Below are positions 1 to 64,000 of a DNA stretch of 64,000 bases, piece after piece. Positions within the stretch are counted from its first letter, which is position 1. Each line of letters begins with the position of its first letter. A program made the translations under genes and the position numbers. Location: positions 186,001 through 250,000 of the forward strand of contig NZ_QXFK01000016.1 of assembly GCF_003581645.1 (NCBI RefSeq). The letters are read 5' to 3'. A model generated the notes under the pieces. That model saw nothing but the letters and a program-made list of their open reading frames with translations. It ran no database searches and had not been told where the DNA came from. This DNA is from Pelagerythrobacter aerophilus (lineage in GTDB: Bacteria > Pseudomonadota > Alphaproteobacteria > Sphingomonadales > Sphingomonadaceae).

Positions 1-687
1 GTCACGGCGCGGATCGCGGACGAGCTCGGCCCGGAACGTTTGCGCCAGACGATGATCGATCTCGGCATGAACGAGCGGCCCTATATCGAGCTGCCCGCGC
101 GCGGCATGCCCCTCTGGCCCAAGGAGGACTGGTCGCGCATCCGCACGATGACCGTCGGCTTCGGGCACGGCATCGCCGTCACCCCGCTGCATCTCGCGAG
201 CGGCTACGCCGCCATGGTCAACGGCGGCATCTGGCGGCCGGCGACGATGCACAAGCTCGAGGCCGGCGAAGCGCCCCGGGGACGCCGGGTGTTCAAGGCT
301 TCGACCAGTGCGCGGATGCGCCAGCTCCTGCGGATGATCGCGGTCTACGGCACCGGCCGCAACGCCAACGCGGCGGGTTACCGCGTCGGCGGCAAGACCG
401 GATCGGCCGAGAAGCCGGGCGCCGGCGGCTATCAGCACAGCGCGCTCATCTCGACGTTCGCCGCAGCCTTTCCGATGGACCGCCCGCGCTACGTCGTCGT
501 CGCCATGCTCGACGAGCCCAAGGGCACCACGGCCAGCTCGTTCCAGCGGACCGCCGCCTGGAATGCCGCGCCGATCGTCGGCAATCTCATCCCGCGGATC
601 GGGCCGCTGCTCGGCGTGCGTCCGGACAATGCACGCGACGTCGACATCAGCGATCTGCGGCCGCTGATCGGCGGAGCGGACAAGTGA
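1..687 (+). CDS. ftsI: Penicillin-binding protein 3 (FtsI), C-terminal part, cut by window start
   Basis: Septal D,D-transpeptidase that cross-links peptidoglycan at the division site. The frame is open from base 1 to TGA 685-687, so only the last 228 codons are present. The KTG active-site motif is visible (GGKTGSAEKPG, around 388-420). The SxN motif of class B PBPs normally sits just before the TARIADELG stretch seen at the window edge, so it and the SxxK serine lie outside. The stop overlaps the GTG of murE in a GTGA junction, as expected in a dcw cluster. Family assignment is firm because of the KTG motif and position; a general class B PBP is the only alternative. Confidence 0.93.
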   Translation, partial: VTARIADELGPERLRQTMIDLGMNERPYIELPARGMPLWPKEDWSRIRTMTVGFGHGIAVTPLHLASGYAAMVNGGIWRPATMHKLEAGEAPRGRRVFKASTSARMRQLLRMIAVYGTGRNANAAGYRVGGKTGSAEKPGAGGYQHSALISTFAAAFPMDRPRYVVVAMLDEPKGTTASSFQRTAAWNAAPIVGNLIPRIGPLLGVRPDNARDVDISDLRPLIGGADK

Positions 688-2153
688 GGCTGGCGCGGCT
701 GCTCAGCGCTGCCGGAATGGTGCCGGGCGGCGACTCCGACCTTCAGGTCACGGGCTTCGCGATCGACCACCGCAAGGTCGCGCCCGGCACGGTCTTCGGC
801 GCTTTCCGGGGCAGCGCCGTCAACGGCGAGGATTTCATTCCGGCTGCGATCGCTGCGGGGGCCGTGGCGATCGTCGCCCGCCCGGACGTGCAGGTGGAGG
901 GCGCGGTCCACATTGCCGATGCCGAACCGCGCCGCGCCTTCGCCCGGCTTGCGGCGAAGTTCTTCGCACCCGTGCCACAGACGATCGTCGCGGTGACGGG
1001 GACCAACGGCAAGACCTCGACCGTCGAGATGACCCGGCAGCTCTGGCGCATGGCGGGCGAGCGCGCCGCGTCGATCGGCACGCTGGGTGTCACGACCTCG
1101 GACGAGAGCGTTTCGACCGGCCTCACCACACCCGATATCGTCACCTTCCTGTCGAACATGAGCGGCCTGGCGCGCGAGGGCGTGACGCATGTCGCCTACG
1201 AAGCCTCGAGCCACGGGCTGTCGCAGTTCCGCAACGAGGGGCTGCCGGTCTCGGCCGCCGCCTTCACCAACTTCAGCCGCGATCATCTCGACTACCACGC
1301 GACGATGGAGGACTATTTCGCGGCCAAGATGCGGCTGATCGACGAAGTGGTGTCGGATCACGCGGCCGTGGTCGTCTGGACGGGCAAGGGCGAGTGGGCC
1401 GACCGCGCGATCGAGCATGCGCGCAAGCGTTCCTTGCGCGTGCTGACGGTGGGGGAGCGGGGCGAGCATATCCGGCTGATCGCGCATACCCCCACGCAGC
1501 TGGGGCAGGAGTTGACGGTCGAGCATGCCGGCGAGCGGCGCACGATCCGCCTGCCGCTGATCGGCGCCTATCAGGTCGCCAATGCGCTTGTCGCAGCAGG
1601 GCTGGTGATCGCCACCGGCGGCCGCCCGGCAGCGACGCTGGATGGCGTCGGGCGTTTGCAGCCGGTGCGGGGAAGGCTGGAACGCGCGGTGATCGCCCAG
1701 TCCGGCGCGCCGGTATATGTCGACTACGCCCACACGCCCGATGCGCTGGAAGCGGCGATCGCTGCGCTTCGTCCGCATGTGCGCGGGCGGCTGATCACCG
1801 TGTTCGGGGCCGGTGGGGATCGCGATGCAGGCAAGCGCGCCGAGATGGGCCGCGTCGCCAGCGAGCATTCCGATGCGGTGATCGTGACCGACGACAATCC
1901 GCGCAGCGAGGACCCGGCCGCGATCCGCAGCGCGATCATGTCAGGCGCGCCCGGCGCCATGGAAATCGGCGATCGGCGCAAGGCGATCTGCGCTGCCATC
2001 GAAATGACCGAGGCGGATGATATCGTGCTCATCGCCGGCAAGGGCCACGAACAGGGCCAGATCGTTGGTTCGGGGGAAATGATGCGGGTACTGCCATTCG
2101 ACGATGTTACCGTTGCACGCGAATGCGCTGCGGCGCAGGGGGCCGAGGCATGA
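684..2153 (+). CDS. murE: UDP-MurNAc-tripeptide synthetase MurE (meso-diaminopimelate-adding)
   Basis: Cytoplasmic ATP-dependent ligase that adds the third stem-peptide residue to UDP-MurNAc-L-Ala-D-Glu. The 489-residue length is normal. The Mur-ligase P-loop GTNGKTS is at residues 106-112, and the DNPR motif at about 404-407 is the signature of enzymes that add meso-diaminopimelate rather than lysine, fitting a Gram-negative. GTG start at 684 overlaps the ftsI stop (GTGA), implying translational coupling. It ends in an ATGA overlap with murF. lysA, which consumes diaminopimelate, lies at the far end of the window. Confidence 0.97.
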   Translation: MRLARLLSAAGMVPGGDSDLQVTGFAIDHRKVAPGTVFGAFRGSAVNGEDFIPAAIAAGAVAIVARPDVQVEGAVHIADAEPRRAFARLAAKFFAPVPQTIVAVTGTNGKTSTVEMTRQLWRMAGERAASIGTLGVTTSDESVSTGLTTPDIVTFLSNMSGLAREGVTHVAYEASSHGLSQFRNEGLPVSAAAFTNFSRDHLDYHATMEDYFAAKMRLIDEVVSDHAAVVVWTGKGEWADRAIEHARKRSLRVLTVGERGEHIRLIAHTPTQLGQELTVEHAGERRTIRLPLIGAYQVANALVAAGLVIATGGRPAATLDGVGRLQPVRGRLERAVIAQSGAPVYVDYAHTPDALEAAIAALRPHVRGRLITVFGAGGDRDAGKRAEMGRVASEHSDAVIVTDDNPRSEDPAAIRSAIMSGAPGAMEIGDRRKAICAAIEMTEADDIVLIAGKGHEQGQIVGSGEMMRVLPFDDVTVARECAAAQGAEA

Positions 2154-3622
2154 GCGCGCATCGCGCCTTGCGGGCCTGGCCCGTCCGCCCGCGCGACAGC
2201 CTCGGACTGGCGCTGTGGGACTCGGTTGCGCTCGCCCAGGCCATGGGCGGCACCGCCAGCGGCGCGTTTCAGGTTGCCGGCGTCGAGATCGACTCGCGCG
2301 ACGTCCGTCCGGGCGACCTGTTCTTTGCCCTGAAGGGCGAAGCGACCGACGGGCACCGCTTTCTCGACAAGGCGTTCGCTAACGGCGCAGCCGCAGCGGT
2401 CGTCGACCGGCCGATCGACTGGCCGCACATTCTGGTGCGCGACACCAATGCGGCGCTGGCGGCGCTCGCCGCCGCTTCGCGCGCCCGCTCGGCGGCGGTG
2501 CGCATCGGTGTCACGGGATCGGTCGGCAAGACCGGGGTCAAGGAAGCGATCTTCGCCGCGCTCGACCGCGCCAGCCGCGGTCAGGCGCATCGCTCGGTCC
2601 GCAGCTACAACAACCACGTCGGGGTGCCGCTGAGCCTCGCGCGGATGCCGGTGCGCGCGCGCTACGGCGTGTTCGAGATGGGGATGAACCACGCCGGCGA
2701 AATCGCCGCGCTGACCGCGCAGGTCCGCCCGCAGGTTGCGGTGATCACGACCATCGCGCCCGCGCATATCGAGAACCTCGGCAGCGAGGAGGCGATCGCC
2801 GATGCGAAGGCGGAGATCTTCACCGCGCTCGAACCGGGCGGCACGGCCGTGATCCCGGCGGATTCCCCCCATTTCGAGCGTCTGCGCGACCAGGCGCTCG
2901 CCGCGGGAGCAAAAATCATCTCGTTCGGGCGCGCCGCGCATGCCGACCTGCGGCTGCTGGACGCGATCCCCGCCGCCAACGGGGGGGCGCTGGTGACGGC
3001 CGATCTCGGCGATACGCGGCTGTGCTATTCGGTCGCCGAGCCGGGCGAACACTGGATCGCCAACTCGCTCGCGGTCATGGCCGCAGTGCGGGCGGCGGGC
3101 GGCGATCTCGGGTCGGCCGGGCTCGCGCTGGCGGAAATGGGCGGGCTCAAGGGCCGCGGCGCACGCCACCGCATCGCCGCGATCGGCGGCCGCGCGCTTT
3201 TGATCGACGAGAGCTACAACGCCAATCCCACCTCGATGCGCGCGACCTTGCGTCAGCTCGGCCAGACGCCGGCTTCGCGCCGGATCGCCGTGCTCGGCAG
3301 CATGAAGGAACTCGGTGATTTCTCCGCGCCCTACCACGCGCAGCTTGCCGAGCCGCTGGCGGAGGCGAAAGTCGACCACGCGGTGCTGGTAGGCGATGAA
3401 ATGCGCGCGCTCGCACAGGACTTGGGGAAAGGCGCAGGCGGTGCGCTTGCGGGCGGGCTGACGTTCGCGCATTGCGATGGGCCTGCCGAAGCGATCGCGG
3501 CGCTCGAGGAATTCGGCATCGCGGCTGGCGATGCGATCCTCGTCAAGGGTTCCAACTCGGTTGGTCTCGGCAGGCTGGTTACTCATTTCGCCGCCAGGGA
3601 TCACGGCGGCCGGGACGGCTGA
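2150..3622 (+). CDS. murF: UDP-MurNAc-tripeptide-D-Ala-D-Ala ligase MurF
   Basis: Adds D-Ala-D-Ala (made by Ddl, encoded 7 kb downstream) to UDP-MurNAc-tripeptide. It has 490 residues. N-terminal uridine-nucleotide-binding domain (VEIDSRDVRPGDLFFALKG), a P-loop GVTGSVGKTGVKE near residue 120, the central ligase domain with SYNNHVGVP, and the C-terminal DESYNANPTSM segment typical of MurF. ATG at 2150 was chosen over an upstream in-frame ATG at 2123 because it forms an ATGA overlap with murE and begins just before the conserved domain. The stop is immediately followed by the mraY ATG with no gap. Confidence 0.96.
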   Translation: MSAHRALRAWPVRPRDSLGLALWDSVALAQAMGGTASGAFQVAGVEIDSRDVRPGDLFFALKGEATDGHRFLDKAFANGAAAAVVDRPIDWPHILVRDTNAALAALAAASRARSAAVRIGVTGSVGKTGVKEAIFAALDRASRGQAHRSVRSYNNHVGVPLSLARMPVRARYGVFEMGMNHAGEIAALTAQVRPQVAVITTIAPAHIENLGSEEAIADAKAEIFTALEPGGTAVIPADSPHFERLRDQALAAGAKIISFGRAAHADLRLLDAIPAANGGALVTADLGDTRLCYSVAEPGEHWIANSLAVMAAVRAAGGDLGSAGLALAEMGGLKGRGARHRIAAIGGRALLIDESYNANPTSMRATLRQLGQTPASRRIAVLGSMKELGDFSAPYHAQLAEPLAEAKVDHAVLVGDEMRALAQDLGKGAGGALAGGLTFAHCDGPAEAIAALEEFGIAAGDAILVKGSNSVGLGRLVTHFAARDHGGRDG

Positions 3623-4693
3623 ATGCTATACCTCTTTGCCGAGTGGCTGGGTTTCGAAGGCGCCCTCAACCTCGTCCGCTATCAGACGTTCCGCGCCGGT
3701 GCGACACTGATGACCGCGCTGCTGATCGGCCTGCTCATCGGGCCGCGCTTCATCAACATGCTGCGCGTGCGCCAGGGCAAGGGGCAGCCGATCCGTGAGG
3801 ACGGGCCGCAGACCCATCTGGCCAAGCGCGGCACGCCCACGATGGGCGGGCTGATGATCCTCGTCTCGCTCGTGATCTCCATGCTGCTGTGGATGGATCT
3901 GAAGAACCCGTTCGTCTGGGCCTGTCTCGCGGTGACCGTGGGGTTCGGCGTGATCGGATTCCTCGACGATTACGACAAGGTCTCCAAGTCGAGCCATCAC
4001 GGCGTATCGGGCAAAGTCCGGCTGCTGCTCGAGTTCATCGTCGCGGGAATCGCCTCGTGGATCGTGGTGGGCCAGATCAACACGTTCCTCTACGTGCCGT
4101 TCTTCAACAATCTCGGTTTCGAGCTCGGCTGGTTCTACTACGTCTTCGCAGCGGTGGTGATCGTGGGCGCCGGCAATGCGGTGAACCTCACCGACGGGCT
4201 CGACGGACTGGCGACCATGCCGGTGATCATTGCCGCGGGCACTTTCGCGCTGATCGTCTATCTCGTCGGCCGCGTCGATTATTCGCAGTATCTCGGCATT
4301 CCCTACGTGCCCGGCGCCGGTGAGCTAGCGGTCTTCTGCGCCGCGATCATGGGGGCGGGCCTCGCCTTCCTGTGGTTCAACGCGCCGCCGGCGGCGGTAT
4401 TCATGGGCGACACCGGCAGTCTCGCGCTGGGCGGCGCGCTGGGCGCGATCGCGGTTGCAGCGCATCACGAGATCGTGCTCGCGATTGTCGGCGGCCTGTT
4501 CGTGGTCGAGGCGCTTTCGGTAATCATTCAGGTTTTCTGGTTCAAGCGTACGGGCAAACGGATTTTCCGCATGGCCCCGATTCACCACCATTTCGAACAG
4601 CTCGGCTGGAGCGAGAGCAAAGTCGTGATCCGCTTCTGGATCGTCGCGATCGTGCTCGCTCTGATGGGCCTGGCGACGCTGAAGCTGCGATGA
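3623..4693 (+). CDS. mraY: Phospho-MurNAc-pentapeptide translocase MraY
   Basis: Inner-membrane enzyme that transfers phospho-MurNAc-pentapeptide to undecaprenyl phosphate, giving lipid I. The 356 residues hold about ten hydrophobic segments. Diagnostic motifs are FLDDYDK (first aspartate motif), [23 protein letters not shown], and the histidine motif [11 protein letters not shown] near residue 320. ATG directly abuts the murF stop (TGAATG), and the end overlaps murD by ATGA. MraY feeds MurG (7268-8449), which completes lipid II. Confidence 0.97.
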
Positions 4694-6048
4694 TCGTTTC
4701 GGGCGCCTTCTGCGGCAAACGCTACGCGGTCCTCGGTCTCGCCCGGTCCGGGCTGGCCGCGGTCGACACCCTGCTGGCCAGCGGGGCGGAGGTCGTCGCG
4801 TGGGACCGGCAGGACGTGGCGCGCGACAAGGTGGGCGGCCGGGCCCGCCTGGCCGATCCGCTGGAGATCGATCTTACGGGCTTCGACGGCGTGGTCGTCT
4901 CGCCGGGCGTGCCGCTCAACACCCACCCGATCGCCGAACGGGCCGCGCGCTTCGGCGTGCCGGTGATCGGCGACATCGAGCTGTTCGCGCTCGCCCGCGG
5001 GTCGCTGCCCGCGCACAAGATGGTCGGCATCACGGGCACCAACGGCAAGTCCACCACGACCGCGCTCGTCCACCACATCCTCGAAAGCGCTGGCGTGCCC
5101 GCGCGCATGGGCGGGAACATCGGGCTGCCGATCCTGGCGCAGGAGCCGTTGCCCGAAGGCGGCGTCTACGTGCTGGAGCTGTCGAGCTACCAGATCGATC
5201 TGACGCACTCGCTCGCCTGCGACGCCGCGGCGCTCGGCAACGTCACCCCCGACCATCTCGATCGCTATGGCGATTTCCCGGCCTATGCGGCCTCCAAGGC
5301 GCGGCTCTTTGCAATGCAGGCGGCGGACCAGTTCGCCGTGTTCGGCTGCGCGGACGAGCCGACCGATGCGGTCTTCGCTGCCGAGCGGGCTCGACGGCCC
5401 GCTGGGCGGGTGGTCTGCGCGGATCGCGCCGATCTCGCCGGGGATCAGGCGCGCTGGCCGGCGCTGCAGGGGCCGCACAACCTCGAGAACGCGGCGATCG
5501 CTGCCGCGCTGTGCGAGGAGCTGGGCGCGGCGCGTGATGCAATCCTCGCCGCCATGGCGAGCTTCCGCGGCCTGCCGCACCGGATGGAGATCGTCGCCGA
5601 CCATCGCGGCGTGCTGTTCGTCAACGACAGCAAGGCGACCAATCCCGCCTCGGCCGCGCCGGCGCTCGCGGCCTATCCGCCCGATCCGCGTCCGCGCATT
5701 CACTGGATCGTCGGCGGCTTGCCGAAGGAAGACGGGCTCGGCGAGTGCGAGGCGTTCCTCGGCAATGTCGCCTCCGCCTACACCATCGGCGAGGCGGGGC
5801 CGCGCTTCGCGGAACTGCTGGAGGGCCGGGTGCGTGTCGAGAAGGCGGAACTGATGTGTCAGGCGCTCCGCCTGGCAATGGCCGCAGCGAGCCCCGGCGA
5901 TGTTGTCCTGCTATCGCCCGCATGCGCGAGTTTCGACCAATTCCGCGACTACGAAAAGCGCGGCGAATACTTCCGCGAACTCGTCGCCATGCTCATTGGT
6001 GAACCGAATTCACCGATCGACTGCTTTGCCGGGAAGTCGGCGGCATGA
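4690..6048 (+). CDS. murD: UDP-MurNAc-L-alanine:D-glutamate ligase MurD
   Basis: Adds D-glutamate, the second residue of the stem peptide. The 452 residues begin with a Rossmann-like domain ([17 protein letters not shown]), then the P-loop [14 protein letters not shown] near residue 113, ELSSYQID, and [10 protein letters not shown] in the C-terminal domain. ATG at 4690 overlaps the mraY stop (ATGA). A longer in-frame extension upstream lies wholly inside mraY and is rejected. The end overlaps ftsW by ATGA. Confidence 0.97.
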
Positions 6049-7271
6049 CCACGAGCCCGCCCTATATCCCCCGCGCCGGCGAGCGCGCACCGCGGGCCGA
6101 CCGCTACCGCAGCACGCGGCGCGCGGAGCTGAAGATCTGGTGGCGCGAGATCGACCGCGTGCTGCTGTTCCTTATTCTTGCGCTGATGGCGGTCGGCACG
6201 GCCGCCGTCGCGGCGGCATCGCCGGCGAGTGCGAGCCGCCTCTCGACCGCCAAGGAGACGCTGCCCGATCTCTATTTCTACTGGGCGCACTTGCGCTGGC
6301 AGATCGTCGGCCTGACGGTGATGTTCGCCGCCGCGATGCTCTCGCGCGAGAATGCACGCCGCGCCGGCATCATGCTGTTCGCAGTGATGTTCACCCTGCT
6401 GATGCTCGTGCCGATCCTCGGCTACGAGGTGAATGGCGCGAAGCGCTGGATCAATCTCGGCTTCTCGTTTCAGCCGTCCGAGTTCCTCAAGCCGGCGTTC
6501 GCCATCGCGCTCGCCTGGGTGATCTCCTGGCGCGCCCGCGATCCGAACCTGCCGGTGATCCCCATCGCGACCGGCATAATGGGCGCCGTCGGCATGCTGC
6601 TGATGCTCCAGCCCAACTTGGGCGACACGGTGCTCTTCGCCGGCGTATGGTTCGCGCTGGTCATTCTCTCGGGCGTGTCCACGCAGCGGCTCGGCATGGT
6701 GCTCGGCGCAGGCGCGCTCGTCTCGTGCATGACCTACCTGTTCTACGAGAACGGCCGAAACCGCATCAACGACTTCTTCGCCGGCGGCACGGCCTACGAT
6801 CAGGTCGACCTCGCCGAACGCACGCTGCTTGCGGGCGGATGGACGGGCAGCGGGCTGTGGCTCGGGGTGCGCAAGATGAGCCTGCCTGAGGCCCACACGG
6901 ACTACATTTTCTCGGTCATCGGCGAGGAGTTCGGCCTGCTCGTCTGCGGGCTGATCGTGCTGCTCTATCTTGCGATCATCGTGCGCGTGCTCCTCCGCCT
7001 GGTGGACGAGGAGGATCTGTTCACCTTGCTCGCCGGATCCGGGCTCGCGGTGCTGGTCGGGGGGCAGGCGTTCATCAATATCCTCGTGAATCTTCAGCTC
7101 GCGCCTTCGAAGGGAATGACACTGCCGCTGGTGTCGTACGGCGGCTCTTCGACCATCGCGGTGTGCCTCACGGTCGGACTCCTGCTCGCGATCACGCGGC
7201 GCAATCCGTTCCTTCGGCGTACCTCGCCCGGGCTGAAACAGCGCCTGTTGGGGCGGGAGGCACAGGCATGA
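6045..7271 (+). CDS. ftsW: Lipid II polymerase / division SEDS protein FtsW
   Basis: SEDS-family glycosyltransferase that polymerises lipid II at the septum together with FtsI, its cognate transpeptidase encoded in the same cluster. It has 408 residues, with an N-terminal cytoplasmic tail rich in Arg, then about ten membrane segments. Family motifs include GAKRWINLG with [38 protein letters not shown], and the C-terminal [14 protein letters not shown] overlaps on both sides couple it to murD and murG. RodA is the paralogue to consider, but the dcw position argues for FtsW. Confidence 0.96.
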
Positions 7272-8449
7272 CCGGCGCGAACCGCCATTATGTCCTCGCC
7301 GCGGGCGGCACCGGCGGGCACCTGATTCCGGCCTTCGCGCTGGCGACCGAGCTCGAACGGCGCGGGCATCACGTTGCGCTGGTCACCGACGAACGGGGCG
7401 TTGTGATCCCGGGCAAGCCGTCGTTCCTGCCGGCGCATGTTCTGCCCGCCGGGCGCTTCGGCAAGAACCCGCTCACCTGGATAAAGGGCGCGCGCGCCGT
7501 GCTGGAAGGCCGCAAGATGGCGCTCCGCCTGTTCGAGACTTTCGAGCCGAGCGCTGTGGTCGGCTTCGGCGGCTATCCGGCGCTGCCGGCGTTGCTCGCC
7601 TCGACCTCCGCCGACATACCGAGCCTGGTGCACGAGCAGAATGCAGTGCTCGGCCGCGTCAATCGCATGCTCGCCGGACGCGTGCAGGCGATCGCGACCG
7701 CCTATCCCGACATTGCGCGGCTGAAGCCGAAGCACACGGAGAAAGTCCACCTCGTCGGCAATCCGGTGCGCGCCGAGGTGCTGCAATTGCGGCAGGAACC
7801 GTTTCCGCCCCTCAGCGAAGACGGACTGCTGCGCGTGCTGGTGACCGGCGGCAGCCAGGGTGCGCGCGTGCTTTCGGAGATCGTGCCGGACGGGCTCGCC
7901 ATGCTGCCCCCGGCGCTGCGCCAGCGGCTCCAGATCACCCAGCAGTGCCGAGCGGAGGATATCGACGCGGTGCGCGAGCGCTATCGCAGCCACGACATTC
8001 CCGCCGAGCTCGGCACATATTTCGAGGACATGGCCACGCGTCTCGCCGACGCGCACCTGTTCATCGGCCGCGCGGGCGCTTCGACCATCGCCGAGCTGAC
8101 CGCCGTCGGACGCCCTGCGATCCTGATCCCGCTGCCGATCGCGACCGACGACCACCAGGCCGCGAATACCCGCGAGCTGACCAAGGCGGGCGGTGCGCGG
8201 ATGATCCGGCAGGAACGGTTCACGCCCAAGGAACTGGCCAAGCAGATCCAGGCGCTCGCCCAGCATCCGCAAGCGCTTGCCAACGCGGCGCACGCGGCCT
8301 GGAACTGCGGCCGGCCCGACGCGGTGAAGGACCTCGCCGATCTCGTCGAGAGCTTTGGCGGGGCCGAGATGATGGACGTGATCCGGGTGGGCGCAGACAA
8401 GCCGCGCGGCGCGACGCAAGGCGTAACCGCCGGACGAGGCGCGGCATGA
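7268..8449 (+). CDS. murG: Lipid II synthase MurG (GlcNAc transferase)
   Basis: Peripheral membrane GT28 enzyme that adds GlcNAc to lipid I. It has 393 residues. The N-terminal [10 protein letters not shown] loop (residues about 13-22) binds the lipid phosphate; [17 protein letters not shown] and the VTGGSQGAR loop near residue 192 are family hallmarks; the C-terminal [13 protein letters not shown] and [10 protein letters not shown] bind UDP-GlcNAc. ATG 7268 overlaps the ftsW stop as ATGA. The upstream in-frame extension inside ftsW is not credible. It ends in an ATGA overlap with murC. Confidence 0.97.
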
Positions 8450-9867
8450 AGGGCGTCGCGACCGATATCGGAACGATCCACTTCGTCGGCATCGGCGGGA
8501 TCGGCATGTCCGGCATCGCCGAGGTCATGCACAATCTCGGCTATAGCGTGCAGGGCTCGGACATCGCCGAAAGCACGAGTGTCGAGCGGCTGCGCGCACG
8601 CGGGATCGACGTGGCGATCGGCCATGTGGCGGAGAATGTCGAAGGCGTGGCGGTCGTCGTCACCTCCACGGCAGTGCGGCGCACCAACCCTGAAGTCGTC
8701 GCCGCACTCGAGCATCGCATTCCCGTGGTTCGCCGCGCGGAGATGCTCGCCGAGCTGATGCGGCTCAAGAACACCGTCGCGGTGGCGGGTACGCACGGCA
8801 AGACGACCACGACCAGCATGATCGCCGCACTGCTCGATGCGGGTGGGGTCGATCCGACCGTGATCAACGGCGGGATCATCGAGCAGTACGGCTCCAACGC
8901 GCGCCTCGGCGACAGCGACTGGATGGTGGTCGAGGCCGACGAGAGCGACGGCAGCTTCCTGCGGCTCGACGGGACGATCGCGGTCGTCACCAACATCGAT
9001 CCCGAGCATCTCGATCACTACGGCGACTTCGACGGGGTGAAGGACGCCTTCATCGAGTTCATCCATAACGTGCCGTTCTACGGCGCGGCGATCCTGTGCA
9101 TCGACCACCCCGAGGTCCAGGCGGTGATCGGCAAGGTCCGCGACCGGCGCGTGGTGACTTACGGGTTCTCGCTTCAGGCGGACGTCTGCGCGGTCAACGT
9201 GCGGCCGGTACCGGGCGGAAACGAATTCGACGTGGTGGTGCGCCAGCGGAACGACGGAGACCGCAGGATCGAATGCGTTCGCCTGCCGATGCCGGGTCGG
9301 CACAACGTCCAGAACGCCCTCGCCGCTATCGCGGTGGCGATCGAGATGGGGTGTTCGGACGAGACGATCTGCAACGGATTCGGGCAGTTCGGCGGCGTAC
9401 GGCGGCGCTTTACCAAGGTCGGCGAAGTAGCGGGCGCGATCGTCATCGACGACTACGCGCATCATCCGGTGGAGATCCGTGCCGTGCTCGCCGCGGCGCG
9501 CGAGAGCGTCTCGAGCAGTGCCGCGGGGCGGGTGATCGCCGTCATGCAGCCGCATCGCTATTCGCGGCTCGGCGACCTGATGGACGACTTCCAGAACTGC
9601 TTCAACGACGCGGATCAGGTTTATGTCACCCCGGTCTATGCCGCAGGCGAGGAGCCGGTGCCGGGCGTCGATTCCGACGCACTGGTTGCCGGTCTGAAGC
9701 TGCGCGGTCACCGGGCGGCGACGACCATAGCCGATCAGGCCGAGTTGGCGCGGACTCTGGCGGGTGAAGTCGAGGAAGGCGATCTGGTGGTCTGCCTCGG
9801 TGCGGGCGATATCACCAAGTGGGCGGCGGGCCTTGCCGATGCAATCGGCCGGGAGCGGGCGACATGA
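8446..9867 (+). CDS. murC: UDP-MurNAc:L-alanine ligase MurC
   Basis: First amino-acid-adding ligase of the stem peptide. It has 473 residues: N-terminal nucleotide-binding fold ([14 protein letters not shown], residues 12-25), P-loop [11 protein letters not shown] near 117-127, the [10 protein letters not shown] and [11 protein letters not shown] motifs, and the C-terminal DYAHHPVEI and QPHRYSR motifs specific to MurC. ATG 8446 sits in an ATGA overlap with murG. The end overlaps murB in the same way. Confidence 0.97.
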
Positions 9868-10832
9868 CGATGGACCAGTTCGACTGGGCCGAACTCGACG
9901 ATGGCATGGCGCCGGACTGCGCGGTCGAAGGGGCCGTGGCTGGGCCGGTCTCGGCGGAGGGCATTCGCGGCGCGCTCACGCCGAATGCGCCGCTCGCCAA
10001 GCTTGTCTGGTTCAAGACGGGCGGCGCGGCCGACTGGCTGTTCGAACCCGCCGATCTGGACGATTTGCGGGAGTTCCTGCTCCGGCTCGACGGAAATCTG
10101 CCGGTCATGGCACTCGGCCTCGGTTCGAACATGATCGTGCGCGACGGCGGTGTGCCGGGCGTGGTCGTGCGGCTGGGCAAGGCTTTTGCCAAGGTCGAGG
10201 CGAAGGGCGATCACGTGCTCGAATGCGGCGGGGGGGCCAGCGGGATCCTCGTGTCCTCCACGGCGCGCGACGCCGGGATCGCCGGGCTCGAGTTCCTGCG
10301 CGGCATCCCCGGCACGGTCGGCGGCTTCGTGCGCATGAACGGCGGTGCTTACGGGCGGGAAGTGGCCGACGTTCTGATAGATTGCGACGTGGTGATGCCC
10401 GGCGGAGAGCTGGTTCGCTTGCCGGCCGCGGACCTGCGCTATACCTACCGGCACTCGGCGCTGCCCGAAGGCGCCGTCGTCGTCGCTGCGCGGCTTCAGG
10501 GCACGCCAGGCGATCCGGCCGAGATCGGCGCGGAGATGGATCGCATCGCGAAGGCGCGCGAGGAATCGCAGCCGCTGCGCACCAAGACCGGCGGTTCGAC
10601 CTTCAAGAACCCGGAAGGCGACAAGGCCTGGCGTCTTGTCGACGCGGCCGGCTGCCGCGGCCTCAGGATGGGCGGGGCGCAGGTGAGCGAGAAGCACGCC
10701 AATTTCCTGATCAACACCGGCGACGCGACGAGCGCGGATATCGAAGGGCTGGGCGAAGAAGTGCGACGGCGCGTCTACGCGCATTCGGGCGTGATGCTCG
10801 AATGGGAGATCCAGCGGGTGGGCCGGCCGTGA
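9864..10832 (+). CDS. murB: UDP-N-acetylenolpyruvoylglucosamine reductase MurB
   Basis: FAD-dependent reductase that makes UDP-MurNAc. It has 322 residues. Visible features are the [16 protein letters not shown]-binding segment, [13 protein letters not shown], the [15 protein letters not shown] loop, the catalytic serine region [13 protein letters not shown], and the final [20 protein letters not shown] stretch. The start at 9864 gives an ATGA overlap with murC; 45 bases of upstream frame lie inside murC. The stop overlaps a GTG start of ddl. Compact type, consistent with alphaproteobacterial MurB. Confidence 0.96.
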
Positions 10833-11812
10833 GCGATATGCAGAAGCACCACATCGTCGTCCTGATGGGCGGTTGGGCGCACGAGCGGCCGGTCTCGCTG
10901 ATGAGCGGGGAGGGCGTCGCCAAGGCGCTGGAAGCGCGCGGGCACCGGGTGACCCGGATCGACATGGACCGGCAGGTCGCTGCCCGCATTGCCGAGGCCG
11001 CGCCCGACGTTGTGTTCAACGCCCTCCACGGCGTGCCCGGTGAAGACGGCACGGTGCAGGGCATGCTCGACCTGATGGGCGTGCGCTATACCCATTCGGG
11101 CCTCGCCACCTCGGTCATTGCGATCGACAAGGAACTGACCAAGCAGGCTCTCGTGCCGCACGGCATACCGATGCCGGGTGGGCGCATCGTCGAAAGCGAG
11201 AGCCTCTACGAACGCGACCCGCTGCCGCGGCCCTATGTGCTCAAGCCGGTCAACGAGGGCAGCTCCGTCGGGGTCGCCATCGTCACCGAGGGCGGCAACT
11301 ACGGCAACCCCATCGCCCGCGCGGCGAAGGGCCCGTGGCAGGAGTTCGACCATCTGCTGGCCGAGCCCTATATCCGCGGCCGCGAACTGACCGTCGCGGT
11401 GGTCGACGCGGCGGACGGCCCGCGTGCGCTGACCGTGACCGAGCTCGTGCCCAAGTCGGGCTTCTACGACTTCGATGCGAAATACACCGACGGGCTGACG
11501 GAGCACATCTGCCCGGCACAGGTCCCCGAATCTATCGCGCACTTGTGCATGGACCTCGCCGTACGCGCGCACCGCGTGCTCGGCTGCAAGGGCTGCAGCC
11601 GCACCGATTTTCGCTGGGACGACGAGCAGGGCGAGGACGGGCTGTTCGTGCTCGAAACCAATACCCAGCCCGGCATGACGCCGCTCAGCCTGGTGCCCGA
11701 GCAGGCGCGGCACTGCGGAATGAGCTACGAGGATCTGGTCGAGGCGATCGTCGCCAATGCGCTTGCCGGGGATGGGCGCGACGCGGGGGGAGGGGACGAT
11801 GGCGACGGTTAG
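10829..11812 (+). CDS. ddl: D-alanine--D-alanine ligase
   Basis: ATP-grasp ligase providing D-Ala-D-Ala to MurF. It has 327 residues from GTG 10829 (GTGA overlap with murB); an ATG three codons later (10838) is an alternative. Landmarks: VVLMGGWAHERPVSLMSG near the N-terminus, ALHGVPGEDGTVQGMLD, the KPVNEGSSVGV loop that contacts ATP and substrate, and the C-terminal NTQPGMTPLSLVPEQA. The end overlaps ftsQ by 14 bases, the longest overlap in the cluster. Confidence 0.95.
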   Translation: MSDMQKHHIVVLMGGWAHERPVSLMSGEGVAKALEARGHRVTRIDMDRQVAARIAEAAPDVVFNALHGVPGEDGTVQGMLDLMGVRYTHSGLATSVIAIDKELTKQALVPHGIPMPGGRIVESESLYERDPLPRPYVLKPVNEGSSVGVAIVTEGGNYGNPIARAAKGPWQEFDHLLAEPYIRGRELTVAVVDAADGPRALTVTELVPKSGFYDFDAKYTDGLTEHICPAQVPESIAHLCMDLAVRAHRVLGCKGCSRTDFRWDDEQGEDGLFVLETNTQPGMTPLSLVPEQARHCGMSYEDLVEAIVANALAGDGRDAGGGDDGDG

Positions 11813-12707
11813 CCGCAAGGCCACGAAAGGCGTGCGGCGCTCTGCCGCGGCCAAGGGACGCGCGCAGACCGCTCGGCGGGCGCGGGCGAAGACCGGCTCC
11901 CTGCTCGACAAGCTGATGGCGGTGCTGCCCTTCACCGAAGAGCAGCTTCACCGCATCTTCCTGGCGCTCATTTTCGGCGGCGCGATCGCGCTGGCGCTGT
12001 TCGTCGCCAATCTCGCGGGCGTGCCTGCCATGGCCCAGCAACAGATGGCGCTGCTCGCGTCCGATGCCGGGTTCGAGGTCCGCAAGGTCAAGGTGACCGG
12101 CGTCGATCGGATGAACGAGCTCAAGGTCTACGAACGCGCACTGGCGCAGCGCGACATGCCGATGCCGCTGGTCGATCTGGAGGCGCTGCGCACCGAGCTG
12201 CTCGAGCTGCCGTGGGTCGAGGACGCGCGCGTCTCGCGCCAGTTGCCCGACAGCCTCGTGATCGACGTCGTGGAGCGTACGCCGCATGCGGTGCTGCGCA
12301 AGCCCGGCCGCCTGATGCTGATCGATCCGACCGGGGCCGAGCTCGAGCCGATTGCACCCGCCAACGCGAAGGGGATGCTGGTCATTGCCGGCCCCGGGGC
12401 CAAGAACCAGGTCCAGGCCCTGTCCGAGCTGCTGGCCGCCGCGCCCGCGCTCGAGCCGCAGGTGAAGGAAGCCGAATGGATCGGCAACCGGCGGTGGAAT
12501 TTGACGTTCGACACCGGCCAAATTCTCGCGCTGCCGCAGGGCGAGGACCAGTCCGCCGGCGCGCTGGTCGCCTTCGCGCGGCTCGACGGGGTCAACCGCC
12601 TGCTCGGCGGCAAGGTCGCGACGTTCGACATGCGCGCGCCCGACCGCATCTACATGCGCATTCCGGGCCGCGCTGCGCAGACGCTCGAAGCCAAGGGGGG
12701 CGAGTGA
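11799..12707 (+). CDS. ftsQ: Cell division protein FtsQ
   Basis: Bitopic divisome scaffold. It has 302 residues: a strongly basic cytoplasmic tail (residues 1-32), one membrane segment about 52-74, then a periplasmic POTRA domain (about 88-160, FEVRKVKVTGVDRMNELKV onward) and the FtsQ beta domain. ATG 11799 was preferred over an in-frame ATG at 11757, because the longer version would only add residues inside ddl and both overlap that gene. Its stop shares one base with the ftsA ATG (TGATG). Confidence 0.93.
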   Translation: MATVSRKATKGVRRSAAAKGRAQTARRARAKTGSLLDKLMAVLPFTEEQLHRIFLALIFGGAIALALFVANLAGVPAMAQQQMALLASDAGFEVRKVKVTGVDRMNELKVYERALAQRDMPMPLVDLEALRTELLELPWVEDARVSRQLPDSLVIDVVERTPHAVLRKPGRLMLIDPTGAELEPIAPANAKGMLVIAGPGAKNQVQALSELLAAAPALEPQVKEAEWIGNRRWNLTFDTGQILALPQGEDQSAGALVAFARLDGVNRLLGGKVATFDMRAPDRIYMRIPGRAAQTLEAKGGE

Positions 12708-13987
12708 TGGGCATGCCGCGCATCGGCAAGGTCTTCGGAGCGGTCAACGTCGGGTCGTTCCGCATATCGGCGATGATCATGGGCCTCTCGGAAACGGGTG
12801 AGATGGTCGTGCTCGGCTCCGGCCACCGGGCCAGCCAGGGCATCAAGCGGGGGTACGTGACCGACATGGCGGCCGCGACCTACGCCATCCGCGATGCGGT
12901 CGAGCGGGCGGAGAAGAATGCCGGCGCGAGCATCTCCAGCGTCTGGATCGGCTGCGCCGGGGCGGGGTTGGGAAGCCAGGTTGCGAAAGTCGAGATCGAC
13001 ATCGGCGGGCGGCGGATCGAGGAAGAGGACATCGAGCACCTGCTCGTCGCGGCGCGCGAGAGCATCCAGCCCGATGGCCGCATGGTGCTTCATGCGCAGC
13101 CCGCGCATTATACGCTCGACGGCGCGCACGGCGTCTCCAATCCCAAGGGGCTCCATGCGGAGCGGCTCGGCGTCGACATCCACGTGATGCTCGCCGACGG
13201 TGCGCCGGTGCGGAATCTGATCGAGGCGGTCCAGAACGCGCATCTCGATGTCGAGGCCGTGGTCGCTGCGCCGGTCGCTGCGGGGTACTCCTGCCTCACG
13301 CCCGAAGAACGTGAACTCGGCACCGCGCTGATCGAGATCGGCGGCGAAGTGACCAATGTGTCGCTCTACGCGGGCGGCATGCTGCTCGGCCTCAAGGCGA
13401 TCCCGTTCGGCAGCGCGGACATCACCGATGCGATCGCGTCGAGCTTCGGCGTCCGCCGTTTCCAGGCCGAGCGGCTCAAGTGCGTTGCCGGCTCGGCGAT
13501 CGCCAGCCCGACCGACCACCGCGAGATGATCCCGGTCAACGGGCCGGGCGACGGCGCGGAGGACGCCGCCAACGCCGGCGGCGGCGAGGCGAACCGTATT
13601 CCGCGCGCGGAACTCGTATCGGTCGTCACCGAACAGCTCGCGCGGCTCACCGACGAGGTCGGCAAGGCCCTCAAGGCGATGGGTTTTTCCGGATCGCGCG
13701 GCAGCCAGGTCGTTCTTACCGGTGGCGGCGCCGAACTCGCGGGGATCGCGGAATTCGCGCAGAGCGCGCTCGGCCGTCCGGTGCGCATCGGCAAGCCGCC
13801 GGCGCTGCGCGGCTTGCCGGAGGCACACTCCACCGCAGGCTTCGCGACGCTCGCCGGGCTGTGCCTCTATGCCGCGGACGATCCGATCGACATCCGTTCG
13901 GTGGGTCCGAGCTACCAGCCGACCATGCGTTATACCGGCCTGGGGCTCGTCAACCGCGTGGCTCGCGCCGTGCGGGACTATTTTTGA
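12707..13987 (+). CDS. ftsA: Cell division protein FtsA
   Basis: Actin-like ATPase that tethers FtsZ filaments to the inner membrane. It has 426 residues with the SHS2 insertion of domain 1C (KRGYVTDMAAATYAIRDAVE), phosphate loops (ALIEIGGEVTNVSLY) and the adenosine motif VLTGGGAELAGI. The C-terminus (GLVNRVARAVRDYF) is the short amphipathic, basic and aromatic helix expected for membrane binding. The insertion GPGDGAEDAANAGGGEAN (around residues 281-298) is a low-complexity loop. A 123-base gap with its own regulatory sites separates it from ftsZ. Confidence 0.96.
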   Translation: MGMPRIGKVFGAVNVGSFRISAMIMGLSETGEMVVLGSGHRASQGIKRGYVTDMAAATYAIRDAVERAEKNAGASISSVWIGCAGAGLGSQVAKVEIDIGGRRIEEEDIEHLLVAARESIQPDGRMVLHAQPAHYTLDGAHGVSNPKGLHAERLGVDIHVMLADGAPVRNLIEAVQNAHLDVEAVVAAPVAAGYSCLTPEERELGTALIEIGGEVTNVSLYAGGMLLGLKAIPFGSADITDAIASSFGVRRFQAERLKCVAGSAIASPTDHREMIPVNGPGDGAEDAANAGGGEANRIPRAELVSVVTEQLARLTDEVGKALKAMGFSGSRGSQVVLTGGGAELAGIAEFAQSALGRPVRIGKPPALRGLPEAHSTAGFATLAGLCLYAADDPIDIRSVGPSYQPTMRYTGLGLVNRVARAVRDYF

Positions 13988-14110
13988 TATGAACGCCGGG
14001 CGGTTAACCACTGTGGATAAGCGATTGCGCCCTATGCAACGGGGATTCGCTTTGTGCCAAACTGTGTGGCCAGAAACCTTCGCGCATACTACCCCTTGGA
14101 GCGACACCCA
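13988..14110 (+). promoter_or_regulatory. ftsA-ftsZ intergenic regulatory region (DnaA box, CtrA-like half site, GANTC)
   Basis: The only real gap in the dcw cluster. TGTGGATAA at 14012-14020 is the exact complement of the DnaA-box consensus TTATCCACA. TTAACCA at 14004-14010 matches the left half of the CtrA motif. GATTC at 14044-14048 is a GANTC methylation site for CcrM. In Caulobacter, ftsZ transcription is known to respond to CtrA, DnaA and CcrM/GcrA; finding all three here suggests a dedicated cell-cycle promoter. The sites are read from sequence; function is inferred. A purine-rich TTGGAG precedes the ftsZ ATG. Confidence 0.6.
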
Positions 14111-15778
14111 ATGAGCATCAATATCGGCCCCGCTGCATCCGAAGATCTGCGCCCCCGCATTGCGGTGATCGGCGTGGGCGGCGCGGGCGGCAACGCCATC
14201 GCCAACATGATGGCCGCGCAGATCGAGGGGGTCGAGTTCATCGTCGCCAACACCGACGCGCAGGTGCTCAGCAATTCGCCCGCACCCACGCGCATCCAGC
14301 TCGGGCCGGAAATCACCGGCGGGCTCGGCGCCGGGGCGCGCCCCGAAGTGGGCAAGGCCGCGGCCGAAGAGACGGTGACCGATATCGAGCACGCGCTCGA
14401 CGGCGCGAACATGTGCTTCATCGCCGCGGGCATGGGCGGCGGCACGGGCACGGGCGCGGCGCCGGTCATCGCCGAACTCGCCCGCCGCAAGGGCGTGCTG
14501 ACCGTCGGTGTGGTGACCAAGCCGTTCCTGTTCGAAGGCACGCGCCGCATGCGCGCGGCGGAGGCGGGCATCGTCGAACTGCAGAAGCACGTCGACACGC
14601 TGATCGTCATTCCGAACCAGAACCTGTTCCTGATCGCCAAGGCGGAAACGACCTTCAAGGAAGCCTTCCAGCTTGCCGACGAAGTGCTGCAGCAAGGCGT
14701 CCGCTCGATCACCGACCTCATGGTCATGCCCGGCCTCATCAACCTCGACTTCGCCGATATCGAATCGGTGATGCAGGAAGCCGGCAAGGCGATGATGGGC
14801 ACCGGCGAGGGCGAGGGCGAGAACCGCGCGCTCGAAGCCGCCGAACGCGCGATCGCCAATCCGCTGCTCGAAGGTGTTTCGATGCAGGGCGCCAAGGGCG
14901 TGATCATCTCGATCATCGGCGGCGAGGACATGAAGCTGCTCGAGGTCGACGAGGCCGCCAACCACATCCGCGAACTGGTGGACGAAGACGCGAACATCAT
15001 CTGGGGCTCGGCCTTCAATGCCGATCTCGAAGGCAAGATTCGCGTGTCGGTCGTCGCCACCGGCATCGACGCGAATGCGGAAGTCAGCGCGGAGAGCCGG
15101 CCGATGCCGCTCGCCGCCAGCCGCGCACCGAAGCGTCCGGTGCTCGAATTGCCGAGCGAGAGCGAATACGAGGAAGAGAAGGCGCCCGAGCCGAGCCGTG
15201 AGCCTGTCTCCTATGCCGCCTCGACCGATCACGAGGATGAGGATCAGGCGGAGGAAGAAGGCGTGGTCGACCCGCTGGCTGGCCTGCGCAGCGAGATTGC
15301 CGAGTCGCGGGGCAACGGTGCGGCCGGCGGTGAAGGGATAACCGAACCGGCGGACGATTCGGATCACGGGGTCGTGGGCGCCGATCACGGCTTCGCGCGG
15401 GAGGAACCGGCACAGGGCGAGCAGCGTCCGCGCAAGGAGCCGCTCGATCTGACTTCCGAAGCCCCCGCAGGCGCCGGACGCGAGTCGGCCCGGCAGGACG
15501 AGCTTCTGCTCGATGCCGACCGCCTCGCGGAGGAGAATCGCCCGGTTCAGCCGCGTGTTGACGTGGGCCCCGGCCTCGGACGCCGGCGTGGGCTCGTAAG
15601 CGGCGACGAGGGCGGTTCCAACGGCGGTTCGACACTGTTCGAGCGCATGGCCAACCTCTCGCGCGGCTCGGCCGACAAGGATGCGAAGAATCAGGCCCGC
15701 ACCGAGGACAGGGACGATGAGGATGATGGCAGCTCGCTCAACATCCCGCGCTTCCTGGGCCGCCAGAACAATCAATAG
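14111..15778 (+). CDS. ftsZ: Cell division protein FtsZ with long C-terminal linker
   Basis: Tubulin-like GTPase that forms the Z ring. It has 555 residues, longer than the roughly 380 of E. coli. The GTPase core (1-330) contains [15 protein letters not shown] and the tubulin signature [10 protein letters not shown] near residues 107-116. Residues about 340-535 form a charged, Glu/Arg/Ala-rich disordered linker, as is common in alphaproteobacteria. The extreme C-terminus [13 protein letters not shown] is the conserved peptide that binds FtsA. ATG 14111 follows a TTGGAG ribosome-binding site; an in-frame upstream start (14054) would read through the regulatory gap and is rejected. Confidence 0.97.
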
Positions 15779-15835
15779 GCGGGCACCCGGGCTTCGTTTC
15801 GCAACGGTTCAACTGCCCTGTGCGATAGCCGCCCT

Positions 15836-17557
15836 ATGAAGGTAAGCCATGGGCGACTATGGCCGGTCGCCATCGCTATGCGAAGAAATCTCGGCCATAT
15901 CCTGTCTGGAGCGACCGCGGTCGCGGTTTTCGCGGGAACGGTGCCGGCCGCCGCGCAAAATGGCGAGCCGGTCTCGCGCGAAGTCGTCCAGCCGCTGCCG
16001 CCGCCGAGCGTCAGCAACCTGGGCGACGCGCTCCGCCGCCTCGCTCGCAATGCGCGCGACGTCGATGCATTGATCGATGCGGGCTACGCGTCGCTCGACC
16101 TGAACGATATCGAGGCGGCGATCGGGTTCTTTGGCCGCGCGCAGGAGCTTTCGCCGGAGAACGCGCGCGTCAAGCTGGGACTCGCAGGTGCCTTCGTCCG
16201 GTCCGGACGTCCGATCGAGGCGCTTCGCCTGTTCGAGGAAGCCGAACGCGCGGGCGCGTCGACGGCGACCCTCGCAAGCGCGCGGGGCCTTGCCTACGAT
16301 CTTGTCGGCGACAACGCCGCCGCGCAGGTGCAGTACCGCCGCGCGCTCGAGGCCGAGCAGAACGACGAGACCGTCCGCCGCCTCGCCATCAGTCAGGCCA
16401 TCGCAGGAGACCGCAAGGGGTTCGAGGCGACGCTTTACCCGCAGCTCGAGCGCGAGGACTACGCCGGATTTCGCACGCGCGCCTTCGGGCTCGCCATTCT
16501 CGGTGACGAGGAGGAAGCGGTCGCGATCGCCGAGACGGTTATGCCGCGCGATCTCTCGGCACGGATCGCGCCCTACCTGCGCTACATGCGGCGCCTGACG
16601 AAGGCCCAGCAGGCGGCGGCCGCCAACCTCGGGGTCTTTCCGCGAGCCGCGCAGATCGGCCGCGACGATCCGCGTATCGCGCAGTATTCGGGCGGTGCAC
16701 CGGCAGCGCCGGACACGCGTCTCGCGCCGACCGGCCAGTCGCTCGGATCGCGGGGTGCGGCCGAGCAGCCCGCGCAGCAGGTGGCAAGCGCAGGCGACAC
16801 CCCGACGCGCGCTACGCCGCAAGCCATGGTTTCGCAGCCGGTCGTGCAGGAAGTGCCCGAGTCCGAACCCGAACCCGAAAAACCACAGCCGACCCGGACC
16901 GCCAGTGCAACCTCGGCCGAGTTGCCGCCCGCGCAACCGCAGCAGGTAGCCGAGGCACCGCAGCAGGTAGCTGCGGCACCACAGCAAGTGGCTCAAGCAC
17001 CGCAACCAGGGGCTCAAGCGCCGCAGCAGGCCGCGCAGGCGCCGGCGCAGGTCGCCCTGGCAGCTACGCCGGTACCCGCGCCCGGCTTCGATCTGTCGAC
17101 CGTGGCAGAAAGCAGCGCCCCGGCCCCGAGCACCCCCTCTCCGGCCAACGTCGCCGACGCCTTCGCCGGGTTCAAGCTCGGCCCCGAACCGTCCTTCGAA
17201 CGATCGACGGGCGCGGTCGACATCACCTTGATCGAACCGCCCCGCGAAGTCGCGGAGAAGCCGCCCGCCAAGCCCAAGCCGCCGGCGCATCCGCGGCGCT
17301 TCTGGGTTCAGGTTGCGACGGGGCGCGATCTTTCCGCTTTCAAGTACGACTGGCGCCGAATCAGCCGGAAGGCGCCGGAAATCCTGGGTGATTTCAAGCC
17401 GATGACGACGCCCTGGGTCGAGGCGAACCGGCTGTTGGCAGGGCCGTTCGAGAGCGAGAAGGCTGCCGAGGAAGCGGTCGCGAAGTTGCGCGAAGCCGGG
17501 CTCGACAGCTTCACGTTCACCAGCGAGGAAGGACAGGAGATCGTCCCCCTCCGCTAG
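15836..17557 (+). CDS. Exported TPR protein with C-terminal SPOR domain
   Basis: Probable periplasmic protein of 573 residues. A signal peptide is visible (MRRNLGHILSG to VPAAAQ, with cleavage after AAAQ); the first 14 residues may be dispensable, with a start at the second Met. Residues about 60-250 read as TPR-like helical repeats. A long Pro/Gln/Ala spacer carries tandem PQQVA-type units around 360-410. The last 75 residues (RRFWVQVATGRDLSAFK to the end) form a SPOR domain, which binds denuded glycan at septa. Its place right after ftsZ supports a role in division or wall remodelling. Exact partner unknown. Confidence 0.8.
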   Translation: MKVSHGRLWPVAIAMRRNLGHILSGATAVAVFAGTVPAAAQNGEPVSREVVQPLPPPSVSNLGDALRRLARNARDVDALIDAGYASLDLNDIEAAIGFFGRAQELSPENARVKLGLAGAFVRSGRPIEALRLFEEAERAGASTATLASARGLAYDLVGDNAAAQVQYRRALEAEQNDETVRRLAISQAIAGDRKGFEATLYPQLEREDYAGFRTRAFGLAILGDEEEAVAIAETVMPRDLSARIAPYLRYMRRLTKAQQAAAANLGVFPRAAQIGRDDPRIAQYSGGAPAAPDTRLAPTGQSLGSRGAAEQPAQQVASAGDTPTRATPQAMVSQPVVQEVPESEPEPEKPQPTRTASATSAELPPAQPQQVAEAPQQVAAAPQQVAQAPQPGAQAPQQAAQAPAQVALAATPVPAPGFDLSTVAESSAPAPSTPSPANVADAFAGFKLGPEPSFERSTGAVDITLIEPPREVAEKPPAKPKPPAHPRRFWVQVATGRDLSAFKYDWRRISRKAPEILGDFKPMTTPWVEANRLLAGPFESEKAAEEAVAKLREAGLDSFTFTSEEGQEIVPLR

Positions 17558-17575
17558 GCCGGATACGCGGCTTTT

Positions 17576-17600
17576 GCACAAGCTTTGAACAGTCTTGTGC
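17576..17600 (+). terminator. Possible weak terminator hairpin after the SPOR gene
   Basis: A perfect 7-bp stem, GCACAAG/CTTGTGC, with an 11-base loop begins 19 bases after the stop codon. It is followed by GGTTCTCC rather than a clean T-run, so termination would be weak. Upstream TTTT also gives it a T/A flank on the other strand. No protein-coding content lies in 17558-17693. Confidence 0.35.
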
Positions 17601-17693
17601 GGTTCTCCCCAGCAGCAAGCGAGGTGGCGATTGCCACGCCGCCCCCTCTCGCTGCATCGAGCGGCTCGTTACTCCTAACCGGGACTTAACTGC

Positions 17694-18200
17694 ATGAGAA
17701 CGGGCGCGAAGGGCATTCTGGACGGCGACGACGCGGCACCCGTGGACATGCTCGCGGCGTTGTTCGAGGCGCGCGGGTGGCCGTGCAGATCGCTGTCGGA
17801 GGAGGAAATCCTCGGCGAGATCCAGGGCAGCTGGGGCAAGTATCAGTTGCGCGGGATCTGGCGGCATGAGGACCGGGTGCTGCAGCTGCTCAGCCTGCCC
17901 GACATCCGTGTCCCGCGCGAGAAGATGCGCGACGCCTACGAGCTGCTGGCGCTGGTCAACGAACAGCTCTGGCTCGGCCATTTCGACATCTGGTCGCAGG
18001 GCGACATGCTGGTCTATCGCAACGGCGTGATGCTGGGTTCCGACGGGCTGCTGGGCCTCGATCAGGCGCAGGCGCTGGTGGAAACCGCGATCGACGAGTG
18101 CGACCGGTTCTACCCCGCCTTCCAGTTCGTGCTGTGGAGCGACAAGGCGCCGCGCGACGCGCTCGCCAGCGCGCTGATCGACGCTGCGGGCGAAGCCTGA
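17694..18200 (+). CDS. YbjN-domain protein
   Basis: A 168-residue soluble protein of the YbjN family, whose fold resembles type III secretion chaperones; E. coli YbjN affects motility and stress physiology, but no biochemical activity is established. Family-like features are the N-terminal MLAALFEARGWPCRS segment, the central RHEDRVLQLLSLPDIRVPREK and the ending DECDRFYPAFQFVLW. No signal peptide or membrane segment. Stands alone between the SPOR gene and the Bax-inhibitor gene, with about 135 bases on each side. The start ATG is preceded by TTACTCCTAACCGGGAC, with no strong ribosome-binding site. Confidence 0.75.
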   Translation: MRTGAKGILDGDDAAPVDMLAALFEARGWPCRSLSEEEILGEIQGSWGKYQLRGIWRHEDRVLQLLSLPDIRVPREKMRDAYELLALVNEQLWLGHFDIWSQGDMLVYRNGVMLGSDGLLGLDQAQALVETAIDECDRFYPAFQFVLWSDKAPRDALASALIDAAGEA

Positions 18201-18337
18201 GCGCCCGCAGGGGCGGGTGACCCGCGAATCGTGTCCGATTTCCGTGCATCGACCTTGAAAAACCTCCCCAAACCGCAGATATTGGCGGGGTGAGCCGGCC
18301 GCTATTCCGCAGGCTGGCAATGGAGAGTTGAAAGACA

Positions 18338-19081
18338 ATGGCTGATTGGAACGAACCCCGCCGGTCTCAGACGGGATTCGGTGCATCGCCCGGCTATCGC
18401 GGCCAGGTCGCCACCGGCGAGACCTTCGACGCGGGCCTCAGGCAGCATATGCTGTCGATTTACAACTACATGACCTCGGGCGTGCTGCTCACCGGCATCA
18501 TCGCCGCGCTGACCGCGCGGTCGGGCCTCGCGGCACAGATGGTCGGCAGCCCGCTCATGTGGCTAGTGATCCTGTCGCCGCTGGCGATCGTGTTCGCGAT
18601 GAGCTTCGGCGTGAACCGCTTCAGCAAGACCGCGCTCCAGGCGATGTTCTGGGCCTTCGCTGCGCTAATGGGCCTGTCGCTGTCGACGATTTTCCTGGTC
18701 TACACCGGCGCCTCGATCGCGGCGACGTTCTTCGCCACAGCGGCGGCCTTCGCGGGCCTGAGCCTGTTCGGCTATACCACCAAGAAGAACCTCAGCGGCA
18801 TCGGCAGCTTCCTGATCATGGGCGTCATCGGACTGCTGGTTGCGATGGTGATCAACATGTTCCTCCAGTCGCCGGGCCTGATGTACGCGATCAGCTTCAT
18901 CGGCGTGCTGATCTTCGCGGGCCTCACTGCCTATGACACGCAGCGGCTGAAGCAGCAGTACTTCCAGCTCCGCGGCACCGAGTTCGCCGGCAAGGCGATC
19001 GTGCTCGGCGCGCTGAGCCTGTACCTGGATTTCATCAACATGTTCCAGTTCCTGTTGGCTTTCATGGGCCAGCGCGAATAA
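18338..19081 (+). CDS. Bax inhibitor-1 / YbhL-YccA family membrane protein
   Basis: Seven-transmembrane protein of the BI-1/LFG family (247 residues), implicated in calcium leak in characterised members; the bacterial role is unclear. A hydrophilic N-terminus of about 45 residues is followed by closely packed hydrophobic segments. The signature GLTAYDTQRLKQQYF lies before the last segment; its aspartate belongs to the pH-sensing Asp pair described for BsYetJ. ATG 18338 has a GAAAGAC spacer after a GGAGAG sequence at 18322-18327. A strong terminator follows at 19107. Confidence 0.88.
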   Translation: MADWNEPRRSQTGFGASPGYRGQVATGETFDAGLRQHMLSIYNYMTSGVLLTGIIAALTARSGLAAQMVGSPLMWLVILSPLAIVFAMSFGVNRFSKTALQAMFWAFAALMGLSLSTIFLVYTGASIAATFFATAAAFAGLSLFGYTTKKNLSGIGSFLIMGVIGLLVAMVINMFLQSPGLMYAISFIGVLIFAGLTAYDTQRLKQQYFQLRGTEFAGKAIVLGALSLYLDFINMFQFLLAFMGQRE

Positions 19082-19106
19082 TCGCGTACAGGACTCGTTT
19101 CATCGT

Positions 19107-19143
19107 GCCCGGGGCGCTCCATGCGCCTCGGGCATTTTCTTTG
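19107..19143 (+). terminator. Rho-independent terminator of the Bax-inhibitor gene
   Basis: An 11-bp stem (GCCCGGGGCGC with GCGCCTCGGGC, one G-T pair) closes a TCCAT loop and is followed by ATTTTCTTTG. It lies 25 bases after the stop codon at 19081. GC-rich stem plus T-rich tail is a standard intrinsic terminator. Confidence 0.8.
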
Positions 19144-19229
19144 CATCTGTCAGCGTTTAGAGTCAGTGCTTCAGGCTAGCGCAATCCACGGTGGGGGATC
19201 GTGGCGCGGGCAATGGAGGGTACGTAGTA

Positions 19230-20555
19230 ATGTTCGCACTGACCAAAGGTCGGATTCAGCTTCTGGCGATTGCCGGGGGCATGGCAATGCTGGCAGGCTG
19301 CGCGACACCGCCGCCTCCGCCGCCACCTCCTCCGCCGCCTCCGCCGCCGGTCAAAGTCATTCCGCCGCGCCCGACGCCGCCCGATAACGCGACCGCCTCG
19401 ATGTTCATTCCGCCGGTCGGCCCCGATGGCATTCGGCGTACCGTCAACTACGGCATCTCGACCGCGCAGACGGTGTGGAACGTGCGGTCCGCGCTCAATG
19501 TGGCCGCACTCAATTGCATGGATGCCGAGCACGCGGACATTCTGCCGGCGTACAAGTCGCTGCTCGAGCGGCACGAGCGGAAGCTCGACAAGACCAACGA
19601 CGCGCTGCTCAAGGAGTACCGCGAGAACTATGGTTCGAGCGGGCGCGAGGCCTACGACCGCTATATGACGCAGGTCTACAACTACTTCGCGCTGCCGCCG
19701 GCGCTGGACGACTTCTGCGACGCCTCGCAGAAAGTCGCCCGCGATTCGCTGTTGGTGGAATCGGGCGACCTCGACAACTTCGCGCTGCGCAGCCTGCCGG
19801 TGATCGAGGCGGTGTTCGAAAACTTCTTCAGTGCCTTCGAGCGCTATCGCACGGCCGTGCTGTCGTGGGATGCCGAGTACGGGCCGCCGCAGCCGGCCGA
19901 CGGGCTCACCGGTGCGACCGGCGCGGCACTCGCGATGGCGGACGTGCTCCCGAGCAACGATCAGGGCGCGCAGGCGATCGCGTCGTTCGATCCCTCGCCC
20001 AGCGCGGCGGCCCGGCCGGCTGGCATGCTCCCGGGCTTGAGCGGTACGGCGCTATCCGCCTCGTATACACCTCCGAGTGGCGATCAGACGGTGCCGGCGA
20101 CCTCTTCGATCGATCCCGCACCGAGCGCGGTGGCCCCGCCGGCCAGCACGCTCACCGACGTCAGCAGCGCGGCGGCGACGACATCGGATGCGCTTCCGGG
20201 CAGCGGTGAGACGGTTCAGTCGATCGCCACGTCCGATCCGGCGGCGAGCGTCACGGCCCAGCCGTCTGCGGACGGGATGCTGGTCCTGCCGCCAATGGAC
20301 GCGGCGCCGGCGGCGGGGCAGGCGATTACGCTTCCCGCCACCGAGCAGCAGCCGGTCCGGATGGTTTCGCAGCCCGTCGTCCAGGGCGAGAGCGCGGCGC
20401 AGCCGGGTTTCGGGTCGTCGCTCGAAGATGCAGGGGCAAGCGCTTCTGCGGCGGCGAAGCCGGCCGAGCAGCCCACCATCGTGCTCACGCCCGTGCCGGA
20501 CCCGGTGCAACCCACCCCGGAAGGCGGGGACGAAAGCGAAACCGGCGGGGAGTGA
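19230..20555 (+). CDS. Proline-rich outer-membrane lipoprotein of unknown function
   Basis: A 441-residue protein I do not recognise. It starts with a lipoprotein signal peptide ending in LAGC (Cys24 is the lipidation site), and Cys is followed by a run of 14 prolines and a further Pro-rich stretch to about residue 60. A compact predicted helical domain with two cysteines follows (about 65-225). From about 225 to the end the protein is low-complexity Ala/Ser/Pro/Thr with repeated PxxSAxAxP-like units, probably disordered. ATG 19230 is preferred over an in-frame GTG at 19191, because it places the lipobox correctly. The Pro run might span the periplasm. Confidence 0.7.
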   Translation: MFALTKGRIQLLAIAGGMAMLAGCATPPPPPPPPPPPPPPVKVIPPRPTPPDNATASMFIPPVGPDGIRRTVNYGISTAQTVWNVRSALNVAALNCMDAEHADILPAYKSLLERHERKLDKTNDALLKEYRENYGSSGREAYDRYMTQVYNYFALPPALDDFCDASQKVARDSLLVESGDLDNFALRSLPVIEAVFENFFSAFERYRTAVLSWDAEYGPPQPADGLTGATGAALAMADVLPSNDQGAQAIASFDPSPSAAARPAGMLPGLSGTALSASYTPPSGDQTVPATSSIDPAPSAVAPPASTLTDVSSAAATTSDALPGSGETVQSIATSDPAASVTAQPSADGMLVLPPMDAAPAAGQAITLPATEQQPVRMVSQPVVQGESAAQPGFGSSLEDAGASASAAAKPAEQPTIVLTPVPDPVQPTPEGGDESETGGE

Positions 20556-20647
20556 AGCGCCGCGATTTTGCCCTTTGCAGCGCGCTGCGCATTCGCTAAG
20601 GGGCGCCCTCGCCAAGCGGGCGTGCCGCTTGGCGACAGACCTGGAAC

Positions 20648-20720
<73 letters not shown>

Positions 20721-20723
<3 letters not shown>

Positions 20724-20757
20724 GGTTTTGATTTCATCAAAACCTGGTTTCTTTTTT
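20721..20757 (+). terminator. Terminator whose stem starts inside the tRNA-Ala CCA end
   Basis: A perfect 12-bp inverted repeat, CCAGGTTTTGAT/ATCAAAACCTGG, with a TTC loop (20721-20747) is followed by TTTCTTTTTT. The 5' arm begins with the encoded CCA of the tRNA. The 256 bases from 20758 to the obgE start hold only small GC-rich inverted repeats, with no gene I can support. Confidence 0.88.
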
Positions 20758-21001
20758 GTGGGCCCTCAGACGCCGGGCGCGGCCCATCCGGGCCGCTTGG
20801 CTTTCGCGGCAGGGGCCGCGACGCGCAGTCGCGCTTGCGGCCGCCTTCGGCGACCGAGCTTGCGCTTCGTCTCGTTGTGGCGCTAGTCCGGCCGGCGACC
20901 AGCCGGCTGCAAGGCCGACCGGCCGCCCGCAGCGCCGAAGGCGCGAGGATATCGCGCGCACGGATGTGCGTGCGGAAACAAAACGCCCCGCCGGCGCTTG
21001 A

Positions 21002-22075
<1,074 letters not shown>

Positions 22076-22151
22076 CATTCCGGCGGAACGCCGCCACGCG
22101 CCGGGGCGAGCGGGCCAGCCTTTCGATCAAGCGCCGCAGAAGTCGGCTGGA

Positions 22152-22178
22152 CCCCCATCTGCGCGGGGATGACGGGGG
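22152..22178. repeat. Fragment of the CATCCC/GGGATG palindromic repeat family
   Basis: Between obgE and proB, ACCCCCATCTGCGCGGGGATGACGGGG resembles half of the palindromic elements seen at 60750 and 61505. The other arm is missing, so this is likely a decayed copy. No coding content lies in 22076-22203. Confidence 0.4.
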
Positions 22179-22203
22179 AAAAAGCCTCGGCTAAGCGCCA
22201 TGC

Positions 22204-23337
22204 ATGTCCACCCTCGCGCTTCGCCACCTGACGGATGCGGCCGCCTGCCCGCGGATCGTGCTCAAGATCGGCTCTTCGCTGCTGGTCGATGGCGAAGGCC
22301 AGCCGCGCCGCGCCTGGCTCGACTCGATCGGCGAAGAGATCGCGGCCCTGCGGCGCGGAGGGCAGGAAGTGGTCGTGGTCAGTTCCGGCGCGATTGCACT
22401 CGGCGCTGCGCGGCTGGGGTTGGAGAAGGGTGGACGCGGCAATCTCGCCGATGCGCAGGCGGCCGCTTCGGTCGGTCAGATCGCGCTCGCTTCGCTGTGG
22501 TCGGACAAGCTGGGCGCACAGGGGCTGACGGCAGCGCAACTGCTGCTCACGCTCGACGATCTCGAGGATCGCCGCCGCTATCTCAACGCCTCCTCCACGC
22601 TCGCCCGCCTGCTCGAAAACGGCGCGGTGCCGGTGGTCAACGAGAACGACAGCGTAGCGACGCAGGAAATCCGTTTCGGCGACAACGACCGGCTCGCTGC
22701 CCGCGTGGCGCAGGCCGCGCGAGCGGATGCCGTGCTGCTGCTCTCGGATGTCGACGGCCTCTACGACCGCAACCCGCGCGAGGTCGGCGCCCGGCTGGTG
22801 CCGGTGGTCGAGGGGGTGGACGACGCGGTGCGCGCAATGGCGGACGGCGGGTCGTCCTCCGGCCTCGGTTCGGGCGGCATGGTGTCGAAGCTGCAGGCGG
22901 CGGAAATCGCGGGACGGGCCGGGATCGCACTGGCGATCCTCAACGGCACCCACGACGCGCCAATCGCGCGTGCGCTGAGTGGCGACACGGGCACGCTGTT
23001 TCTCCCGCCGCGCCGTGACCGGGGCCGCAAGGCCTGGCTCGGCGGGCGGCTGAGACTGAAAGGGGCGCTTACCGTGGACGCGGGCTGCGCTGCCGCGCTT
23101 GCACAGGGCGGGAGCCTGCTTGCGGCGGGTGTGACCGCGATCGAGGGCGCGTTCGAGCGCGGCGACGCCGTTGCCATCCGCGATCCGCAAGGCCGCGCAA
23201 TCGCGCACGGTCTCGTCGAATACGGCACGGCCGACTGCGCCGCGCTCAAGGGTCGGCGGAGTAGCGAGCATGCGGCACTCCTCGGCTACGCCCCGCGCGC
23301 GGCCGTGGTCCATCGCGACCATATGGTGCTGCTATGA
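22204..23337 (+). CDS. proB: Glutamate 5-kinase ProB with C-terminal PUA domain
   Basis: First enzyme of proline synthesis, phosphorylating L-glutamate. It has 377 residues: amino-acid kinase domain about 1-265 (RIVLKIGSSLLVDGEG, VSSGAIALGAARLG, PVVNENDSVAT, SDVDGLYDRNP, GSGGMVSKLQAAEIA) and a PUA domain from about 285 (AWLGGRLRLKGALTVDAGC). Its C-terminus overlaps the next gene by 4 bases (ATGA), coupling it to the epimerase. proA is not in the window. Confidence 0.95.
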   Translation: MSTLALRHLTDAAACPRIVLKIGSSLLVDGEGQPRRAWLDSIGEEIAALRRGGQEVVVVSSGAIALGAARLGLEKGGRGNLADAQAAASVGQIALASLWSDKLGAQGLTAAQLLLTLDDLEDRRRYLNASSTLARLLENGAVPVVNENDSVATQEIRFGDNDRLAARVAQAARADAVLLLSDVDGLYDRNPREVGARLVPVVEGVDDAVRAMADGGSSSGLGSGGMVSKLQAAEIAGRAGIALAILNGTHDAPIARALSGDTGTLFLPPRRDRGRKAWLGGRLRLKGALTVDAGCAAALAQGGSLLAAGVTAIEGAFERGDAVAIRDPQGRAIAHGLVEYGTADCAALKGRRSSEHAALLGYAPRAAVVHRDHMVLL

Positions 23338-24251
23338 CGCTCGCGCTGACCGGGGGCACCGGGTTCGTCGGCCAGGCGACGCTCGATGCGATCGAGCGGC
23401 GCGGGCTCTCGGCGCGCGCGCTGGCTCGCACCGTCCCCAGGGACCAGCGAAAGGGCATCGAATGGGTCGGGGGCAATCTCGCCGACCGAGCCGCGCTTGC
23501 CCGGCTCGTGGAAGGCGCGGAGGCGGTGATTCATATCGCCGGCCTCACCAGCACGCTCGAGCCGGCAGCATTCGAGGCGGCCAACGTCACGGGGACGCTG
23601 GCGTTGATCGAGGTGGCCAAGGCGGCAGGCGTGCCGCGTTTCATCTTCGTCTCGTCGCTCGCGGCGCGGCGTCCCGATCTTTCGGTCTACGGTGCATCGA
23701 AGGCGCGGGCGGAGAAGGTCGTCGCCGCCAGCGGGCTCGACTGGACCGTCGTCCGCCCGCCTGCGGTCTACGGTCCGCGCGATCGAGACATGTTCGAGCT
23801 GTTCCGCGCCGCCCGCCGGGGGGTGGTGCCCATGCCTCCGCCGGGCCATGCCTCGATGATCCATGTCGACGATCTCGCCGACCTGCTCCTTGCCCTGGTG
23901 CCGGGTGGCGAGAGCGTTACCGGCGCCGTGTTCGAACCCGACGACGGGCGCGAGGGCGGCTGGCCACATCGCGAGCTCGCGCGCACCATCGGCTGGGCCG
24001 TGGGACGGCGGCCGTGGGTGCCGCATCTCTCGCGCGGCACACTCGAATGGGTCTCGCGCATTGACTGCGCCGTGCGGCGCAACCGTGCCCGGCTCACGCC
24101 CGACCGGGTGAGCTACATGTGCCATCCCGACTGGGTGGCCGATCCGGCGCGCAAGGTGCCCGAGAGCCTGTGGACGCCGCGCATTCCCACGCGCGAGGGG
24201 TTGAAGGCGACGGCCGACTGGTATCGCGAACAAGGCTGGCTCCCCGCCTGA
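23334..24251 (+). CDS. NAD(P)-dependent epimerase/dehydratase family protein
   Basis: Extended short-chain dehydrogenase fold, 305 residues. It has the Rossmann motif GGTGFVGQ at residues 7-14, an atypical catalytic signature in which SSLAAR and YGASKARAEK supply the YxxxK pair, and the VVRPPAVYGPRD segment. It resembles complex I NDUFA9-like and RfaG-neighbour epimerases, but the substrate cannot be assigned. Overlap with proB (ATGA) suggests co-translation without proving a shared pathway. Confidence 0.8.
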   Translation: MTLALTGGTGFVGQATLDAIERRGLSARALARTVPRDQRKGIEWVGGNLADRAALARLVEGAEAVIHIAGLTSTLEPAAFEAANVTGTLALIEVAKAAGVPRFIFVSSLAARRPDLSVYGASKARAEKVVAASGLDWTVVRPPAVYGPRDRDMFELFRAARRGVVPMPPPGHASMIHVDDLADLLLALVPGGESVTGAVFEPDDGREGGWPHRELARTIGWAVGRRPWVPHLSRGTLEWVSRIDCAVRRNRARLTPDRVSYMCHPDWVADPARKVPESLWTPRIPTREGLKATADWYREQGWLPA

Positions 24252-24358
24252 GGTCCCCGCGACCTCGTGCCGCTGGCGCTCCGTTCGCTTGGGGAAGGTC
24301 CCAGCTTTCGCTGAGGCTGGCAGGCTCAGCCAAGGTCCTGGCGGCCTGAGGTCCCCGC
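24246..24358. repeat. 15-bp direct repeat flanking a short hairpin-rich spacer
   Basis: GCCTGAGGTCCCCGC occurs at 24246-24260 and again at 24344-24358, 98 bp apart. The first copy overlaps the epimerase stop. Between them are imperfect inverted repeats such as CTGAGGCTGG/CAGGCTCAGCC. The region lies between the convergent ends of the epimerase gene and cysH and might act as a bidirectional terminator. Confidence 0.45.
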
Positions 24359-24380
24359 CTGCGCGCGGACTCATGCGGAG

Positions 24381-25175
24381 TTAGAACGCCGGATCGAACC
24401 CGGGAGGCAGTTCACCCTCGCTGGTAAGCGGGGTGTGGATGCCGCACTCGGTCTTGTCCCAGCCCTTCCATCGGCCCGAGCGCGGGTCTTCGCCCGGCGC
24501 AACCTTGTGCGTGCAGGGGCTGCAGCCGATCGAAGGATAGCCCTGCTCGACCAGCGGGTGCGGCGGCAGGTCGTGCTCGGCTATGTAGTTCGCGAGATCC
24601 TCCGCGCTCCAGTCGATCAGTGGATTGATCTTCAGCCGGCCCTGCGCGTCCGACGTATCGACCTCGAACCGCGGCAGGTTCGCGCGGGTTGCCGACTGGA
24701 AAGCCTTGCGCCCCGTCAGCGTCGCGTCGAAGCCGCTCAGGGCCGCGGCGAGGGGGAGGACCTTGCGGATCTCGCAGCAGCCGTCGGGGTCGTAGGACCA
24801 GCGCAGGCCGGTCTCGTCGCGCTTGGCGAGAAGCTCCGGATCGGGATGCAGGTTGACCAGCCCGGTCAGCCCGAGCCGCTCGACGAGCGTGTCGCGATAA
24901 GCGAGCGTTTCGGGGAAGTGCTTCCCGGTCTCGAGGAACAGCACCGGCAGACTAGGGTCGATCTGCGCCACAAGGTGAAGCAGAACAGCACTTTCCGCGC
25001 CGAAGCTGGAGACGGTGGCAAGCTCGCCGACCAGTCCGTCCGCGATCACCGCGCGCAGCATCTCCACCGTGTCCGCGCCGCGAAACATGCGGTTGAGCCG
25101 GATCGCATCGGCGTCCGTAAAGCGCGGGCCGGTGTCGATCCGGTCCTTGATGCGGATCGGATCGGCTTCAGCCAT
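24381..25175 (-). CDS. cysH: Assimilatory adenylyl-sulfate (APS) reductase CysH
   Basis: Reduces APS to sulfite with thioredoxin or glutaredoxin electrons. 264 residues from ATG 25175; a longer start at 25205 lies inside the DUF934 gene. The paired cysteines CCEIRKVLPL and GCSPCTHK are the CC...CxxC ligands of the 4Fe-4S cluster that separate APS reductases from PAPS reductases. The C-terminal catalytic cysteine is in KTECGIH. The SSFGAESAVLLHLV motif is the nucleotide loop. It overlaps the upstream DUF934 gene by 8 bases and ends the sulfur operon. Confidence 0.93.
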   Translation of the reverse strand: MAEADPIRIKDRIDTGPRFTDADAIRLNRMFRGADTVEMLRAVIADGLVGELATVSSFGAESAVLLHLVAQIDPSLPVLFLETGKHFPETLAYRDTLVERLGLTGLVNLHPDPELLAKRDETGLRWSYDPDGCCEIRKVLPLAAALSGFDATLTGRKAFQSATRANLPRFEVDTSDAQGRLKINPLIDWSAEDLANYIAEHDLPPHPLVEQGYPSIGCSPCTHKVAPGEDPRSGRWKGWDKTECGIHTPLTSEGELPPGFDPAF

Positions 25176-25662
25176 GACGAAGCTGCCAGATTGGCACCGC
25201 CGCATCCGCCGCGTGCTGGTACACGTGCGGATAGCGGTTGAGCACGGACTCCACGTCGGCGCGATCGAGCGGCACGTTGGGCGCGAAGCTGTCGAACCCG
25301 CAGCGGCGCATGAAATAGATCAGGTCCACCAGAACCTCGCCGGTCGCCTTGATCTCCCCGTCGTAGCCCATCTCGCGCAGGATGCGCGCGCTGGAGAAGC
25401 CGCGGCCATCGCGGAACTTGGGAAAGTCGATCTCGACCAGCCGCAGACGCTCGAGGTGAGGGCCGAGCAGCCGCACGTCGTCGCCGGCCTCGATCCGCAC
25501 CGAGCCGGCGTTCGACTGATCGAGGAACGCGTCGAGCGAGACGGCCGGCTCGTCCGGAGCGGAATCGTCGCGGAAGCGCAGCCAGTCGCGCTCGCCGCCC
25601 GGCGTGGGTTCGAGGGTGCCGGGCCCGCCGCCCGGGCCGCCCGCGCGGGGACCGTCAACCAT
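25168..25662 (-). CDS. DUF934 protein of the sulfite reduction cluster
   Basis: A 164-residue protein of the DUF934 family, which occurs beside cysI/cysH in many proteobacteria; its biochemical role is not established. ATG 25662 lies inside the 3' end of cysI (8-base overlap). The frame stays open further upstream, but there it is antisense-like shadow of cysI. The N-terminus is Gly/Pro-rich (GPRAGGPGGGPG). The conserved core runs from DDVRLLGPHLERLRLVEIDF through FSSARILREMGYDGEI to LIYFMRRCGFDSFAP. Tight overlaps on both sides suggest stoichiometric expression with CysI and CysH. Confidence 0.88.
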   Translation of the reverse strand: MVDGPRAGGPGGGPGTLEPTPGGERDWLRFRDDSAPDEPAVSLDAFLDQSNAGSVRIEAGDDVRLLGPHLERLRLVEIDFPKFRDGRGFSSARILREMGYDGEIKATGEVLVDLIYFMRRCGFDSFAPNVPLDRADVESVLNRYPHVYQHAADAAVPIWQLRHG

Positions 25663-27289
25663 AGATCGCCTCCTTGAATCCATCCATTCCGACGCGGCGG
25701 TAGGTGTCGAGGAACCGCTCGCCCGGCTCGCGAATCTCGCGGTAGCGCTCGACCGCGCGCTCGACCGCGTCGACGATCCCGGCCTCGTCGAAGCCGGGGC
25801 CGGTGATCTTGGCCTGGCTGGTCTCTTCGTCGCCCGAGCCGCCGAGCAGGAGCTGATAGTTCTCCGTGCCTTTGCGATCGACGCCGAGGATGCCGATATG
25901 GCCCGCGTGATGATGGCCGCAGGCATTGATGCAGCCGCTGATCTTGATCTTGAGCTCGCCCAGATCCTTCTGGCGATCGGCGTCCGCGAAGCGTTCGGCA
26001 ATCTTCTGCGCGACCGGGATCGAACGGGCATTCGCGAGCGTGCAGTAATCGAGACCCGGGCAGGCGATGATGTCGGTCACCAGATCGAGGTTCGCCTCGC
26101 CGAGACCGGCCTCGTGGAGCGCGCTCCAGACGGCATGGAGATCCTGCTTGCGGACGTGCGGCAGGACGAGGTTCTGCGCATGCGTCGCCCGCAGCTCGTC
26201 GAAGCTGTAGCGTTCGGCCAGATCGGCGACGAGCTCCATCTGCTCGGCCGAGATGTCGCCGGGGATCTGCCCGACCGGCTTGAGGCTGATGTTGACGATC
26301 GCATAGCCCGGCGCCTTGTGCGCAGCGACCTGTTGATCGACCCACAATGCGAAGTCCGGATCCGAGCGGTCGATCTCCTCGCTGAGACCCGTTTCGAACG
26401 GCGGGGGCGCGAAGTAGGCGGCGATGCGGTCGTACTCGGCCTGCGGAAAGTCCTCGCCGCGCGCGAGGAAATGCTCGAACTCTTCCTCGACCTGGCGGCG
26501 GAACTCGTCCTCGCCCAGTTCGTGGACGAGGATCTTCATCCGCTGCTTGTGAATGTTGTCGCGCCGCGCGTTGCGGTTCCACACCCGCAGGATCGCCTGG
26601 AGGTAGGAGAGGATCTGGTTCGTGGGCAGGAATTCGCGGATCTTGTAGGCGATGAACGGCGTGCGGCCCATGCCGCCCCCGGCGAAGACCTGGAAACCGA
26701 TCTCGCCCGCCTCGTTCTGCACGATCCGCAGCGCGCAGTCGTGCCAGCGCAGGGCGGCGCGGTCGGCTTCCGCGGCGATCACGGCGATCTTGAACTTGCG
26801 CGGCAGGTAGCTGAATTCCGGCATGAACGTCGTCATCTGCCGGATCATCTCGGCCCAGGGGCGCGGATCGATGATCTCGTCCGCCGTGGCGCCGGCATAC
26901 TGGTCGGCGGAGATGTTGCGGATGGACTCGCCGCTGGTCTGGATGGCGTGCATCTCGACCGTCGCCAGGTCGGCGAGGATATCGGGGGCGTCCTCCAGCT
27001 TGATCCAGTTGTACTGGATGTTCTGGCGGGTGGTGAAATGGCCGTAGCCGCGGTCGTAGGTGCGCGCGATATACGCGAGCTTGCGCATCTGCCGCGAGTC
27101 CAGCGTGCCGTAGGGGATCGCGACGCGCAGCATGTAGGCGTGGAGCTGAAGGTAGAGACCGTTCTTCAGCCGCAGCGGCTTGAACTGGTCGTCCGTCATC
27201 TTGCCTTCGAGGCGGCGGCGCGTCTGGTCGCGGAAGTCCGCCACCCGCGCATCGACCATCGCCTGGTCGTATTGGTCGTACTTGTACAT
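25655..27289 (-). CDS. cysI: Sulfite reductase, siroheme/4Fe-4S hemoprotein subunit (CysI-type)
   Basis: Six-electron reduction of sulfite to sulfide. It has 544 residues with two ferredoxin-like half-domains and two NiR/SiR catalytic domains. HFTTRQNIQYNW is the siroheme-side motif. The cluster/siroheme ligands are CPGLDYC and SGCINACGHHHAGHIG. No flavoprotein CysJ lies nearby, so the electron donor (ferredoxin or an unlinked flavoprotein) is not known from this window. The start ATG shares a base with the DUF2849 stop. Confidence 0.93.
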   Translation of the reverse strand: MYKYDQYDQAMVDARVADFRDQTRRRLEGKMTDDQFKPLRLKNGLYLQLHAYMLRVAIPYGTLDSRQMRKLAYIARTYDRGYGHFTTRQNIQYNWIKLEDAPDILADLATVEMHAIQTSGESIRNISADQYAGATADEIIDPRPWAEMIRQMTTFMPEFSYLPRKFKIAVIAAEADRAALRWHDCALRIVQNEAGEIGFQVFAGGGMGRTPFIAYKIREFLPTNQILSYLQAILRVWNRNARRDNIHKQRMKILVHELGEDEFRRQVEEEFEHFLARGEDFPQAEYDRIAAYFAPPPFETGLSEEIDRSDPDFALWVDQQVAAHKAPGYAIVNISLKPVGQIPGDISAEQMELVADLAERYSFDELRATHAQNLVLPHVRKQDLHAVWSALHEAGLGEANLDLVTDIIACPGLDYCTLANARSIPVAQKIAERFADADRQKDLGELKIKISGCINACGHHHAGHIGILGVDRKGTENYQLLLGGSGDEETSQAKITGPGFDEAGIVDAVERAVERYREIREPGERFLDTYRRVGMDGFKEAIYG

Positions 27290-27585
27290 CAGATCACCCA
27301 GTTGCCGGCGCTGGGGTCGGCCGGTTTGAGAGTCAGGTCGGGGCGCACGGTCGGGCCGAGCGCACGGATGCGGTCCTTGATATGCGCGGGACGGAAGCCC
27401 TCAGCGGTCTTCTCGCCGTCGATCGCGTAGGTGCCATTCACCCGGCACTCGGCTTCCTCGCGCGCGATGATCGCGTCGGCCCTGTCGCCCGCGTCCACCG
27501 CATCCTCGACATGGAGCGACCAGCCCTGGCCGTCCCACCAGACGACCTGTCCGGTCTTGAGGTCGTTGCCGGTCAGAATCTTCAT
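27289..27585 (-). CDS. DUF2849 protein
   Basis: A 98-residue protein beginning MKILTGNDLKTGQVVWW. The DUF2849 family is found almost only between cobA and cysI in alphaproteobacteria; the function is unknown. Conserved-looking residues are the Trp-Trp pair, HVEDAVDAGDRADAI, and the ending PADPSAGNWVI. The start is set by an ATGA overlap with cobA; the larger frame upstream (to 27897) is a shadow of cobA. Co-occurrence suggests an accessory role in sulfite reductase assembly or electron supply (inference). Confidence 0.88.
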   Translation of the reverse strand: MKILTGNDLKTGQVVWWDGQGWSLHVEDAVDAGDRADAIIAREEAECRVNGTYAIDGEKTAEGFRPAHIKDRIRALGPTVRPDLTLKPADPSAGNWVI

Positions 27586-28340
27586 GCCTGCGCCTCCAGC
27601 GCGATCCGGGCGAGCGCCGCGTCCGCGCGCGCGGTGACTTCGCCGATGACGATGAGCGCCGGGCTCTTGACCCGTTCGCGCTCGACGAGTTCGGGCAGCC
27701 CGGCGAGCGGACCGCGCAGCACGCGCATGTCCGCGCGGCAGGCGTTCTCGATCACCGCCAGCGGCACTTCGGGCGCGAGGCCGTCGCCCATGAGCTTCTC
27801 GGCGATCTGCGGCGCGGTCTTCACGCCCATGTAGATCACCAGCGTGCGGCCCTTGCCGGCCAGGCCGGCCCAGTTCTGGTCGGACAGGCCCTTGCACTGG
27901 CCGGCGACGAAGCTGACCACGCTCGCGGCATCGCGATGGGTGAGGGCGATCTGCGCGGCGGCGGCCGCGCCGTTGGCGGCGCTGATGCCCGGCACGACCT
28001 GGACCGGCACGCCGGCGGCGCGGCAGGCCTCGGCCTCTTCGCCGCCGCGGCCGAAGATGAACGGATCGCCGCCCTTAAGGCGCACCACGTCGCGGCCCGC
28101 AAGCGCCTCGCGCACCAGCAGGGCGCAGATGTCTTCCTGCGGCAAGGTGTGACGCGCGCGGCGCTTGGCGACCGAGATCAGCTCGGCATCGCGCGGCACC
28201 AGCGTCAGGACGGCGGGATCGATCAGCCCGTCGTGCACGACGAGCTCCGCGCTCGCCAGCAGCCGGGCGGCGCGCAGCGTCAGCAGGTCAGGGTCGCCGG
28301 GCCCTGCGCCGACCAGATAGACGGTTCCGACATTTTCCAT
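27582..28340 (-). CDS. cobA: Uroporphyrinogen-III C-methyltransferase (SUMT)
   Basis: SAM-dependent double methylation of uroporphyrinogen III to precorrin-2, the entry to siroheme. 252 residues from ATG 28340; an in-frame ATG at 28376 is an alternative. Motifs: VGAGPGDPDLLTLRA (SAM loop), VRLKGGDPFIFGRGGEE, VVPGISAANGAAA, THRD and YMGVKT. It heads the cobA-DUF2849-cysI-DUF934-cysH unit, and its product is needed by CysI here and by NirB at 35-37 kb. The CysG-like protein at 62497 can carry out only the later steps. Confidence 0.95.
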   Translation of the reverse strand: MENVGTVYLVGAGPGDPDLLTLRAARLLASAELVVHDGLIDPAVLTLVPRDAELISVAKRRARHTLPQEDICALLVREALAGRDVVRLKGGDPFIFGRGGEEAEACRAAGVPVQVVPGISAANGAAAAAQIALTHRDAASVVSFVAGQCKGLSDQNWAGLAGKGRTLVIYMGVKTAPQIAEKLMGDGLAPEVPLAVIENACRADMRVLRGPLAGLPELVERERVKSPALIVIGEVTARADAALARIALEAQA

Positions 28341-28438
28341 GGGTGCAAGATGCGCGGGGGGCCGCGCAGGCGCCAACGAGAATGGATGTCAGATCGGTAA
28401 GGATTGGTTTTGATAGCGCCGGTAGGCGCACCGCAAGC

Positions 28439-29488
28439 CTAGCTTTCGCTCTTTTCCTGCCGCTGCGCGATCGCGGCGAGGAGCTGTTCGAACTGCTCGC
28501 TGCCTTTCAGGTTGAGGTCGCGCTGCGGGAACGGGATTTCGACGCCGTGCTGCTGGAAGGCGCGCCAGACGTTCTTGAAGACGTCGGAACGCACGTTGTT
28601 CACCCCCTCTTCCGGGTCGCTGATCCAGAACCTGACCTCGAAATTGATCGAATTGTCGCCGAACCCCATCAGGCGCACGGCAGGTTCCGGCTTTTCGAGT
28701 ACCCGCGGCGTGCCGACCGTCGCGTCGAGCAGCAGCTTCTCGACCAGATCGAGATCGCTGCCGTAGGCGACGCCGACGGGCGCCTTCACCCGCACGTCGC
28801 GCGAGCTGTACGACCAGTTCTCGACCTGATTTATCATCAGGTTCTCGTTGGGGATCAGGTATTCCTTGCGGTCGCGGGTGATGATCGAGATCGCCCGGAT
28901 GCCGATCCTGCGGATCTGCCCGAAGCTCTCGTTGCCCGACATGTCGCTGACTGCGATCACGTCCCCCGGCTTGATCGACCGGTCGGTGAGCAGGATGATC
29001 CCCGCGATCAGGTTGCCGAAGGTCTTTTGCAAACCGAAGCCGATGGCGAGGCCGAACGCGCCCGAGAACACCGCCAGGGCCGTGAGGTCTATGCCGAGGA
29101 TGTCGATGCCGATCAGGATCATCACCGCCCAGATCAGGATCGACACGATCTTCTCTGCGAGCAGCCGCTGGGTCGCATCGAGCCGGGTCATCCGGTGGAT
29201 CGCATTGCGTGCGATCCACACGCCGATGCGCGCCATCAGGTAGACCGCCAGGATCACCATCAGCACGACCAGCACGCTCCACAGCGATATGCGCGTGTCG
29301 CCTATGGTGACGCCCATCGCGTCGAGCCACTCGATCGCGCCGCCGATCGTCAGGCTCTGCTCCGCGACCGCATCCTTCAGCGATTCGGCACCCACCACTG
29401 CGTCGACTTCCGAGGGAACCGTGGTGGGCGAAACGGCGGGAACAGGCGTGGCTGTCGGGGCGGCGGTGGCGGCGGTCGGGGTACTCAT
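28439..29488 (-). CDS. MscS-type mechanosensitive ion channel
   Basis: Small-conductance mechanosensitive channel that protects against hypo-osmotic shock. It has 349 residues: Pro/Thr/Ala-rich N-terminus (1-25), membrane segments about 68-90, 108-130 and 135-160, with the pore helix AFGLAIGFGLQKTFGNLIAGI, then the beta domain (GDVIAVSDMSGNESFGQIRRIGIR) and a C-terminal cytoplasmic domain. ATG 29488 gives an ATGA overlap with metC. A coupled cystathionine lyase and sulfurtransferase upstream is an odd setting for a channel. Confidence 0.9.
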   Translation of the reverse strand: MSTPTAATAAPTATPVPAVSPTTVPSEVDAVVGAESLKDAVAEQSLTIGGAIEWLDAMGVTIGDTRISLWSVLVVLMVILAVYLMARIGVWIARNAIHRMTRLDATQRLLAEKIVSILIWAVMILIGIDILGIDLTALAVFSGAFGLAIGFGLQKTFGNLIAGIILLTDRSIKPGDVIAVSDMSGNESFGQIRRIGIRAISIITRDRKEYLIPNENLMINQVENWSYSSRDVRVKAPVGVAYGSDLDLVEKLLLDATVGTPRVLEKPEPAVRLMGFGDNSINFEVRFWISDPEEGVNNVRSDVFKNVWRAFQQHGVEIPFPQRDLNLKGSEQFEQLLAAIAQRQEKSES

Positions 29489-30693
29489 TCTCGCTCCATT
29501 GCGGCGAATCCGCGTTCGAGATCGCGGATCAGGTCTTGCGGGTCCTCGAGCCCGATCGAGAGGCGTATGCCCCAGCGATCCTCGGCGTCCCAGGCGGCCG
29601 GAGGCCAGGGACTGTCCGTGCGGATGGCGGAAGGATCGATCGGCAGGGCAAGGCTCTCGAAGCCGCCCCAACTGAAGCCGATGCCGAACAGGGTGAGCGC
29701 GTCGACGAAGCGCGCGGTGGCGGCTGCGTCGCCGCCCTTCAGGATGAAGCTGAACAGGCCGCAGCCGCCGTTGAAGTCGCGTTGCCAGAGGTTGTGTCCC
29801 GGCGCGCCCGGCAGCATCGGGCAGAGGACCTGTGCCACGTCCTCGCGGCCCGCCAGCCAGCGGGCGATCGCGAGCGCGCTTTCGGCGGACTTTTCCAGCC
29901 GCACGCCCATCGTGCGCAGGCCGCGCAGGGCGAGCGAGGCGTCGTCGGGCGAGACGACCTGGCCGAGCGCCTGCCCGGTCTGGCGCAGGGCGCGGTACCA
30001 GCGGTCGCCCGCGCTGGCGGCGCCCATCATCAGGTCCGAATGGCCGCCGACATGCTTGGTCAGGCTCATGATCGCGATGTCGCAGCCGCGTTCGAGCGCA
30101 GGGAAACCGAGCGCGGAGGCCCAGGTGTTGTCGATCAGGCTGACCGCGCCCTTGTCGCGCGCAATCGCGGCGAGCGTGGGGACGTCGCACACCTCCATCG
30201 TCAGGCTGCCCGGGCTTTCGAGCAGGACCGCGCGGGTACGGTCGCAGAACCGGTCCGCGAACCCGTCGATGTCGAGCGGATCGAAGAAGCGGCTCTCGAT
30301 GCCGAAGCGCTTGAGCAGCCCGTTGGCCATGATCCGGCTGGGCTCGTAGGCATTGTCGGTCACCAGCAGCACGTCGCCCGGACGCAGCACGGCCATCAGC
30401 GCGCCCGCGATGGCCGCCACGCCGCTCGGATAGAGCGCGGTGCCCGCCGCGCCGGGCTCCAGCTCGGTCAGCGCATCGGCCAGCGCCCACTGCGTCGGCG
30501 CGCCGCGGCGGCCGTAGAAGAACCGGCCGTCCGCGTTGTGCTTGCCGCCTTCTCGGAGCGCGGCGGTGTCGGGGTAGAGGTGCGTACTCGCGCGCCAGAC
30601 CGGGGGATTGACGACGGGGCCGGTCCATTCCTCCCGCCGGCCCGCGCCGACGAGCCGCGTGTTGGCGCCGTGGCTCTTGTCCGAAGCGCTCAC
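29485..30693 (-). CDS. metC: Cystathionine beta-lyase
   Basis: PLP enzyme that splits cystathionine to homocysteine, pyruvate and ammonia. 402 residues from GTG 30693, which forms a GTGA overlap with the sulfurtransferase stop; the longer frame upstream lies inside that gene. The lysine that binds PLP is in SLTKHVGGHSD. Other motifs: ALYPSGVAAI, DNAYEPSR and DNTWAS. Length and the FSWGGFESLALP segment favour the alphaproteobacterial MetC group over cystathionine gamma-synthase. Confidence 0.9.
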   Translation of the reverse strand: MSASDKSHGANTRLVGAGRREEWTGPVVNPPVWRASTHLYPDTAALREGGKHNADGRFFYGRRGAPTQWALADALTELEPGAAGTALYPSGVAAIAGALMAVLRPGDVLLVTDNAYEPSRIMANGLLKRFGIESRFFDPLDIDGFADRFCDRTRAVLLESPGSLTMEVCDVPTLAAIARDKGAVSLIDNTWASALGFPALERGCDIAIMSLTKHVGGHSDLMMGAASAGDRWYRALRQTGQALGQVVSPDDASLALRGLRTMGVRLEKSAESALAIARWLAGREDVAQVLCPMLPGAPGHNLWQRDFNGGCGLFSFILKGGDAAATARFVDALTLFGIGFSWGGFESLALPIDPSAIRTDSPWPPAAWDAEDRWGIRLSIGLEDPQDLIRDLERGFAAMERE

Positions 30694-31535
30694 CGGGCCG
30701 GCCCCGTTTCCTTGGGCGTGGCCGGGTCGGCGCCCCATTCGCTCCAGCTCCCGTCGTAGAGCGCCGTGTCCTCCTCCTTGCCGAGCCGGGCCATGGCGAA
30801 CAGCAGGACCGACGCCGTCACGCCGCTGCCGCAGCTCGTGACCACGGGCCGCGCCAGGTCGACGCCTGCATCCGTGAACGCGGCGCGCAGGTCATCCTCC
30901 CGTCTGAAGCTGCCGTCCTCATTCAACACCGAGCGGAAGTCGAGGTTGCGGGCGCCGGGGATATGGCCGCCGGGCAGGTCGTGGATCGTGTCCTTGTCCG
31001 CGCCGGTGAAGCGGCCGGCGTCGCGCGCGTCGACCACTTGCTCGGCACCGGCGTCGATATTGGCGAGCACGGCGGCCTTGTCCCGCGCGCGGCGGAGGTC
31101 GGCGGTATAGGTGCCGGGCGCGACGGGGACCGGGTTGCTCGCGCCCGTCTCCAGCGGGCGGCCCTCCGCGCGCCACTTCTCCAGCCGACCATCCAGCAGC
31201 GCGACCTCCTCCCACCCGAACAGGCGGAAGATGAACCACGCGCGGGCGGCGGTGCGCGGCGCGCTGTCGTCGTAGAGCACGACGCGGCTGCCCGGCTTCA
31301 CCCCCAGCGCGGCGAGGCGCAGGGCGAACTGCTCCGCCGTCGGCAGGGCGGCGACGATCGGCGAGGCGTCGTCGTTCAGCGTGGCGAGGTCCAGAAAACG
31401 CGCGCCGGGGATATGGCCTTCGGCGAACTCCGCCGCCGCATCGCGCCCGGCGCTGGGCAGGTGCTTGGTGGCGTCGAGCACGGTCACCGTGCCGAGATTG
31501 TCCGCCAGCCAGTCGGTCGAGACGAGCATGTCCAT
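30690..31535 (-). CDS. sseA: 3-mercaptopyruvate sulfurtransferase (two-rhodanese-domain protein)
   Basis: Moves sulfur from 3-mercaptopyruvate to thiophilic acceptors. It has 281 residues with an inactive N-terminal rhodanese domain and a catalytic C-terminal one. The active-site loop CGSGVTA carries the CG[ST]GxT pattern typical of mercaptopyruvate sulfurtransferase rather than the CRxGx[RK] of thiosulfate sulfurtransferase. GHIPGAR occurs once in each domain, a sign of the internal duplication. Met3 is an equally plausible start. It is first in a coupled chain with metC and mscS. Confidence 0.93.
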   Translation of the reverse strand: MDMLVSTDWLADNLGTVTVLDATKHLPSAGRDAAAEFAEGHIPGARFLDLATLNDDASPIVAALPTAEQFALRLAALGVKPGSRVVLYDDSAPRTAARAWFIFRLFGWEEVALLDGRLEKWRAEGRPLETGASNPVPVAPGTYTADLRRARDKAAVLANIDAGAEQVVDARDAGRFTGADKDTIHDLPGGHIPGARNLDFRSVLNEDGSFRREDDLRAAFTDAGVDLARPVVTSCGSGVTASVLLFAMARLGKEEDTALYDGSWSEWGADPATPKETGPAR

Positions 31536-31575
31536 GCCGCAGGGGTAGCGGCGGCGGTCCGCGGCGTCGAGGGGG

Positions 31576-32745
31576 TCAGTCGAGCGGGCGCAACCCGATC
31601 GCGTTGTAGCTTTGCGGCATCTCGTCTAGCCGGAAGGGCCGCAGCCGGCCGCCCTGGCGGTCGGGAAGCTGGCCGACCAGGAACGTGCGCGCGATCGGCT
31701 GCTTGCCGCTTGCCGTGAGGCGAACACGCAGCAGCGGGACGTAGACCGCGGCGCGGCCCTGCGGGATCGCGCGGACCTGGCCCAGCGGCAGCCGCACCTC
31801 GCCGGCGATCTCGGTGCTGTCCCCCGGTTCGAGGGCTTCGAGCGTGCTCAGCGGCGCGAGCGCGGTGGCGGGATCGGCGACCTGCTCGCCGATCGGCGCG
31901 GACCCGTGGGCGGTGACGAGATCCGCCTCGATCGAGACGCCCTCCCACCGGTCCATGCTCTGATTCTCGAGCGTGAGGCGGAATGCGAACGTCGCGTTCA
32001 TCATGCTCTTGCTCACCCGCACCGGCAGCGCATGGAGCGTGACGGGCGGGCCGGAGGTCCTTCCCGGTACCGGCGGTGGAGGGGGTGCGGGACGGGGCGC
32101 GGGTGCCTCGCCTGTCGCCGGCGCCGGCCCGTCCGGCTGGGGCGGCGGGGTCTCGCGGCGCACCAGCGGCGGCTCGATGACCGGCACGGGCGCGAGCGCT
32201 TCCCTGCGCCGGAGATACCAGAACGCGCCGCCGGCGAGGCCCAGCGCCGCGATCAGCGCCGCGAGCCAGATCATCATCGAGCTGCCGCTTTCCGGCGGTT
32301 CGGCAATCGTCGCCGGGGGCACGGAAGCCGTAGGCGGAATGGAGGGCGCGAATTCGGTCGGCTGCGGTGCCGGCTCGTCTGTTGCCGCGGTCGGCGAGGG
32401 CGACGGGGTGGCGGTGGGCGCGGTCTCCGGGGCCGGTTGCGGCTGCGACCGCGGCGTGTCGGCCGGCGCGGGCCGGGCCGGGGTGGAGCGCGACGCGGGC
32501 AAGGTCAGGGTCGGCGTCGGCGTTGGTGTCGGTGTGCTTGTCGTGGGCGTATCGGTCGGGATCACCCGCGGGGTCGTCCGCACCTCGGCTTCCGGATCGA
32601 CCGGGCCCTGGACCTCGGGCGTCGGCGTCGCATCCGGATCGGGCGGCAACCGGAAGTCGCGCACCGAGCCCGTCTGCTGCGCGAGCGACGGTGTGGCGAG
32701 CGCCAGGGCCAGAACGGCGGCCGAAACTGAAGTGCGAATGTCCAT
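31576..32745 (-). CDS. Proline/threonine-rich exported protein with one central membrane segment
   Basis: I do not recognise a family. 389 residues: signal peptide ([23 protein letters not shown]), then a low-complexity Pro/Thr region to about residue 155, including a run of alternating Thr-Pro, a membrane helix MIWLAALIAALGLAGGAFWYL with a following RRR stop-transfer, a second Pro-rich stretch, and a C-terminal compact domain of about 150 residues (VTLHALPVRVSKSMMNATFAF to the end), probably beta-rich and cytoplasmic. The frame opens further upstream, but ATG 32745 sits right before the signal peptide. Separated by 40 bases from sseA, so possibly in the same transcript. Confidence 0.7.
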   Translation of the reverse strand: MDIRTSVSAAVLALALATPSLAQQTGSVRDFRLPPDPDATPTPEVQGPVDPEAEVRTTPRVIPTDTPTTSTPTPTPTPTLTLPASRSTPARPAPADTPRSQPQPAPETAPTATPSPSPTAATDEPAPQPTEFAPSIPPTASVPPATIAEPPESGSSMMIWLAALIAALGLAGGAFWYLRRREALAPVPVIEPPLVRRETPPPQPDGPAPATGEAPAPRPAPPPPPVPGRTSGPPVTLHALPVRVSKSMMNATFAFRLTLENQSMDRWEGVSIEADLVTAHGSAPIGEQVADPATALAPLSTLEALEPGDSTEIAGEVRLPLGQVRAIPQGRAAVYVPLLRVRLTASGKQPIARTFLVGQLPDRQGGRLRPFRLDEMPQSYNAIGLRPLD

Positions 32746-32853
32746 AAATCCCGAAGGTGTTCCCGAATCCCGGGTCGCGCTGAATAGGCTGTGAATCGCA
32801 AACGGCAAACCCGCGGGCTTGTGCCCGTGACGCGATGAGACCACATGCGGCTT

Positions 32854-33312
32854 ATGAGCGACACACCGCAGACGATGCATCTCGGCCAGGCGAGCAGCCT
32901 GCCCGCCTCGCCGGAAGAGGCGCGACTCGACTATGTCCCCAACCCGCGCACGGGCGCGCTGTACCTGGTGCGTTTCGCGGCGCCCGAATTCACCTCGCTG
33001 TGTCCGGTGACCGGCCAGCCCGATTTCGCGCATCTCGTGATCGACTATGCCCCCGGCGAAACGATCGTCGAGTCGAAGAGCCTCAAGCTGTTCCTCGGCA
33101 GTTTCCGCAACCACTGCGGTTTTCACGAGGATGTGACGGTCGGCATCGGCCAGCGGCTCGCGGCCGAGATGAAGCCGCGCTGGCTGCGCATCGGCGGCTA
33201 CTGGTATCCGCGCGGGGGCATTCCGATCGACGTTTTCTGGCAGAGCGGCGCGCCGCCAGAGGGGCTGTGGGTTCCCGATCAGGGCGTCGCCAGCTACCGA
33301 GGGCGGGGATGA
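32854..33312 (+). CDS. queF: NADPH-dependent 7-cyano-7-deazaguanine reductase QueF
   Basis: Reduces preQ0 to preQ1 in queuosine synthesis. 152 residues, the unimodular (short) QueF type. The catalytic cysteine is in [12 protein letters not shown] (Cys50), with the aspartate 7 residues later; the QueF motif ESKSLKL binds NADPH; GFHED holds the conserved His. ATG 32854 (MSDTPQ) fits family N-termini better than ATG 32845 three codons upstream. It overlaps fumC by ATGA. Confidence 0.94.
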
Positions 33313-34691
33313 GCGATACGCGAACCGAAACCGACACCTTGGGCCCGGTCGAGGTGCCGGTCGATGCTCTCTGGGGCGCGCAGACGCAGCGCTCGCTGCA
33401 GAACTTCCGCATCGGCGGCGAGCGCCTGCCGCTCCCGCTGATCCGCGCGCTGGGCACCATCAAGTGCGCCGCGGCGCAGGCGAACCGCGATCTCGGCATT
33501 CTCGAGCCGGAGCTCGCCGACGCGATCGTCGCGGCGGCGCAGGAAGTGATCGAGGGCCGGCTCGACGACCAGTTCCCGCTGGTCGTGTGGCAGACCGGAT
33601 CGGGCACCCAGTCGAACATGAACGCCAACGAGGTGATCTCCAACCGCGCGATCCAGATGCTCGGCGGCGAGGTCGGCTCGAAGGCGCCGGTCCACCCTAA
33701 CGATCACGTCAACAAGAGCCAGTCGTCCAACGACACCTTCCCCAGCGCCATCCACATCGCCGCGGCGGGAGAGGTCGTCCGGACCCTCCTGCCCGCGCTC
33801 AAGGCCATGCAGGCCGATCTGGACTCCAAAGCGGTCAACTGGGCAAGTTTAGTAAAGATCGGCCGCACCCACACCCAAGACGCCACACCCCTGACTCTGG
33901 GGCAGGAATTCTCCGGTTACGCGGCGCAAGTCGCGAACGGGATCGCACGGATTGAGACCACGCTGCCCGGTCTCTACGAGCTGGCGCAAGGCGGCACGGC
34001 GGTCGGCACCGGGCTCAACGCGCCCAAGGGTTTCGCGGAGAAGGTCGCCGAGCGGATCGCAGCGATCACCGGCCTGCCCTTCGTCAGCGCACCGAACAAG
34101 TTCGAAGCGCTCGCCGCGCAGGACGCGCTGCTCTTTGCGCATGGGGCGCTCAACACGCTGGCGGCGAGCCTCTACAAGATCGCCAACGACATCCGTTTCC
34201 TCGGCTCGGGCCCACGCTCCGGGCTGGGCGAGCTGGCGCTGCCGGAGAACGAGCCGGGCAGCTCGATCATGCCCGGCAAGGTCAATCCGACCCAGGCCGA
34301 AGCGATGACGCAAGTCTGCATCGAGGTGTTCGGCAACCACGCCGCGCTGACCTTCGCCGGCAGCCAGGGCCAGTTCGAGCTCAACACCTACCGCCCGATG
34401 ATGGCGTGGAACTTCCTGCGCTCGGTGCGCCTGCTCGCCGATGCGGTGGAGAGCTTCACCGAACACTTGCTGGAGGGGCTGGAGCCCCGGCGCGAGAACA
34501 TTGCCCGCGGGGTCGAGAACTCGCTGATGCTGGTCACCGCTCTGGCGCCCGCGATCGGCTACGACAAGGCGGCCGCAATCGCCAAGACGGCCCACCGGGA
34601 AGGTCTCACTCTCCGCGAAGCCGCGCTGCGGAGTGGCCACGTCACTGCCGAAGACTTCGACCGTATGGTGCGGCCGGAGGACATGGTCTGA
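33309..34691 (+). CDS. fumC: Class II fumarate hydratase
   Basis: Oxygen-stable, iron-free TCA enzyme interconverting fumarate and malate. 460 residues, typical length. Motifs include [48 protein letters not shown], and the superfamily signature [16 protein letters not shown] 33309 is inside the queF stop (ATGA); longer in-frame sequence upstream lies in queF. Convergent with nirD, 43 bases apart. Confidence 0.97.
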
Positions 34692-34734
34692 CCCTTCCCG
34701 GCCGACCTCTCGCTCGTTCCCGCGAAGTGCTGCA

Positions 34735-35079
34735 TCACGCGGCCTTCTGCCCGACCACGCTTTCGCGCAGCAGATAGATCCGGCCGCAGTCGATCTTCAG
34801 CGGTATGGTCGGGACGCAACCTTCGTCGTCGCCGAGAACCTGACCGCTCTTGAGCGAGATGCGCCAGTTGTGCAGCGGGCAGGTGACGCTGTCGCCGTGC
34901 ACGATGCCCTGGCTGAGCGGTCCCTGCCGGTGCGGGCACTTGTTGACCAGCGCGTAGAACTCGCCGCGCATGGTGTGGAAGACGGCGATCTCGTCGCCGC
35001 CGATCACGGGCAGCGTGGCCGCCATGCCCGGTTCGATCTGCGTGATCGGGCCGAGGTCGAGCCATGTCGCCTCCATCAT
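34735..35079 (-). CDS. nirD: Nitrite reductase small subunit NirD (Rieske-type)
   Basis: 114-residue partner of NirB with a Rieske-like fold. It keeps the CPHR...CPLHNW Cys-His pairs (NKCPHRQGPLSQG and VTCPLHNWRIS), so it may bind a 2Fe-2S centre, unlike some NirD proteins that have lost the ligands. Two adjacent ATG codons (35079 and 35076) overlap the nirB stop. Last gene of the nitrite operon, convergent with fumC. Confidence 0.93.
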   Translation of the reverse strand: MMEATWLDLGPITQIEPGMAATLPVIGGDEIAVFHTMRGEFYALVNKCPHRQGPLSQGIVHGDSVTCPLHNWRISLKSGQVLGDDEGCVPTIPLKIDCGRIYLLRESVVGQKAA

Positions 35080-37577
35080 GCGTACTCCATGCCGGCGGGG
35101 ACGACGGTGGCGAGGTGACTGTGCAGGTCGCGCCGCTCACCCGCCGCCCGCTTAGCCCAGGGATCGTCCTGCATGAATTTCTGCGAATGGCGGAAGCGCG
35201 CGGCGAGCTGCCGCACCGCATCCAGACCGTCGAACATCTGCGCCTTGATCCACTCGAGCCCCTTGCGCTCGAGCCACGGAGCGGTCCGCTCGAGGTAGTG
35301 CGCATCCTCACGGTAGAGCTGGATGAAGGCGGCGCAGGTCTCCAGCGCCTCCTCCTCGGTGGCGACCTTGCACAGCAGGTCGGTGGCGCGAACCTTGATC
35401 CCGCCGTTGCCGCCGATGTGTAGCTCGTAACCGGAATCGACGCAGACCACGCCGAAGTCCTTGATCGTCGCCTCGGCGCAGTTCCGTGGGCAGCCACTGA
35501 CCGCCATCTTGAACTTGTGCGGCATCCAGCTGCCCCAGCTCATCTGCTCGAGCTTCACGCCGAGACCGGTCGAATCCTGCGTGCCGAAGCGGCACCACTC
35601 GGAGCCGACACAGGTCTTCACCGTGCGCAGGCTCTTGCCATAGGCATGGCCCGAGACCATCCCGGCGGCATTGAGGTCGGCCCAGACCGCCGGCAGGTCC
35701 TCTTTCCTGATGCCGAAGATGTCGAGCCGTTGGCCGCCGGTGACCTTGACCATCCGCGCATCGAACTTCTCGACCACGTCGGCGATCGCGCGCAACTCGC
35801 GCGGGTTGGTGATCCCGCCCCACATCCGCGGCACGACCGAATAAGTACCGTCCTTCTGGATGTTGGCGTGAAGCCGCTCGTTGACGAAGCGGCTCTTCTG
35901 GTCGTCCTCGTACTCGCCCGGCCAGGCGCAAAGCAGGTAGTAGTTGAGCGCCGGGCGGCACGAGGCGCAGCCGTCCGGCGTGGTCCAGTGCAGTTCCTGC
36001 ATGACCTGCGGGATCGCCTTCAGCTCCTTCTCCAGGATCAGGCGGCGGACATCGTCGTGACCGAAGCTGGTGCACTTGCACATGGTCGAGGCACCGGCCT
36101 GAACCTCGTCGCCGAGCGTCAGTGCCAGCAGGCTTTCGACCAGGCCGGTGCACGACCCGCAGCTCGCCGAGGCCTTGCACTGCGAACGGACCGCGTCGAG
36201 GCTGCATGCCCCCGCGAGGATGGTGTCGACGACCTTGCCTTTGGATACGCCGTTGCAGCCGCAGATCTCGGCGTCGTCCGAAAGAGCGGCAACGGCGGCG
36301 TTAGAGTCTGCGAGGGCACCCCCGCCGAGCGCGAAGGCCTGGCCGAAGATCAGCCCCTCGCGCATGTCGGAAATATCCTCCTCCTTCCTGAGGAGGTCGA
36401 AGTACCAGTTGCCGTCGGCGGTATCGCCGTAGAGCACCGCACCGACGATGCGGTTTTCCTTGAGGACCAGGCGCTTGTACACACCGCGCGCCGCGTCGCG
36501 CATGACGATGTCCTCGCCCTCGCCGCCGCCCGAGAAGTCGCCGGCCGAGAACACATCGATGCCGGAGACCTTGAGCTTTGTCGAAGTGACCGAGCCCTGG
36601 TAGCCGCCCGAACCATCGAGCTTTCGCTCGGTCAGGTGATCGGCCAGCGCCCGGCACATCTCCCACAGTGGAGCGACGAGACCGTAGCACTGCCCGCGGT
36701 GCTGGACGCATTCGCCGACCGCCACCACGTCCGGATCGGACGTGACCATGTGATCGTCCACCAGGATGCCGCGCTCGCATTCGAGGCCGCCGGTCTTGGC
36801 GAGCCTTGTCGCCGGGCGGATGCCGACGGCCATGACGACAATATCGGCGGGTATCTCGCGCCCGTCCTTCAATCGCACGGCGTCGACGTGGCCGTCCTTC
36901 CCGACGATTTCCTCGGTATCCGCGCCGGTCAGGATCGTCTGCCCGCGCCGTTCCAGCTCCTGCTTCAGCAGCCAGCCAGCCGCTTCGTCGAGCTGCCGCT
37001 CCATCAGCGTCGGCATCAGGTGGATCACGGTGACGTTCATCCCGCGCAAGGACAGGCCATGCGCAGCCTCCAGCCCCAGAAGACCGCCGCCGATCACCAC
37101 CGCATTCCCGCCCAGATCTGCCGCGGCAAGCATCTTGTCGACGTCGTCGAGATCGCGGAACGTCACCACGCCAGGCAGGTCGCGGCCCGGCACGGGGATG
37201 ATGAACGGGTCGGAGCCGGTCGCGATAAGCAGCTTGTCGTACGGCTCGACCCGGCCCGAACGGCTGACCACGGTCTTGCGCTCGCGGTCGATGTGATCGA
37301 CCGGATCGCCGGCGATCAGCTCGATGGCGTTCTCCGTGTACCACTCGGCGGTGTTGAGCACGATCTCGTCGAAGGTCTTCTCGCCGGCGAGCACGGGCGA
37401 GAGCATGATGCGGTTGTAGTTGACCCGCGGCTCGGCGCCGAAGATCACCACGTCGAACCGCTCGCGGTCGCGTTCGAGGATCTCTTCGACGGCCCGGCAA
37501 CCGGCCATGCCGTTGCCGATCACGACCAGCTTCTCCCGCGCCGGCCTGGCAGAATCGAAAGTCGCGGGGGCGTTCAT
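35076..37577 (-). CDS. nirB: Assimilatory nitrite reductase [NAD(P)H], large subunit NirB
   Basis: Reduces nitrite to ammonium. 833 residues: FAD/NAD(P)H pyridine-nucleotide oxidoreductase domain (GNGMAGCRAVEEI at the N-terminus; NAVVIGGGLLGLEAAHGL near 147-164), then a BFD-type 2Fe-2S domain (CGCNGVSKGKVVD, CKASASCGSCTG), and NiR/SiR siroheme domains. The 4Fe-4S/siroheme ligands are TCVGSEWCRFG and SGCPRNCAEA. It needs the siroheme made by CobA and the CysG-like protein of this window. 55 bases separate it from the upstream channel gene. Confidence 0.95.
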   Translation of the reverse strand: MNAPATFDSARPAREKLVVIGNGMAGCRAVEEILERDRERFDVVIFGAEPRVNYNRIMLSPVLAGEKTFDEIVLNTAEWYTENAIELIAGDPVDHIDRERKTVVSRSGRVEPYDKLLIATGSDPFIIPVPGRDLPGVVTFRDLDDVDKMLAAADLGGNAVVIGGGLLGLEAAHGLSLRGMNVTVIHLMPTLMERQLDEAAGWLLKQELERRGQTILTGADTEEIVGKDGHVDAVRLKDGREIPADIVVMAVGIRPATRLAKTGGLECERGILVDDHMVTSDPDVVAVGECVQHRGQCYGLVAPLWEMCRALADHLTERKLDGSGGYQGSVTSTKLKVSGIDVFSAGDFSGGGEGEDIVMRDAARGVYKRLVLKENRIVGAVLYGDTADGNWYFDLLRKEEDISDMREGLIFGQAFALGGGALADSNAAVAALSDDAEICGCNGVSKGKVVDTILAGACSLDAVRSQCKASASCGSCTGLVESLLALTLGDEVQAGASTMCKCTSFGHDDVRRLILEKELKAIPQVMQELHWTTPDGCASCRPALNYYLLCAWPGEYEDDQKSRFVNERLHANIQKDGTYSVVPRMWGGITNPRELRAIADVVEKFDARMVKVTGGQRLDIFGIRKEDLPAVWADLNAAGMVSGHAYGKSLRTVKTCVGSEWCRFGTQDSTGLGVKLEQMSWGSWMPHKFKMAVSGCPRNCAEATIKDFGVVCVDSGYELHIGGNGGIKVRATDLLCKVATEEEALETCAAFIQLYREDAHYLERTAPWLERKGLEWIKAQMFDGLDAVRQLAARFRHSQKFMQDDPWAKRAAGERRDLHSHLATVVPAGMEYA

Positions 37578-37632
37578 CCGTTTTGTTTCCTTTCTGACAG
37601 GCGCTTGTGCTGCGACGCGGGAGAAGGTGGCT

Positions 37633-38469
37633 TCACGCGGCCCGGGCGAGAACCACCGGGGCCTTTGCCCGGCTGGGGCTCGTGCGAACGTGCGTGGCGT
37701 AGAGGGTCAGGCCGGTGAAGGTCAGCCCGCCGACGAGGTTGCCCAGCACGGTCGGGATCTCGTTCCACCAGAGGTAATCGAGCACCGAGAACTCGCCGCC
37801 CATCATCAACGCAGTCGGGAACAGGAACATGTTCACGATCGAATGTTCGAAGACCATGTAGAAGAACAGCATGACCGGCATCCACATGGCGATCGCCTTG
37901 CCGCTGACATTGGTCGAAACCATCGCGCCGACCACGCCGGACGAGACCATCCAGTTGCACAGCATGCCGCGCACGAAGATCGTCATCCATCCGGCTGCGC
38001 CGTACTGGGCGTAACCGAGCGTGCGGTCGACGCCGATCCCGGCCAGTTTCTGGCCCACCTCGCTCGGTTCGACCTGGAAGCCGTAGGTGAAATAGATGGC
38101 CATCAGGACCGCAGTCGTAAGAGCACCGGCGAAGTTGCCGGTGAAAACCAGCCCCCAGTTGCGCAGTACGCCCCGCCAGGTGCAGCCCGGCCGCTTGTCG
38201 AACACCGCCAGCGGCGCGAGGACGAATACTCCGGTGAGGAGATCGAACCCGAACAGGTAGAGGATGATGAAACCTACCGGAAACAGCACCGCACCCAGCA
38301 GCGGTTCGCCGGTTTGTACCGTGACCGAGATCGCGAACGCAGCGCCCAGCGCGAGAGTCGCCCCCGCCATAAAGGCGCGGATCAACGTATCCTTGGTCGA
38401 CATGAAGATCTTGGATTCGCCGGCGTCGACCATCTTGGTGACGAATTCACTCGGTGCGAGATACGACAT
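37633..38469 (-). CDS. Formate/nitrite transporter family channel (NirC/FocA-like)
   Basis: Inner-membrane anion channel of the FNT family. It has 278 residues with six hydrophobic segments. The FNT hallmarks are AFMAGATLALGAAFA in the first helix, NWGLVFTGNFAGAL with the loop Asn, and WMPVMLFFYMVFEHSIVNMFLFP, which contains the central pore His. The position between a porin and nirB points to nitrite rather than formate. ATG 38469 lies 15 bases after the porin stop. Confidence 0.9.
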   Translation of the reverse strand: MSYLAPSEFVTKMVDAGESKIFMSTKDTLIRAFMAGATLALGAAFAISVTVQTGEPLLGAVLFPVGFIILYLFGFDLLTGVFVLAPLAVFDKRPGCTWRGVLRNWGLVFTGNFAGALTTAVLMAIYFTYGFQVEPSEVGQKLAGIGVDRTLGYAQYGAAGWMTIFVRGMLCNWMVSSGVVGAMVSTNVSGKAIAMWMPVMLFFYMVFEHSIVNMFLFPTALMMGGEFSVLDYLWWNEIPTVLGNLVGGLTFTGLTLYATHVRTSPSRAKAPVVLARAA

Positions 38470-38484
38470 TGCAAAACTCCCCGG

Positions 38485-39738
38485 TTAGAAGCTGATTTCG
38501 GCCTGAAGCCAGAATTTCTCGGTATCGACGGCGAACTCGTCCGCCTGATAGTTCGCGTACTTCGCCAGCAGCCCGACCCGGCCGAGCTGGAAGCCGGCCG
38601 AGGCATCCCACTCGCTTCCGTAATCGAGCCCGGCGAAGTCGCTTTCGAACTTGTGGTAAGTGAGGCCGGCCTTCAGACCGGGCAGGAACGGCACGCCGAA
38701 CGCGCGGCCGACCGTGAATGAATAGTCGCGCAGGCCGTTCGGCGGAGTGGTGGTGAACATGTCTGCCCAGCCGTTGAACGCGTGGAGCGTCGCGAGCGGA
38801 GTCTGGAAGGCAGCCACACCGCCGTCGCTGCCGAGTTCCTCGTAACTGGCGGCGAGATTGAAGCCGAATACGCCGACGCCGAGCTGTGCGGCTATGTAGT
38901 CCGCATCGTAGGAGACCGGATTGGCGCCGTAGTCGCTCTGCCGGGCGTAGCTAGCGGAGGCATTCAACTTGACGGGACCAAGAGGGATGTCGGCCCTGGC
39001 GAGAATCCCGTAGGTCTGGCTCGAGAAAGCGATCCGCGTGTCGTAGTCGATCAGATAGGCGAATGCCTTGCCGTCGACGGCGGGGAGATCGATCCCGCCA
39101 TTGAGCAGGACGAGAGCGCCGTCGAAGTGTTCGTTCGGGCTATCGCCGCCGAACACCGTTCGCTGCGAGATCGAGTAAGTCGCGTCGAGGGCGAAGGGGC
39201 CGATCTTCGCCTGGCCGCGCACGGCATCGAAGGTCTGCTCGTTCTGGCGCCAGCCGACGTTGCCGACGAAACGCGCATTGTCGAGAATGATCCGCTGGCG
39301 TCCGATGGTGACGCCGGTACCGTCCTGCATATACGACACCTGCAGCCGGTTGAGTTCGACGTTCTCGGGATCGGCAACGACCGGGAAGGGCTCCACACCG
39401 TTGCCGGGCAGCGTGTCGTTGTAATCGCCGGTCAGCGCCAGCGTGCCCTCGGCTTCGGCGAGGATCGAGAAACCGTCGATCGCGAGTTCGGCGCCGGCGC
39501 GGCCGCGCAGGGTGAGCGCTTCGGCGTCTTCGGGCATGCCGGCCTGATCGACGCTTTCATGCTGCAGGCGTGCGGCAAGGATCGGATCGAGCGTTGCGCC
39601 GCCGCCGATCTCGACCGGGTCGCCGGGCGCGGCGGTTGCGACTTGCGGCCAGGCCCCGCCCGCGAGCGCAGCCAGCGCCCCGATCCGCATTCGCCGCTGA
39701 CCGTGTTTCGTCTGAAAACCTGCGCTGTGATCGCCCAT
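38485..39738 (-). CDS. Outer-membrane beta-barrel porin (alginate-export-like) of the nitrite cluster
   Basis: 417 residues from ATG 39738; a start at 39690 (MRIGALAAL) is also possible and directly precedes the signal peptide, with cleavage after ATA-A. The mature protein is rich in alternating aromatic/polar strands (ILDNARFVGNVGWRQNEQTF, DATYSISQRTVFGG) and ends in AEISF, the C-terminal Phe recognised by the BAM complex. It resembles alginate-export family porins. First gene after the terminator-bearing leader, so it probably admits nitrite or nitrate through the outer membrane (inference from context). Confidence 0.8.
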   Translation of the reverse strand: MGDHSAGFQTKHGQRRMRIGALAALAGGAWPQVATAAPGDPVEIGGGATLDPILAARLQHESVDQAGMPEDAEALTLRGRAGAELAIDGFSILAEAEGTLALTGDYNDTLPGNGVEPFPVVADPENVELNRLQVSYMQDGTGVTIGRQRIILDNARFVGNVGWRQNEQTFDAVRGQAKIGPFALDATYSISQRTVFGGDSPNEHFDGALVLLNGGIDLPAVDGKAFAYLIDYDTRIAFSSQTYGILARADIPLGPVKLNASASYARQSDYGANPVSYDADYIAAQLGVGVFGFNLAASYEELGSDGGVAAFQTPLATLHAFNGWADMFTTTPPNGLRDYSFTVGRAFGVPFLPGLKAGLTYHKFESDFAGLDYGSEWDASAGFQLGRVGLLAKYANYQADEFAVDTEKFWLQAEISF

Positions 39739-39767
39739 CAAAACCTCGCCGGACCAGCGCACAACGC

Positions 39768-39815
39768 AAAAAAGCCGCCTCGACAGGATCCCGGGAGGGA
39801 ACCAGATCGGGCGGC
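39768..39815 (-). terminator. Intrinsic terminator in the 5' leader of the porin-nirC-nirB-nirD operon
   Basis: On the minus strand GCCGCC pairs with GGCGGC, an inner GGTTCCC/GGGATCC arm extends the hairpin (one mismatch), and six T residues follow. It stands only 30 bases before the porin ATG (39738), after which translation begins. A terminator between the regulator genes and the structural genes is the classic target of NasT antitermination, as described for nas/nasF leaders. Confidence 0.75.
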
Positions 39816-39856
39816 GACGTTGCCACGCAATGTAAGAACCGAACGGAAGCGTTGCT

Positions 39857-39919
39857 CGCTCCCAGCGTTGGGGCGGCGTCCGTTCTGCAGGGGATGTTAT
39901 CGAATCAGCGGGCGTTCGC
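39857..39919 (-). ncRNA. Candidate NasT (ANTAR) target: two hairpins with AACGC hexaloops
   Basis: On the minus strand two hairpins precede the terminator. The first (39908-39919) is GCG-AACGCC-CGC. The second (39857-39875) is CGCCCC-AACGCT-GGGaGCG with one bulged A. Both have six-base loops with A at position 1 and G at position 4, the pattern recognised by ANTAR RNA-binding domains, and the loops share AACGC. The first stem is short (3 bp plus weak extension), so it needs testing. A 7-bp hairpin, TTTTTGC/GCAAAAA (39926-39945), lies just after the nasS stop. Confidence 0.5.
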
Positions 39920-39953
39920 AAGCAATTTTTGCGATGCAGCAAAAACTCGGCTG

Positions 39954-41162
39954 CTAGAGAAGGCGAGCGAGGTACTCTTCCATCTTTTCTGGATCGAAGC
40001 TGTCGCCGTCAAAAAAAGTGTTCGGAGACAATGTGATAATGCCCTGTTGCGTGCCCACTGAGGTGAGCTGTGCGACACTCCCTTCCACTTTCGAACTGGC
40101 GCCCGGCAGGGGATCGCCGGTATCGTACATTGCACTGCGGTAGACATCCGGTCGAAAGACCGCCGCGGCCGCTGCGGCCTCCTCGGCGGAGAAGGGGGAG
40201 CGATCCCAGCGGATCATCTGGGTGTACAGCCACAGCGCCTGACTGGCCCAGGGGAAGTTGGCCGCCTCGCTGTACTGGAACATGAAATCCGGGAAGTGCA
40301 CCGCCTCTCCCCCGGATTGCAGAACCAGGCGATCCGATATCGCGCGGCGGATCAGCGCCGGATCGCCGCCGACATACTCGGGCCGCGCAAGGATCCTCGC
40401 ATTCGCATCCCAGTTCTCCGGATCAACGAAGTGGCGGCCGGCCCTGCGCATGGCGCGGATCAGTGCCTCGAACGCAGGACGCCGGGCATCCAGTACCGGC
40501 CGCCGCACGGCGAGGACCTTTTCCACACCCCTTCGCCAAATCTGGGCGGTGGCAAGCACGATCCGGGCGACGTCGCGCTCGACCGCGAGGCTGTTCCACG
40601 GTTCACCGACGCAAGCGCCGTCGATCTCCCCATTGGCGTAGGCGTCCGCAACGAAGGGAGGGGCAACGGTCACGATCTCGACGTCCTCGTCGGGCCGGAT
40701 TCCGCAAGCCGCGAGCCAGTAGCGCAGCATGTAATTGTGGCTGGAGTAGCGGTGGACCACACCGAAGCGGAGCTTCGCCCCGGCGCGTTTGCGCTCCGCC
40801 GCTTCGCTCGCCAGTGCGGCGCCGAGCCGGCGGGGATCCTCGAACGTGCCCGACCGTGCGATCCTGCCGGCCAGCGCGGTGGACATCGTGACCCCATTGC
40901 CGTTGAGCCCGAGCACGAACGGCACGGCCAGTGGCTGCGCAGGACGGCCACGGCCGAGAGTAGCGGCGATCGCCAGCGGCGCGATCAGGTGTGCGGTGTC
41001 GGTGTGTCCGTAGAGCAGCCGATCGAGCACGGTCGCCCAACTCACATCGCGCTGAAAACTCAGTGCGAGTCCTTCCTCTTCGGCAAAACCATGCTCGTGC
41101 GCGAGGATCGGCAGGCAGGCATCCGCCAGCGGGAGGAAACCGATGGTGAGTTGCTCGGTCAC
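39954..41162 (-). CDS. nasS: Nitrate sensor NasS (cytoplasmic NrtA-like binding protein)
   Basis: 402 residues, related to the nitrate-binding proteins NrtA/CmpA, but starting directly with the binding domain (MTEQLTIGFLPLADACLPIL) and no signal peptide. NasS proteins hold NasT inactive until nitrate or nitrite binds. Motifs: GHTDTAHLIAPLA, HRYSSHNYMLRYWLAACGI, DGACVGEPWNS. ATGA overlap with nasT upstream fixes the start and the pairing. An ABC-transporter role is unlikely, since no permease or ATPase genes are present. Confidence 0.88.
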   Translation of the reverse strand: MTEQLTIGFLPLADACLPILAHEHGFAEEEGLALSFQRDVSWATVLDRLLYGHTDTAHLIAPLAIAATLGRGRPAQPLAVPFVLGLNGNGVTMSTALAGRIARSGTFEDPRRLGAALASEAAERKRAGAKLRFGVVHRYSSHNYMLRYWLAACGIRPDEDVEIVTVAPPFVADAYANGEIDGACVGEPWNSLAVERDVARIVLATAQIWRRGVEKVLAVRRPVLDARRPAFEALIRAMRRAGRHFVDPENWDANARILARPEYVGGDPALIRRAISDRLVLQSGGEAVHFPDFMFQYSEAANFPWASQALWLYTQMIRWDRSPFSAEEAAAAAAVFRPDVYRSAMYDTGDPLPGASSKVEGSVAQLTSVGTQQGIITLSPNTFFDGDSFDPEKMEEYLARLL

Positions 41163-41740
41163 GTTCCGTCTCCCAGAAGGTCGTGCGCCGTCACGACCGC
41201 TTCCGCTATCTCGGCGATCCGCCGGTTCGAGCTCATCGCCTTGCGGCGCAATTCCGCATAGGCCTCGGGCTCGCTGAGCTTCTTGCTATCCATCAGGATG
41301 CGCTTGGCGCGATCGATGGTTTCGCGCTCGGCGAGCTTGCCTTCGGCCGCCGCCAGATCGGCCTGAAGTCTGGCAAAGGCATTGAAGCGCTTGATTGCCA
41401 GATCGAGCAACGGCCTGATCCGGTGGGCGGAAAGGCCGTCGACGACATAGGCGGAAACGCCGGCATCGATCGACGCGGCGATCGCTTCGTCGTCCGACTC
41501 GTCGACGAACATTGCAATGGGTCGGGCGAGCACGCGGCTGACGGCGAAGTATTCCTCCAGCACGTCGCGCGAAGGGTTGCCGAGATCGATCAGCACGACA
41601 TCAGGCGCGAACGCTTCGAGCCGCGAGATGAGACCCTGTCGCTCCGTCAGGATGAATATCTCGCTATCCGCCAGCTGCGCCAGCCCGTCCTCGATGATCG
41701 ACGCCCTCGTGGTGCTTTCGTCGATGATCGCAATCCGCAT
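41159..41740 (-). CDS. nasT: NasT-type antiterminator (receiver-like plus ANTAR domain)
   Basis: 193 residues. The N-terminal 120 residues form a response-regulator-like domain with the aspartate of VVLIDLGNPSRD. The C-terminal ANTAR domain (RETIDRAKRILMDSKKLSE, AYAELRRKAMSSNRRIAEIAEAV) binds paired hexaloop hairpins in leader RNA and prevents termination. NasS keeps it sequestered without nitrate/nitrite. Encoded upstream of nasS with an ATGA overlap. The likely target is the leader at 39739-39953. Confidence 0.92.
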   Translation of the reverse strand: MRIAIIDESTTRASIIEDGLAQLADSEIFILTERQGLISRLEAFAPDVVLIDLGNPSRDVLEEYFAVSRVLARPIAMFVDESDDEAIAASIDAGVSAYVVDGLSAHRIRPLLDLAIKRFNAFARLQADLAAAEGKLAERETIDRAKRILMDSKKLSEPEAYAELRRKAMSSNRRIAEIAEAVVTAHDLLGDGT

Positions 41741-41860
41741 CGTGCTCTATTGCGGTCCAAGTTGCGGCCAATGCAAGCCCGCCGTTGCGTCTCCGTCCGT
41801 TGACGACCAGCGGTACGAACTCCGCATATCGAGCTGGCGGGACGTTGGCGCCAGTAGCGG

Positions 41861-44401
41861 TCAGCCCTCAGGACATTGTGCGACGGTGTCGGCTTCGTCC
41901 GCGCTGCCCAGCGCCACGCGCGACATGCTGAAGCCCAACCTGCCCCCGGTGGTCAGGCGAAAGGGTGCGGTGATGCGCGTCATATCGGCACCCGCCGCGG
42001 CAAAGCACTTGAGCGGCACTCCCAGCACGCGCCATTGCCCGGGTTCAAGCCCCCTCAACTCGGGAACGGCGAGCGGACGTCCGCATTCGGCATCGCCGCA
42101 ACGGACCGAGAGCGACACCGATGCGGTGGGCGGCGTGTCGATCCGCAGGGTCGCGAGCATCAGGACATCCCCATTGGTTTCGCGCGAAAGATCGACCGGA
42201 TCGTGGCTGCTGATCTCGACTGCGGCACCGCCTTCACCGGACTCGATGGCAAATTGCCGCGCCCCTTCCTGAACGCCATGATCGGTAGCGGTGACGGTCG
42301 CCCGACCCGACAGGCCGGTCGCGGGGACGGTCGTCACGCGCAACGTGTCGCCGCCATCGGGCTGCGACACGATTAGCGACCAAGGCGCGGCCGCTACGCC
42401 CTGATCGAAATAGACGCCTTTCCCCAGGCCATCGTCCGCGACCTGGCTGTCCTCCGGCAGCGGCTTCCAGGGCTGGGGGCCATCCGCGTATGTTTGGCCA
42501 AAACCGAAGGGAAACAGCGTCGGCCCGCCATGTTTCGCCGTCGCCGGCCACGCCGTCGGCAAACGGCCCTGGAAATCATAGGCAGGCGCACCGTCCTCAC
42601 CTGCGAACAGCAGGTCGGCGACGCCCGCGCCTTCGGAACCGGGCAACCAGGCCGTGACGAATGCGTCGGCCTGATTCAACGCTTCATTCACATAGAGCGG
42701 GCGCCCGGTAATCATGACTGCCACCACGGGGATTCCCGCTTCCTTGAGCTTGCGCATTGTTGCGATGGGGCGGCGCAGTTCGGGGCGGAGCTGCAGCGAT
42801 GGGATATCGCCCTGGAATTCGGCATAGGGCGTTTCACCGAAGACGACGATTGCCGCATCGGGCCGCCGCTCGAAGGTGCCGTCGGGCGCCAGTTCCGCGC
42901 TGCCGCCTGCCGCGCTGACAGCCTGTTCGATGCCGCGCCACAGCGAGGTGGCGCCGGGGAAATCGCTGTTGTCGACCCCCGTGCCTTGCCAGGTCAGCGT
43001 CCAACCGCCCGATTGGCGCGCGATGTCGTCGGCGCCGTCGCCCGCGACGAGAATGCGGGCGCTCGGCTTCAAGGGGAGGACGCCGGTGTTCTTGAGCAGG
43101 ACCAGCGACTTGCGCACCGCCTCGCGAGCGACCGCCCTATGCTCGGGTGCACCCAGCAGATCATACTCGCCGGAAAGAGGACGCGCAGACGGCTTGCCGG
43201 CTTCGAACAGGCCGAGCCGCTCCTTCACCCGCAATATACGCGCCACCGCATCGTCGAGTCGCGCCATGCTGATCGTGCCGTTCTGCACCTGGGCCAAAGT
43301 GCTCGCATAGAGGTCGCGCCAGCTATCAGGCGCCATGAGCATGTCGAGCCCGGCCTCGATGGCGGCCGGACAGCTCGCATTGTTGCATCCTGCGACCTGC
43401 CCGTGCGCGTTCCAGTCGGTTATCACGAGACCGCCGAAGCCCAGGCGATCCTTCAACACATCCGTCACCAGCCCCTTGTTGCCGGCGATCTTCACGCCCT
43501 GCCAGCTCGAGAAGCTGGTCATGACCGTCGCGACGCCGCTCTCCATCGCGGGGATGTATGGCGCTCCATGCACGAGGCGGAGCTCGAGCTCCGAAATGAC
43601 CGCGTCGCCCTGGTCCTTGCCGTCGACCGTGGCGCCGTCGGCCAGGAAGTGTTTGGTGCTTGCGGCGACGTGCGGCCCCGCAAGGATCGGTGCGGTGGAC
43701 GGCGGACCCTGCAACCCGCGAACCATCCGGCCCACATAGGACGCGACGAGCGCAGGGTCGGAGGAATATCCCTCGTAGGCGCGCCCCCACCGGTAGTCCT
43801 GCGGGACGGTTACGGTCGGCGCGAAGGTCCACTCCTGGCCGGTCACGCGGATCTCGATCGCGGTTATCCGGCCGATGCGTTCGATGAGATCGGGATCGCG
43901 CGCCGCGCCGAGCCCCACGTTATGGGGAAAGAGCGTGGCGCCGACGATATTGCTGTGCCCGTGGACCGCATCGGTGCCCCACATGATCGGGATGGCCGGG
44001 TCGCGAGGTGCGCATTCCATCGACGCCGCGTAGAAGGCATCGGCAAGCGCGAGCCACTCGTGCGCCGGTGCGAGATCGTTGCCGCCGGGCCCCGAATTCC
44101 CGCCATTGAGCACGGAGCCCAGGTGGTACTTGCACACGTCATCGGGCGTCACGCTGCCGATATCGGCTTGAATGATCTGCCCGACCTTCTGCTCGACCGA
44201 CATGTGCGAGAGCAATGCCTGGATACGTGCCTCGCCTTCGGCATTGACGATTCGCGGATAGGCGACCTCGGGCCATCGCTCGGGATGCACCTGTCCATTC
44301 GCCGCCGAAGAGCTTTGATCCTGAGCCAGGCTCGTCGCCGAGAAGGCAGGCAAAACGATCGCCATACAAGCGAGGGCGTAAGAGGTAATTCTCGATCGCA
44401 T
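41861..44401 (-). CDS. Glycoside hydrolase family 3 exo-beta-glycosidase (ExoP-like)
   Basis: 846 residues with a signal peptide (ALACMAIVLPAFSATSLAQ). The GH3 N-terminal TIM barrel covers about 60-390 (DQGDAVISELELR, nucleophile Asp329 in VITDWNAHG), and the C-terminal alpha/beta sandwich about 420-650 (LVLLKNTGVLPL, PLYVNEAL, WLPGSEGAGVADLLFG-like). A third, beta-rich domain follows (about 680-846), as in marine ExoP beta-1,3/1,4-glucosidases. It probably trims beta-glucan oligosaccharides in the periplasm. The frame opens much further upstream, but ATG 44401 precedes the signal peptide. It diverges from the TonB receptor. Confidence 0.9.
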   Translation of the reverse strand: MRSRITSYALACMAIVLPAFSATSLAQDQSSSAANGQVHPERWPEVAYPRIVNAEGEARIQALLSHMSVEQKVGQIIQADIGSVTPDDVCKYHLGSVLNGGNSGPGGNDLAPAHEWLALADAFYAASMECAPRDPAIPIMWGTDAVHGHSNIVGATLFPHNVGLGAARDPDLIERIGRITAIEIRVTGQEWTFAPTVTVPQDYRWGRAYEGYSSDPALVASYVGRMVRGLQGPPSTAPILAGPHVAASTKHFLADGATVDGKDQGDAVISELELRLVHGAPYIPAMESGVATVMTSFSSWQGVKIAGNKGLVTDVLKDRLGFGGLVITDWNAHGQVAGCNNASCPAAIEAGLDMLMAPDSWRDLYASTLAQVQNGTISMARLDDAVARILRVKERLGLFEAGKPSARPLSGEYDLLGAPEHRAVAREAVRKSLVLLKNTGVLPLKPSARILVAGDGADDIARQSGGWTLTWQGTGVDNSDFPGATSLWRGIEQAVSAAGGSAELAPDGTFERRPDAAIVVFGETPYAEFQGDIPSLQLRPELRRPIATMRKLKEAGIPVVAVMITGRPLYVNEALNQADAFVTAWLPGSEGAGVADLLFAGEDGAPAYDFQGRLPTAWPATAKHGGPTLFPFGFGQTYADGPQPWKPLPEDSQVADDGLGKGVYFDQGVAAAPWSLIVSQPDGGDTLRVTTVPATGLSGRATVTATDHGVQEGARQFAIESGEGGAAVEISSHDPVDLSRETNGDVLMLATLRIDTPPTASVSLSVRCGDAECGRPLAVPELRGLEPGQWRVLGVPLKCFAAAGADMTRITAPFRLTTGGRLGFSMSRVALGSADEADTVAQCPEG

Positions 44402-44453
44402 AAGGTGTCCCGTCCCGCAGTTCCGCTTCCGTATCCTCTTGCGGGATTCGCCC

Positions 44454-44529
44454 TGACAACCTTGACATGAAACAAGGAAAATCAGCTTCCCAACCCGCCG
44501 GAATGAGAGTCTGTTTGACAACGTTGACA
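44454..44529. promoter_or_regulatory. Two candidate LacI-family operators between GH3 and TonB receptor genes
   Basis: TGACAACCTTGACA (44454-44467) and TGACAACGTTGACA (44516-44529) lie 62 bp apart in the 264-bp divergent region. Both are near-palindromes; the second has a perfect CAACGTTG core. A related ACGTTGTCA element stands before the lacI-type gene at 48827-48841. The spacing, close to six helix turns, would suit a looped or doubly occupied repressor. Read by eye only. Confidence 0.55.
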
Positions 44530-44665
44530 GAGATATGCAAGAAAAAGCCTGCAGGGGCCGCGGCTGCCGAGTCGACTCTCTACGGGGTCGCCGGGCGCGC
44601 GGATCCGCACTGGTCGAAAACGACAGTTTCCGCGCGCGAAGACGCGGATTGGGAGGATTAGGAAT

Positions 44666-47600
44666 ATGATCAGCGGAACAGTGTGCACTCGCAGGACCTT
44701 GCTCGGCGCCGCATCGGTGCTGACGGTGGCATGTGCGGGTACGCCGGCCTTTGCGCAGTCGGAGGAGCCGGCGGAGGAAAGCGCGGAAGTCGAGGGCGGT
44801 GCGGCCAGCAACGAGATCGTCGTGACGGGCTTTCGCGCCTCGCTGGAGAATGCGCTCAACGCCAAGCGCGAGTCCAATCTCATCATCGAATCGGTCACGG
44901 CCGAGGACATCGGGAAATTCCCCGACCAGAACGTGGCGGAATCGCTCCAGCGTCTTCCGGGCATCCAGATCGACCGTGAAAACGGGCAGGGCTCGAAGGT
45001 CAGGATTCGCGGGCTCGAGCAGAACGTGACGCTGCTCAACGGCGAGCTCTTCGTGAGCGGGCTGGAAGTCTACAAAGTCGGCGAGGGGAACTACAACCGC
45101 AACGACAGCCTCGAAGGCGTGCCGTCCGAACTGATCGGCGGCATCGAAGTATTCAAGTCGCCGAACGCCTCGCTGCTCGAAGGCGGCTTGGGCGGCATCG
45201 TCAACCTGAAGACGCGCAATCCTCTCGACCTTCAAGACGGGCTGACGGTCGCCGGAAACGTCAAGATGAGCAAGGGCAGCGAGATCGGCGGCTGGGAGCC
45301 GGCCGGTGCCGCGGTCGTCGGCTACAACTTCAACGATCGCCTCGGCGTCATTGCCTCGTTCAGCTATGAGAAGACCAACAATCACGTCAACGTGCTCGGC
45401 GGCGACAACCGCGGCAACTGGGCCTTCGACGAGGGCCGCCGCGACACCGCGACCGTGCCCACGAACTACTATGCCCCCGAATATCGCTACATCACCGATC
45501 GCGACCAATATCGCCGGCGCTGGGGCGCGTCACTCGGTATCAATTTTCGGCCGACCGACCAGCTGGAAGTCAGTGCGCAGTACTTCCACTCAGACCTGAA
45601 AATCGACACGCGCGAAGCGTCGGTCAAATTCCCGTTCGGACAGGGCGAGTCGCAGGGTCTGGTCGGGGACTACAACATAAACGACGACGGCATCCTGCTC
45701 GAAGGAACGGTGCGTGCGCAGTCGGCCGAGGCCATCTCGTTCGTCGACGTATCGAACATCAAATCGGACAATCTCCAGTTCAAGGTCGATTGGGACAACG
45801 AGACCAACTTCCGCGCGTCTGTCACGGCAACCTACTCGTCCTCCAAGATGGATCGGGAAGTGGCGAACAACGACGTGCGCTACACCGCCTACGGCGTCCG
45901 CGGCCCGGGCACCTCGGGACCGCAGCCAGGCTTCACGCCGAACTCCGAGGCCCCGCCGACGTTCGACTTCACTTACCGGAATGGCGATTTCCCGAGCTTC
46001 GGCATCGCCGACGGCAGCCCGCAGGATCTGTTCAACAATCCTGCCTACGGCTTCTTCAAGTCGCACTGGGCGTTCGGCGACCGTTCGGACATCAAGGGCA
46101 ACTCAATTCGCGCCGACTTCGCCTATGACGTCGACGACAGCGATACGAACACGATCACGCTGAGTGCCGGGTTCCGCTACGGGCAGCGGACGGTGGACTT
46201 CACCTCAGGCCGCTATCTCGCCGATTACAGCGGCAAGGGCGAAATGGACGCGACCGCGATCCCCGAGGACGAGCGCGTCGACGGCTATTCCTACAACTGG
46301 ACGCCCTATGGCTACTTCCAGGACGGGGCGATCGGCTACAAGATCTGCGACCTTCCCGAGGCGAACAAACCCGCGGCGTTTGCCGGGTGCACGCGCTTCG
46401 GAAACTCGCCCGCGCTGATCACGCCTTACGCCACTTTCGAGAGCAATCCGGAGCGGGTCGAGACGATCACCGACTTCGCGGGTGGCGGGCATGTCGAGGG
46501 CGACACGGTGATGGTCGCCGACCGCTCGCAAATGACCAATGCGCTCGAATGGATTCAGTCGCTCTATCCCGACACCCCGTTCAGCTTCTTTGCCGATCCG
46601 TTGCAGACCTACCGGGTCAAGGAAGAGACGAAGTCCGGCTATGTCATGGCCGACATGGGCGGTCTCGACGATCCCTATCACGTCAACGTCGGGCTGCGGA
46701 TCGTCAATACCAACCTGACGGTCGACCAGAACCAGCCGGAAGGCGTCGACCCCAGCTATTGGGGGACCGACAACTGGAACGGCGTGCTGCGCGACTTCAC
46801 GACCAACAGGGTGGTCCGCAGCTACACGGACTTCCTGCCGAGCGCGAACGTGGTGTTCGATGTGAACGAGGGCAGCAAGGTCCGCTTCTCCGCGGCGCGA
46901 GTCGTCGCGCGGCAACCGCTCGTTTCGCTGGGGCAGGGGTTTGCCACACAGTTCACCCGCGACCCGGCGGACGACCTGTTCAAATTCACCAACGGCAGCC
47001 GCGGCAATGCCGAGCTCGAGCCTTTCCGTGCCTATCAGTTCGATCTCGGGTTCGAGCACTATTTCGGAGACCAGGGCCTGCTGTCGGCCGGGCTGTTCTG
47101 GAAGGAAGTGGACAGCTTTATCGTCAACGAGACGATCGCCGTATTCGTGAACGATCAGGCCGGTGGCAGGCTGGGCCCGGTCTCGCAGCCCGCGAACGGT
47201 TCCGGCGGCCGCGTCAAGGGCTTCGAACTGGCGGCACAATATGCGTTCGACTTCGGCCTCGGTTTCACCGCCAACTATACGTTTTCGGACACGAGCACCG
47301 ATTTCAGCACCGACTTCACCGACAATCTGCCCTTGCCCGGCGTGTCGAAGCATTCGGCCAACGGGCAGGTCTATTTCGAGAAGTACGGCTTCGCCGCGCG
47401 TGCCTCGTATAGCTGGCGCTCGAAGCAATATCTCGGCAACTTCGGCTTTGCCGACGGGTCGGTCACGCGCACGCTCGGCATCTACCAGAAGCCCTACGGC
47501 CAGCTCGACGGGCAGATCAGTTACAAGTTCACCGACAACTTCGAGGTGTTCGCAGAAGCGATCAACATCACCAAAGCCGACACGCGGGTCTACCTGCAGT

Positions 47601-47671
47601 TCCCGGATCTGCCTTTTCGGTATGAATCGGGCTCGAGGCGGTTCTACGGCGGGGTGAAATTCAGCTTCTGA
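44666..47671 (+). CDS. TonB-dependent receptor (Xanthomonas/Caulobacter glycan-uptake type)
   Basis: Outer-membrane energised importer of 1001 residues. Signal peptide ends at GTPAFAQ (residue 31). The plug domain begins with EIVVTGFRASLENALNAKR and DIGKFPDQNVAESLQRLPGI, the pattern of the TonB-Xanth-Caul receptors tied to carbohydrate uptake. A large barrel follows, and the protein ends GGVKFSF with a terminal Phe. Its partner GH3 and the nearby LacI regulator indicate an oligosaccharide, probably a beta-glucan fragment. Substrate is inferred from context. Confidence 0.93.
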   Translation: MISGTVCTRRTLLGAASVLTVACAGTPAFAQSEEPAEESAEVEGGAASNEIVVTGFRASLENALNAKRESNLIIESVTAEDIGKFPDQNVAESLQRLPGIQIDRENGQGSKVRIRGLEQNVTLLNGELFVSGLEVYKVGEGNYNRNDSLEGVPSELIGGIEVFKSPNASLLEGGLGGIVNLKTRNPLDLQDGLTVAGNVKMSKGSEIGGWEPAGAAVVGYNFNDRLGVIASFSYEKTNNHVNVLGGDNRGNWAFDEGRRDTATVPTNYYAPEYRYITDRDQYRRRWGASLGINFRPTDQLEVSAQYFHSDLKIDTREASVKFPFGQGESQGLVGDYNINDDGILLEGTVRAQSAEAISFVDVSNIKSDNLQFKVDWDNETNFRASVTATYSSSKMDREVANNDVRYTAYGVRGPGTSGPQPGFTPNSEAPPTFDFTYRNGDFPSFGIADGSPQDLFNNPAYGFFKSHWAFGDRSDIKGNSIRADFAYDVDDSDTNTITLSAGFRYGQRTVDFTSGRYLADYSGKGEMDATAIPEDERVDGYSYNWTPYGYFQDGAIGYKICDLPEANKPAAFAGCTRFGNSPALITPYATFESNPERVETITDFAGGGHVEGDTVMVADRSQMTNALEWIQSLYPDTPFSFFADPLQTYRVKEETKSGYVMADMGGLDDPYHVNVGLRIVNTNLTVDQNQPEGVDPSYWGTDNWNGVLRDFTTNRVVRSYTDFLPSANVVFDVNEGSKVRFSAARVVARQPLVSLGQGFATQFTRDPADDLFKFTNGSRGNAELEPFRAYQFDLGFEHYFGDQGLLSAGLFWKEVDSFIVNETIAVFVNDQAGGRLGPVSQPANGSGGRVKGFELAAQYAFDFGLGFTANYTFSDTSTDFSTDFTDNLPLPGVSKHSANGQVYFEKYGFAARASYSWRSKQYLGNFGFADGSVTRTLGIYQKPYGQLDGQISYKFTDNFEVFAEAINITKADTRVYLQFPDLPFRYESGSRRFYGGVKFSF

Positions 47672-47688
47672 TCCGTATCGGAGCGAGG

Positions 47689-47717
47689 CGGCGGCTCTTC
47701 CAGGCGAAGAGCCGCCG
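47689..47717. terminator. Bidirectional hairpin between convergent TonB receptor and lacI genes
   Basis: CGGCGGCTCTTC and GAAGAGCCGCCG form a perfect 12-bp stem with a CAGGC loop, 17 bases after the receptor stop. No T-run follows on the plus strand, but stem strength and location between convergent genes support a transcript end. Confidence 0.6.
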
Positions 47718-47783
47718 TTCGCCATTCGTCGCCGAGGTGCGGTGTCGGCACAGGCCAGACGCTGAGCCGGCTGGCGGAGGAGC

Positions 47784-48806
47784 CTAGCTGGGCGGCGGTG
47801 CGGCGGTCAGGCGCTCGACGAGTTGGTGCCCGTGGATGATCCTCTCACGCGGCGGATCGCCCGCCAATTCGCCCAGCAGCATGTCGGTGGCCGTCTTCGC
47901 CATCTCGACGACAGGCTGCCGCACCGTCGTCAGCCGGGGCCATACGATGCGCGCGATTTCGGAATCGTCGAAGCCCACGATCGAGAGGTCGGCGGGGACG
48001 TTGAACCCGAGCTCGCGCGCCGCCGACATGGCGCCCACGGCCATATCGTCGTTCTGCGCCAGTATCGCGGTGGGCCGGAGCTTGCGTGACAGGAGCCGCC
48101 TGGTCGCCTCATAGCCCGATTCAAAGCTGAAATCGCCGGTTTCGACCAGTTCGGGATGCCGCGCTACTCCGTGCGCGTCGAACGCCTGATGATAGCCGCT
48201 CAGCCGCTGGTCGCTGGCGGCGTGAGCCGGGTCGCCCATGATGACGGCAATGACCCGGTGTCCGAGGCCGATGACATGCTCGGCGATCTCTCGCGCCGCA
48301 GCCACGTCGTCCATTGCGGTCCACTGCCCGACGTCGAGCTGCGACTGGGGCGCGATGCGGGCAAAGGGAATACGGGCGTCGAGCAGGCCCGTGAGGATCT
48401 CGGGATGGTCGGATGCGGGGGGCGCAAGGATGACGCCGTCGAGCCCGGCCGATCGCACGAGGCTCACCACCTCCTGCGGATGATCCGTCACCGATTCCAC
48501 GGGGAGCACGACCAGCCGATAACGCTCGCCGTGCAACCGTTCCAGCGCGCCTCGCTGTAGTTCGACGACATAGCTTGGGCTGGGTTTCTCATAAATCAGC
48601 CCGACGAGATACGATTGCCGCCGAACCAGGCCCTGCGCCAGCACGTTGGGATGATAGTTGAGCTCCTTCGCGGCGCTGAGAACCTTCTTGCGCAGCGCGG
48701 GCGTGATGTGCGGCTCGTTATTGAACACCCGCGACACGCTCTTGGGCGACACTTGCGCCAGCTTGGCGACATCGATGATCGTCGACCGTTTTGTCCCGCG
48801 AGCCAT
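47784..48806 (-). CDS. LacI-family transcriptional regulator
   Basis: 340 residues. N-terminal LacI helix-turn-helix (TIIDVAKLAQVSPKSVSRVF) and hinge helix (NVLAQGLVRR), then a periplasmic-binding-protein-like effector domain (VGLIYEKPSPSYV, MDDVAAAREIAEHVIGLGHR, ILAQNDDMAVGAM, VGFDDSEIARIVWPRLTTVRQP). Convergent with the receptor gene. It probably represses the receptor and GH3 genes until a saccharide is bound; similar sequence elements occur at both promoters and upstream of itself, suggesting autoregulation. Confidence 0.92.
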   Translation of the reverse strand: MARGTKRSTIIDVAKLAQVSPKSVSRVFNNEPHITPALRKKVLSAAKELNYHPNVLAQGLVRRQSYLVGLIYEKPSPSYVVELQRGALERLHGERYRLVVLPVESVTDHPQEVVSLVRSAGLDGVILAPPASDHPEILTGLLDARIPFARIAPQSQLDVGQWTAMDDVAAAREIAEHVIGLGHRVIAVIMGDPAHAASDQRLSGYHQAFDAHGVARHPELVETGDFSFESGYEATRRLLSRKLRPTAILAQNDDMAVGAMSAARELGFNVPADLSIVGFDDSEIARIVWPRLTTVRQPVVEMAKTATDMLLGELAGDPPRERIIHGHQLVERLTAAPPPS

Positions 48807-48826
48807 ACCGGAATGGCTGGCGAAAC

Positions 48827-48841
48827 TGTCCTACGTTGTCA
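48827..48841. promoter_or_regulatory. Candidate LacI autoregulatory site
   Basis: TGTCCTACGTTGTCA lies 21 bases upstream of the lacI-type start codon and shares ACGTTG-CA with the operators at 44454-44529. The left arm is imperfect, so this is a suggestion only. Confidence 0.4.
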
Positions 48842-48907
48842 ATCTGAGAGATTGTGTAACTGGGCTGGCGCGCCGGATGTGCTGCACATTGTCGAAAGGG
48901 GAGGGGT

Positions 48908-48983
<76 letters not shown>

Positions 48984-49036
48984 TCCGATGCTTCCAAGTC
49001 GTGATGCGACAAGGACGCAAGCGCGCGCCCTTTGCT

Positions 49037-49924
49037 TCAAAGTGCGCCGAAGGTCCAGCCCTCGGTGCGCGCGATTTCGCGGGTGAGGCCGCCGGGTTGC
49101 CAGCGGGCAGGGTCGTTTGCCACGTCGCGCAGCCAGACGGCGGCGAGCAATGCGTCGGAGCTGTGGTCGTCGATCGGGCCATCGCCCGCGACCGGCGGAG
49201 AGGCGAGCGCACCGAGCGCGCGGTTGAGGTCCACGATCGTGCGTATCTTGCTTCGTGCTGCAGAGCGCCGGGCGTCGAGTGCGGCGAGCGAGGTATATAT
49301 CTCGACCAGCACGGAGCCCGTCTCCGGCAGCGGATCGACCGGCCAGACGGGCAGGGCACCTTCGAGCCGATGAAGCACGCGCATGCCGGTGAGGCTTGAC
49401 TTGCCGACCTGCGCCGCCCCGATGAGATTAAAGTTCGAGTATGGTTTACATCCCTGCGCGGCCTGCGCGTGCTCGGTCACGCGGAAGCGCCCGCGGCCGT
49501 GGGCGGCGCCGTCGCAGCGGAAGCGCTCGCCCTCGCGCCCGCCGTGGCGGCGGAAGTATGTGCTGAGGTCCGGGTGATCGACGAAGGAGGAGGCGCCGAG
49601 GTGCGGGTCGTCGGCGCAGATGTCGTCGACCATCGCCCACAGGCTGCGCGCGTCAGGCGGTGAGTTTGTAAGCCCCGGGAAGAACCCTTCGCAATCGGCG
49701 AAGGGGAGGGACATGCCGAGATCGAGCCCCACGAGGGTGTCGGGCGGCAGGTCTTCGAGCAGGAGGGCCAGCACGTCCGCTCGCGACCAGCCTCGGCCGC
49801 GGTCGATCAGCACCGGCGGACCGCCGGCAGCGTCGGCGAGGGCGAGTGCAATCCCCTTGTGCCGCTCACCCGCGGCGCCCGACCAGTCGATGGCGAGGAA
49901 ATGGGAGAAGCGGGGGAAGGTCAC
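49037..49924 (-). CDS. Predicted RNase-H-like (DUF429-type) protein coupled to rarA
   Basis: 295 residues from GTG 49924, which overlaps the rarA stop as GTGA. Not confidently recognised. It begins HFLAIDWSGAAGERHKGIALA, then VGLDLGMSLPF, VLVEIYTSLAAL and, near the end, DDHSSDALLAAVWLRD. The three acidic motifs (IDWSG, EIYTS, D...DALLAA) match the arrangement of DUF429 proteins, which share the RNase H fold of resolvases and nucleases. Function unknown; linkage to a replication-repair ATPase hints at nucleic-acid work. The larger frame upstream is a shadow of rarA. Confidence 0.65.
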   Translation of the reverse strand: MTFPRFSHFLAIDWSGAAGERHKGIALALADAAGGPPVLIDRGRGWSRADVLALLLEDLPPDTLVGLDLGMSLPFADCEGFFPGLTNSPPDARSLWAMVDDICADDPHLGASSFVDHPDLSTYFRRHGGREGERFRCDGAAHGRGRFRVTEHAQAAQGCKPYSNFNLIGAAQVGKSSLTGMRVLHRLEGALPVWPVDPLPETGSVLVEIYTSLAALDARRSAARSKIRTIVDLNRALGALASPPVAGDGPIDDHSSDALLAAVWLRDVANDPARWQPGGLTREIARTEGWTFGAL

Positions 49925-51243
49925 TCTCCGCGCAGTTCCCGCCGCCGCTTGTCCCACCATTCCATCCGCTTGAGGACTTCGCGCTCGAAACCGCGTTCTG
50001 CCGGGGCGTAATAGGTCTGCGGCTCCATCTCCTCGGGCCAGTAGTTCGCCCCGGAGAAGGCATCCTCGCTGTTGTGATCGTAGGCGTAGCCTTTGCCGTA
50101 GCCGATGTCCTTCATCAGCTTGGTCGGGGCATTGAGGATGTTCTGCGGCGGCATCAGGCTGCCGGTTTCCTTGGCGCTGCGCCAGGAGGCTTTTTGCGCA
50201 CGGTACGCGGCGTCGGACTTCGGGGCGGTGGCGCAATAGAGGCACGCCTGCACGATCGCGAGTTCGCCTTCCGGGCTGCCAAGGAAATCGTACGCATCCT
50301 TCGCGGCGAGGCACTGCACGAGCGCCTGCGGATCGGCGAGGCCGATGTCCTCGCTGGCGAAGCGCACGAGACGGCGCAGGACATAAAGCGGCTCCTCTCC
50401 CGCGGTCAGCATGCGGGCGAGATAGTAGAGCGCTGCCTGAGGGTCGGAGCCGCGCAGGGATTTGTGCAGCGCCGAGATGAGGTTGTAGTGCCCCTCGCGA
50501 TCCTTGTCGTAGACCGCCACGCGCCGCTGGAGGAAGCTGCCGAGTTCCGCTGGGCCGAGCGGCTTCTCGATCTTCGCGGCGTAAAGCGTTTCGGCCTGGT
50601 TGAGCAGGAAGCGTCCGTCGCCGTCTGCGCTCGCGACCAAAGCGCTGCGCGCCTCGGCGGTGAGAGGGAGTGGGCCTTCGAGTTCCTCCCCGCGTTCGAG
50701 CAGCTTCTCGAGCGCGGCCGCATCGAGCCGGTGGAGGATCAGGACCTGCGCGCGCGAAAGAAGCGCGGCGTTGAGCTCGAAGCTTGGGTTTTCGGTCGTC
50801 GCGCCCACCAACGTCACCGTGCCGCGCTCGACGAAGGGCAGGAAGCCGTCCTGCTGGGCGCGGTTGAAGCGGTGGATCTCGTCCACGAACAATAGCGTGC
50901 GCTGGCCGGCTTCGGCCGCCTTGTCGGCCGCGGCGAAGGCTTTCTTGAGGTCAGCGACGCCGGAGAAGACCGCGCTCACCGCCTCGAACCGCATGCCCAC
51001 CGCGGCGGCGAGCAGACGTGCGATGCTGGTCTTGCCGGTGCCGGGCGGTCCCCACAGGATCATGCTCGACAGCCGTCCCGCGGCGACCATGCGGCCGATC
51101 GCGCCCTCCGGTCCGGTGAGATGTTCCTGTCCGACCACCTCTTCCAGCGTACGCGGGCGCAGGCGATCGGCGAGCGGCGCGTCGGCGCGCGGCTCGGACG
51201 GTGGGGAGCCCTCGGGCAGGGTGTCGGGAAAGAGATCGGCCAT
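49921..51243 (-). CDS. rarA: Replication-associated recombination protein A (RarA/MgsA)
   Basis: AAA+ clamp-loader-like ATPase acting at stalled forks with SSB. 440 residues. Walker A GPPGTGKT at 65-72, Walker B FVDEIHRF at about 119-126, sensor GATTENPSFE, and the RarA-specific C-terminal tetramerisation region with MPPQNILNAPTKLMKDIGYGKGYAYDH. Divergent from the PadR-type regulator with 102 bases between starts. Also divergent from nothing else; downstream is the coupled RNase-H-like gene. Confidence 0.95.
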   Translation of the reverse strand: MADLFPDTLPEGSPPSEPRADAPLADRLRPRTLEEVVGQEHLTGPEGAIGRMVAAGRLSSMILWGPPGTGKTSIARLLAAAVGMRFEAVSAVFSGVADLKKAFAAADKAAEAGQRTLLFVDEIHRFNRAQQDGFLPFVERGTVTLVGATTENPSFELNAALLSRAQVLILHRLDAAALEKLLERGEELEGPLPLTAEARSALVASADGDGRFLLNQAETLYAAKIEKPLGPAELGSFLQRRVAVYDKDREGHYNLISALHKSLRGSDPQAALYYLARMLTAGEEPLYVLRRLVRFASEDIGLADPQALVQCLAAKDAYDFLGSPEGELAIVQACLYCATAPKSDAAYRAQKASWRSAKETGSLMPPQNILNAPTKLMKDIGYGKGYAYDHNSEDAFSGANYWPEEMEPQTYYAPAERGFEREVLKRMEWWDKRRRELRGE

Positions 51244-51295
51244 CAGCCAGGCAGATAGGAAATCGCACGCGTCGCCGCGAGGGGTTCTTGAAATT

Positions 51296-51316
51296 CGATA
51301 GCTCTAAGATATATCG
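51296..51316. promoter_or_regulatory. Inverted repeat upstream of padR, possible autoregulatory operator
   Basis: CGATA and TATCG flank 11 bases, ending 30 bp before the chosen padR start and overlapping a TAAGAT -10-like hexamer (51305-51310). PadR proteins commonly repress their own promoters through such dyads. Suggestion from sequence only. Confidence 0.3.
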
Positions 51317-51345
51317 TGAAGCATCGAAGAGAAGGATCTGTGAAA

Positions 51346-51993
51346 ATGCGACACATGAATTATCACGCAGGCCGCGGCTGGAAGCGCGGCGGGCGCCACT
51401 GGGCAGCGGCGTTCGGAATGGACGGTCCGTTCGGACCCGAGGGGCCCTTCGGTCCGGGAGGGCCTTTCGGCGAGCACGGCCCGTTCGGTCCCCGCGGGCC
51501 TTTCGGCGGCGGTGGCGGGCGCGGGCATCGGCGCGGGCGGATGTTCGGACATGGCGAACTGCGCCTTGCCCTGCTGAAGATGCTCGCCGACGAGCCGCGC
51601 CACGGCTACGAACTGATCAAGGCGATCGAGGAACTGACCGGCGGTGTCTATGCCCCGAGCCCCGGCGCGGTCTATCCCACGCTCCAGCTTCTCGCCGACG
51701 AAGGCATGATCGAGGAGCGCGGCGACGACAGCCCGCGCAAGGCCTTCGCTGCGACGGAGACCGGCCGGGCCGAACTGGCCGACAAGGCGGAGGAGGTCGA
51801 GGCGCTGTTCGAGCGGCTTTCCGCGCACGGCGAGCGCGAGCACCGCGGCCGCTCCCCGCACCTGTGGCGGGCGATGGGCAATCTCGCGAACGTGCTCAAG
51901 CACCACGCGCGGGCCGGCAAGCTCGACGAGGAGGCAATCGACAGCATCGTCGATATGATCGACGAGATGGCGAAGAGGATCGAACGGCTATGA
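51346..51993 (+). CDS. PadR-family regulator with Gly-Pro-Phe repeat N-terminus
   Basis: 215 residues from ATG 51346; a GTG at 51316 would add ten residues. After MRHMNYHAGRGWKRGGRHW comes a low-complexity segment (about residues 24-65) holding five GPFG units separated by charged or Gly residues, then the PadR winged helix (ELRLALLKMLADEPRHGYEL, YAPSPGAVYPTLQLLADEGM) and a helical C-terminal region. The Gly/Pro/Phe head is probably disordered. ATGA overlap with a DUF2218 gene indicates an operon. Ligand unknown. Confidence 0.88.
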   Translation: MRHMNYHAGRGWKRGGRHWAAAFGMDGPFGPEGPFGPGGPFGEHGPFGPRGPFGGGGGRGHRRGRMFGHGELRLALLKMLADEPRHGYELIKAIEELTGGVYAPSPGAVYPTLQLLADEGMIEERGDDSPRKAFAATETGRAELADKAEEVEALFERLSAHGEREHRGRSPHLWRAMGNLANVLKHHARAGKLDEEAIDSIVDMIDEMAKRIERL

Positions 51994-52310
51994 GAGTATC
52001 CAGCACGGCAATAGTGCCGACCGGAAACGGATCGCGCTATCTCCAGCAGCTCTGCAAGCACTGGTCGCACAATCTTTCGGTCGAGTTTTCGGCGGAGGAG
52101 GGGCGGGTCACCTTCCCGGCGGAAGGCCGCAGCGGCAGTTGGGCGGGCGATGCCACGCTGTTCCTGAAAGCATCGCCCGAGACGCTCGAATGCCGAATCG
52201 ACGCGAGCGAGCCCGGGCAGCTCGAAGTGCTCAAGGGCGTTGTCGCCGAGCATCTCGACCGCTTCGCCTTCCGCGAGGCACCGCTGACCTTCGACTGGCG
52301 CGACGGCTGA
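51990..52310 (+). CDS. DUF2218 protein
   Basis: 106-residue protein of the DUF2218 family, found widely in proteobacteria and actinobacteria, often near metal or siderophore genes; its activity is not established. Family marks are the N-terminal SSTAIVPTGNGSRYLQQLCKHWSH, with conserved Cys/His, and the C-terminal HLDRFAFREAPLTFDW. ATG 51990 lies in the padR stop (ATGA), so the PadR protein may control it. Confidence 0.85.
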   Translation: MRVSSTAIVPTGNGSRYLQQLCKHWSHNLSVEFSAEEGRVTFPAEGRSGSWAGDATLFLKASPETLECRIDASEPGQLEVLKGVVAEHLDRFAFREAPLTFDWRDG

Positions 52311-52381
52311 CCCCCGGCTGGCGTACCGGCGGCGGGAGTGGTATTCTCGCCGTCGGGTCGCCTGGAGAGGGGGTTCGAAAA

Positions 52382-52834
52382 ATGGTGGAAGCTGCCAACA
52401 AGACGCCGTGGCACCTGTGGCTGATCGGCGTGCTCGCCACATTGTGGAACGCGTTCGGCGCGAACGACTACACGCAGACGCAGATAGGCAACCGCGGCTA
52501 TTTCGAGGCGATGGGTTTCGATGCGGCCACGACCGATGCCGCGCTGGCCTTCTTTGCCGGCGCTCCGGCTTGGGCCGACGCAGCCTGGGCGCTGGGCGTC
52601 TGGGGCGGTCTCGCCGGTTCAATCCTGCTGCTGCTGCGCAGCCGTTGGGCGATCGCCGGCTTCGTCGCCTCGCTGCTCGGTCTCGCGGGTTCGACGATCT
52701 ATCAGACGCAGATCGAGTTTCCGCCGGAGCTCGCCGAGATGAACAGCCCGGCGATGTTCGCGGTCATCTGGGCGGTCGCGCTGGCGCTGCTCTGGTACGC
52801 CTGGACTATGCGCAAGCGCGGCGTCCTGCGCTAA
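52382..52834 (+). CDS. Small membrane protein of unknown function
   Basis: 150 residues with four hydrophobic stretches (about 12-30, 62-84, 88-108 and 122-142). I do not recognise a family by name; similar proteins with the start TPWHLWLIGVLATLWNAFGANDY occur in sphingomonads, sometimes noted as sugar-transporter-like. ATG 52382 is preceded by GGAGAGGGGG (52362-52371). The gene ends convergently with a 4-base overlap to the glycosyltransferase. Confidence 0.7.
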   Translation: MVEAANKTPWHLWLIGVLATLWNAFGANDYTQTQIGNRGYFEAMGFDAATTDAALAFFAGAPAWADAAWALGVWGGLAGSILLLLRSRWAIAGFVASLLGLAGSTIYQTQIEFPPELAEMNSPAMFAVIWAVALALLWYAWTMRKRGVLR

Positions 52835-53985
52835 AGCTTGCGGCGTTTCGCCTCGACCAGGCGGAGATAGGTATCCGCCACGGTCTGGTTGATCGCGTCC
52901 CAGCTGAAATCCTTGCTGCGCGCCTCGCCCGCCGCGCCGTGGCGCGCGCGCAATTCGGCGTCGGTGCAATAGGGAGCAATCGCTTCGGCGAACGCGACCG
53001 GGCAGCCGGGCGGGACGAGCGTGCCGGTCTCGCCATCGCGTACGAGGCTGGCACTTCCCGTCGCTCCGGCGGCTACGACCGGCAGGCCGCAGGCCATCGC
53101 TTCCAGCGTCACATTGCCGAAAGTCTCGGTGATCGAGGGATTGAAGAACACGTCGCCGCTCGCGAGCGCGCGGCCGAGGTCGGCGCCGGTCTGGAAACCG
53201 GCGAAGATGCCGCCCGGCAGCGCCCTCTCGAACCAGCAGCGGGCGGGGCCGTCGCCGATCACCAGCACCTTGTGCGGCACCTGGCGCTTGCGCAGCTCGA
53301 TGATGGTGTCCGCGAAGATGTCGAGACCCTTCTCCATCACCAGTCGGCCGAGGAAGACCACGGCCACGTCGTCGTCGCCTATGCCGAGCGAGCGGCGCCA
53401 GGCGATGTCGCGCTTGGCGGAAGCGAAGATCGTGCGGTCGACCCCGCGCGTCCACAGCGAGATGTCGCGGTTCATCCCCTGCTCGCGCAAGGTCTCGATC
53501 ATGCTCTGCGAAGGTGCGACCAGGGCATCGCAGCGGTTGTAGTAGCGCCGGATGAACGCCTCGAGCCAGGGCTCGGTGAAACCGAGCCCGTAGTACCGCG
53601 GATAGGTTTCGAACCGCGTGTGGACCGATGCCAGCACGGGAATGTTCCGCGCGCGAGCCCAGCGGAGCGCGGCGTGCCCGGCCAGATCGGGCGAGGAAGT
53701 GTGGACGATGTTCGGCGCGAAGCGCTCGAGGTCCGCGTAGTTCTCCTTCGAAAGGCCGAGCGGGAAGCGGTATTCGGACCTGCCGGGTATCGCCACGCTC
53801 GGCACGCCGACGAGGTCGCCGACCGGCGGAAACGCCGGCTCCGGCACCATCGGCGCATAGACGCGGACGGCCGCGCCCCGGTTCAGTAGATGGCCGACGA
53901 GCCGGTTCAGCGCCTGATTCGCACCGTCGCGGACGTAGTTGTAGTTGCCGCTGAACAGGGCGATGCGAAGGTCTGCGGTCTCCAT
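52831..53985 (-). CDS. GT4-family glycosyltransferase
   Basis: 384 residues with the GT-B fold: N-terminal ALFSGNYNYVRDGANQALNRL, VYAPMVPEPAFPPVGDL, SSPDLAGHAALRWAR; C-terminal VFLGRLVMEKGLDIFADT and the donor motif SITETFGNVTLEAMACGLPVVA. It resembles the MgtA/SqdX/PimB-like mannosyl- or sulfoquinovosyl-transferase branch, so a glycolipid product is likely. Donor and acceptor cannot be stated. Divergent from serC across 177 bases. Confidence 0.85.
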   Translation of the reverse strand: METADLRIALFSGNYNYVRDGANQALNRLVGHLLNRGAAVRVYAPMVPEPAFPPVGDLVGVPSVAIPGRSEYRFPLGLSKENYADLERFAPNIVHTSSPDLAGHAALRWARARNIPVLASVHTRFETYPRYYGLGFTEPWLEAFIRRYYNRCDALVAPSQSMIETLREQGMNRDISLWTRGVDRTIFASAKRDIAWRRSLGIGDDDVAVVFLGRLVMEKGLDIFADTIIELRKRQVPHKVLVIGDGPARCWFERALPGGIFAGFQTGADLGRALASGDVFFNPSITETFGNVTLEAMACGLPVVAAGATGSASLVRDGETGTLVPPGCPVAFAEAIAPYCTDAELRARHGAAGEARSKDFSWDAINQTVADTYLRLVEAKRRKL

Positions 53986-54078
53986 GGCCGGGCAAGCCCA
54001 TAGGGGGATGTCGCGCGCTTGGCGAGAGGCGGCGCAATTGAAATGTCATGCGATCGGGGGATGCAATCCTATGCGTGC

Positions 54079-54106
54079 TTGACTTGTTGCGGCGCAACAT
54101 TATTGC
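54079..54106 (+). promoter_or_regulatory. Candidate serC promoter
   Basis: TTGACT (54079-54084) and TATTGC (54101-54106) are spaced 16 bases apart. The spacer contains a small dyad, GTTGC-GGC-GCAAC. Consistent with a sigma-70-type promoter, although the -10 is imperfect. Confidence 0.4.
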
Positions 54107-54108
54107 CG

Positions 54109-54156
54109 CGCGTGGGCCACGCGGTCCCAACGCCGCGCGTGCTCTCTGCAAGGAGA
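54109..54156 (+). ncRNA. Candidate serC leader RNA with hairpin that masks the ribosome-binding site
   Basis: Two hairpins precede serC. The first is CGCGTG-GGC-CACGCG (54109-54114/54118-54123). The second is CTCTCT-GCAA-GGAGAG (54142-54157 region), whose 3' arm is the AGGAGAG Shine-Dalgarno 5-6 bases before the ATG, capped by a GCAA tetraloop. A conserved serC RNA motif is known in alphaproteobacteria, with a hairpin over the ribosome-binding site; this looks like that motif, judged from memory. Confidence 0.5.
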
Positions 54157-54162
54157 GAATAC

Positions 54163-55323
54163 ATGACTGACCTTACGCCTCCGGCCCTGAAGCCGGAGCG
54201 CCCCTATTTTTCGTCCGGTCCCACGGCAAAGTTCCCGGGCTGGTCCCTCGACAAATTGAAGACCGATTCGCTGGGGCGCTCGCACCGCTCCGCGCTCGGC
54301 AAGGCGCGTCTGAAGTACGCGATCGACCTGTCGCGCGAACTGCTCGGCGTTCCCGAGGACTACCTCGTCGGCATCATGCCGGGCTCCGACACCGGCGCAC
54401 TCGAATGCGCGATGTGGACGATGCTGGGCGCACGGCCGGCGACGGTGGCGGCGTGGGAAAGCTTCGGCAACGTCTGGATTCAGGACGCCGCCAAGCAGCT
54501 CAAGCTGAAGGGCCTGACGACGCTGGACGCCGATTACGGCGAAATCCCCGATCTCGCCGCGATCCCGCAGGACAACGACGTCGTCTTCACCTGGAACGGC
54601 ACCACCAGCGGTGCGAAGATTCCGAACACGGACTGGCTTGCCCCAGGCCGCGAAGGCGTGACGATCAACGACGCCACCAGCGCCGTCTTCGCGATGGAGA
54701 TGGACTGGCCCAAGCTCGATGCCACGACCTATTCTTGGCAGAAGGTCATGGGCTCCGAGGCGCAGCACGGCATGCTGATTCTCAGCCCCAAGGCGGTCGA
54801 GCGGATCGAGAGCTTCGACCCCGAGTGGCCTCTGCCCAAGCTGTTCCGACTCAAGAAGGGCGGCAAGATCAACCGCGGCATCTTCGAAGGCGCGACGATC
54901 AACACCCCGTCGATGCTGGCGACCGAAGACTATATCGCCGCGCTCGAATGGGCGCAGGCGATCGGTGGCCGCAAGGCCCTGTTCGAGCGGGCCGATGCCA
55001 ACGCGAAGATCGTTTACGACTGGATCGAGGCGACACCCTGGCTGCGCAACATGGTCGCGGACCCCGCTCAGCGGACCAACACCGGCGTGTGCTTCGTCTT
55101 CCAGGGCGACTGGTACGACAGCCTCTCGCCGGAAGAGCAGGCCGACGTGCCGAAGAAGATCGTCAAGAAGCTCGAAGGGCTCGACGTAGCCTACGACTTC
55201 AACGGCTATCGCGACGCCCCGCCGAGCTTGCGCATCTGGTGCGGCGCCACCGTCGAGCAGGAGGACATCAAGCGCCTGCTGCCGTGGATCGAGTGGGCTT
55301 ACGAGAGCCTGAAGAACGGGTGA
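54163..55323 (+). CDS. serC: Phosphoserine aminotransferase SerC (alphaproteobacterial type)
   Basis: PLP enzyme converting 3-phosphohydroxypyruvate to phosphoserine. 386 residues, matching the longer alpha/beta-specific form rather than E. coli SerC. Motifs: RPYFSSGPTAKFPGW, GIMPGSDTGALECAMW, and the PLP-lysine region TYSWQKVMGSEAQHG. ATG 54163 follows AGGAGAG; the frame is open from 54019, but that region holds the promoter and leader. Paired with serA in the same direction, 139 bases downstream. Confidence 0.95.
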   Translation: MTDLTPPALKPERPYFSSGPTAKFPGWSLDKLKTDSLGRSHRSALGKARLKYAIDLSRELLGVPEDYLVGIMPGSDTGALECAMWTMLGARPATVAAWESFGNVWIQDAAKQLKLKGLTTLDADYGEIPDLAAIPQDNDVVFTWNGTTSGAKIPNTDWLAPGREGVTINDATSAVFAMEMDWPKLDATTYSWQKVMGSEAQHGMLILSPKAVERIESFDPEWPLPKLFRLKKGGKINRGIFEGATINTPSMLATEDYIAALEWAQAIGGRKALFERADANAKIVYDWIEATPWLRNMVADPAQRTNTGVCFVFQGDWYDSLSPEEQADVPKKIVKKLEGLDVAYDFNGYRDAPPSLRIWCGATVEQEDIKRLLPWIEWAYESLKNG

Positions 55324-55336
55324 TGTGAGACACAAG

Positions 55337-55455
55337 CCCTCTCCCCTTCAAGGGAGAGGGTTGGGAGAGGGGAAGTTCCTCTCCATTCCGCAACTTATTC
55401 AAGGGCCGGTGACGAGTCCCCCTCTCCCCGGCCCTCTCCCCTGAAGGGGAGAGGG
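55337..55455. repeat. MITE-like inverted repeat element between serC and serA
   Basis: Arm 1 (55337-55372) and arm 2 (55419-55455) are near-exact inverted copies of a 36-37-base module, itself a palindrome built from CCCTCTCCCC...GGGGAGAGGG plus a GGGAGAGGGG extension. A 46-base spacer separates them. The 3' end merges into GGGAG, the ribosome-binding site of serA (ATG 55463). Such CTCTCCCC palindromes are frequent intergenic repeats in sphingomonads. No coding content. Confidence 0.75.
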
Positions 55456-55462
55456 AGCTATC

Positions 55463-57046
55463 ATGACCAAACCCAAAGTCCTCATTTCCGACAAGATGGA
55501 CCCCAACGCCGCGCGCATTTTCGAGGAGCGCGGGTGCGAGGTCGACGTGAAGCCCGGCATGACGCCCGACGAACTCAAGGCCGTGATTGGCGAGTACGAC
55601 GGCCTTGCCATCCGCTCGGCGACCAAGGTGACCCGCGACATTCTCGATGCAGCGACCAACCTCAAGGTGATCGGCCGCGCCGGTATCGGGGTCGACAACG
55701 TCGATATTCCCTATGCCAGCTCCAAAGGCGTGGTGGTGATGAACACGCCGTTCGGCAACTCGATCACCACCGCCGAGCATGCGATCGCCCTGCTGATGGC
55801 GCTCGCTCGCCAGATCCCGGCGGCCGACACGCAGACCCAGCGCGGCGAATGGCCCAAGAGCGCGTTCATGGGCGTCGAAGTCACCGGCAAGACGCTCGGC
55901 CTGATCGGCGCCGGCAACATCGGCTCGATCGTCGCCAGCCGTGCGCTCGGCCTCAAGATGAAGGTCGTGGCCTTCGACCCGTTCCTGACGCCCGAGCGGG
56001 CGATCGAGCTCGGGGTCGAGAAGGTCGATCTCGAGACGCTTCTCGCGCGCGCCGATTTCATCACGCTGCATACGCCGCTGACCGATCAGACGCGCAACAT
56101 TCTCAGCCGCGAGAACCTCGGCAAGACCAAGCCCGGCGTGCGTATCGTCAACTGCGCGCGTGGTGGACTGGTCGACGAGGCGGCACTGAAGGAGCTGCTC
56201 GACAGCGGCCACGTCGCGGGCGCGGCGCTCGACGTGTTCCAGACCGAGCCGGCGAAGGATTCGCCGCTGTTCGGCACGCCGAATTTCATCTGCACCCCGC
56301 ACCTTGGCGCCTCGACCACCGAAGCGCAGGTCAACGTCGCCTTGCAGGTGGCGGAGCAGATGGCGGACTACCTCGTCAACGGCGGCGTCACCAATGCGCT
56401 CAACATGCCGAGCCTGAGCGCCGAGGAAGCGCCCAAACTGAAGCCCTACATGGCGCTGGCGGAAAACCTCGGCTCGCTCGTCGGCCAGCTCGCGCACGGC
56501 AATCTCGACAAGATCAGCATCGAGCGCGAAGGGCACGCCGCCGAACTCAGCGGCAAGCCGATCACCGGCGCCGTTCTGGCCGGTCTGATGCGAGAGTATT
56601 CGGACAGCGTGAACATGGTCAATGCGCCGTTCCTCGCCAAGGAACGCGGGATCGACGTGCGCGAAGTGCGGCACGATCGCGAAGGGGTGTACCACACGCT
56701 CGTCCGCGTCACGGTGGCAACCGAAGCCGGCGACCGCTCGGTCGCGGGCACGCTGTTCGGTGCCGGTGCGCCGCGCCTGGTCGAGATCTTCGGCGTCGCG
56801 ATCGAGGCGGATCTCAAGGGCAACATGCTCTACATCGTCAACGAGGATGCACCGGGCTTCATCGGCCGCATCGGTACGCTGCTGGGCCAGAACGGGATCA
56901 ACATCGGCACCTTCCACCTCGGCCGCCGCGATGCGGGCGGGGAGGCGGTGCTGCTGCTCTCGGTCGACCAGCCGATTCCGGACGACGTAGTGAAGCAGGC
57001 CTGCGCGCTCGAAGGCGTGCGGATGGTGAAGCCGCTGGCGTTCTGA
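55463..57046 (+). CDS. serA: D-3-phosphoglycerate dehydrogenase SerA
   Basis: First committed step of serine synthesis. 527 residues, the long form. Substrate-binding halves flank the NAD-binding domain (GLIGAGNIGSIVASRALG near 148-165; NCARGGLVDEAAL; catalytic His in CTPHLGASTTEAQ). An intervening ASB-type domain follows (about 320-450), then a C-terminal ACT domain (LYIVNEDAPGFIGRIGTLL) for serine feedback. The TTAVEHA-equivalent TTAEHAIALL is present. Serine supplies cysteine synthesis, linking to the sulfur cluster. Confidence 0.96.
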   Translation: MTKPKVLISDKMDPNAARIFEERGCEVDVKPGMTPDELKAVIGEYDGLAIRSATKVTRDILDAATNLKVIGRAGIGVDNVDIPYASSKGVVVMNTPFGNSITTAEHAIALLMALARQIPAADTQTQRGEWPKSAFMGVEVTGKTLGLIGAGNIGSIVASRALGLKMKVVAFDPFLTPERAIELGVEKVDLETLLARADFITLHTPLTDQTRNILSRENLGKTKPGVRIVNCARGGLVDEAALKELLDSGHVAGAALDVFQTEPAKDSPLFGTPNFICTPHLGASTTEAQVNVALQVAEQMADYLVNGGVTNALNMPSLSAEEAPKLKPYMALAENLGSLVGQLAHGNLDKISIEREGHAAELSGKPITGAVLAGLMREYSDSVNMVNAPFLAKERGIDVREVRHDREGVYHTLVRVTVATEAGDRSVAGTLFGAGAPRLVEIFGVAIEADLKGNMLYIVNEDAPGFIGRIGTLLGQNGINIGTFHLGRRDAGGEAVLLLSVDQPIPDDVVKQACALEGVRMVKPLAF

Positions 57047-57143
57047 CGACCCATGCGGCAGAGGGGCGGCGTCCCGCGGGACGCCGCTTCGCCGCAAGCC
57101 CGTCGCAAAGGACTGGCGCCGGCCAACGGAAGAGGGGAGCACA

Positions 57144-58250
57144 GTGACCGATCCCGACGATCTCCTGCCGGAAGGTCTTGAGGACCGTCTCCCGCGTCAG
57201 GCAGCGGCGCTGACCGCGGCCATGCGGGGTGCGCTCGACGTGCTCGACTCGCACGGATACGACCGCGTGCGGCCGCCGCTGGTGGAGTTCGAGCGGTCGC
57301 TGGCCGGGCGGATGGACGGCGTGCAGCCGCGGCGCATGTTCCGCTTCGTCGACCCGGCGAGCCTGCGCACGCTCGCGCTTCGCTCCGACATGACGCCGCA
57401 GATCGGCCGCATCGCCGCGACCAGCCTGGCCGGCGTGCCGCGCCCCGTGCGGCTGTGCTACGCCGGCGAAGTGGTGACGATCCGCGCCGACCAGCTCGAC
57501 CCGGCGCGCCAGAAGCTGCAGCTCGGTGCGGAGCTCGTCGGCAGCGACAGCGCCGAGGCGGCCGGGGAGATCGTCGCCCTGGCGGTCGAGGCTCTGGAAG
57601 CCGCCGGCGCGCGCGGCATATCGGTCGACTTCACCATGCCCGACCTGGTCGATACCCTGGCGGCCGACGCCCTGCCGATCCCACCCGAGCAGATCGAGGC
57701 TGTTCGGCGCGAGCTGGACATGAAGGATGCCGCCGGCCTGCGGCAGGCGGGCGGCGAGGCTTACGTGCCCTTGCTCTACGCCGCGGGCGAGTTTGGCGAA
57801 GCCATCGGCCGGGTCGCCGAAGTCGACAATCACGGTGCACTCGCAAGCCGGATCGAGGGGCTGCGCAAGGCCGCGGCGCGCGTGCCCGCCGGGGTGCGCT
57901 GCACGCTCGATCCCGCCGAGCGGCACGGCTTCGAATACCAGAGCTGGTTCGGCTTCATGCTCTACGCCGCGGGTGTCCGCGGTGCGGTCGGCCGGGGCGG
58001 CACATATTGCATCCGCGGGAGCGAGGAGCGCGCGACCGGCTTCTCGCTCTATCTCGACGGGCTCGCCGAAGCGGCGACCGGCACACCGCCCCGCGACACG
58101 CTCTACCTTCCGCTCGACCACGATAGCGGGGCGGCCGCGCGTCTGCGGGCGATCGGCTGGCGCACGGTGGCGGCGCTGTCCGAGGAGGACGATGCGCGCG
58201 CGCTTGGCTGCACGCACCGGCTCGAAGGCACCGAAGTTGTCCCGCTATAG
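57144..58250 (+). CDS. hisZ: ATP phosphoribosyltransferase regulatory subunit HisZ
   Basis: 368 residues related to histidyl-tRNA synthetase but lacking an anticodon-binding domain. GTG start at 57144 follows GAGGGGAG. Class II motifs remain in altered form: RPPLVEFERSL, LRSDMTPQIGRIAA (motif 2-like), and QSWFGFMLYAAGVRGAVGRGGTY. HisZ partners with a short-form HisG, which must be elsewhere. It sits between serA and purA, so the group supplies amino acids and nucleotides. Confidence 0.92.
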   Translation: MTDPDDLLPEGLEDRLPRQAAALTAAMRGALDVLDSHGYDRVRPPLVEFERSLAGRMDGVQPRRMFRFVDPASLRTLALRSDMTPQIGRIAATSLAGVPRPVRLCYAGEVVTIRADQLDPARQKLQLGAELVGSDSAEAAGEIVALAVEALEAAGARGISVDFTMPDLVDTLAADALPIPPEQIEAVRRELDMKDAAGLRQAGGEAYVPLLYAAGEFGEAIGRVAEVDNHGALASRIEGLRKAAARVPAGVRCTLDPAERHGFEYQSWFGFMLYAAGVRGAVGRGGTYCIRGSEERATGFSLYLDGLAEAATGTPPRDTLYLPLDHDSGAAARLRAIGWRTVAALSEEDDARALGCTHRLEGTEVVPL

Positions 58251-58330
58251 GCGCCTCGCGCCTTGCCCTTACTGCGCCCACGGCCTAACGCCCGGCGCGT
58301 TTTGATCGCACAGGAGCAGGTAGTCGCCGA

Positions 58331-59626
58331 ATGGCCAACGTAACCGTGATCGGCGCCCAGTGGGGCGATGAAGGCAAAGGCAAGATCGTCGACTGGCTCG
58401 CCAGCCGCGCCGACGCCGTGGTCCGCTTCCAGGGCGGGCACAATGCCGGCCACACGCTGGTGGTGGGCGACAAGGTCTACAAGCTCAGCCTGCTGCCCAG
58501 CGGCATTGTCACCGGCACGCTCTCGATAATCGGCAACGGCGTGGTGCTCGACCCGTGGGCGCTTAAGGCGGAGATCGAAAAGCTCGAAGGGCAGGGCGTG
58601 ACGATCACGCCGGACAACTTCGCGATTGCCGACAACTGCCCGCTGATCCTGCCGCTCCACCGCGATCTCGACGGTCTGCGGGAGACCGCGGCGGGTGCGG
58701 GCAAGATCGGCACCACCGGGCGCGGCATCGGCCCGGCCTACGAAGACAAGGTCGGCCGCCGCGCGATCCGGGTGTGCGATCTGGCGCATCTCGACCACCT
58801 CGAACCGCAGCTCGACCGCCTGTGTGCGCATCACGACGCGCTGCGCGCCGGGTTCGATCAGCCGCCGGTCGATCGGGACGAGCTGCTGGCCGACTTGCGC
58901 GAGATCGCGCCTTTCGTGCTCCAGTTCGCGCAGCCGGTGTGGAAGCGGCTCAAGAAAGTGCGCAAGGCCGGGGCGAAGATCCTATTCGAAGGCGCGCAGG
59001 GCGTGCTGCTCGACGTCGATCACGGCACGTATCCCTTCGTCACCAGCTCGAATACCGTCAGCGGCACGGCCGCGGCCGGATCGGGGCTGGGGCCGGGCAG
59101 CACCGGCTTCGTGCTCGGGATCGTCAAGGCCTACACCACGCGCGTCGGCAGCGGGCCGTTCCCGACCGAGCTGAACGACGACGTCGGCCAGCGGCTGGGC
59201 GAGCGCGGACACGAATTCGGCACCGTCACCGGCCGCCAGCGGCGCTGCGGCTGGTTCGATGCGGTGCTGGTGCGGCAGAGCTGCGCGATCAGCGGCGTGA
59301 CCGGGATCGCGCTGACCAAGCTCGACGTGCTCGACGGATTCGATACCGTGCGCATCTGCACCGGCTATCGCCTCGACGGAAAGATCCTCGACTACTTCCC
59401 CTCGCACGCCGCCGATCAGGCCGCGGTCGAGCCGATCTACGAGGAAATGGAAGGCTGGCGCGAGACCACCGCGGGCGCGCGGAGCTGGGCCGATCTTCCG
59501 GCACAGGCGATCAAGTACATCCAGCGCGTGCAGGAACTGATCGAAACGCCGGTCGCCCTGGTCTCCACCAGCCCCGAGCGTGAGGACACGATCCTCGTGC
59601 GCGACCCCTTCGTCGACCGGGGCTGA
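58331..59626 (+). CDS. purA: Adenylosuccinate synthetase PurA
   Basis: GTP-dependent first step from IMP to AMP. 431 residues. Signature [14 protein letters not shown] at residues 9-22; [43 protein letters not shown]; and the GTP motif VSTSPERED at the C-terminus. ATG 58331 is preceded by AGGAGCAGG. Separated from hisZ by 80 bases; the next gene has its own promoter. Confidence 0.97.
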
Positions 59627-59657
59627 ATTACCTCCATTCTTGACTTAACCCCGCTTT

Positions 59658-59672
59658 GTTCTACTCGTGTTC
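59658..59672. promoter_or_regulatory. Candidate LexA (SOS) box, GTTC-N7-GTTC
   Basis: GTTCTACTCGTGTTC, 27 bases before the MarR-like ATG, matches the direct-repeat LexA box of alphaproteobacteria exactly. A TTGACT -35-like hexamer is at 59640-59645, so the box would cover the -10 region, where a repressor acts best. A TTAACC sequence (59645-59650) overlaps the same stretch. Confidence 0.5.
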
Positions 59673-59698
59673 GCAGCTAAGCTTGCGGAGACGAGTGC

Positions 59699-60673
59699 AT
59701 GGGACAAGTGGATTTTGCCTACGATATGGTGGCGAACGGGGAGAGAGCGGCGCTCGCGGTAGCGATATACGCCGACCGCATGGAGCAGCGGCAGGCGATC
59801 GGCGAGGACGCGATGGCCGCGGGTTTGCGGCTGGGCGAACTGGGGTCGGTCGCATCGCTGGCCGAAGGCGACGTTCGAGTGCTAGCCGACGTGGTCGTGC
59901 TCGATTGCCCGGAAGCCGACGCCGCGACACTGGCTGCGCTTGCCCGGCTCGACGTGCGCGCCGCGCGCTCCGGTGCGCAGCTGGTGGTTTCGACGAGCAT
60001 GGCCGCGCTGGAGCCGGTCTTCGGCTGCCTCGATCTCTCGCGTGCGCAGATCCTGGTCGCCCCGACCCGGGCGGAGCGGGTGATCGCGCTCGGCAGCGCG
60101 CTCTCGGCCATTTCCGGTGCGCGCGTGCGCGAGCTTTCGGACGATGACCGGCTGACGCTGATCCGCCTGACCGAACAGGTCGGCGAGATCGCCGCGCGGC
60201 TCGATCGCCTGTCGGCCGGGCTGCCCGAGAAATCGAACGTCTTCCGGTTCGAATCACCTTCGCAGGATTACCGTGGCGGGGAGGAGAGTGCGGAGCGCGA
60301 GCTGCTGCGCAAGCCGCGCTCGCCACTGCCCGACCCGCGGCTGGTCCGCCGGATCATTCGCCAGCGGCGACTGCGCGCGAAATACTTCGGTGCGGAGTTC
60401 TTCGCCGATCCCGCGTGGGACATGCTGCTCGATCTCACCGCGGCGCGGGCCGAGCATGCGCGCGTATCGGTCAGCTCGCTGTGCATCGCGAGCGGCGTCC
60501 CGCCGACCACGGCGCTGCGCTGGATCGGGCAGATGACCGAGGCCGGGCTGTTCGAACGGCAGGAGGACCAGACCGACCGCCGCCGCGCCTTCATCACCCT
60601 CAGCGACCGCGCCGCCGACGCCATGGCCCGCTATTTCGAGGAACTGGGACGAGCGGCGGACGGGCTGGTCTAG
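59699..60673 (+). CDS. MarR-like winged-helix protein with an N-terminal receiver-like domain
   Basis: 324 residues. The C-terminal third (about 215-320) is a MarR/PadR-like winged helix: LRAKYFGAEFFADPAWDMLLDLTAAR, VSVSSLCIASGVPPTTALRWI, DQTDRRRAFITLS. Residues 1-140 look like an alpha/beta domain with alternating hydrophobic strands (ADVVVLDCPEADAATL, AQLVVSTSMAAL, QILVAPTRAERV), recalling a response-regulator receiver, but without clear phosphorylation geometry. A helix (150-175) joins them. No sensor kinase lies nearby. Target unknown. Confidence 0.75.
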   Translation: MGQVDFAYDMVANGERAALAVAIYADRMEQRQAIGEDAMAAGLRLGELGSVASLAEGDVRVLADVVVLDCPEADAATLAALARLDVRAARSGAQLVVSTSMAALEPVFGCLDLSRAQILVAPTRAERVIALGSALSAISGARVRELSDDDRLTLIRLTEQVGEIAARLDRLSAGLPEKSNVFRFESPSQDYRGGEESAERELLRKPRSPLPDPRLVRRIIRQRRLRAKYFGAEFFADPAWDMLLDLTAARAEHARVSVSSLCIASGVPPTTALRWIGQMTEAGLFERQEDQTDRRRAFITLSDRAADAMARYFEELGRAADGLV

Positions 60674-60749
60674 GGCGCGGTTAAAGGTTGGTGTGTCGGC
60701 GGGGCTGGGTTCTCCAAAGGGGCCGCCACCCGTCCCGGCGCGCCCCTCT

Positions 60750-60830
60750 CGTCATCCCAGCGCAAGCTGGGATCGCTCTCGGCCAGGTCGGACTTTGCTG
60801 CACGCGATCCCGGCGTTCGCTGGGATGACG
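60750..60830. repeat. Palindromic repeat element with CGTCATCCCAGCG ends
   Basis: 81 bp: a 27-base arm, a 27-base spacer and a second arm that is 24/27 inverted-identical. Each arm can fold on its own (ATCCCAGC-GCAA-GCTGGGAT in the first). Related copies occur at 61505 and 61619 and a fragment at 22152, so it is a dispersed REP/MITE-like family. Confidence 0.8.
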
Positions 60831-61500
60831 CAAGCGGCGGAAATGCACCCACGGCACCCACGCGAGAAATCCTCCGGCGGCGAACCCGGATGCGTGACGC
60901 CTGGTGAACTCGGATCGCGCGGCCGGTGCGGCATGCCAGGGGGCATGCGCGCGGGGTCGGGCGGTGGCGGTTTGCTTGCGAACGACCGACGGATGTGCCG
61001 CGGCGTGAGGTTCGCCGCACACGATCCGCTTGCCCGCCGCCGCCGCGGTGGGGCCCGGTTCGATCCCTGCGGTCCGGGAACGGCGGGCGCAGACGGCCGG
61101 GACTCGCCAAAAGTCCGCCCGTGCCCCGTGGCTGATCCGCCACGCCAGCGCGCGGTGTGCCGGCTGCCGGGAGACCCGGGGCTGATCGCCGGGTTCGCAA
61201 GGGCAGCGCGGGGACACCGCGGACATCCACATCCCGGCTTCCGGCGGAAGGGAGCGAGGCTTCCGGCTCCTTGAGGGGTACACCTGAGCCCTGTGCATCG
61301 CACGCCAGTCGCACCGGCCGCGCCGCTGGAGCGAAGAGCAGAGCCCATCGACCAGCGGAAGAGAGACAAGGCACCGTCGACTAGGTGCCTGCCCCGATCC
61401 TCGTTGCCTGGCGTTGAGGGCCACCAGGCGCGCACCCACTAACCCATATGGTTCATTTTGTCAAGATGGTTGGTGAAACGGGTGAGATGCGTTGTTTCCA
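60831..61500. other. About 670 bp without a convincing gene
   Basis: Very G+C-rich. All three minus-strand frames are open over most of the block (longest about 252 codons, 60681-61439), and one plus frame for 193 codons. None has a ribosome-binding site, domain or plausible composition (Arg/Pro-rich throughout). It could be a degraded mobile element, a structured RNA or simple stop-poor DNA. Confidence 0.5.
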
Positions 61501-61504
61501 CCCT

Positions 61505-61532
61505 CGTCATCCCAGCGCACGCTGGGATGACG
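61505..61532. repeat. Minimal copy of the CGTCATCCCAGCG palindrome
   Basis: CGTCATCCCAGCG, two bases, then CGCTGGGATGACG: a perfect 13-bp inverted repeat. It equals the terminal arms of the 60750 element joined directly, as if the centre had been deleted or the arms were the mobile unit. Confidence 0.8.
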
Positions 61533-61618
61533 GAGGATGCAGGTAACGGAAAATGCGGATGGGGCGACGCAAGGGAAGGCCCGCCGTGCCACCGCTTTGC
61601 CTTCTCCCGCCTCCTTTT

Positions 61619-61696
61619 GTCATCCCCCCGTAAGCGGGGACACAGGGTCCGCCGTCAGTTATGGATCCCCGCGTTCGCCGCGGAAGGGGCGACGAA
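61619..61696. repeat. Diverged copy of the palindromic repeat
   Basis: GTCATCCCCCCGTAAGCGGGGA ... GGATCCCCGCG TTCGCCGCGG resembles the same two-hairpin architecture with more mismatches. It ends just before the stop of the exporter gene at 61711 and could serve as its 3' end structure. Confidence 0.5.
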
Positions 61697-61710
61697 CCTT
61701 GGGGTTTCGC

Positions 61711-62283
61711 CTAGAGCCAGCCCGCAGTCTCCAGCAGCAGCCAGACGCCCACGGCCAGGAACAGCAGCGCCGCCGCGGCACGTACGGCGCCGAGGGGGAC
61801 GCGGGCGATCAGGGCGTTGCCGAGGAAGACCGCCGGGACGTTGGCGATCATCATCCCCAGCGTGGTACCGGCGGTGACGGTCAGCACGTTCTGGAACTGC
61901 GCGCCGAGCGCGATGGTGGCGACCTGCGTCTTGTCGCCCATCTCGACCAGGAAGAACGCCACCAGCGTCGCCAGGAAAGCCCCGAAGCGGGCCGGCTTCG
62001 GCGTCTCGTCCTCGTCGAGCTTGTCGGGCACCAGCGTCCACGCCGCCATGACGATGAAGGAGGCGGCGACCAGATAGCGGAACCAGATCCCGTCGAGCAG
62101 GAAGCTCGCGACCTCGCCCAGAAACGCAGCGAAGGCGTGGTTGGCGAGGGTGGCGAAGAGAATGCCGAGCACGATCGGCAGCGGTTGCTTGAACCGGGCC
62201 GCGAGCACGATCGCGAGCAACATGGTCTTGTCGCCGATCTCGGCGAGGGCGACCACGGCGGTCGATGTCAGAAAGGCTTCCAA
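61711..62283 (-). CDS. UPF0016/GDT1 family manganese exporter (MntX/TMEM165-like)
   Basis: 190 residues with six hydrophobic segments in two homologous halves, each with the family motif: EIGDKTMLLAI near residues 14-24 and EMGDKTQVATI near 113-123. These acidic motifs bind Ca2+/Mn2+. No ATG fits: TTG at 62283 (L-EAFLTSTAVV) is preceded by GGAG 8 bases upstream, while the in-frame ATG at 62355 would add a non-family Arg/Cys-rich stretch. The manganese riboswitch upstream (62381-62468) identifies the substrate. Confidence 0.88.
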   Translation of the reverse strand: MEAFLTSTAVVALAEIGDKTMLLAIVLAARFKQPLPIVLGILFATLANHAFAAFLGEVASFLLDGIWFRYLVAASFIVMAAWTLVPDKLDEDETPKPARFGAFLATLVAFFLVEMGDKTQVATIALGAQFQNVLTVTAGTTLGMMIANVPAVFLGNALIARVPLGAVRAAAALLFLAVGVWLLLETAGWL

Positions 62284-62380
62284 GATGAATCTCCGGGCCG
62301 GGCAGCGACAAGACGAACGGCATCGCACCGCGCGCCCGGCCAGGCGGGGTGCCATGCCATCGGTCTCGCCCGAACGGTGT

Positions 62381-62468
62381 CCCGTCCCCCGCGCGCCACG
62401 GCCTCTCGGCCGAGTATGTTGACGCGCAGGCCCGCCCGCAGGCGGTCGGCTACTCCCCAGATGACGGG
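62381..62468 (-). ncRNA. yybP-ykoY manganese riboswitch
   Basis: On the minus strand the two invariant halves are both present: GGGGAGTAGCC and CAACATACTCGG, in the correct order. The closing stem P1 is CCCGTC (62463-62468) with GACGGG (62381-62386). A GC-rich hairpin joins them. About 100 bases downstream is the exporter's TTG start. The yybP-ykoY class senses Mn2+ and turns on exporters of this very family, so motif and gene agree. Confidence 0.88.
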
Positions 62469-62496
62469 CCGGGCCTAGCCACGCGGTTCGTGAAGA

Positions 62497-63273
62497 TCAA
62501 CCCGCCGTGGTTCGGCGCAGGATGACAGTGTGTCCATGTCCGGAAAAGTTGCCGGGCAAGGGCTTGCGCACGGCATCGGCGCGCGCGCGGTTCAGGATCG
62601 CGAGGGACACGTCGGCATCGTGCAGGATCGTGTCGGCCTCGCCCAGCAGCCGCGCCTGCCGCAATGTCAGATCGTCGGGGTCGTCGCTGGCGAGCACGAT
62701 CTCCACGCAGGAGCTGGCGGCACCATCGGCGGCATCGTCCAGCCATTCTTCGATCCGTTCCGCCGAGTCCTCCCGCAAGGGATCGAGCGGACCGCCTTCC
62801 GCCAGCGCGGCATCGAGCGCGCGGCGGCGATCGGCGGTATCCGGAAAGCGCCCGCGGATCGCCTCGCGCGCGGCATAGAGCCCCTCCGCCAGCCGCCCGA
62901 GCGATGGCGGCAGCAGCGCCTCCAGCCGCAGCCGCACGTGCTTGGCCAGCCCTGCCGAGGCGCCGCCGGTCCCCACCGCGACCAGCACCGGATCGCGGTC
63001 GAGCACGCTCGGCACGGTGAAATCGCACAGCTCGGGCCGGTCGGTCACATTAACCAGCAGCCCCTTGCCCTTCAGCCGCATGGCCGCCGCTTTGGCCTCC
63101 TGCGCGTCGTCGAGCGCGACGAACGCGAGCCGCGCATGATGCGCCTCCGCCTCGCCGCAGCACTGGCCGTCTGCGCGTTCGACCAGCCGCCGCTTCGCCT
63201 CCGCCGCATCGCCATCGCCGAGCACGACCACGCGCTCGCCCGCGACCCGGTGGAAGAGCGGCAGGCTCCTCAT
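62497..63273 (-). CDS. cysG: Siroheme synthase N-terminal part (precorrin-2 dehydrogenase/ferrochelatase) with vestigial methyltransferase tail
   Basis: 258 residues against about 457 for bifunctional CysG. The NAD-binding Rossmann domain starts VVVLGDGDAAEAKRRL (residues 14-29), then the dimerisation and helical parts (about 113-185), with a family-like VNVTDRPELCDF and GTGGASAGLA. Residues about 188-240 (EIVLASDDPDDLTLRQARLL onward) align in pattern with the start of the SUMT domain, but the SAM loop GAGPGDP is replaced by ASDDPDD and the rest is missing. CobA at 27582 supplies methylation. The start overlaps the lysA stop. Confidence 0.88.
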   Translation of the reverse strand: MRSLPLFHRVAGERVVVLGDGDAAEAKRRLVERADGQCCGEAEAHHARLAFVALDDAQEAKAAAMRLKGKGLLVNVTDRPELCDFTVPSVLDRDPVLVAVGTGGASAGLAKHVRLRLEALLPPSLGRLAEGLYAAREAIRGRFPDTADRRRALDAALAEGGPLDPLREDSAERIEEWLDDAADGAASSCVEIVLASDDPDDLTLRQARLLGEADTILHDADVSLAILNRARADAVRKPLPGNFSGHGHTVILRRTTAG

Positions 63274-64000
63274 AGCCAGTCGGGCACCCGCTCGGCGTCC
63301 ATGATCGCGTCGGCCGGGATGCGGTCCGCAACGACTGCGAACCGGTCGCCGTCGACCAGGACCTCGGGCACGAAGCCGCGGCTGTTGTAGCTGCTCGCCA
63401 TCGTCGCGCCGTAAGCCCCCGCGGTGCGGAACACGGCGAGATCGCCGGCCGCAAGCGCGTCGATCTCGCGGTCCATCGCGAAAGTGTCACCGGTCTCGCA
63501 GATCGGGCCGACGACGTGCGAGGTCATTCTGTTTCCGTTGGGCGCGACCGCCTCGATGTCGTGCCAGGCCCCGTACATCGCGGGGCGGGCAAGGTCGTTC
63601 ATCGCCGCATCGACGATCACGAACGGCGGGCCGTTGCCGCTGCGCTTGGAGCGGATCACACGGGTCAGCAGAATGCCCGCGTTGCCTGCGATCACGCGTC
63701 CGGGCTCGAAAGTGAGGCGCACGTCCCACCCGCTCGTCACCCGCGCGACCATGGCGCCGTAATCGGCAGGGGAGGGCATGACCTCGCCCGGCTTGTAGGG
63801 CACGCCGAGCCCGCCGCCGAGGTCGGCATGGGTGACCGAAAGCCCGGCCGCGCGCAGTTCCGCGATCAGGGCGCCGAGCTTGGTGAAGGCGCTCTCGAGC
63901 GGTTCGAGATCGCCGAGCTGGCTGCCGATGTGCACGGCCACGCCCCGCATATCGAGCCCGTCCTCCGCCGCCAGCGCGGCATAGATCGCGCCGGCGCGGT
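63270..64000 (-). CDS. lysA: Diaminopimelate decarboxylase LysA, C-terminal part (cut by window end)
   Basis: Last 242 codons, open to the window edge. Converts meso-diaminopimelate to lysine; PLP-dependent fold III. Visible: GVAVHIGSQLGDLEP, DLGGGLGVPY (phosphate loop), FEPGRVIAGNAGILL, VGPICETGDTFA with the conserved Cys, and AGAYGATMASSYNSR at the C-terminus. The PLP lysine lies upstream of the visible part. Draws on the same pool used by MurE at the start of the window. It overlaps the CysG-like gene by 4 bases. Confidence 0.95.
   Translation of the reverse strand, partial: RAGAIYAALAAEDGLDMRGVAVHIGSQLGDLEPLESAFTKLGALIAELRAAGLSVTHADLGGGLGVPYKPGEVMPSPADYGAMVARVTSGWDVRLTFEPGRVIAGNAGILLTRVIRSKRSGNGPPFVIVDAAMNDLARPAMYGAWHDIEAVAPNGNRMTSHVVGPICETGDTFAMDREIDALAAGDLAVFRTAGAYGATMASSYNSRGFVPEVLVDGDRFAVVADRIPADAIMDAERVPDWL

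Follow-up and report, generated by a model that had tools for sequence, protein, structure and literature searches.

The locus considered here raises the question of whether the stretch separating nasS from a porin gene in Pelagerythrobacter aerophilus (positions 39739-39953 of the window, i.e., of the whole 64,000-nt stretch of DNA that was analysed, placed at G000:C3:186001-250000 in its own genome) serves as an RNA leader through which NasT controls the genes behind it, and which of its hairpins would then be recognized. ANTAR leaders, as well as NasT control of nitrate genes, are already known. The genes concerned follow one another on the minus strand in the order nasT, nasS, leader, porin, nirC, nirB, and nirD (Table 1). 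As an earlier note on this DNA had claimed, NasT, encoded just upstream, has an ANTAR domain, and it is the single PF03861 match found by a search of its genome. The nasT product also matches PDB chains 1s8n (a putative antiterminator), 6wsh/6ww6 (EutV), 4akk (a nitrate regulatory protein), and 1qo0 (AmiR), and the gene for the substrate-binding NasS adjoins it, as in a NasS–NasT gene pair. Among the named records, which may omit the window's own record, the closest NasS comes from a MAG called Altererythrobacter sp. (95%), followed by that of Pelagerythrobacter rhizovicinus (90%). Judged from its sequence, the stretch most likely serves as a leader for antitermination by NasT, of the ANTAR kind, built on a pair of hairpins designated P1 and P2.

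Hairpins and terminator of the leader

Three hexaloop hairpins with A at loop position 1 and G at position 4 lie between nasS and the porin gene on the minus strand. Two of them, with loops AACGCC (loop start 39916) and AACGCT (39869), had been described in the earlier note as the NasT target and are indeed present; the third and stronger one, GTGGC[AACGTC]GCCGC, had been overlooked and is referred to here as P2, while AACGCT belongs to P1. P1 and P2 together provide the two six-base loops with A1 and G4 that are expected of an ANTAR target. The P1 stem in the window is interrupted (3 bp, a bulged A, 3 bp), and P1 is enclosed by a clasp helix, P0. The 3′ arm of P2 is at the same time the 5′ arm of the terminator, with 39811-39815 common to both, which is the overlap known from ANTAR leaders. 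The GC-rich terminator itself is found just before the porin ATG, as previously noted, its T6 (39768-39773) ending 29 nt before the start codon (39736-39738). A simple terminator scan admitting only loops of 3-8 missed this structure and gave a weaker site at 39747-39759, and Rfam at gathering thresholds returned two tRNAs and nothing else.

Table 1. Genes and leader elements around the nasS–porin junction (positions in the window).
Feature	Position	Strand	Basis and remarks
nasT	41159..41740	-	response-regulator-like, C-terminal ANTAR; PF03861 E 7.9e-17, residues 132-183
nasS	39954..41162	-	NMT1-like, putative nitrate/nitrite-binding protein; PF13379 E 2.1e-59
DNA palindrome TTTGCTGCATCGCAAAA	39927..39943	-	pattern search; upstream of promoter-like block; possible regulator site
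Promoter-like block TTGCGA, 16 nt, TAACAT	39894..39921	-	conserved pattern in relatives
First hairpin GCG[AACGCC]CGC	39908-39919, loop start 39916	-	hexaloop scan; inside promoter-like block
P0 clasp helix, 5′ side	39879..39888	-	pairs with 39838-39847 in fold; arms covary
P1 hexaloop hairpin CGC-CCC[AACGCT]GGG-A-GCG (hairpin 2 of the earlier note)	39857..39875, loop start 39869	-	hexaloop scan and covariation
P0 clasp helix, 3′ side	39838..39847	-	fold and covariation; 11 nt (39827-39837) remain before P2
P2 candidate antiterminator hairpin GTGGC[AACGTC]GCCGC, 5 bp	39811..39826, loop start 39821	-	hexaloop scan and conserved motif
Intrinsic terminator GCCGCC...GGCGGC-T6	39768..39815	-	GC-rich; T6 at 39768-39773
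porin (outer-membrane, Alginate_exp)	38485..39738	-	first gene after leader; PF13372 E 7.8e-08
nirC	37633..38469	-	formate/nitrite transporter; PF01226 E 1.1e-63
nirB	35076..37577	-	nitrite reductase large subunit; PF07992, PF01077 and others
nirD	34735..35079	-	Rieske-type small subunit; PF00355 E 5.8e-16

In 1000 dinucleotide-preserving shuffles of 39739-39953, hexaloops of this kind with stems of at least 3 bp arise by chance at a mean of 0.56 per shuffle; at least two are seen in 10.6% of the shuffled leaders, at least three in 1.6%, and one with 5 bp in 7.9%. Hairpin counts, including the two previously described, are therefore weak evidence by themselves. In folding predictions, the terminator forms in the full leader (z -2.47 versus shuffles), and a piece devoid of the terminator 3′ arm folds P2. 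The predicted fold of a piece comprising P0, P1, and P2 is no more stable than those of its shuffled versions (z -0.70), and the folding program pairs A1 of the P1 loop with U6 in the window, so that a tetraloop is drawn.

Conservation, covariation, and the distribution of leaders

A search with NasS gave 111 loci, 31 from a genome set and 80 from named records (the best 80 of 281); L001 and L002 both denote a single site of the window's own genome. In 92 of the 111, nasS is followed within 500 nt by the exact P2 motif GTGGC[A..G..]GCCGC, namely in 79 of the 80 loci from the best 80 of 281 named records (the miss being L093) and in 13 of the 31 loci from the genome set. Six of the 92 are duplicates, leaving 86 distinct leaders. 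The motif is absent in 19 loci (L010, L015-L031, and L093), in 17 of which NasS shows less than 60% identity. Thirteen of these 19 were searched with R1, a model trained on leaders behind nasS: matches at E <1e-8 were obtained in L093, L010, L019, and L017, one at 1.3e-4 in L018, those in L024, L028, L026, L027, L023, and L025 had E values of 0.0068-0.86, and R1 found no match in L015 and L016.

In 79 of the 86 leaders (hand count), a P1 hairpin precedes the P2 loop by 45-54 nt, with A or G at position 1, G at position 4, and at least three contiguous pairs being imposed by the filter; 12 of the 79 bear G at position 1 (by eye). Six more leaders received a P1 through a looser two-pair rule, and L013 received none. 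The alignment A1 used for the covariation test comprises 74 of the 85 leaders, rows at least 75% identical over 90 nt having been dropped; it includes L048, kept in the tests with a hairpin assigned 45 nt upstream when a better one lies at 49. In the test, each leader's arm was paired with its own partner and with the partners of other leaders (n=74, 20000 permutations). The permutation ignores relatedness, and similar arms of near relatives are expected to make the test stricter rather than laxer.

The covariation search across relatives, which the earlier note had proposed as a check, gives a strong signal for P1 (z -16.2, observed value reached in 0 of 20000 permutations) and none for the first hairpin (z -0.4 and -0.3, n=74), the negative control being at z 0.1. 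P0 also covaries (z -10.8, 0/20000). Its inner half accounts for z -10.9 (0/20000), while the outer half gives no clear covariation (z -1.8, 761/20000), so the claim of a clasp rests on the inner half. Compensatory change is found in P1, five of whose six pairs changed on both sides in the alignment, and, by permutation, in P0. P1 and P2 together contain 99 cells with both sides changed versus a shuffled mean of 33.0. P2 is invariant in the alignment, the rows of which were chosen by its motif, and cannot show covariation; its z of +3.4 was obtained with constant arms in windows that also held variable bases outside the stem. The nine basal pairs of the terminator hold in 98.3% of cells (74 leaders), and its apical part, which varies in length, does not covary in fixed windows (z -0.7). 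RNAalifold on the same alignment found P1 and the terminator and did not find P0 or P2. At least five clasp pairs are predicted in 71 of the 74 native leaders versus 87% of leaders given another leader's left flank; as flank-swapped leaders still clasp, the evidence for P0 is the covariation test, not the pair count.

It is therefore conservation, not the number of hairpins, that decides between them at the sequence level: P1 and P2 are kept, and the first hairpin is not. According to the earlier note, NasT would recognize the first hairpin and P1 (39908-39919 and 39857-39875) as its pair, and GGCGGC, the 3′ arm of the terminator, could instead pair with GCCGCC beside P1 as an antiterminator. 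Both loops do have A1 and G4, and P1 stands as one half of the target; the other half does not covary, none of the 74 leaders has a hexaloop with at least 4 bp at 90-97 nt before the P2 loop, the first hairpin overlaps the promoter-like block (its loop starting 47 nt upstream of the P1 loop), and the proposed arm pairing shows no covariation either (z 0.0, n=74). The first hairpin was accordingly rejected as a part of the switch, as was the proposed pairing, and the whole arrangement is extremely unlikely. NasT-type antitermination as such, which the note had also proposed, remains the best reading in view of the sole ANTAR match, the covarying P1, and a P2 that shares the terminator arm. The possibility that the linker conceals a further hexaloop in its middle, as is the case in some other alphaproteobacteria, was also considered and rejected: stems of at least 4 bp 14-41 nt upstream of P2 occur in no more than 1 of 74 leaders per offset bin.

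A promoter-like pattern is found in 71 of the 86 leaders, where CTT[TG][ACG][CG] soon after GCAA/GCGAA is followed by about ten little-conserved bases and a CGAATCGCTTA-like block. The first two elements were imposed as filters (15 of the 86 failed), so only the CGAATCGCTTA-like block counts as promoter evidence. A scan with consensus promoters found none at the leader. The block looks like a promoter, and transcription would start near 39887. Upstream of it, the pattern TTTGCTGCRNYGCAAAA matches its own genome, at no more than one mismatch, solely at the palindrome (exactly); a reversed control pattern also gave one match. The idea of a PhaR box was dropped since no second site was found in this genome at up to one mismatch. 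By eye, TGC..GCAAAA stretches resembling the palindrome are seen upstream of many relatives' leaders.

Leaders of this type are not confined to the position behind nasS. Under the stricter filters of the large searches, the window's genome has one R1 leader; the P2 pattern occurs there once more (G000:C17:34786-34802, L113), but this copy has no R1 match at E up to 1 and is taken as chance. Across 59 genomes, R1 matched at E <1e-5 in 10 of the 18 with a NasS match versus 0 of the 41 without one, a comparison biased by the training of R1, and weak matches (E 0.01-0.1) occur in 5 of those 41. Seven leaders, none used in training, are not directly behind nasS (two each in G001 and G018, one each in G004, G005, and G019; E 3.2e-17 to 1.1e-10); in these 5 of 59 genomes, they are followed by nirB (5), nirC (1), and a kinase/narK unit (1). 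An eighth (G022, E 5.6e-7) precedes a gene 33-37% identical to NasS. In G012:C1:1149502-1152179, NasS matches fall into four pieces, perhaps a broken nasS plus a second relative.

Gene pairs are commonly followed at once by a terminator, and the one present here is the default fold of the full leader, so one may ask whether it simply closes nasTS, or acts as a constitutive attenuator, with no control by NasT. Such an account leaves unexplained the conserved GTGGC arm, the R..G loops, and the covarying P1 upstream, and both G001 leaders lie about 475 kb from nasTS, before nirB and the kinase/narK unit (L135). It is quite improbable.

Proposed mechanism and comparison with known ANTAR systems

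In the NasT antitermination reading, P1 would fold on the end of the P0-clasped arm of the nascent transcript. Without nitrate/nitrite, NasS would hold NasT, the terminator GCCGCC...GGCGGC-U6 would form, and transcription would stop before the porin gene. With nitrate/nitrite, freed NasT would bind the hexaloops and stabilize P2, and because P2 occupies GCCGC, the terminator 5′ arm, the terminator could not form and porin-nirC-nirB-nirD would be transcribed. The mechanism as a whole is considered highly probable; related systems (PMC3795266, PMC5424462) are our basis for inferring that NasT binds the leader and that nitrate/nitrite controls it.

In Paracoccus denitrificans, as described in passages of these two papers, nasT-nasS is likewise followed by a hairpin-bearing region of about 200 bp, the nasA leader is bound by NasT in the presence of nitrate, and mutation of hairpin I severely lowers activity. 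Hairpins I and II are 46 bp apart there (137 and 91 bp upstream of nasA), with no P2 in the cited descriptions, whereas P2 and the clasp in the window are defined by comparison. The nasF leader of Klebsiella oxytoca resembles the present one in having P1, A1/G4 loops, a P2 overlapping the terminator, and nitrate genes downstream, but its NasR itself senses nitrate, unlike NasS–NasT (PMC3369936). The eut leaders of Enterococcus faecalis recognized by EutV also carry two hexaloop hairpins with conserved positions 1 and 4 and an arm shared by P2 and the terminator (PMC3369931, PMC8934654), but EutV is activated by a kinase, while NasT is presumably set free by NasS instead. In Bradyrhizobium, narK and bjgb, both with leaders predicted to form NasT hairpins, are reported to go up rather than down when nasT is mutated (PMC6759348); hairpins alone thus do not prove activation.

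The leader also differs from the eut leaders in its spacing, their linker being 5-12 nt. The P1–P2 linker in the window measures 30 nt with the bulged P1 stem (34 by a script counting contiguous stems only), and over the 74 leaders, it ranges from 28 to 37 nt (median 33). As reported, a 14-nt linker drastically cut induction of eut in vivo (PMC3369931), 20 nt added to the linker abolished antitermination by EutV in vitro (PMC8934654), and a search for actinobacterial ANTAR RNAs demanded 2-25 nt between P1 and P2 (PMC8164766). The window lies outside both the 5-12 and the 2-25 nt ranges, and 30 nt exceeds the length shown to work for EutV, which counts against the NasT reading. Only if P0 is counted does the distance shrink to 11 nt, a value that holds for the window only, since the remainder varies and unconstrained pairing often reaches P2: in the 71 of 74 leaders with at least five clasp pairs, the median remainder is 6 nt, with 0 in 24 of 71 and a maximum of 19.

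The known spacing is encountered farther away. In 28 new stretches behind more distant NasT genes, a rough finder, used with no positive control on known leaders, gave some match in 16 and none in 12. Loop-to-loop spacing of 18-22 nt, the known form, is seen in ten (L176, L178, L179, L180, L181, L182, L183, L186, L189, and L200), longer spacings only (34-89 nt) in L173, L174, and L185, and the matches in L188, L194, and L195 look false. L180, L183, and L189 have an extra hexaloop 47-51 nt upstream besides the short spacing; there, and by eye in L017, L023, L027, and L028, seemingly three R..G hexaloop hairpins precede the terminator. As the cited passages of published ANTAR work present it, short P1–P2 spacing is taken either as a functional need (EutV) or as a search criterion (2-25 nt). 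Conserved leaders outside this spacing, with a covarying clasp, offer a direct test of what the spacing means and suggest that ANTAR RNA searches limited to 2-25 nt would miss such leaders.

Genes behind the leaders and the convergent kinase

The genes next to the 86 distinct leaders were surveyed by tblastn with six reference proteins. An NMT1-like protein gene follows 50 leaders, a porin gene 11, narK 2, and nirB 1, with another gene or none behind the remaining 22. We take the NMT1-like protein to be NrtA-type. One might suppose that the terminated leader, with its two NasT-type loops, is a small RNA titrating NasT, readthrough being of little weight; the sequestration of EutV by EutX, discussed in passages of PMC8934654, provides a model. 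In 64 of the 86 leaders, a nitrogen-related or porin gene of the same orientation begins no more than 500 nt away, and such titration appears very unlikely as compared with NasT-dependent readthrough.

Two of the 22 leaders with another gene or none stand in incomplete loci (the window's own, L001, and L102), and 20 face an opposite-strand gene for a PP2C phosphatase and Ser/Thr kinase, the match to which ends 92-157 nt beyond the P2 loop. For 17 of these 20, narK starts between +1892 and +1967 on the same strand as the leader; the L008, L009, and L011 loci stop before narK, which longer genome stretches reveal at this place for L008 and L009. A porin gene lies between the leader and the convergent kinase in L036 and L041. 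P1 and P0 still covary in the convergent subset (n=19; 0 and 3 of 20000), so that the RNA is retained even where the following gene runs antisense, and readthrough from these 20 of 86 leaders would be antisense to the kinase. A query with the convergent kinase gave no match in the window's genome, in a search run with no known positive.

Several layouts deserve mention. The leader is aimed at the 3′ end of the convergent kinase gene, with narK divergent, in L034, L044, L048, L137:7809-9753, and L135:7267-9228, a possible noncontiguous operon; of these, L034 belongs to Croceibacterium soli. The gap between the kinase gene and narK contains a GC-rich inverted repeat of the CTCACGC...GCGTGAG type, seen by eye in L034, L044, L068, L091, and others. 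A distant kinase/phosphatase copy (27-33% identity) lies near nirC in the same direction in L134:4250-5929, L136:2651-4342, L139:8926-10593, and L140:4655-6232; in L134 and L139, it is upstream of the leader preceding nirB.

A precedent for such a layout is the noncontiguous operon menE-menC-MW1733-ytkD-MW1731 of S. aureus (PMC7154746), where an opposite-strand gene is situated inside a potential transcript, as in the 20 of 86 leaders (the window excepted); the term ANTAR is absent from this review. Literature coverage extended to ANTAR/NasT with Novosphingobium, to noncontiguous operons or the excludon with antitermination, and to nitrate assimilation with threonine kinase, nasT, nirB, or narK; among the matches listed from open-licence PMC, no description of the leader or of the convergent kinase was found, as judged from the entries and from passages of PMC9281055, PMC7154746, PMC4724949, and PMC6759348.

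It is conceivable, if rather doubtful at present, that these leaders constitute a separate sphingomonad class of long-arm ANTAR leaders, in which a covarying clasp replaces the short spacing, and that in the 20 of 86 relatives NasT-dependent readthrough runs antisense through the PP2C/Ser-Thr kinase gene into narK as a noncontiguous operon. A transcript reaching from the leader to narK is a hypothesis here, and narK may have its own promoter. If transcribed as the layout suggests, the convergent-kinase arrangement would join antitermination to antisense control, and nitrate would open the way for its own uptake while silencing the kinase.
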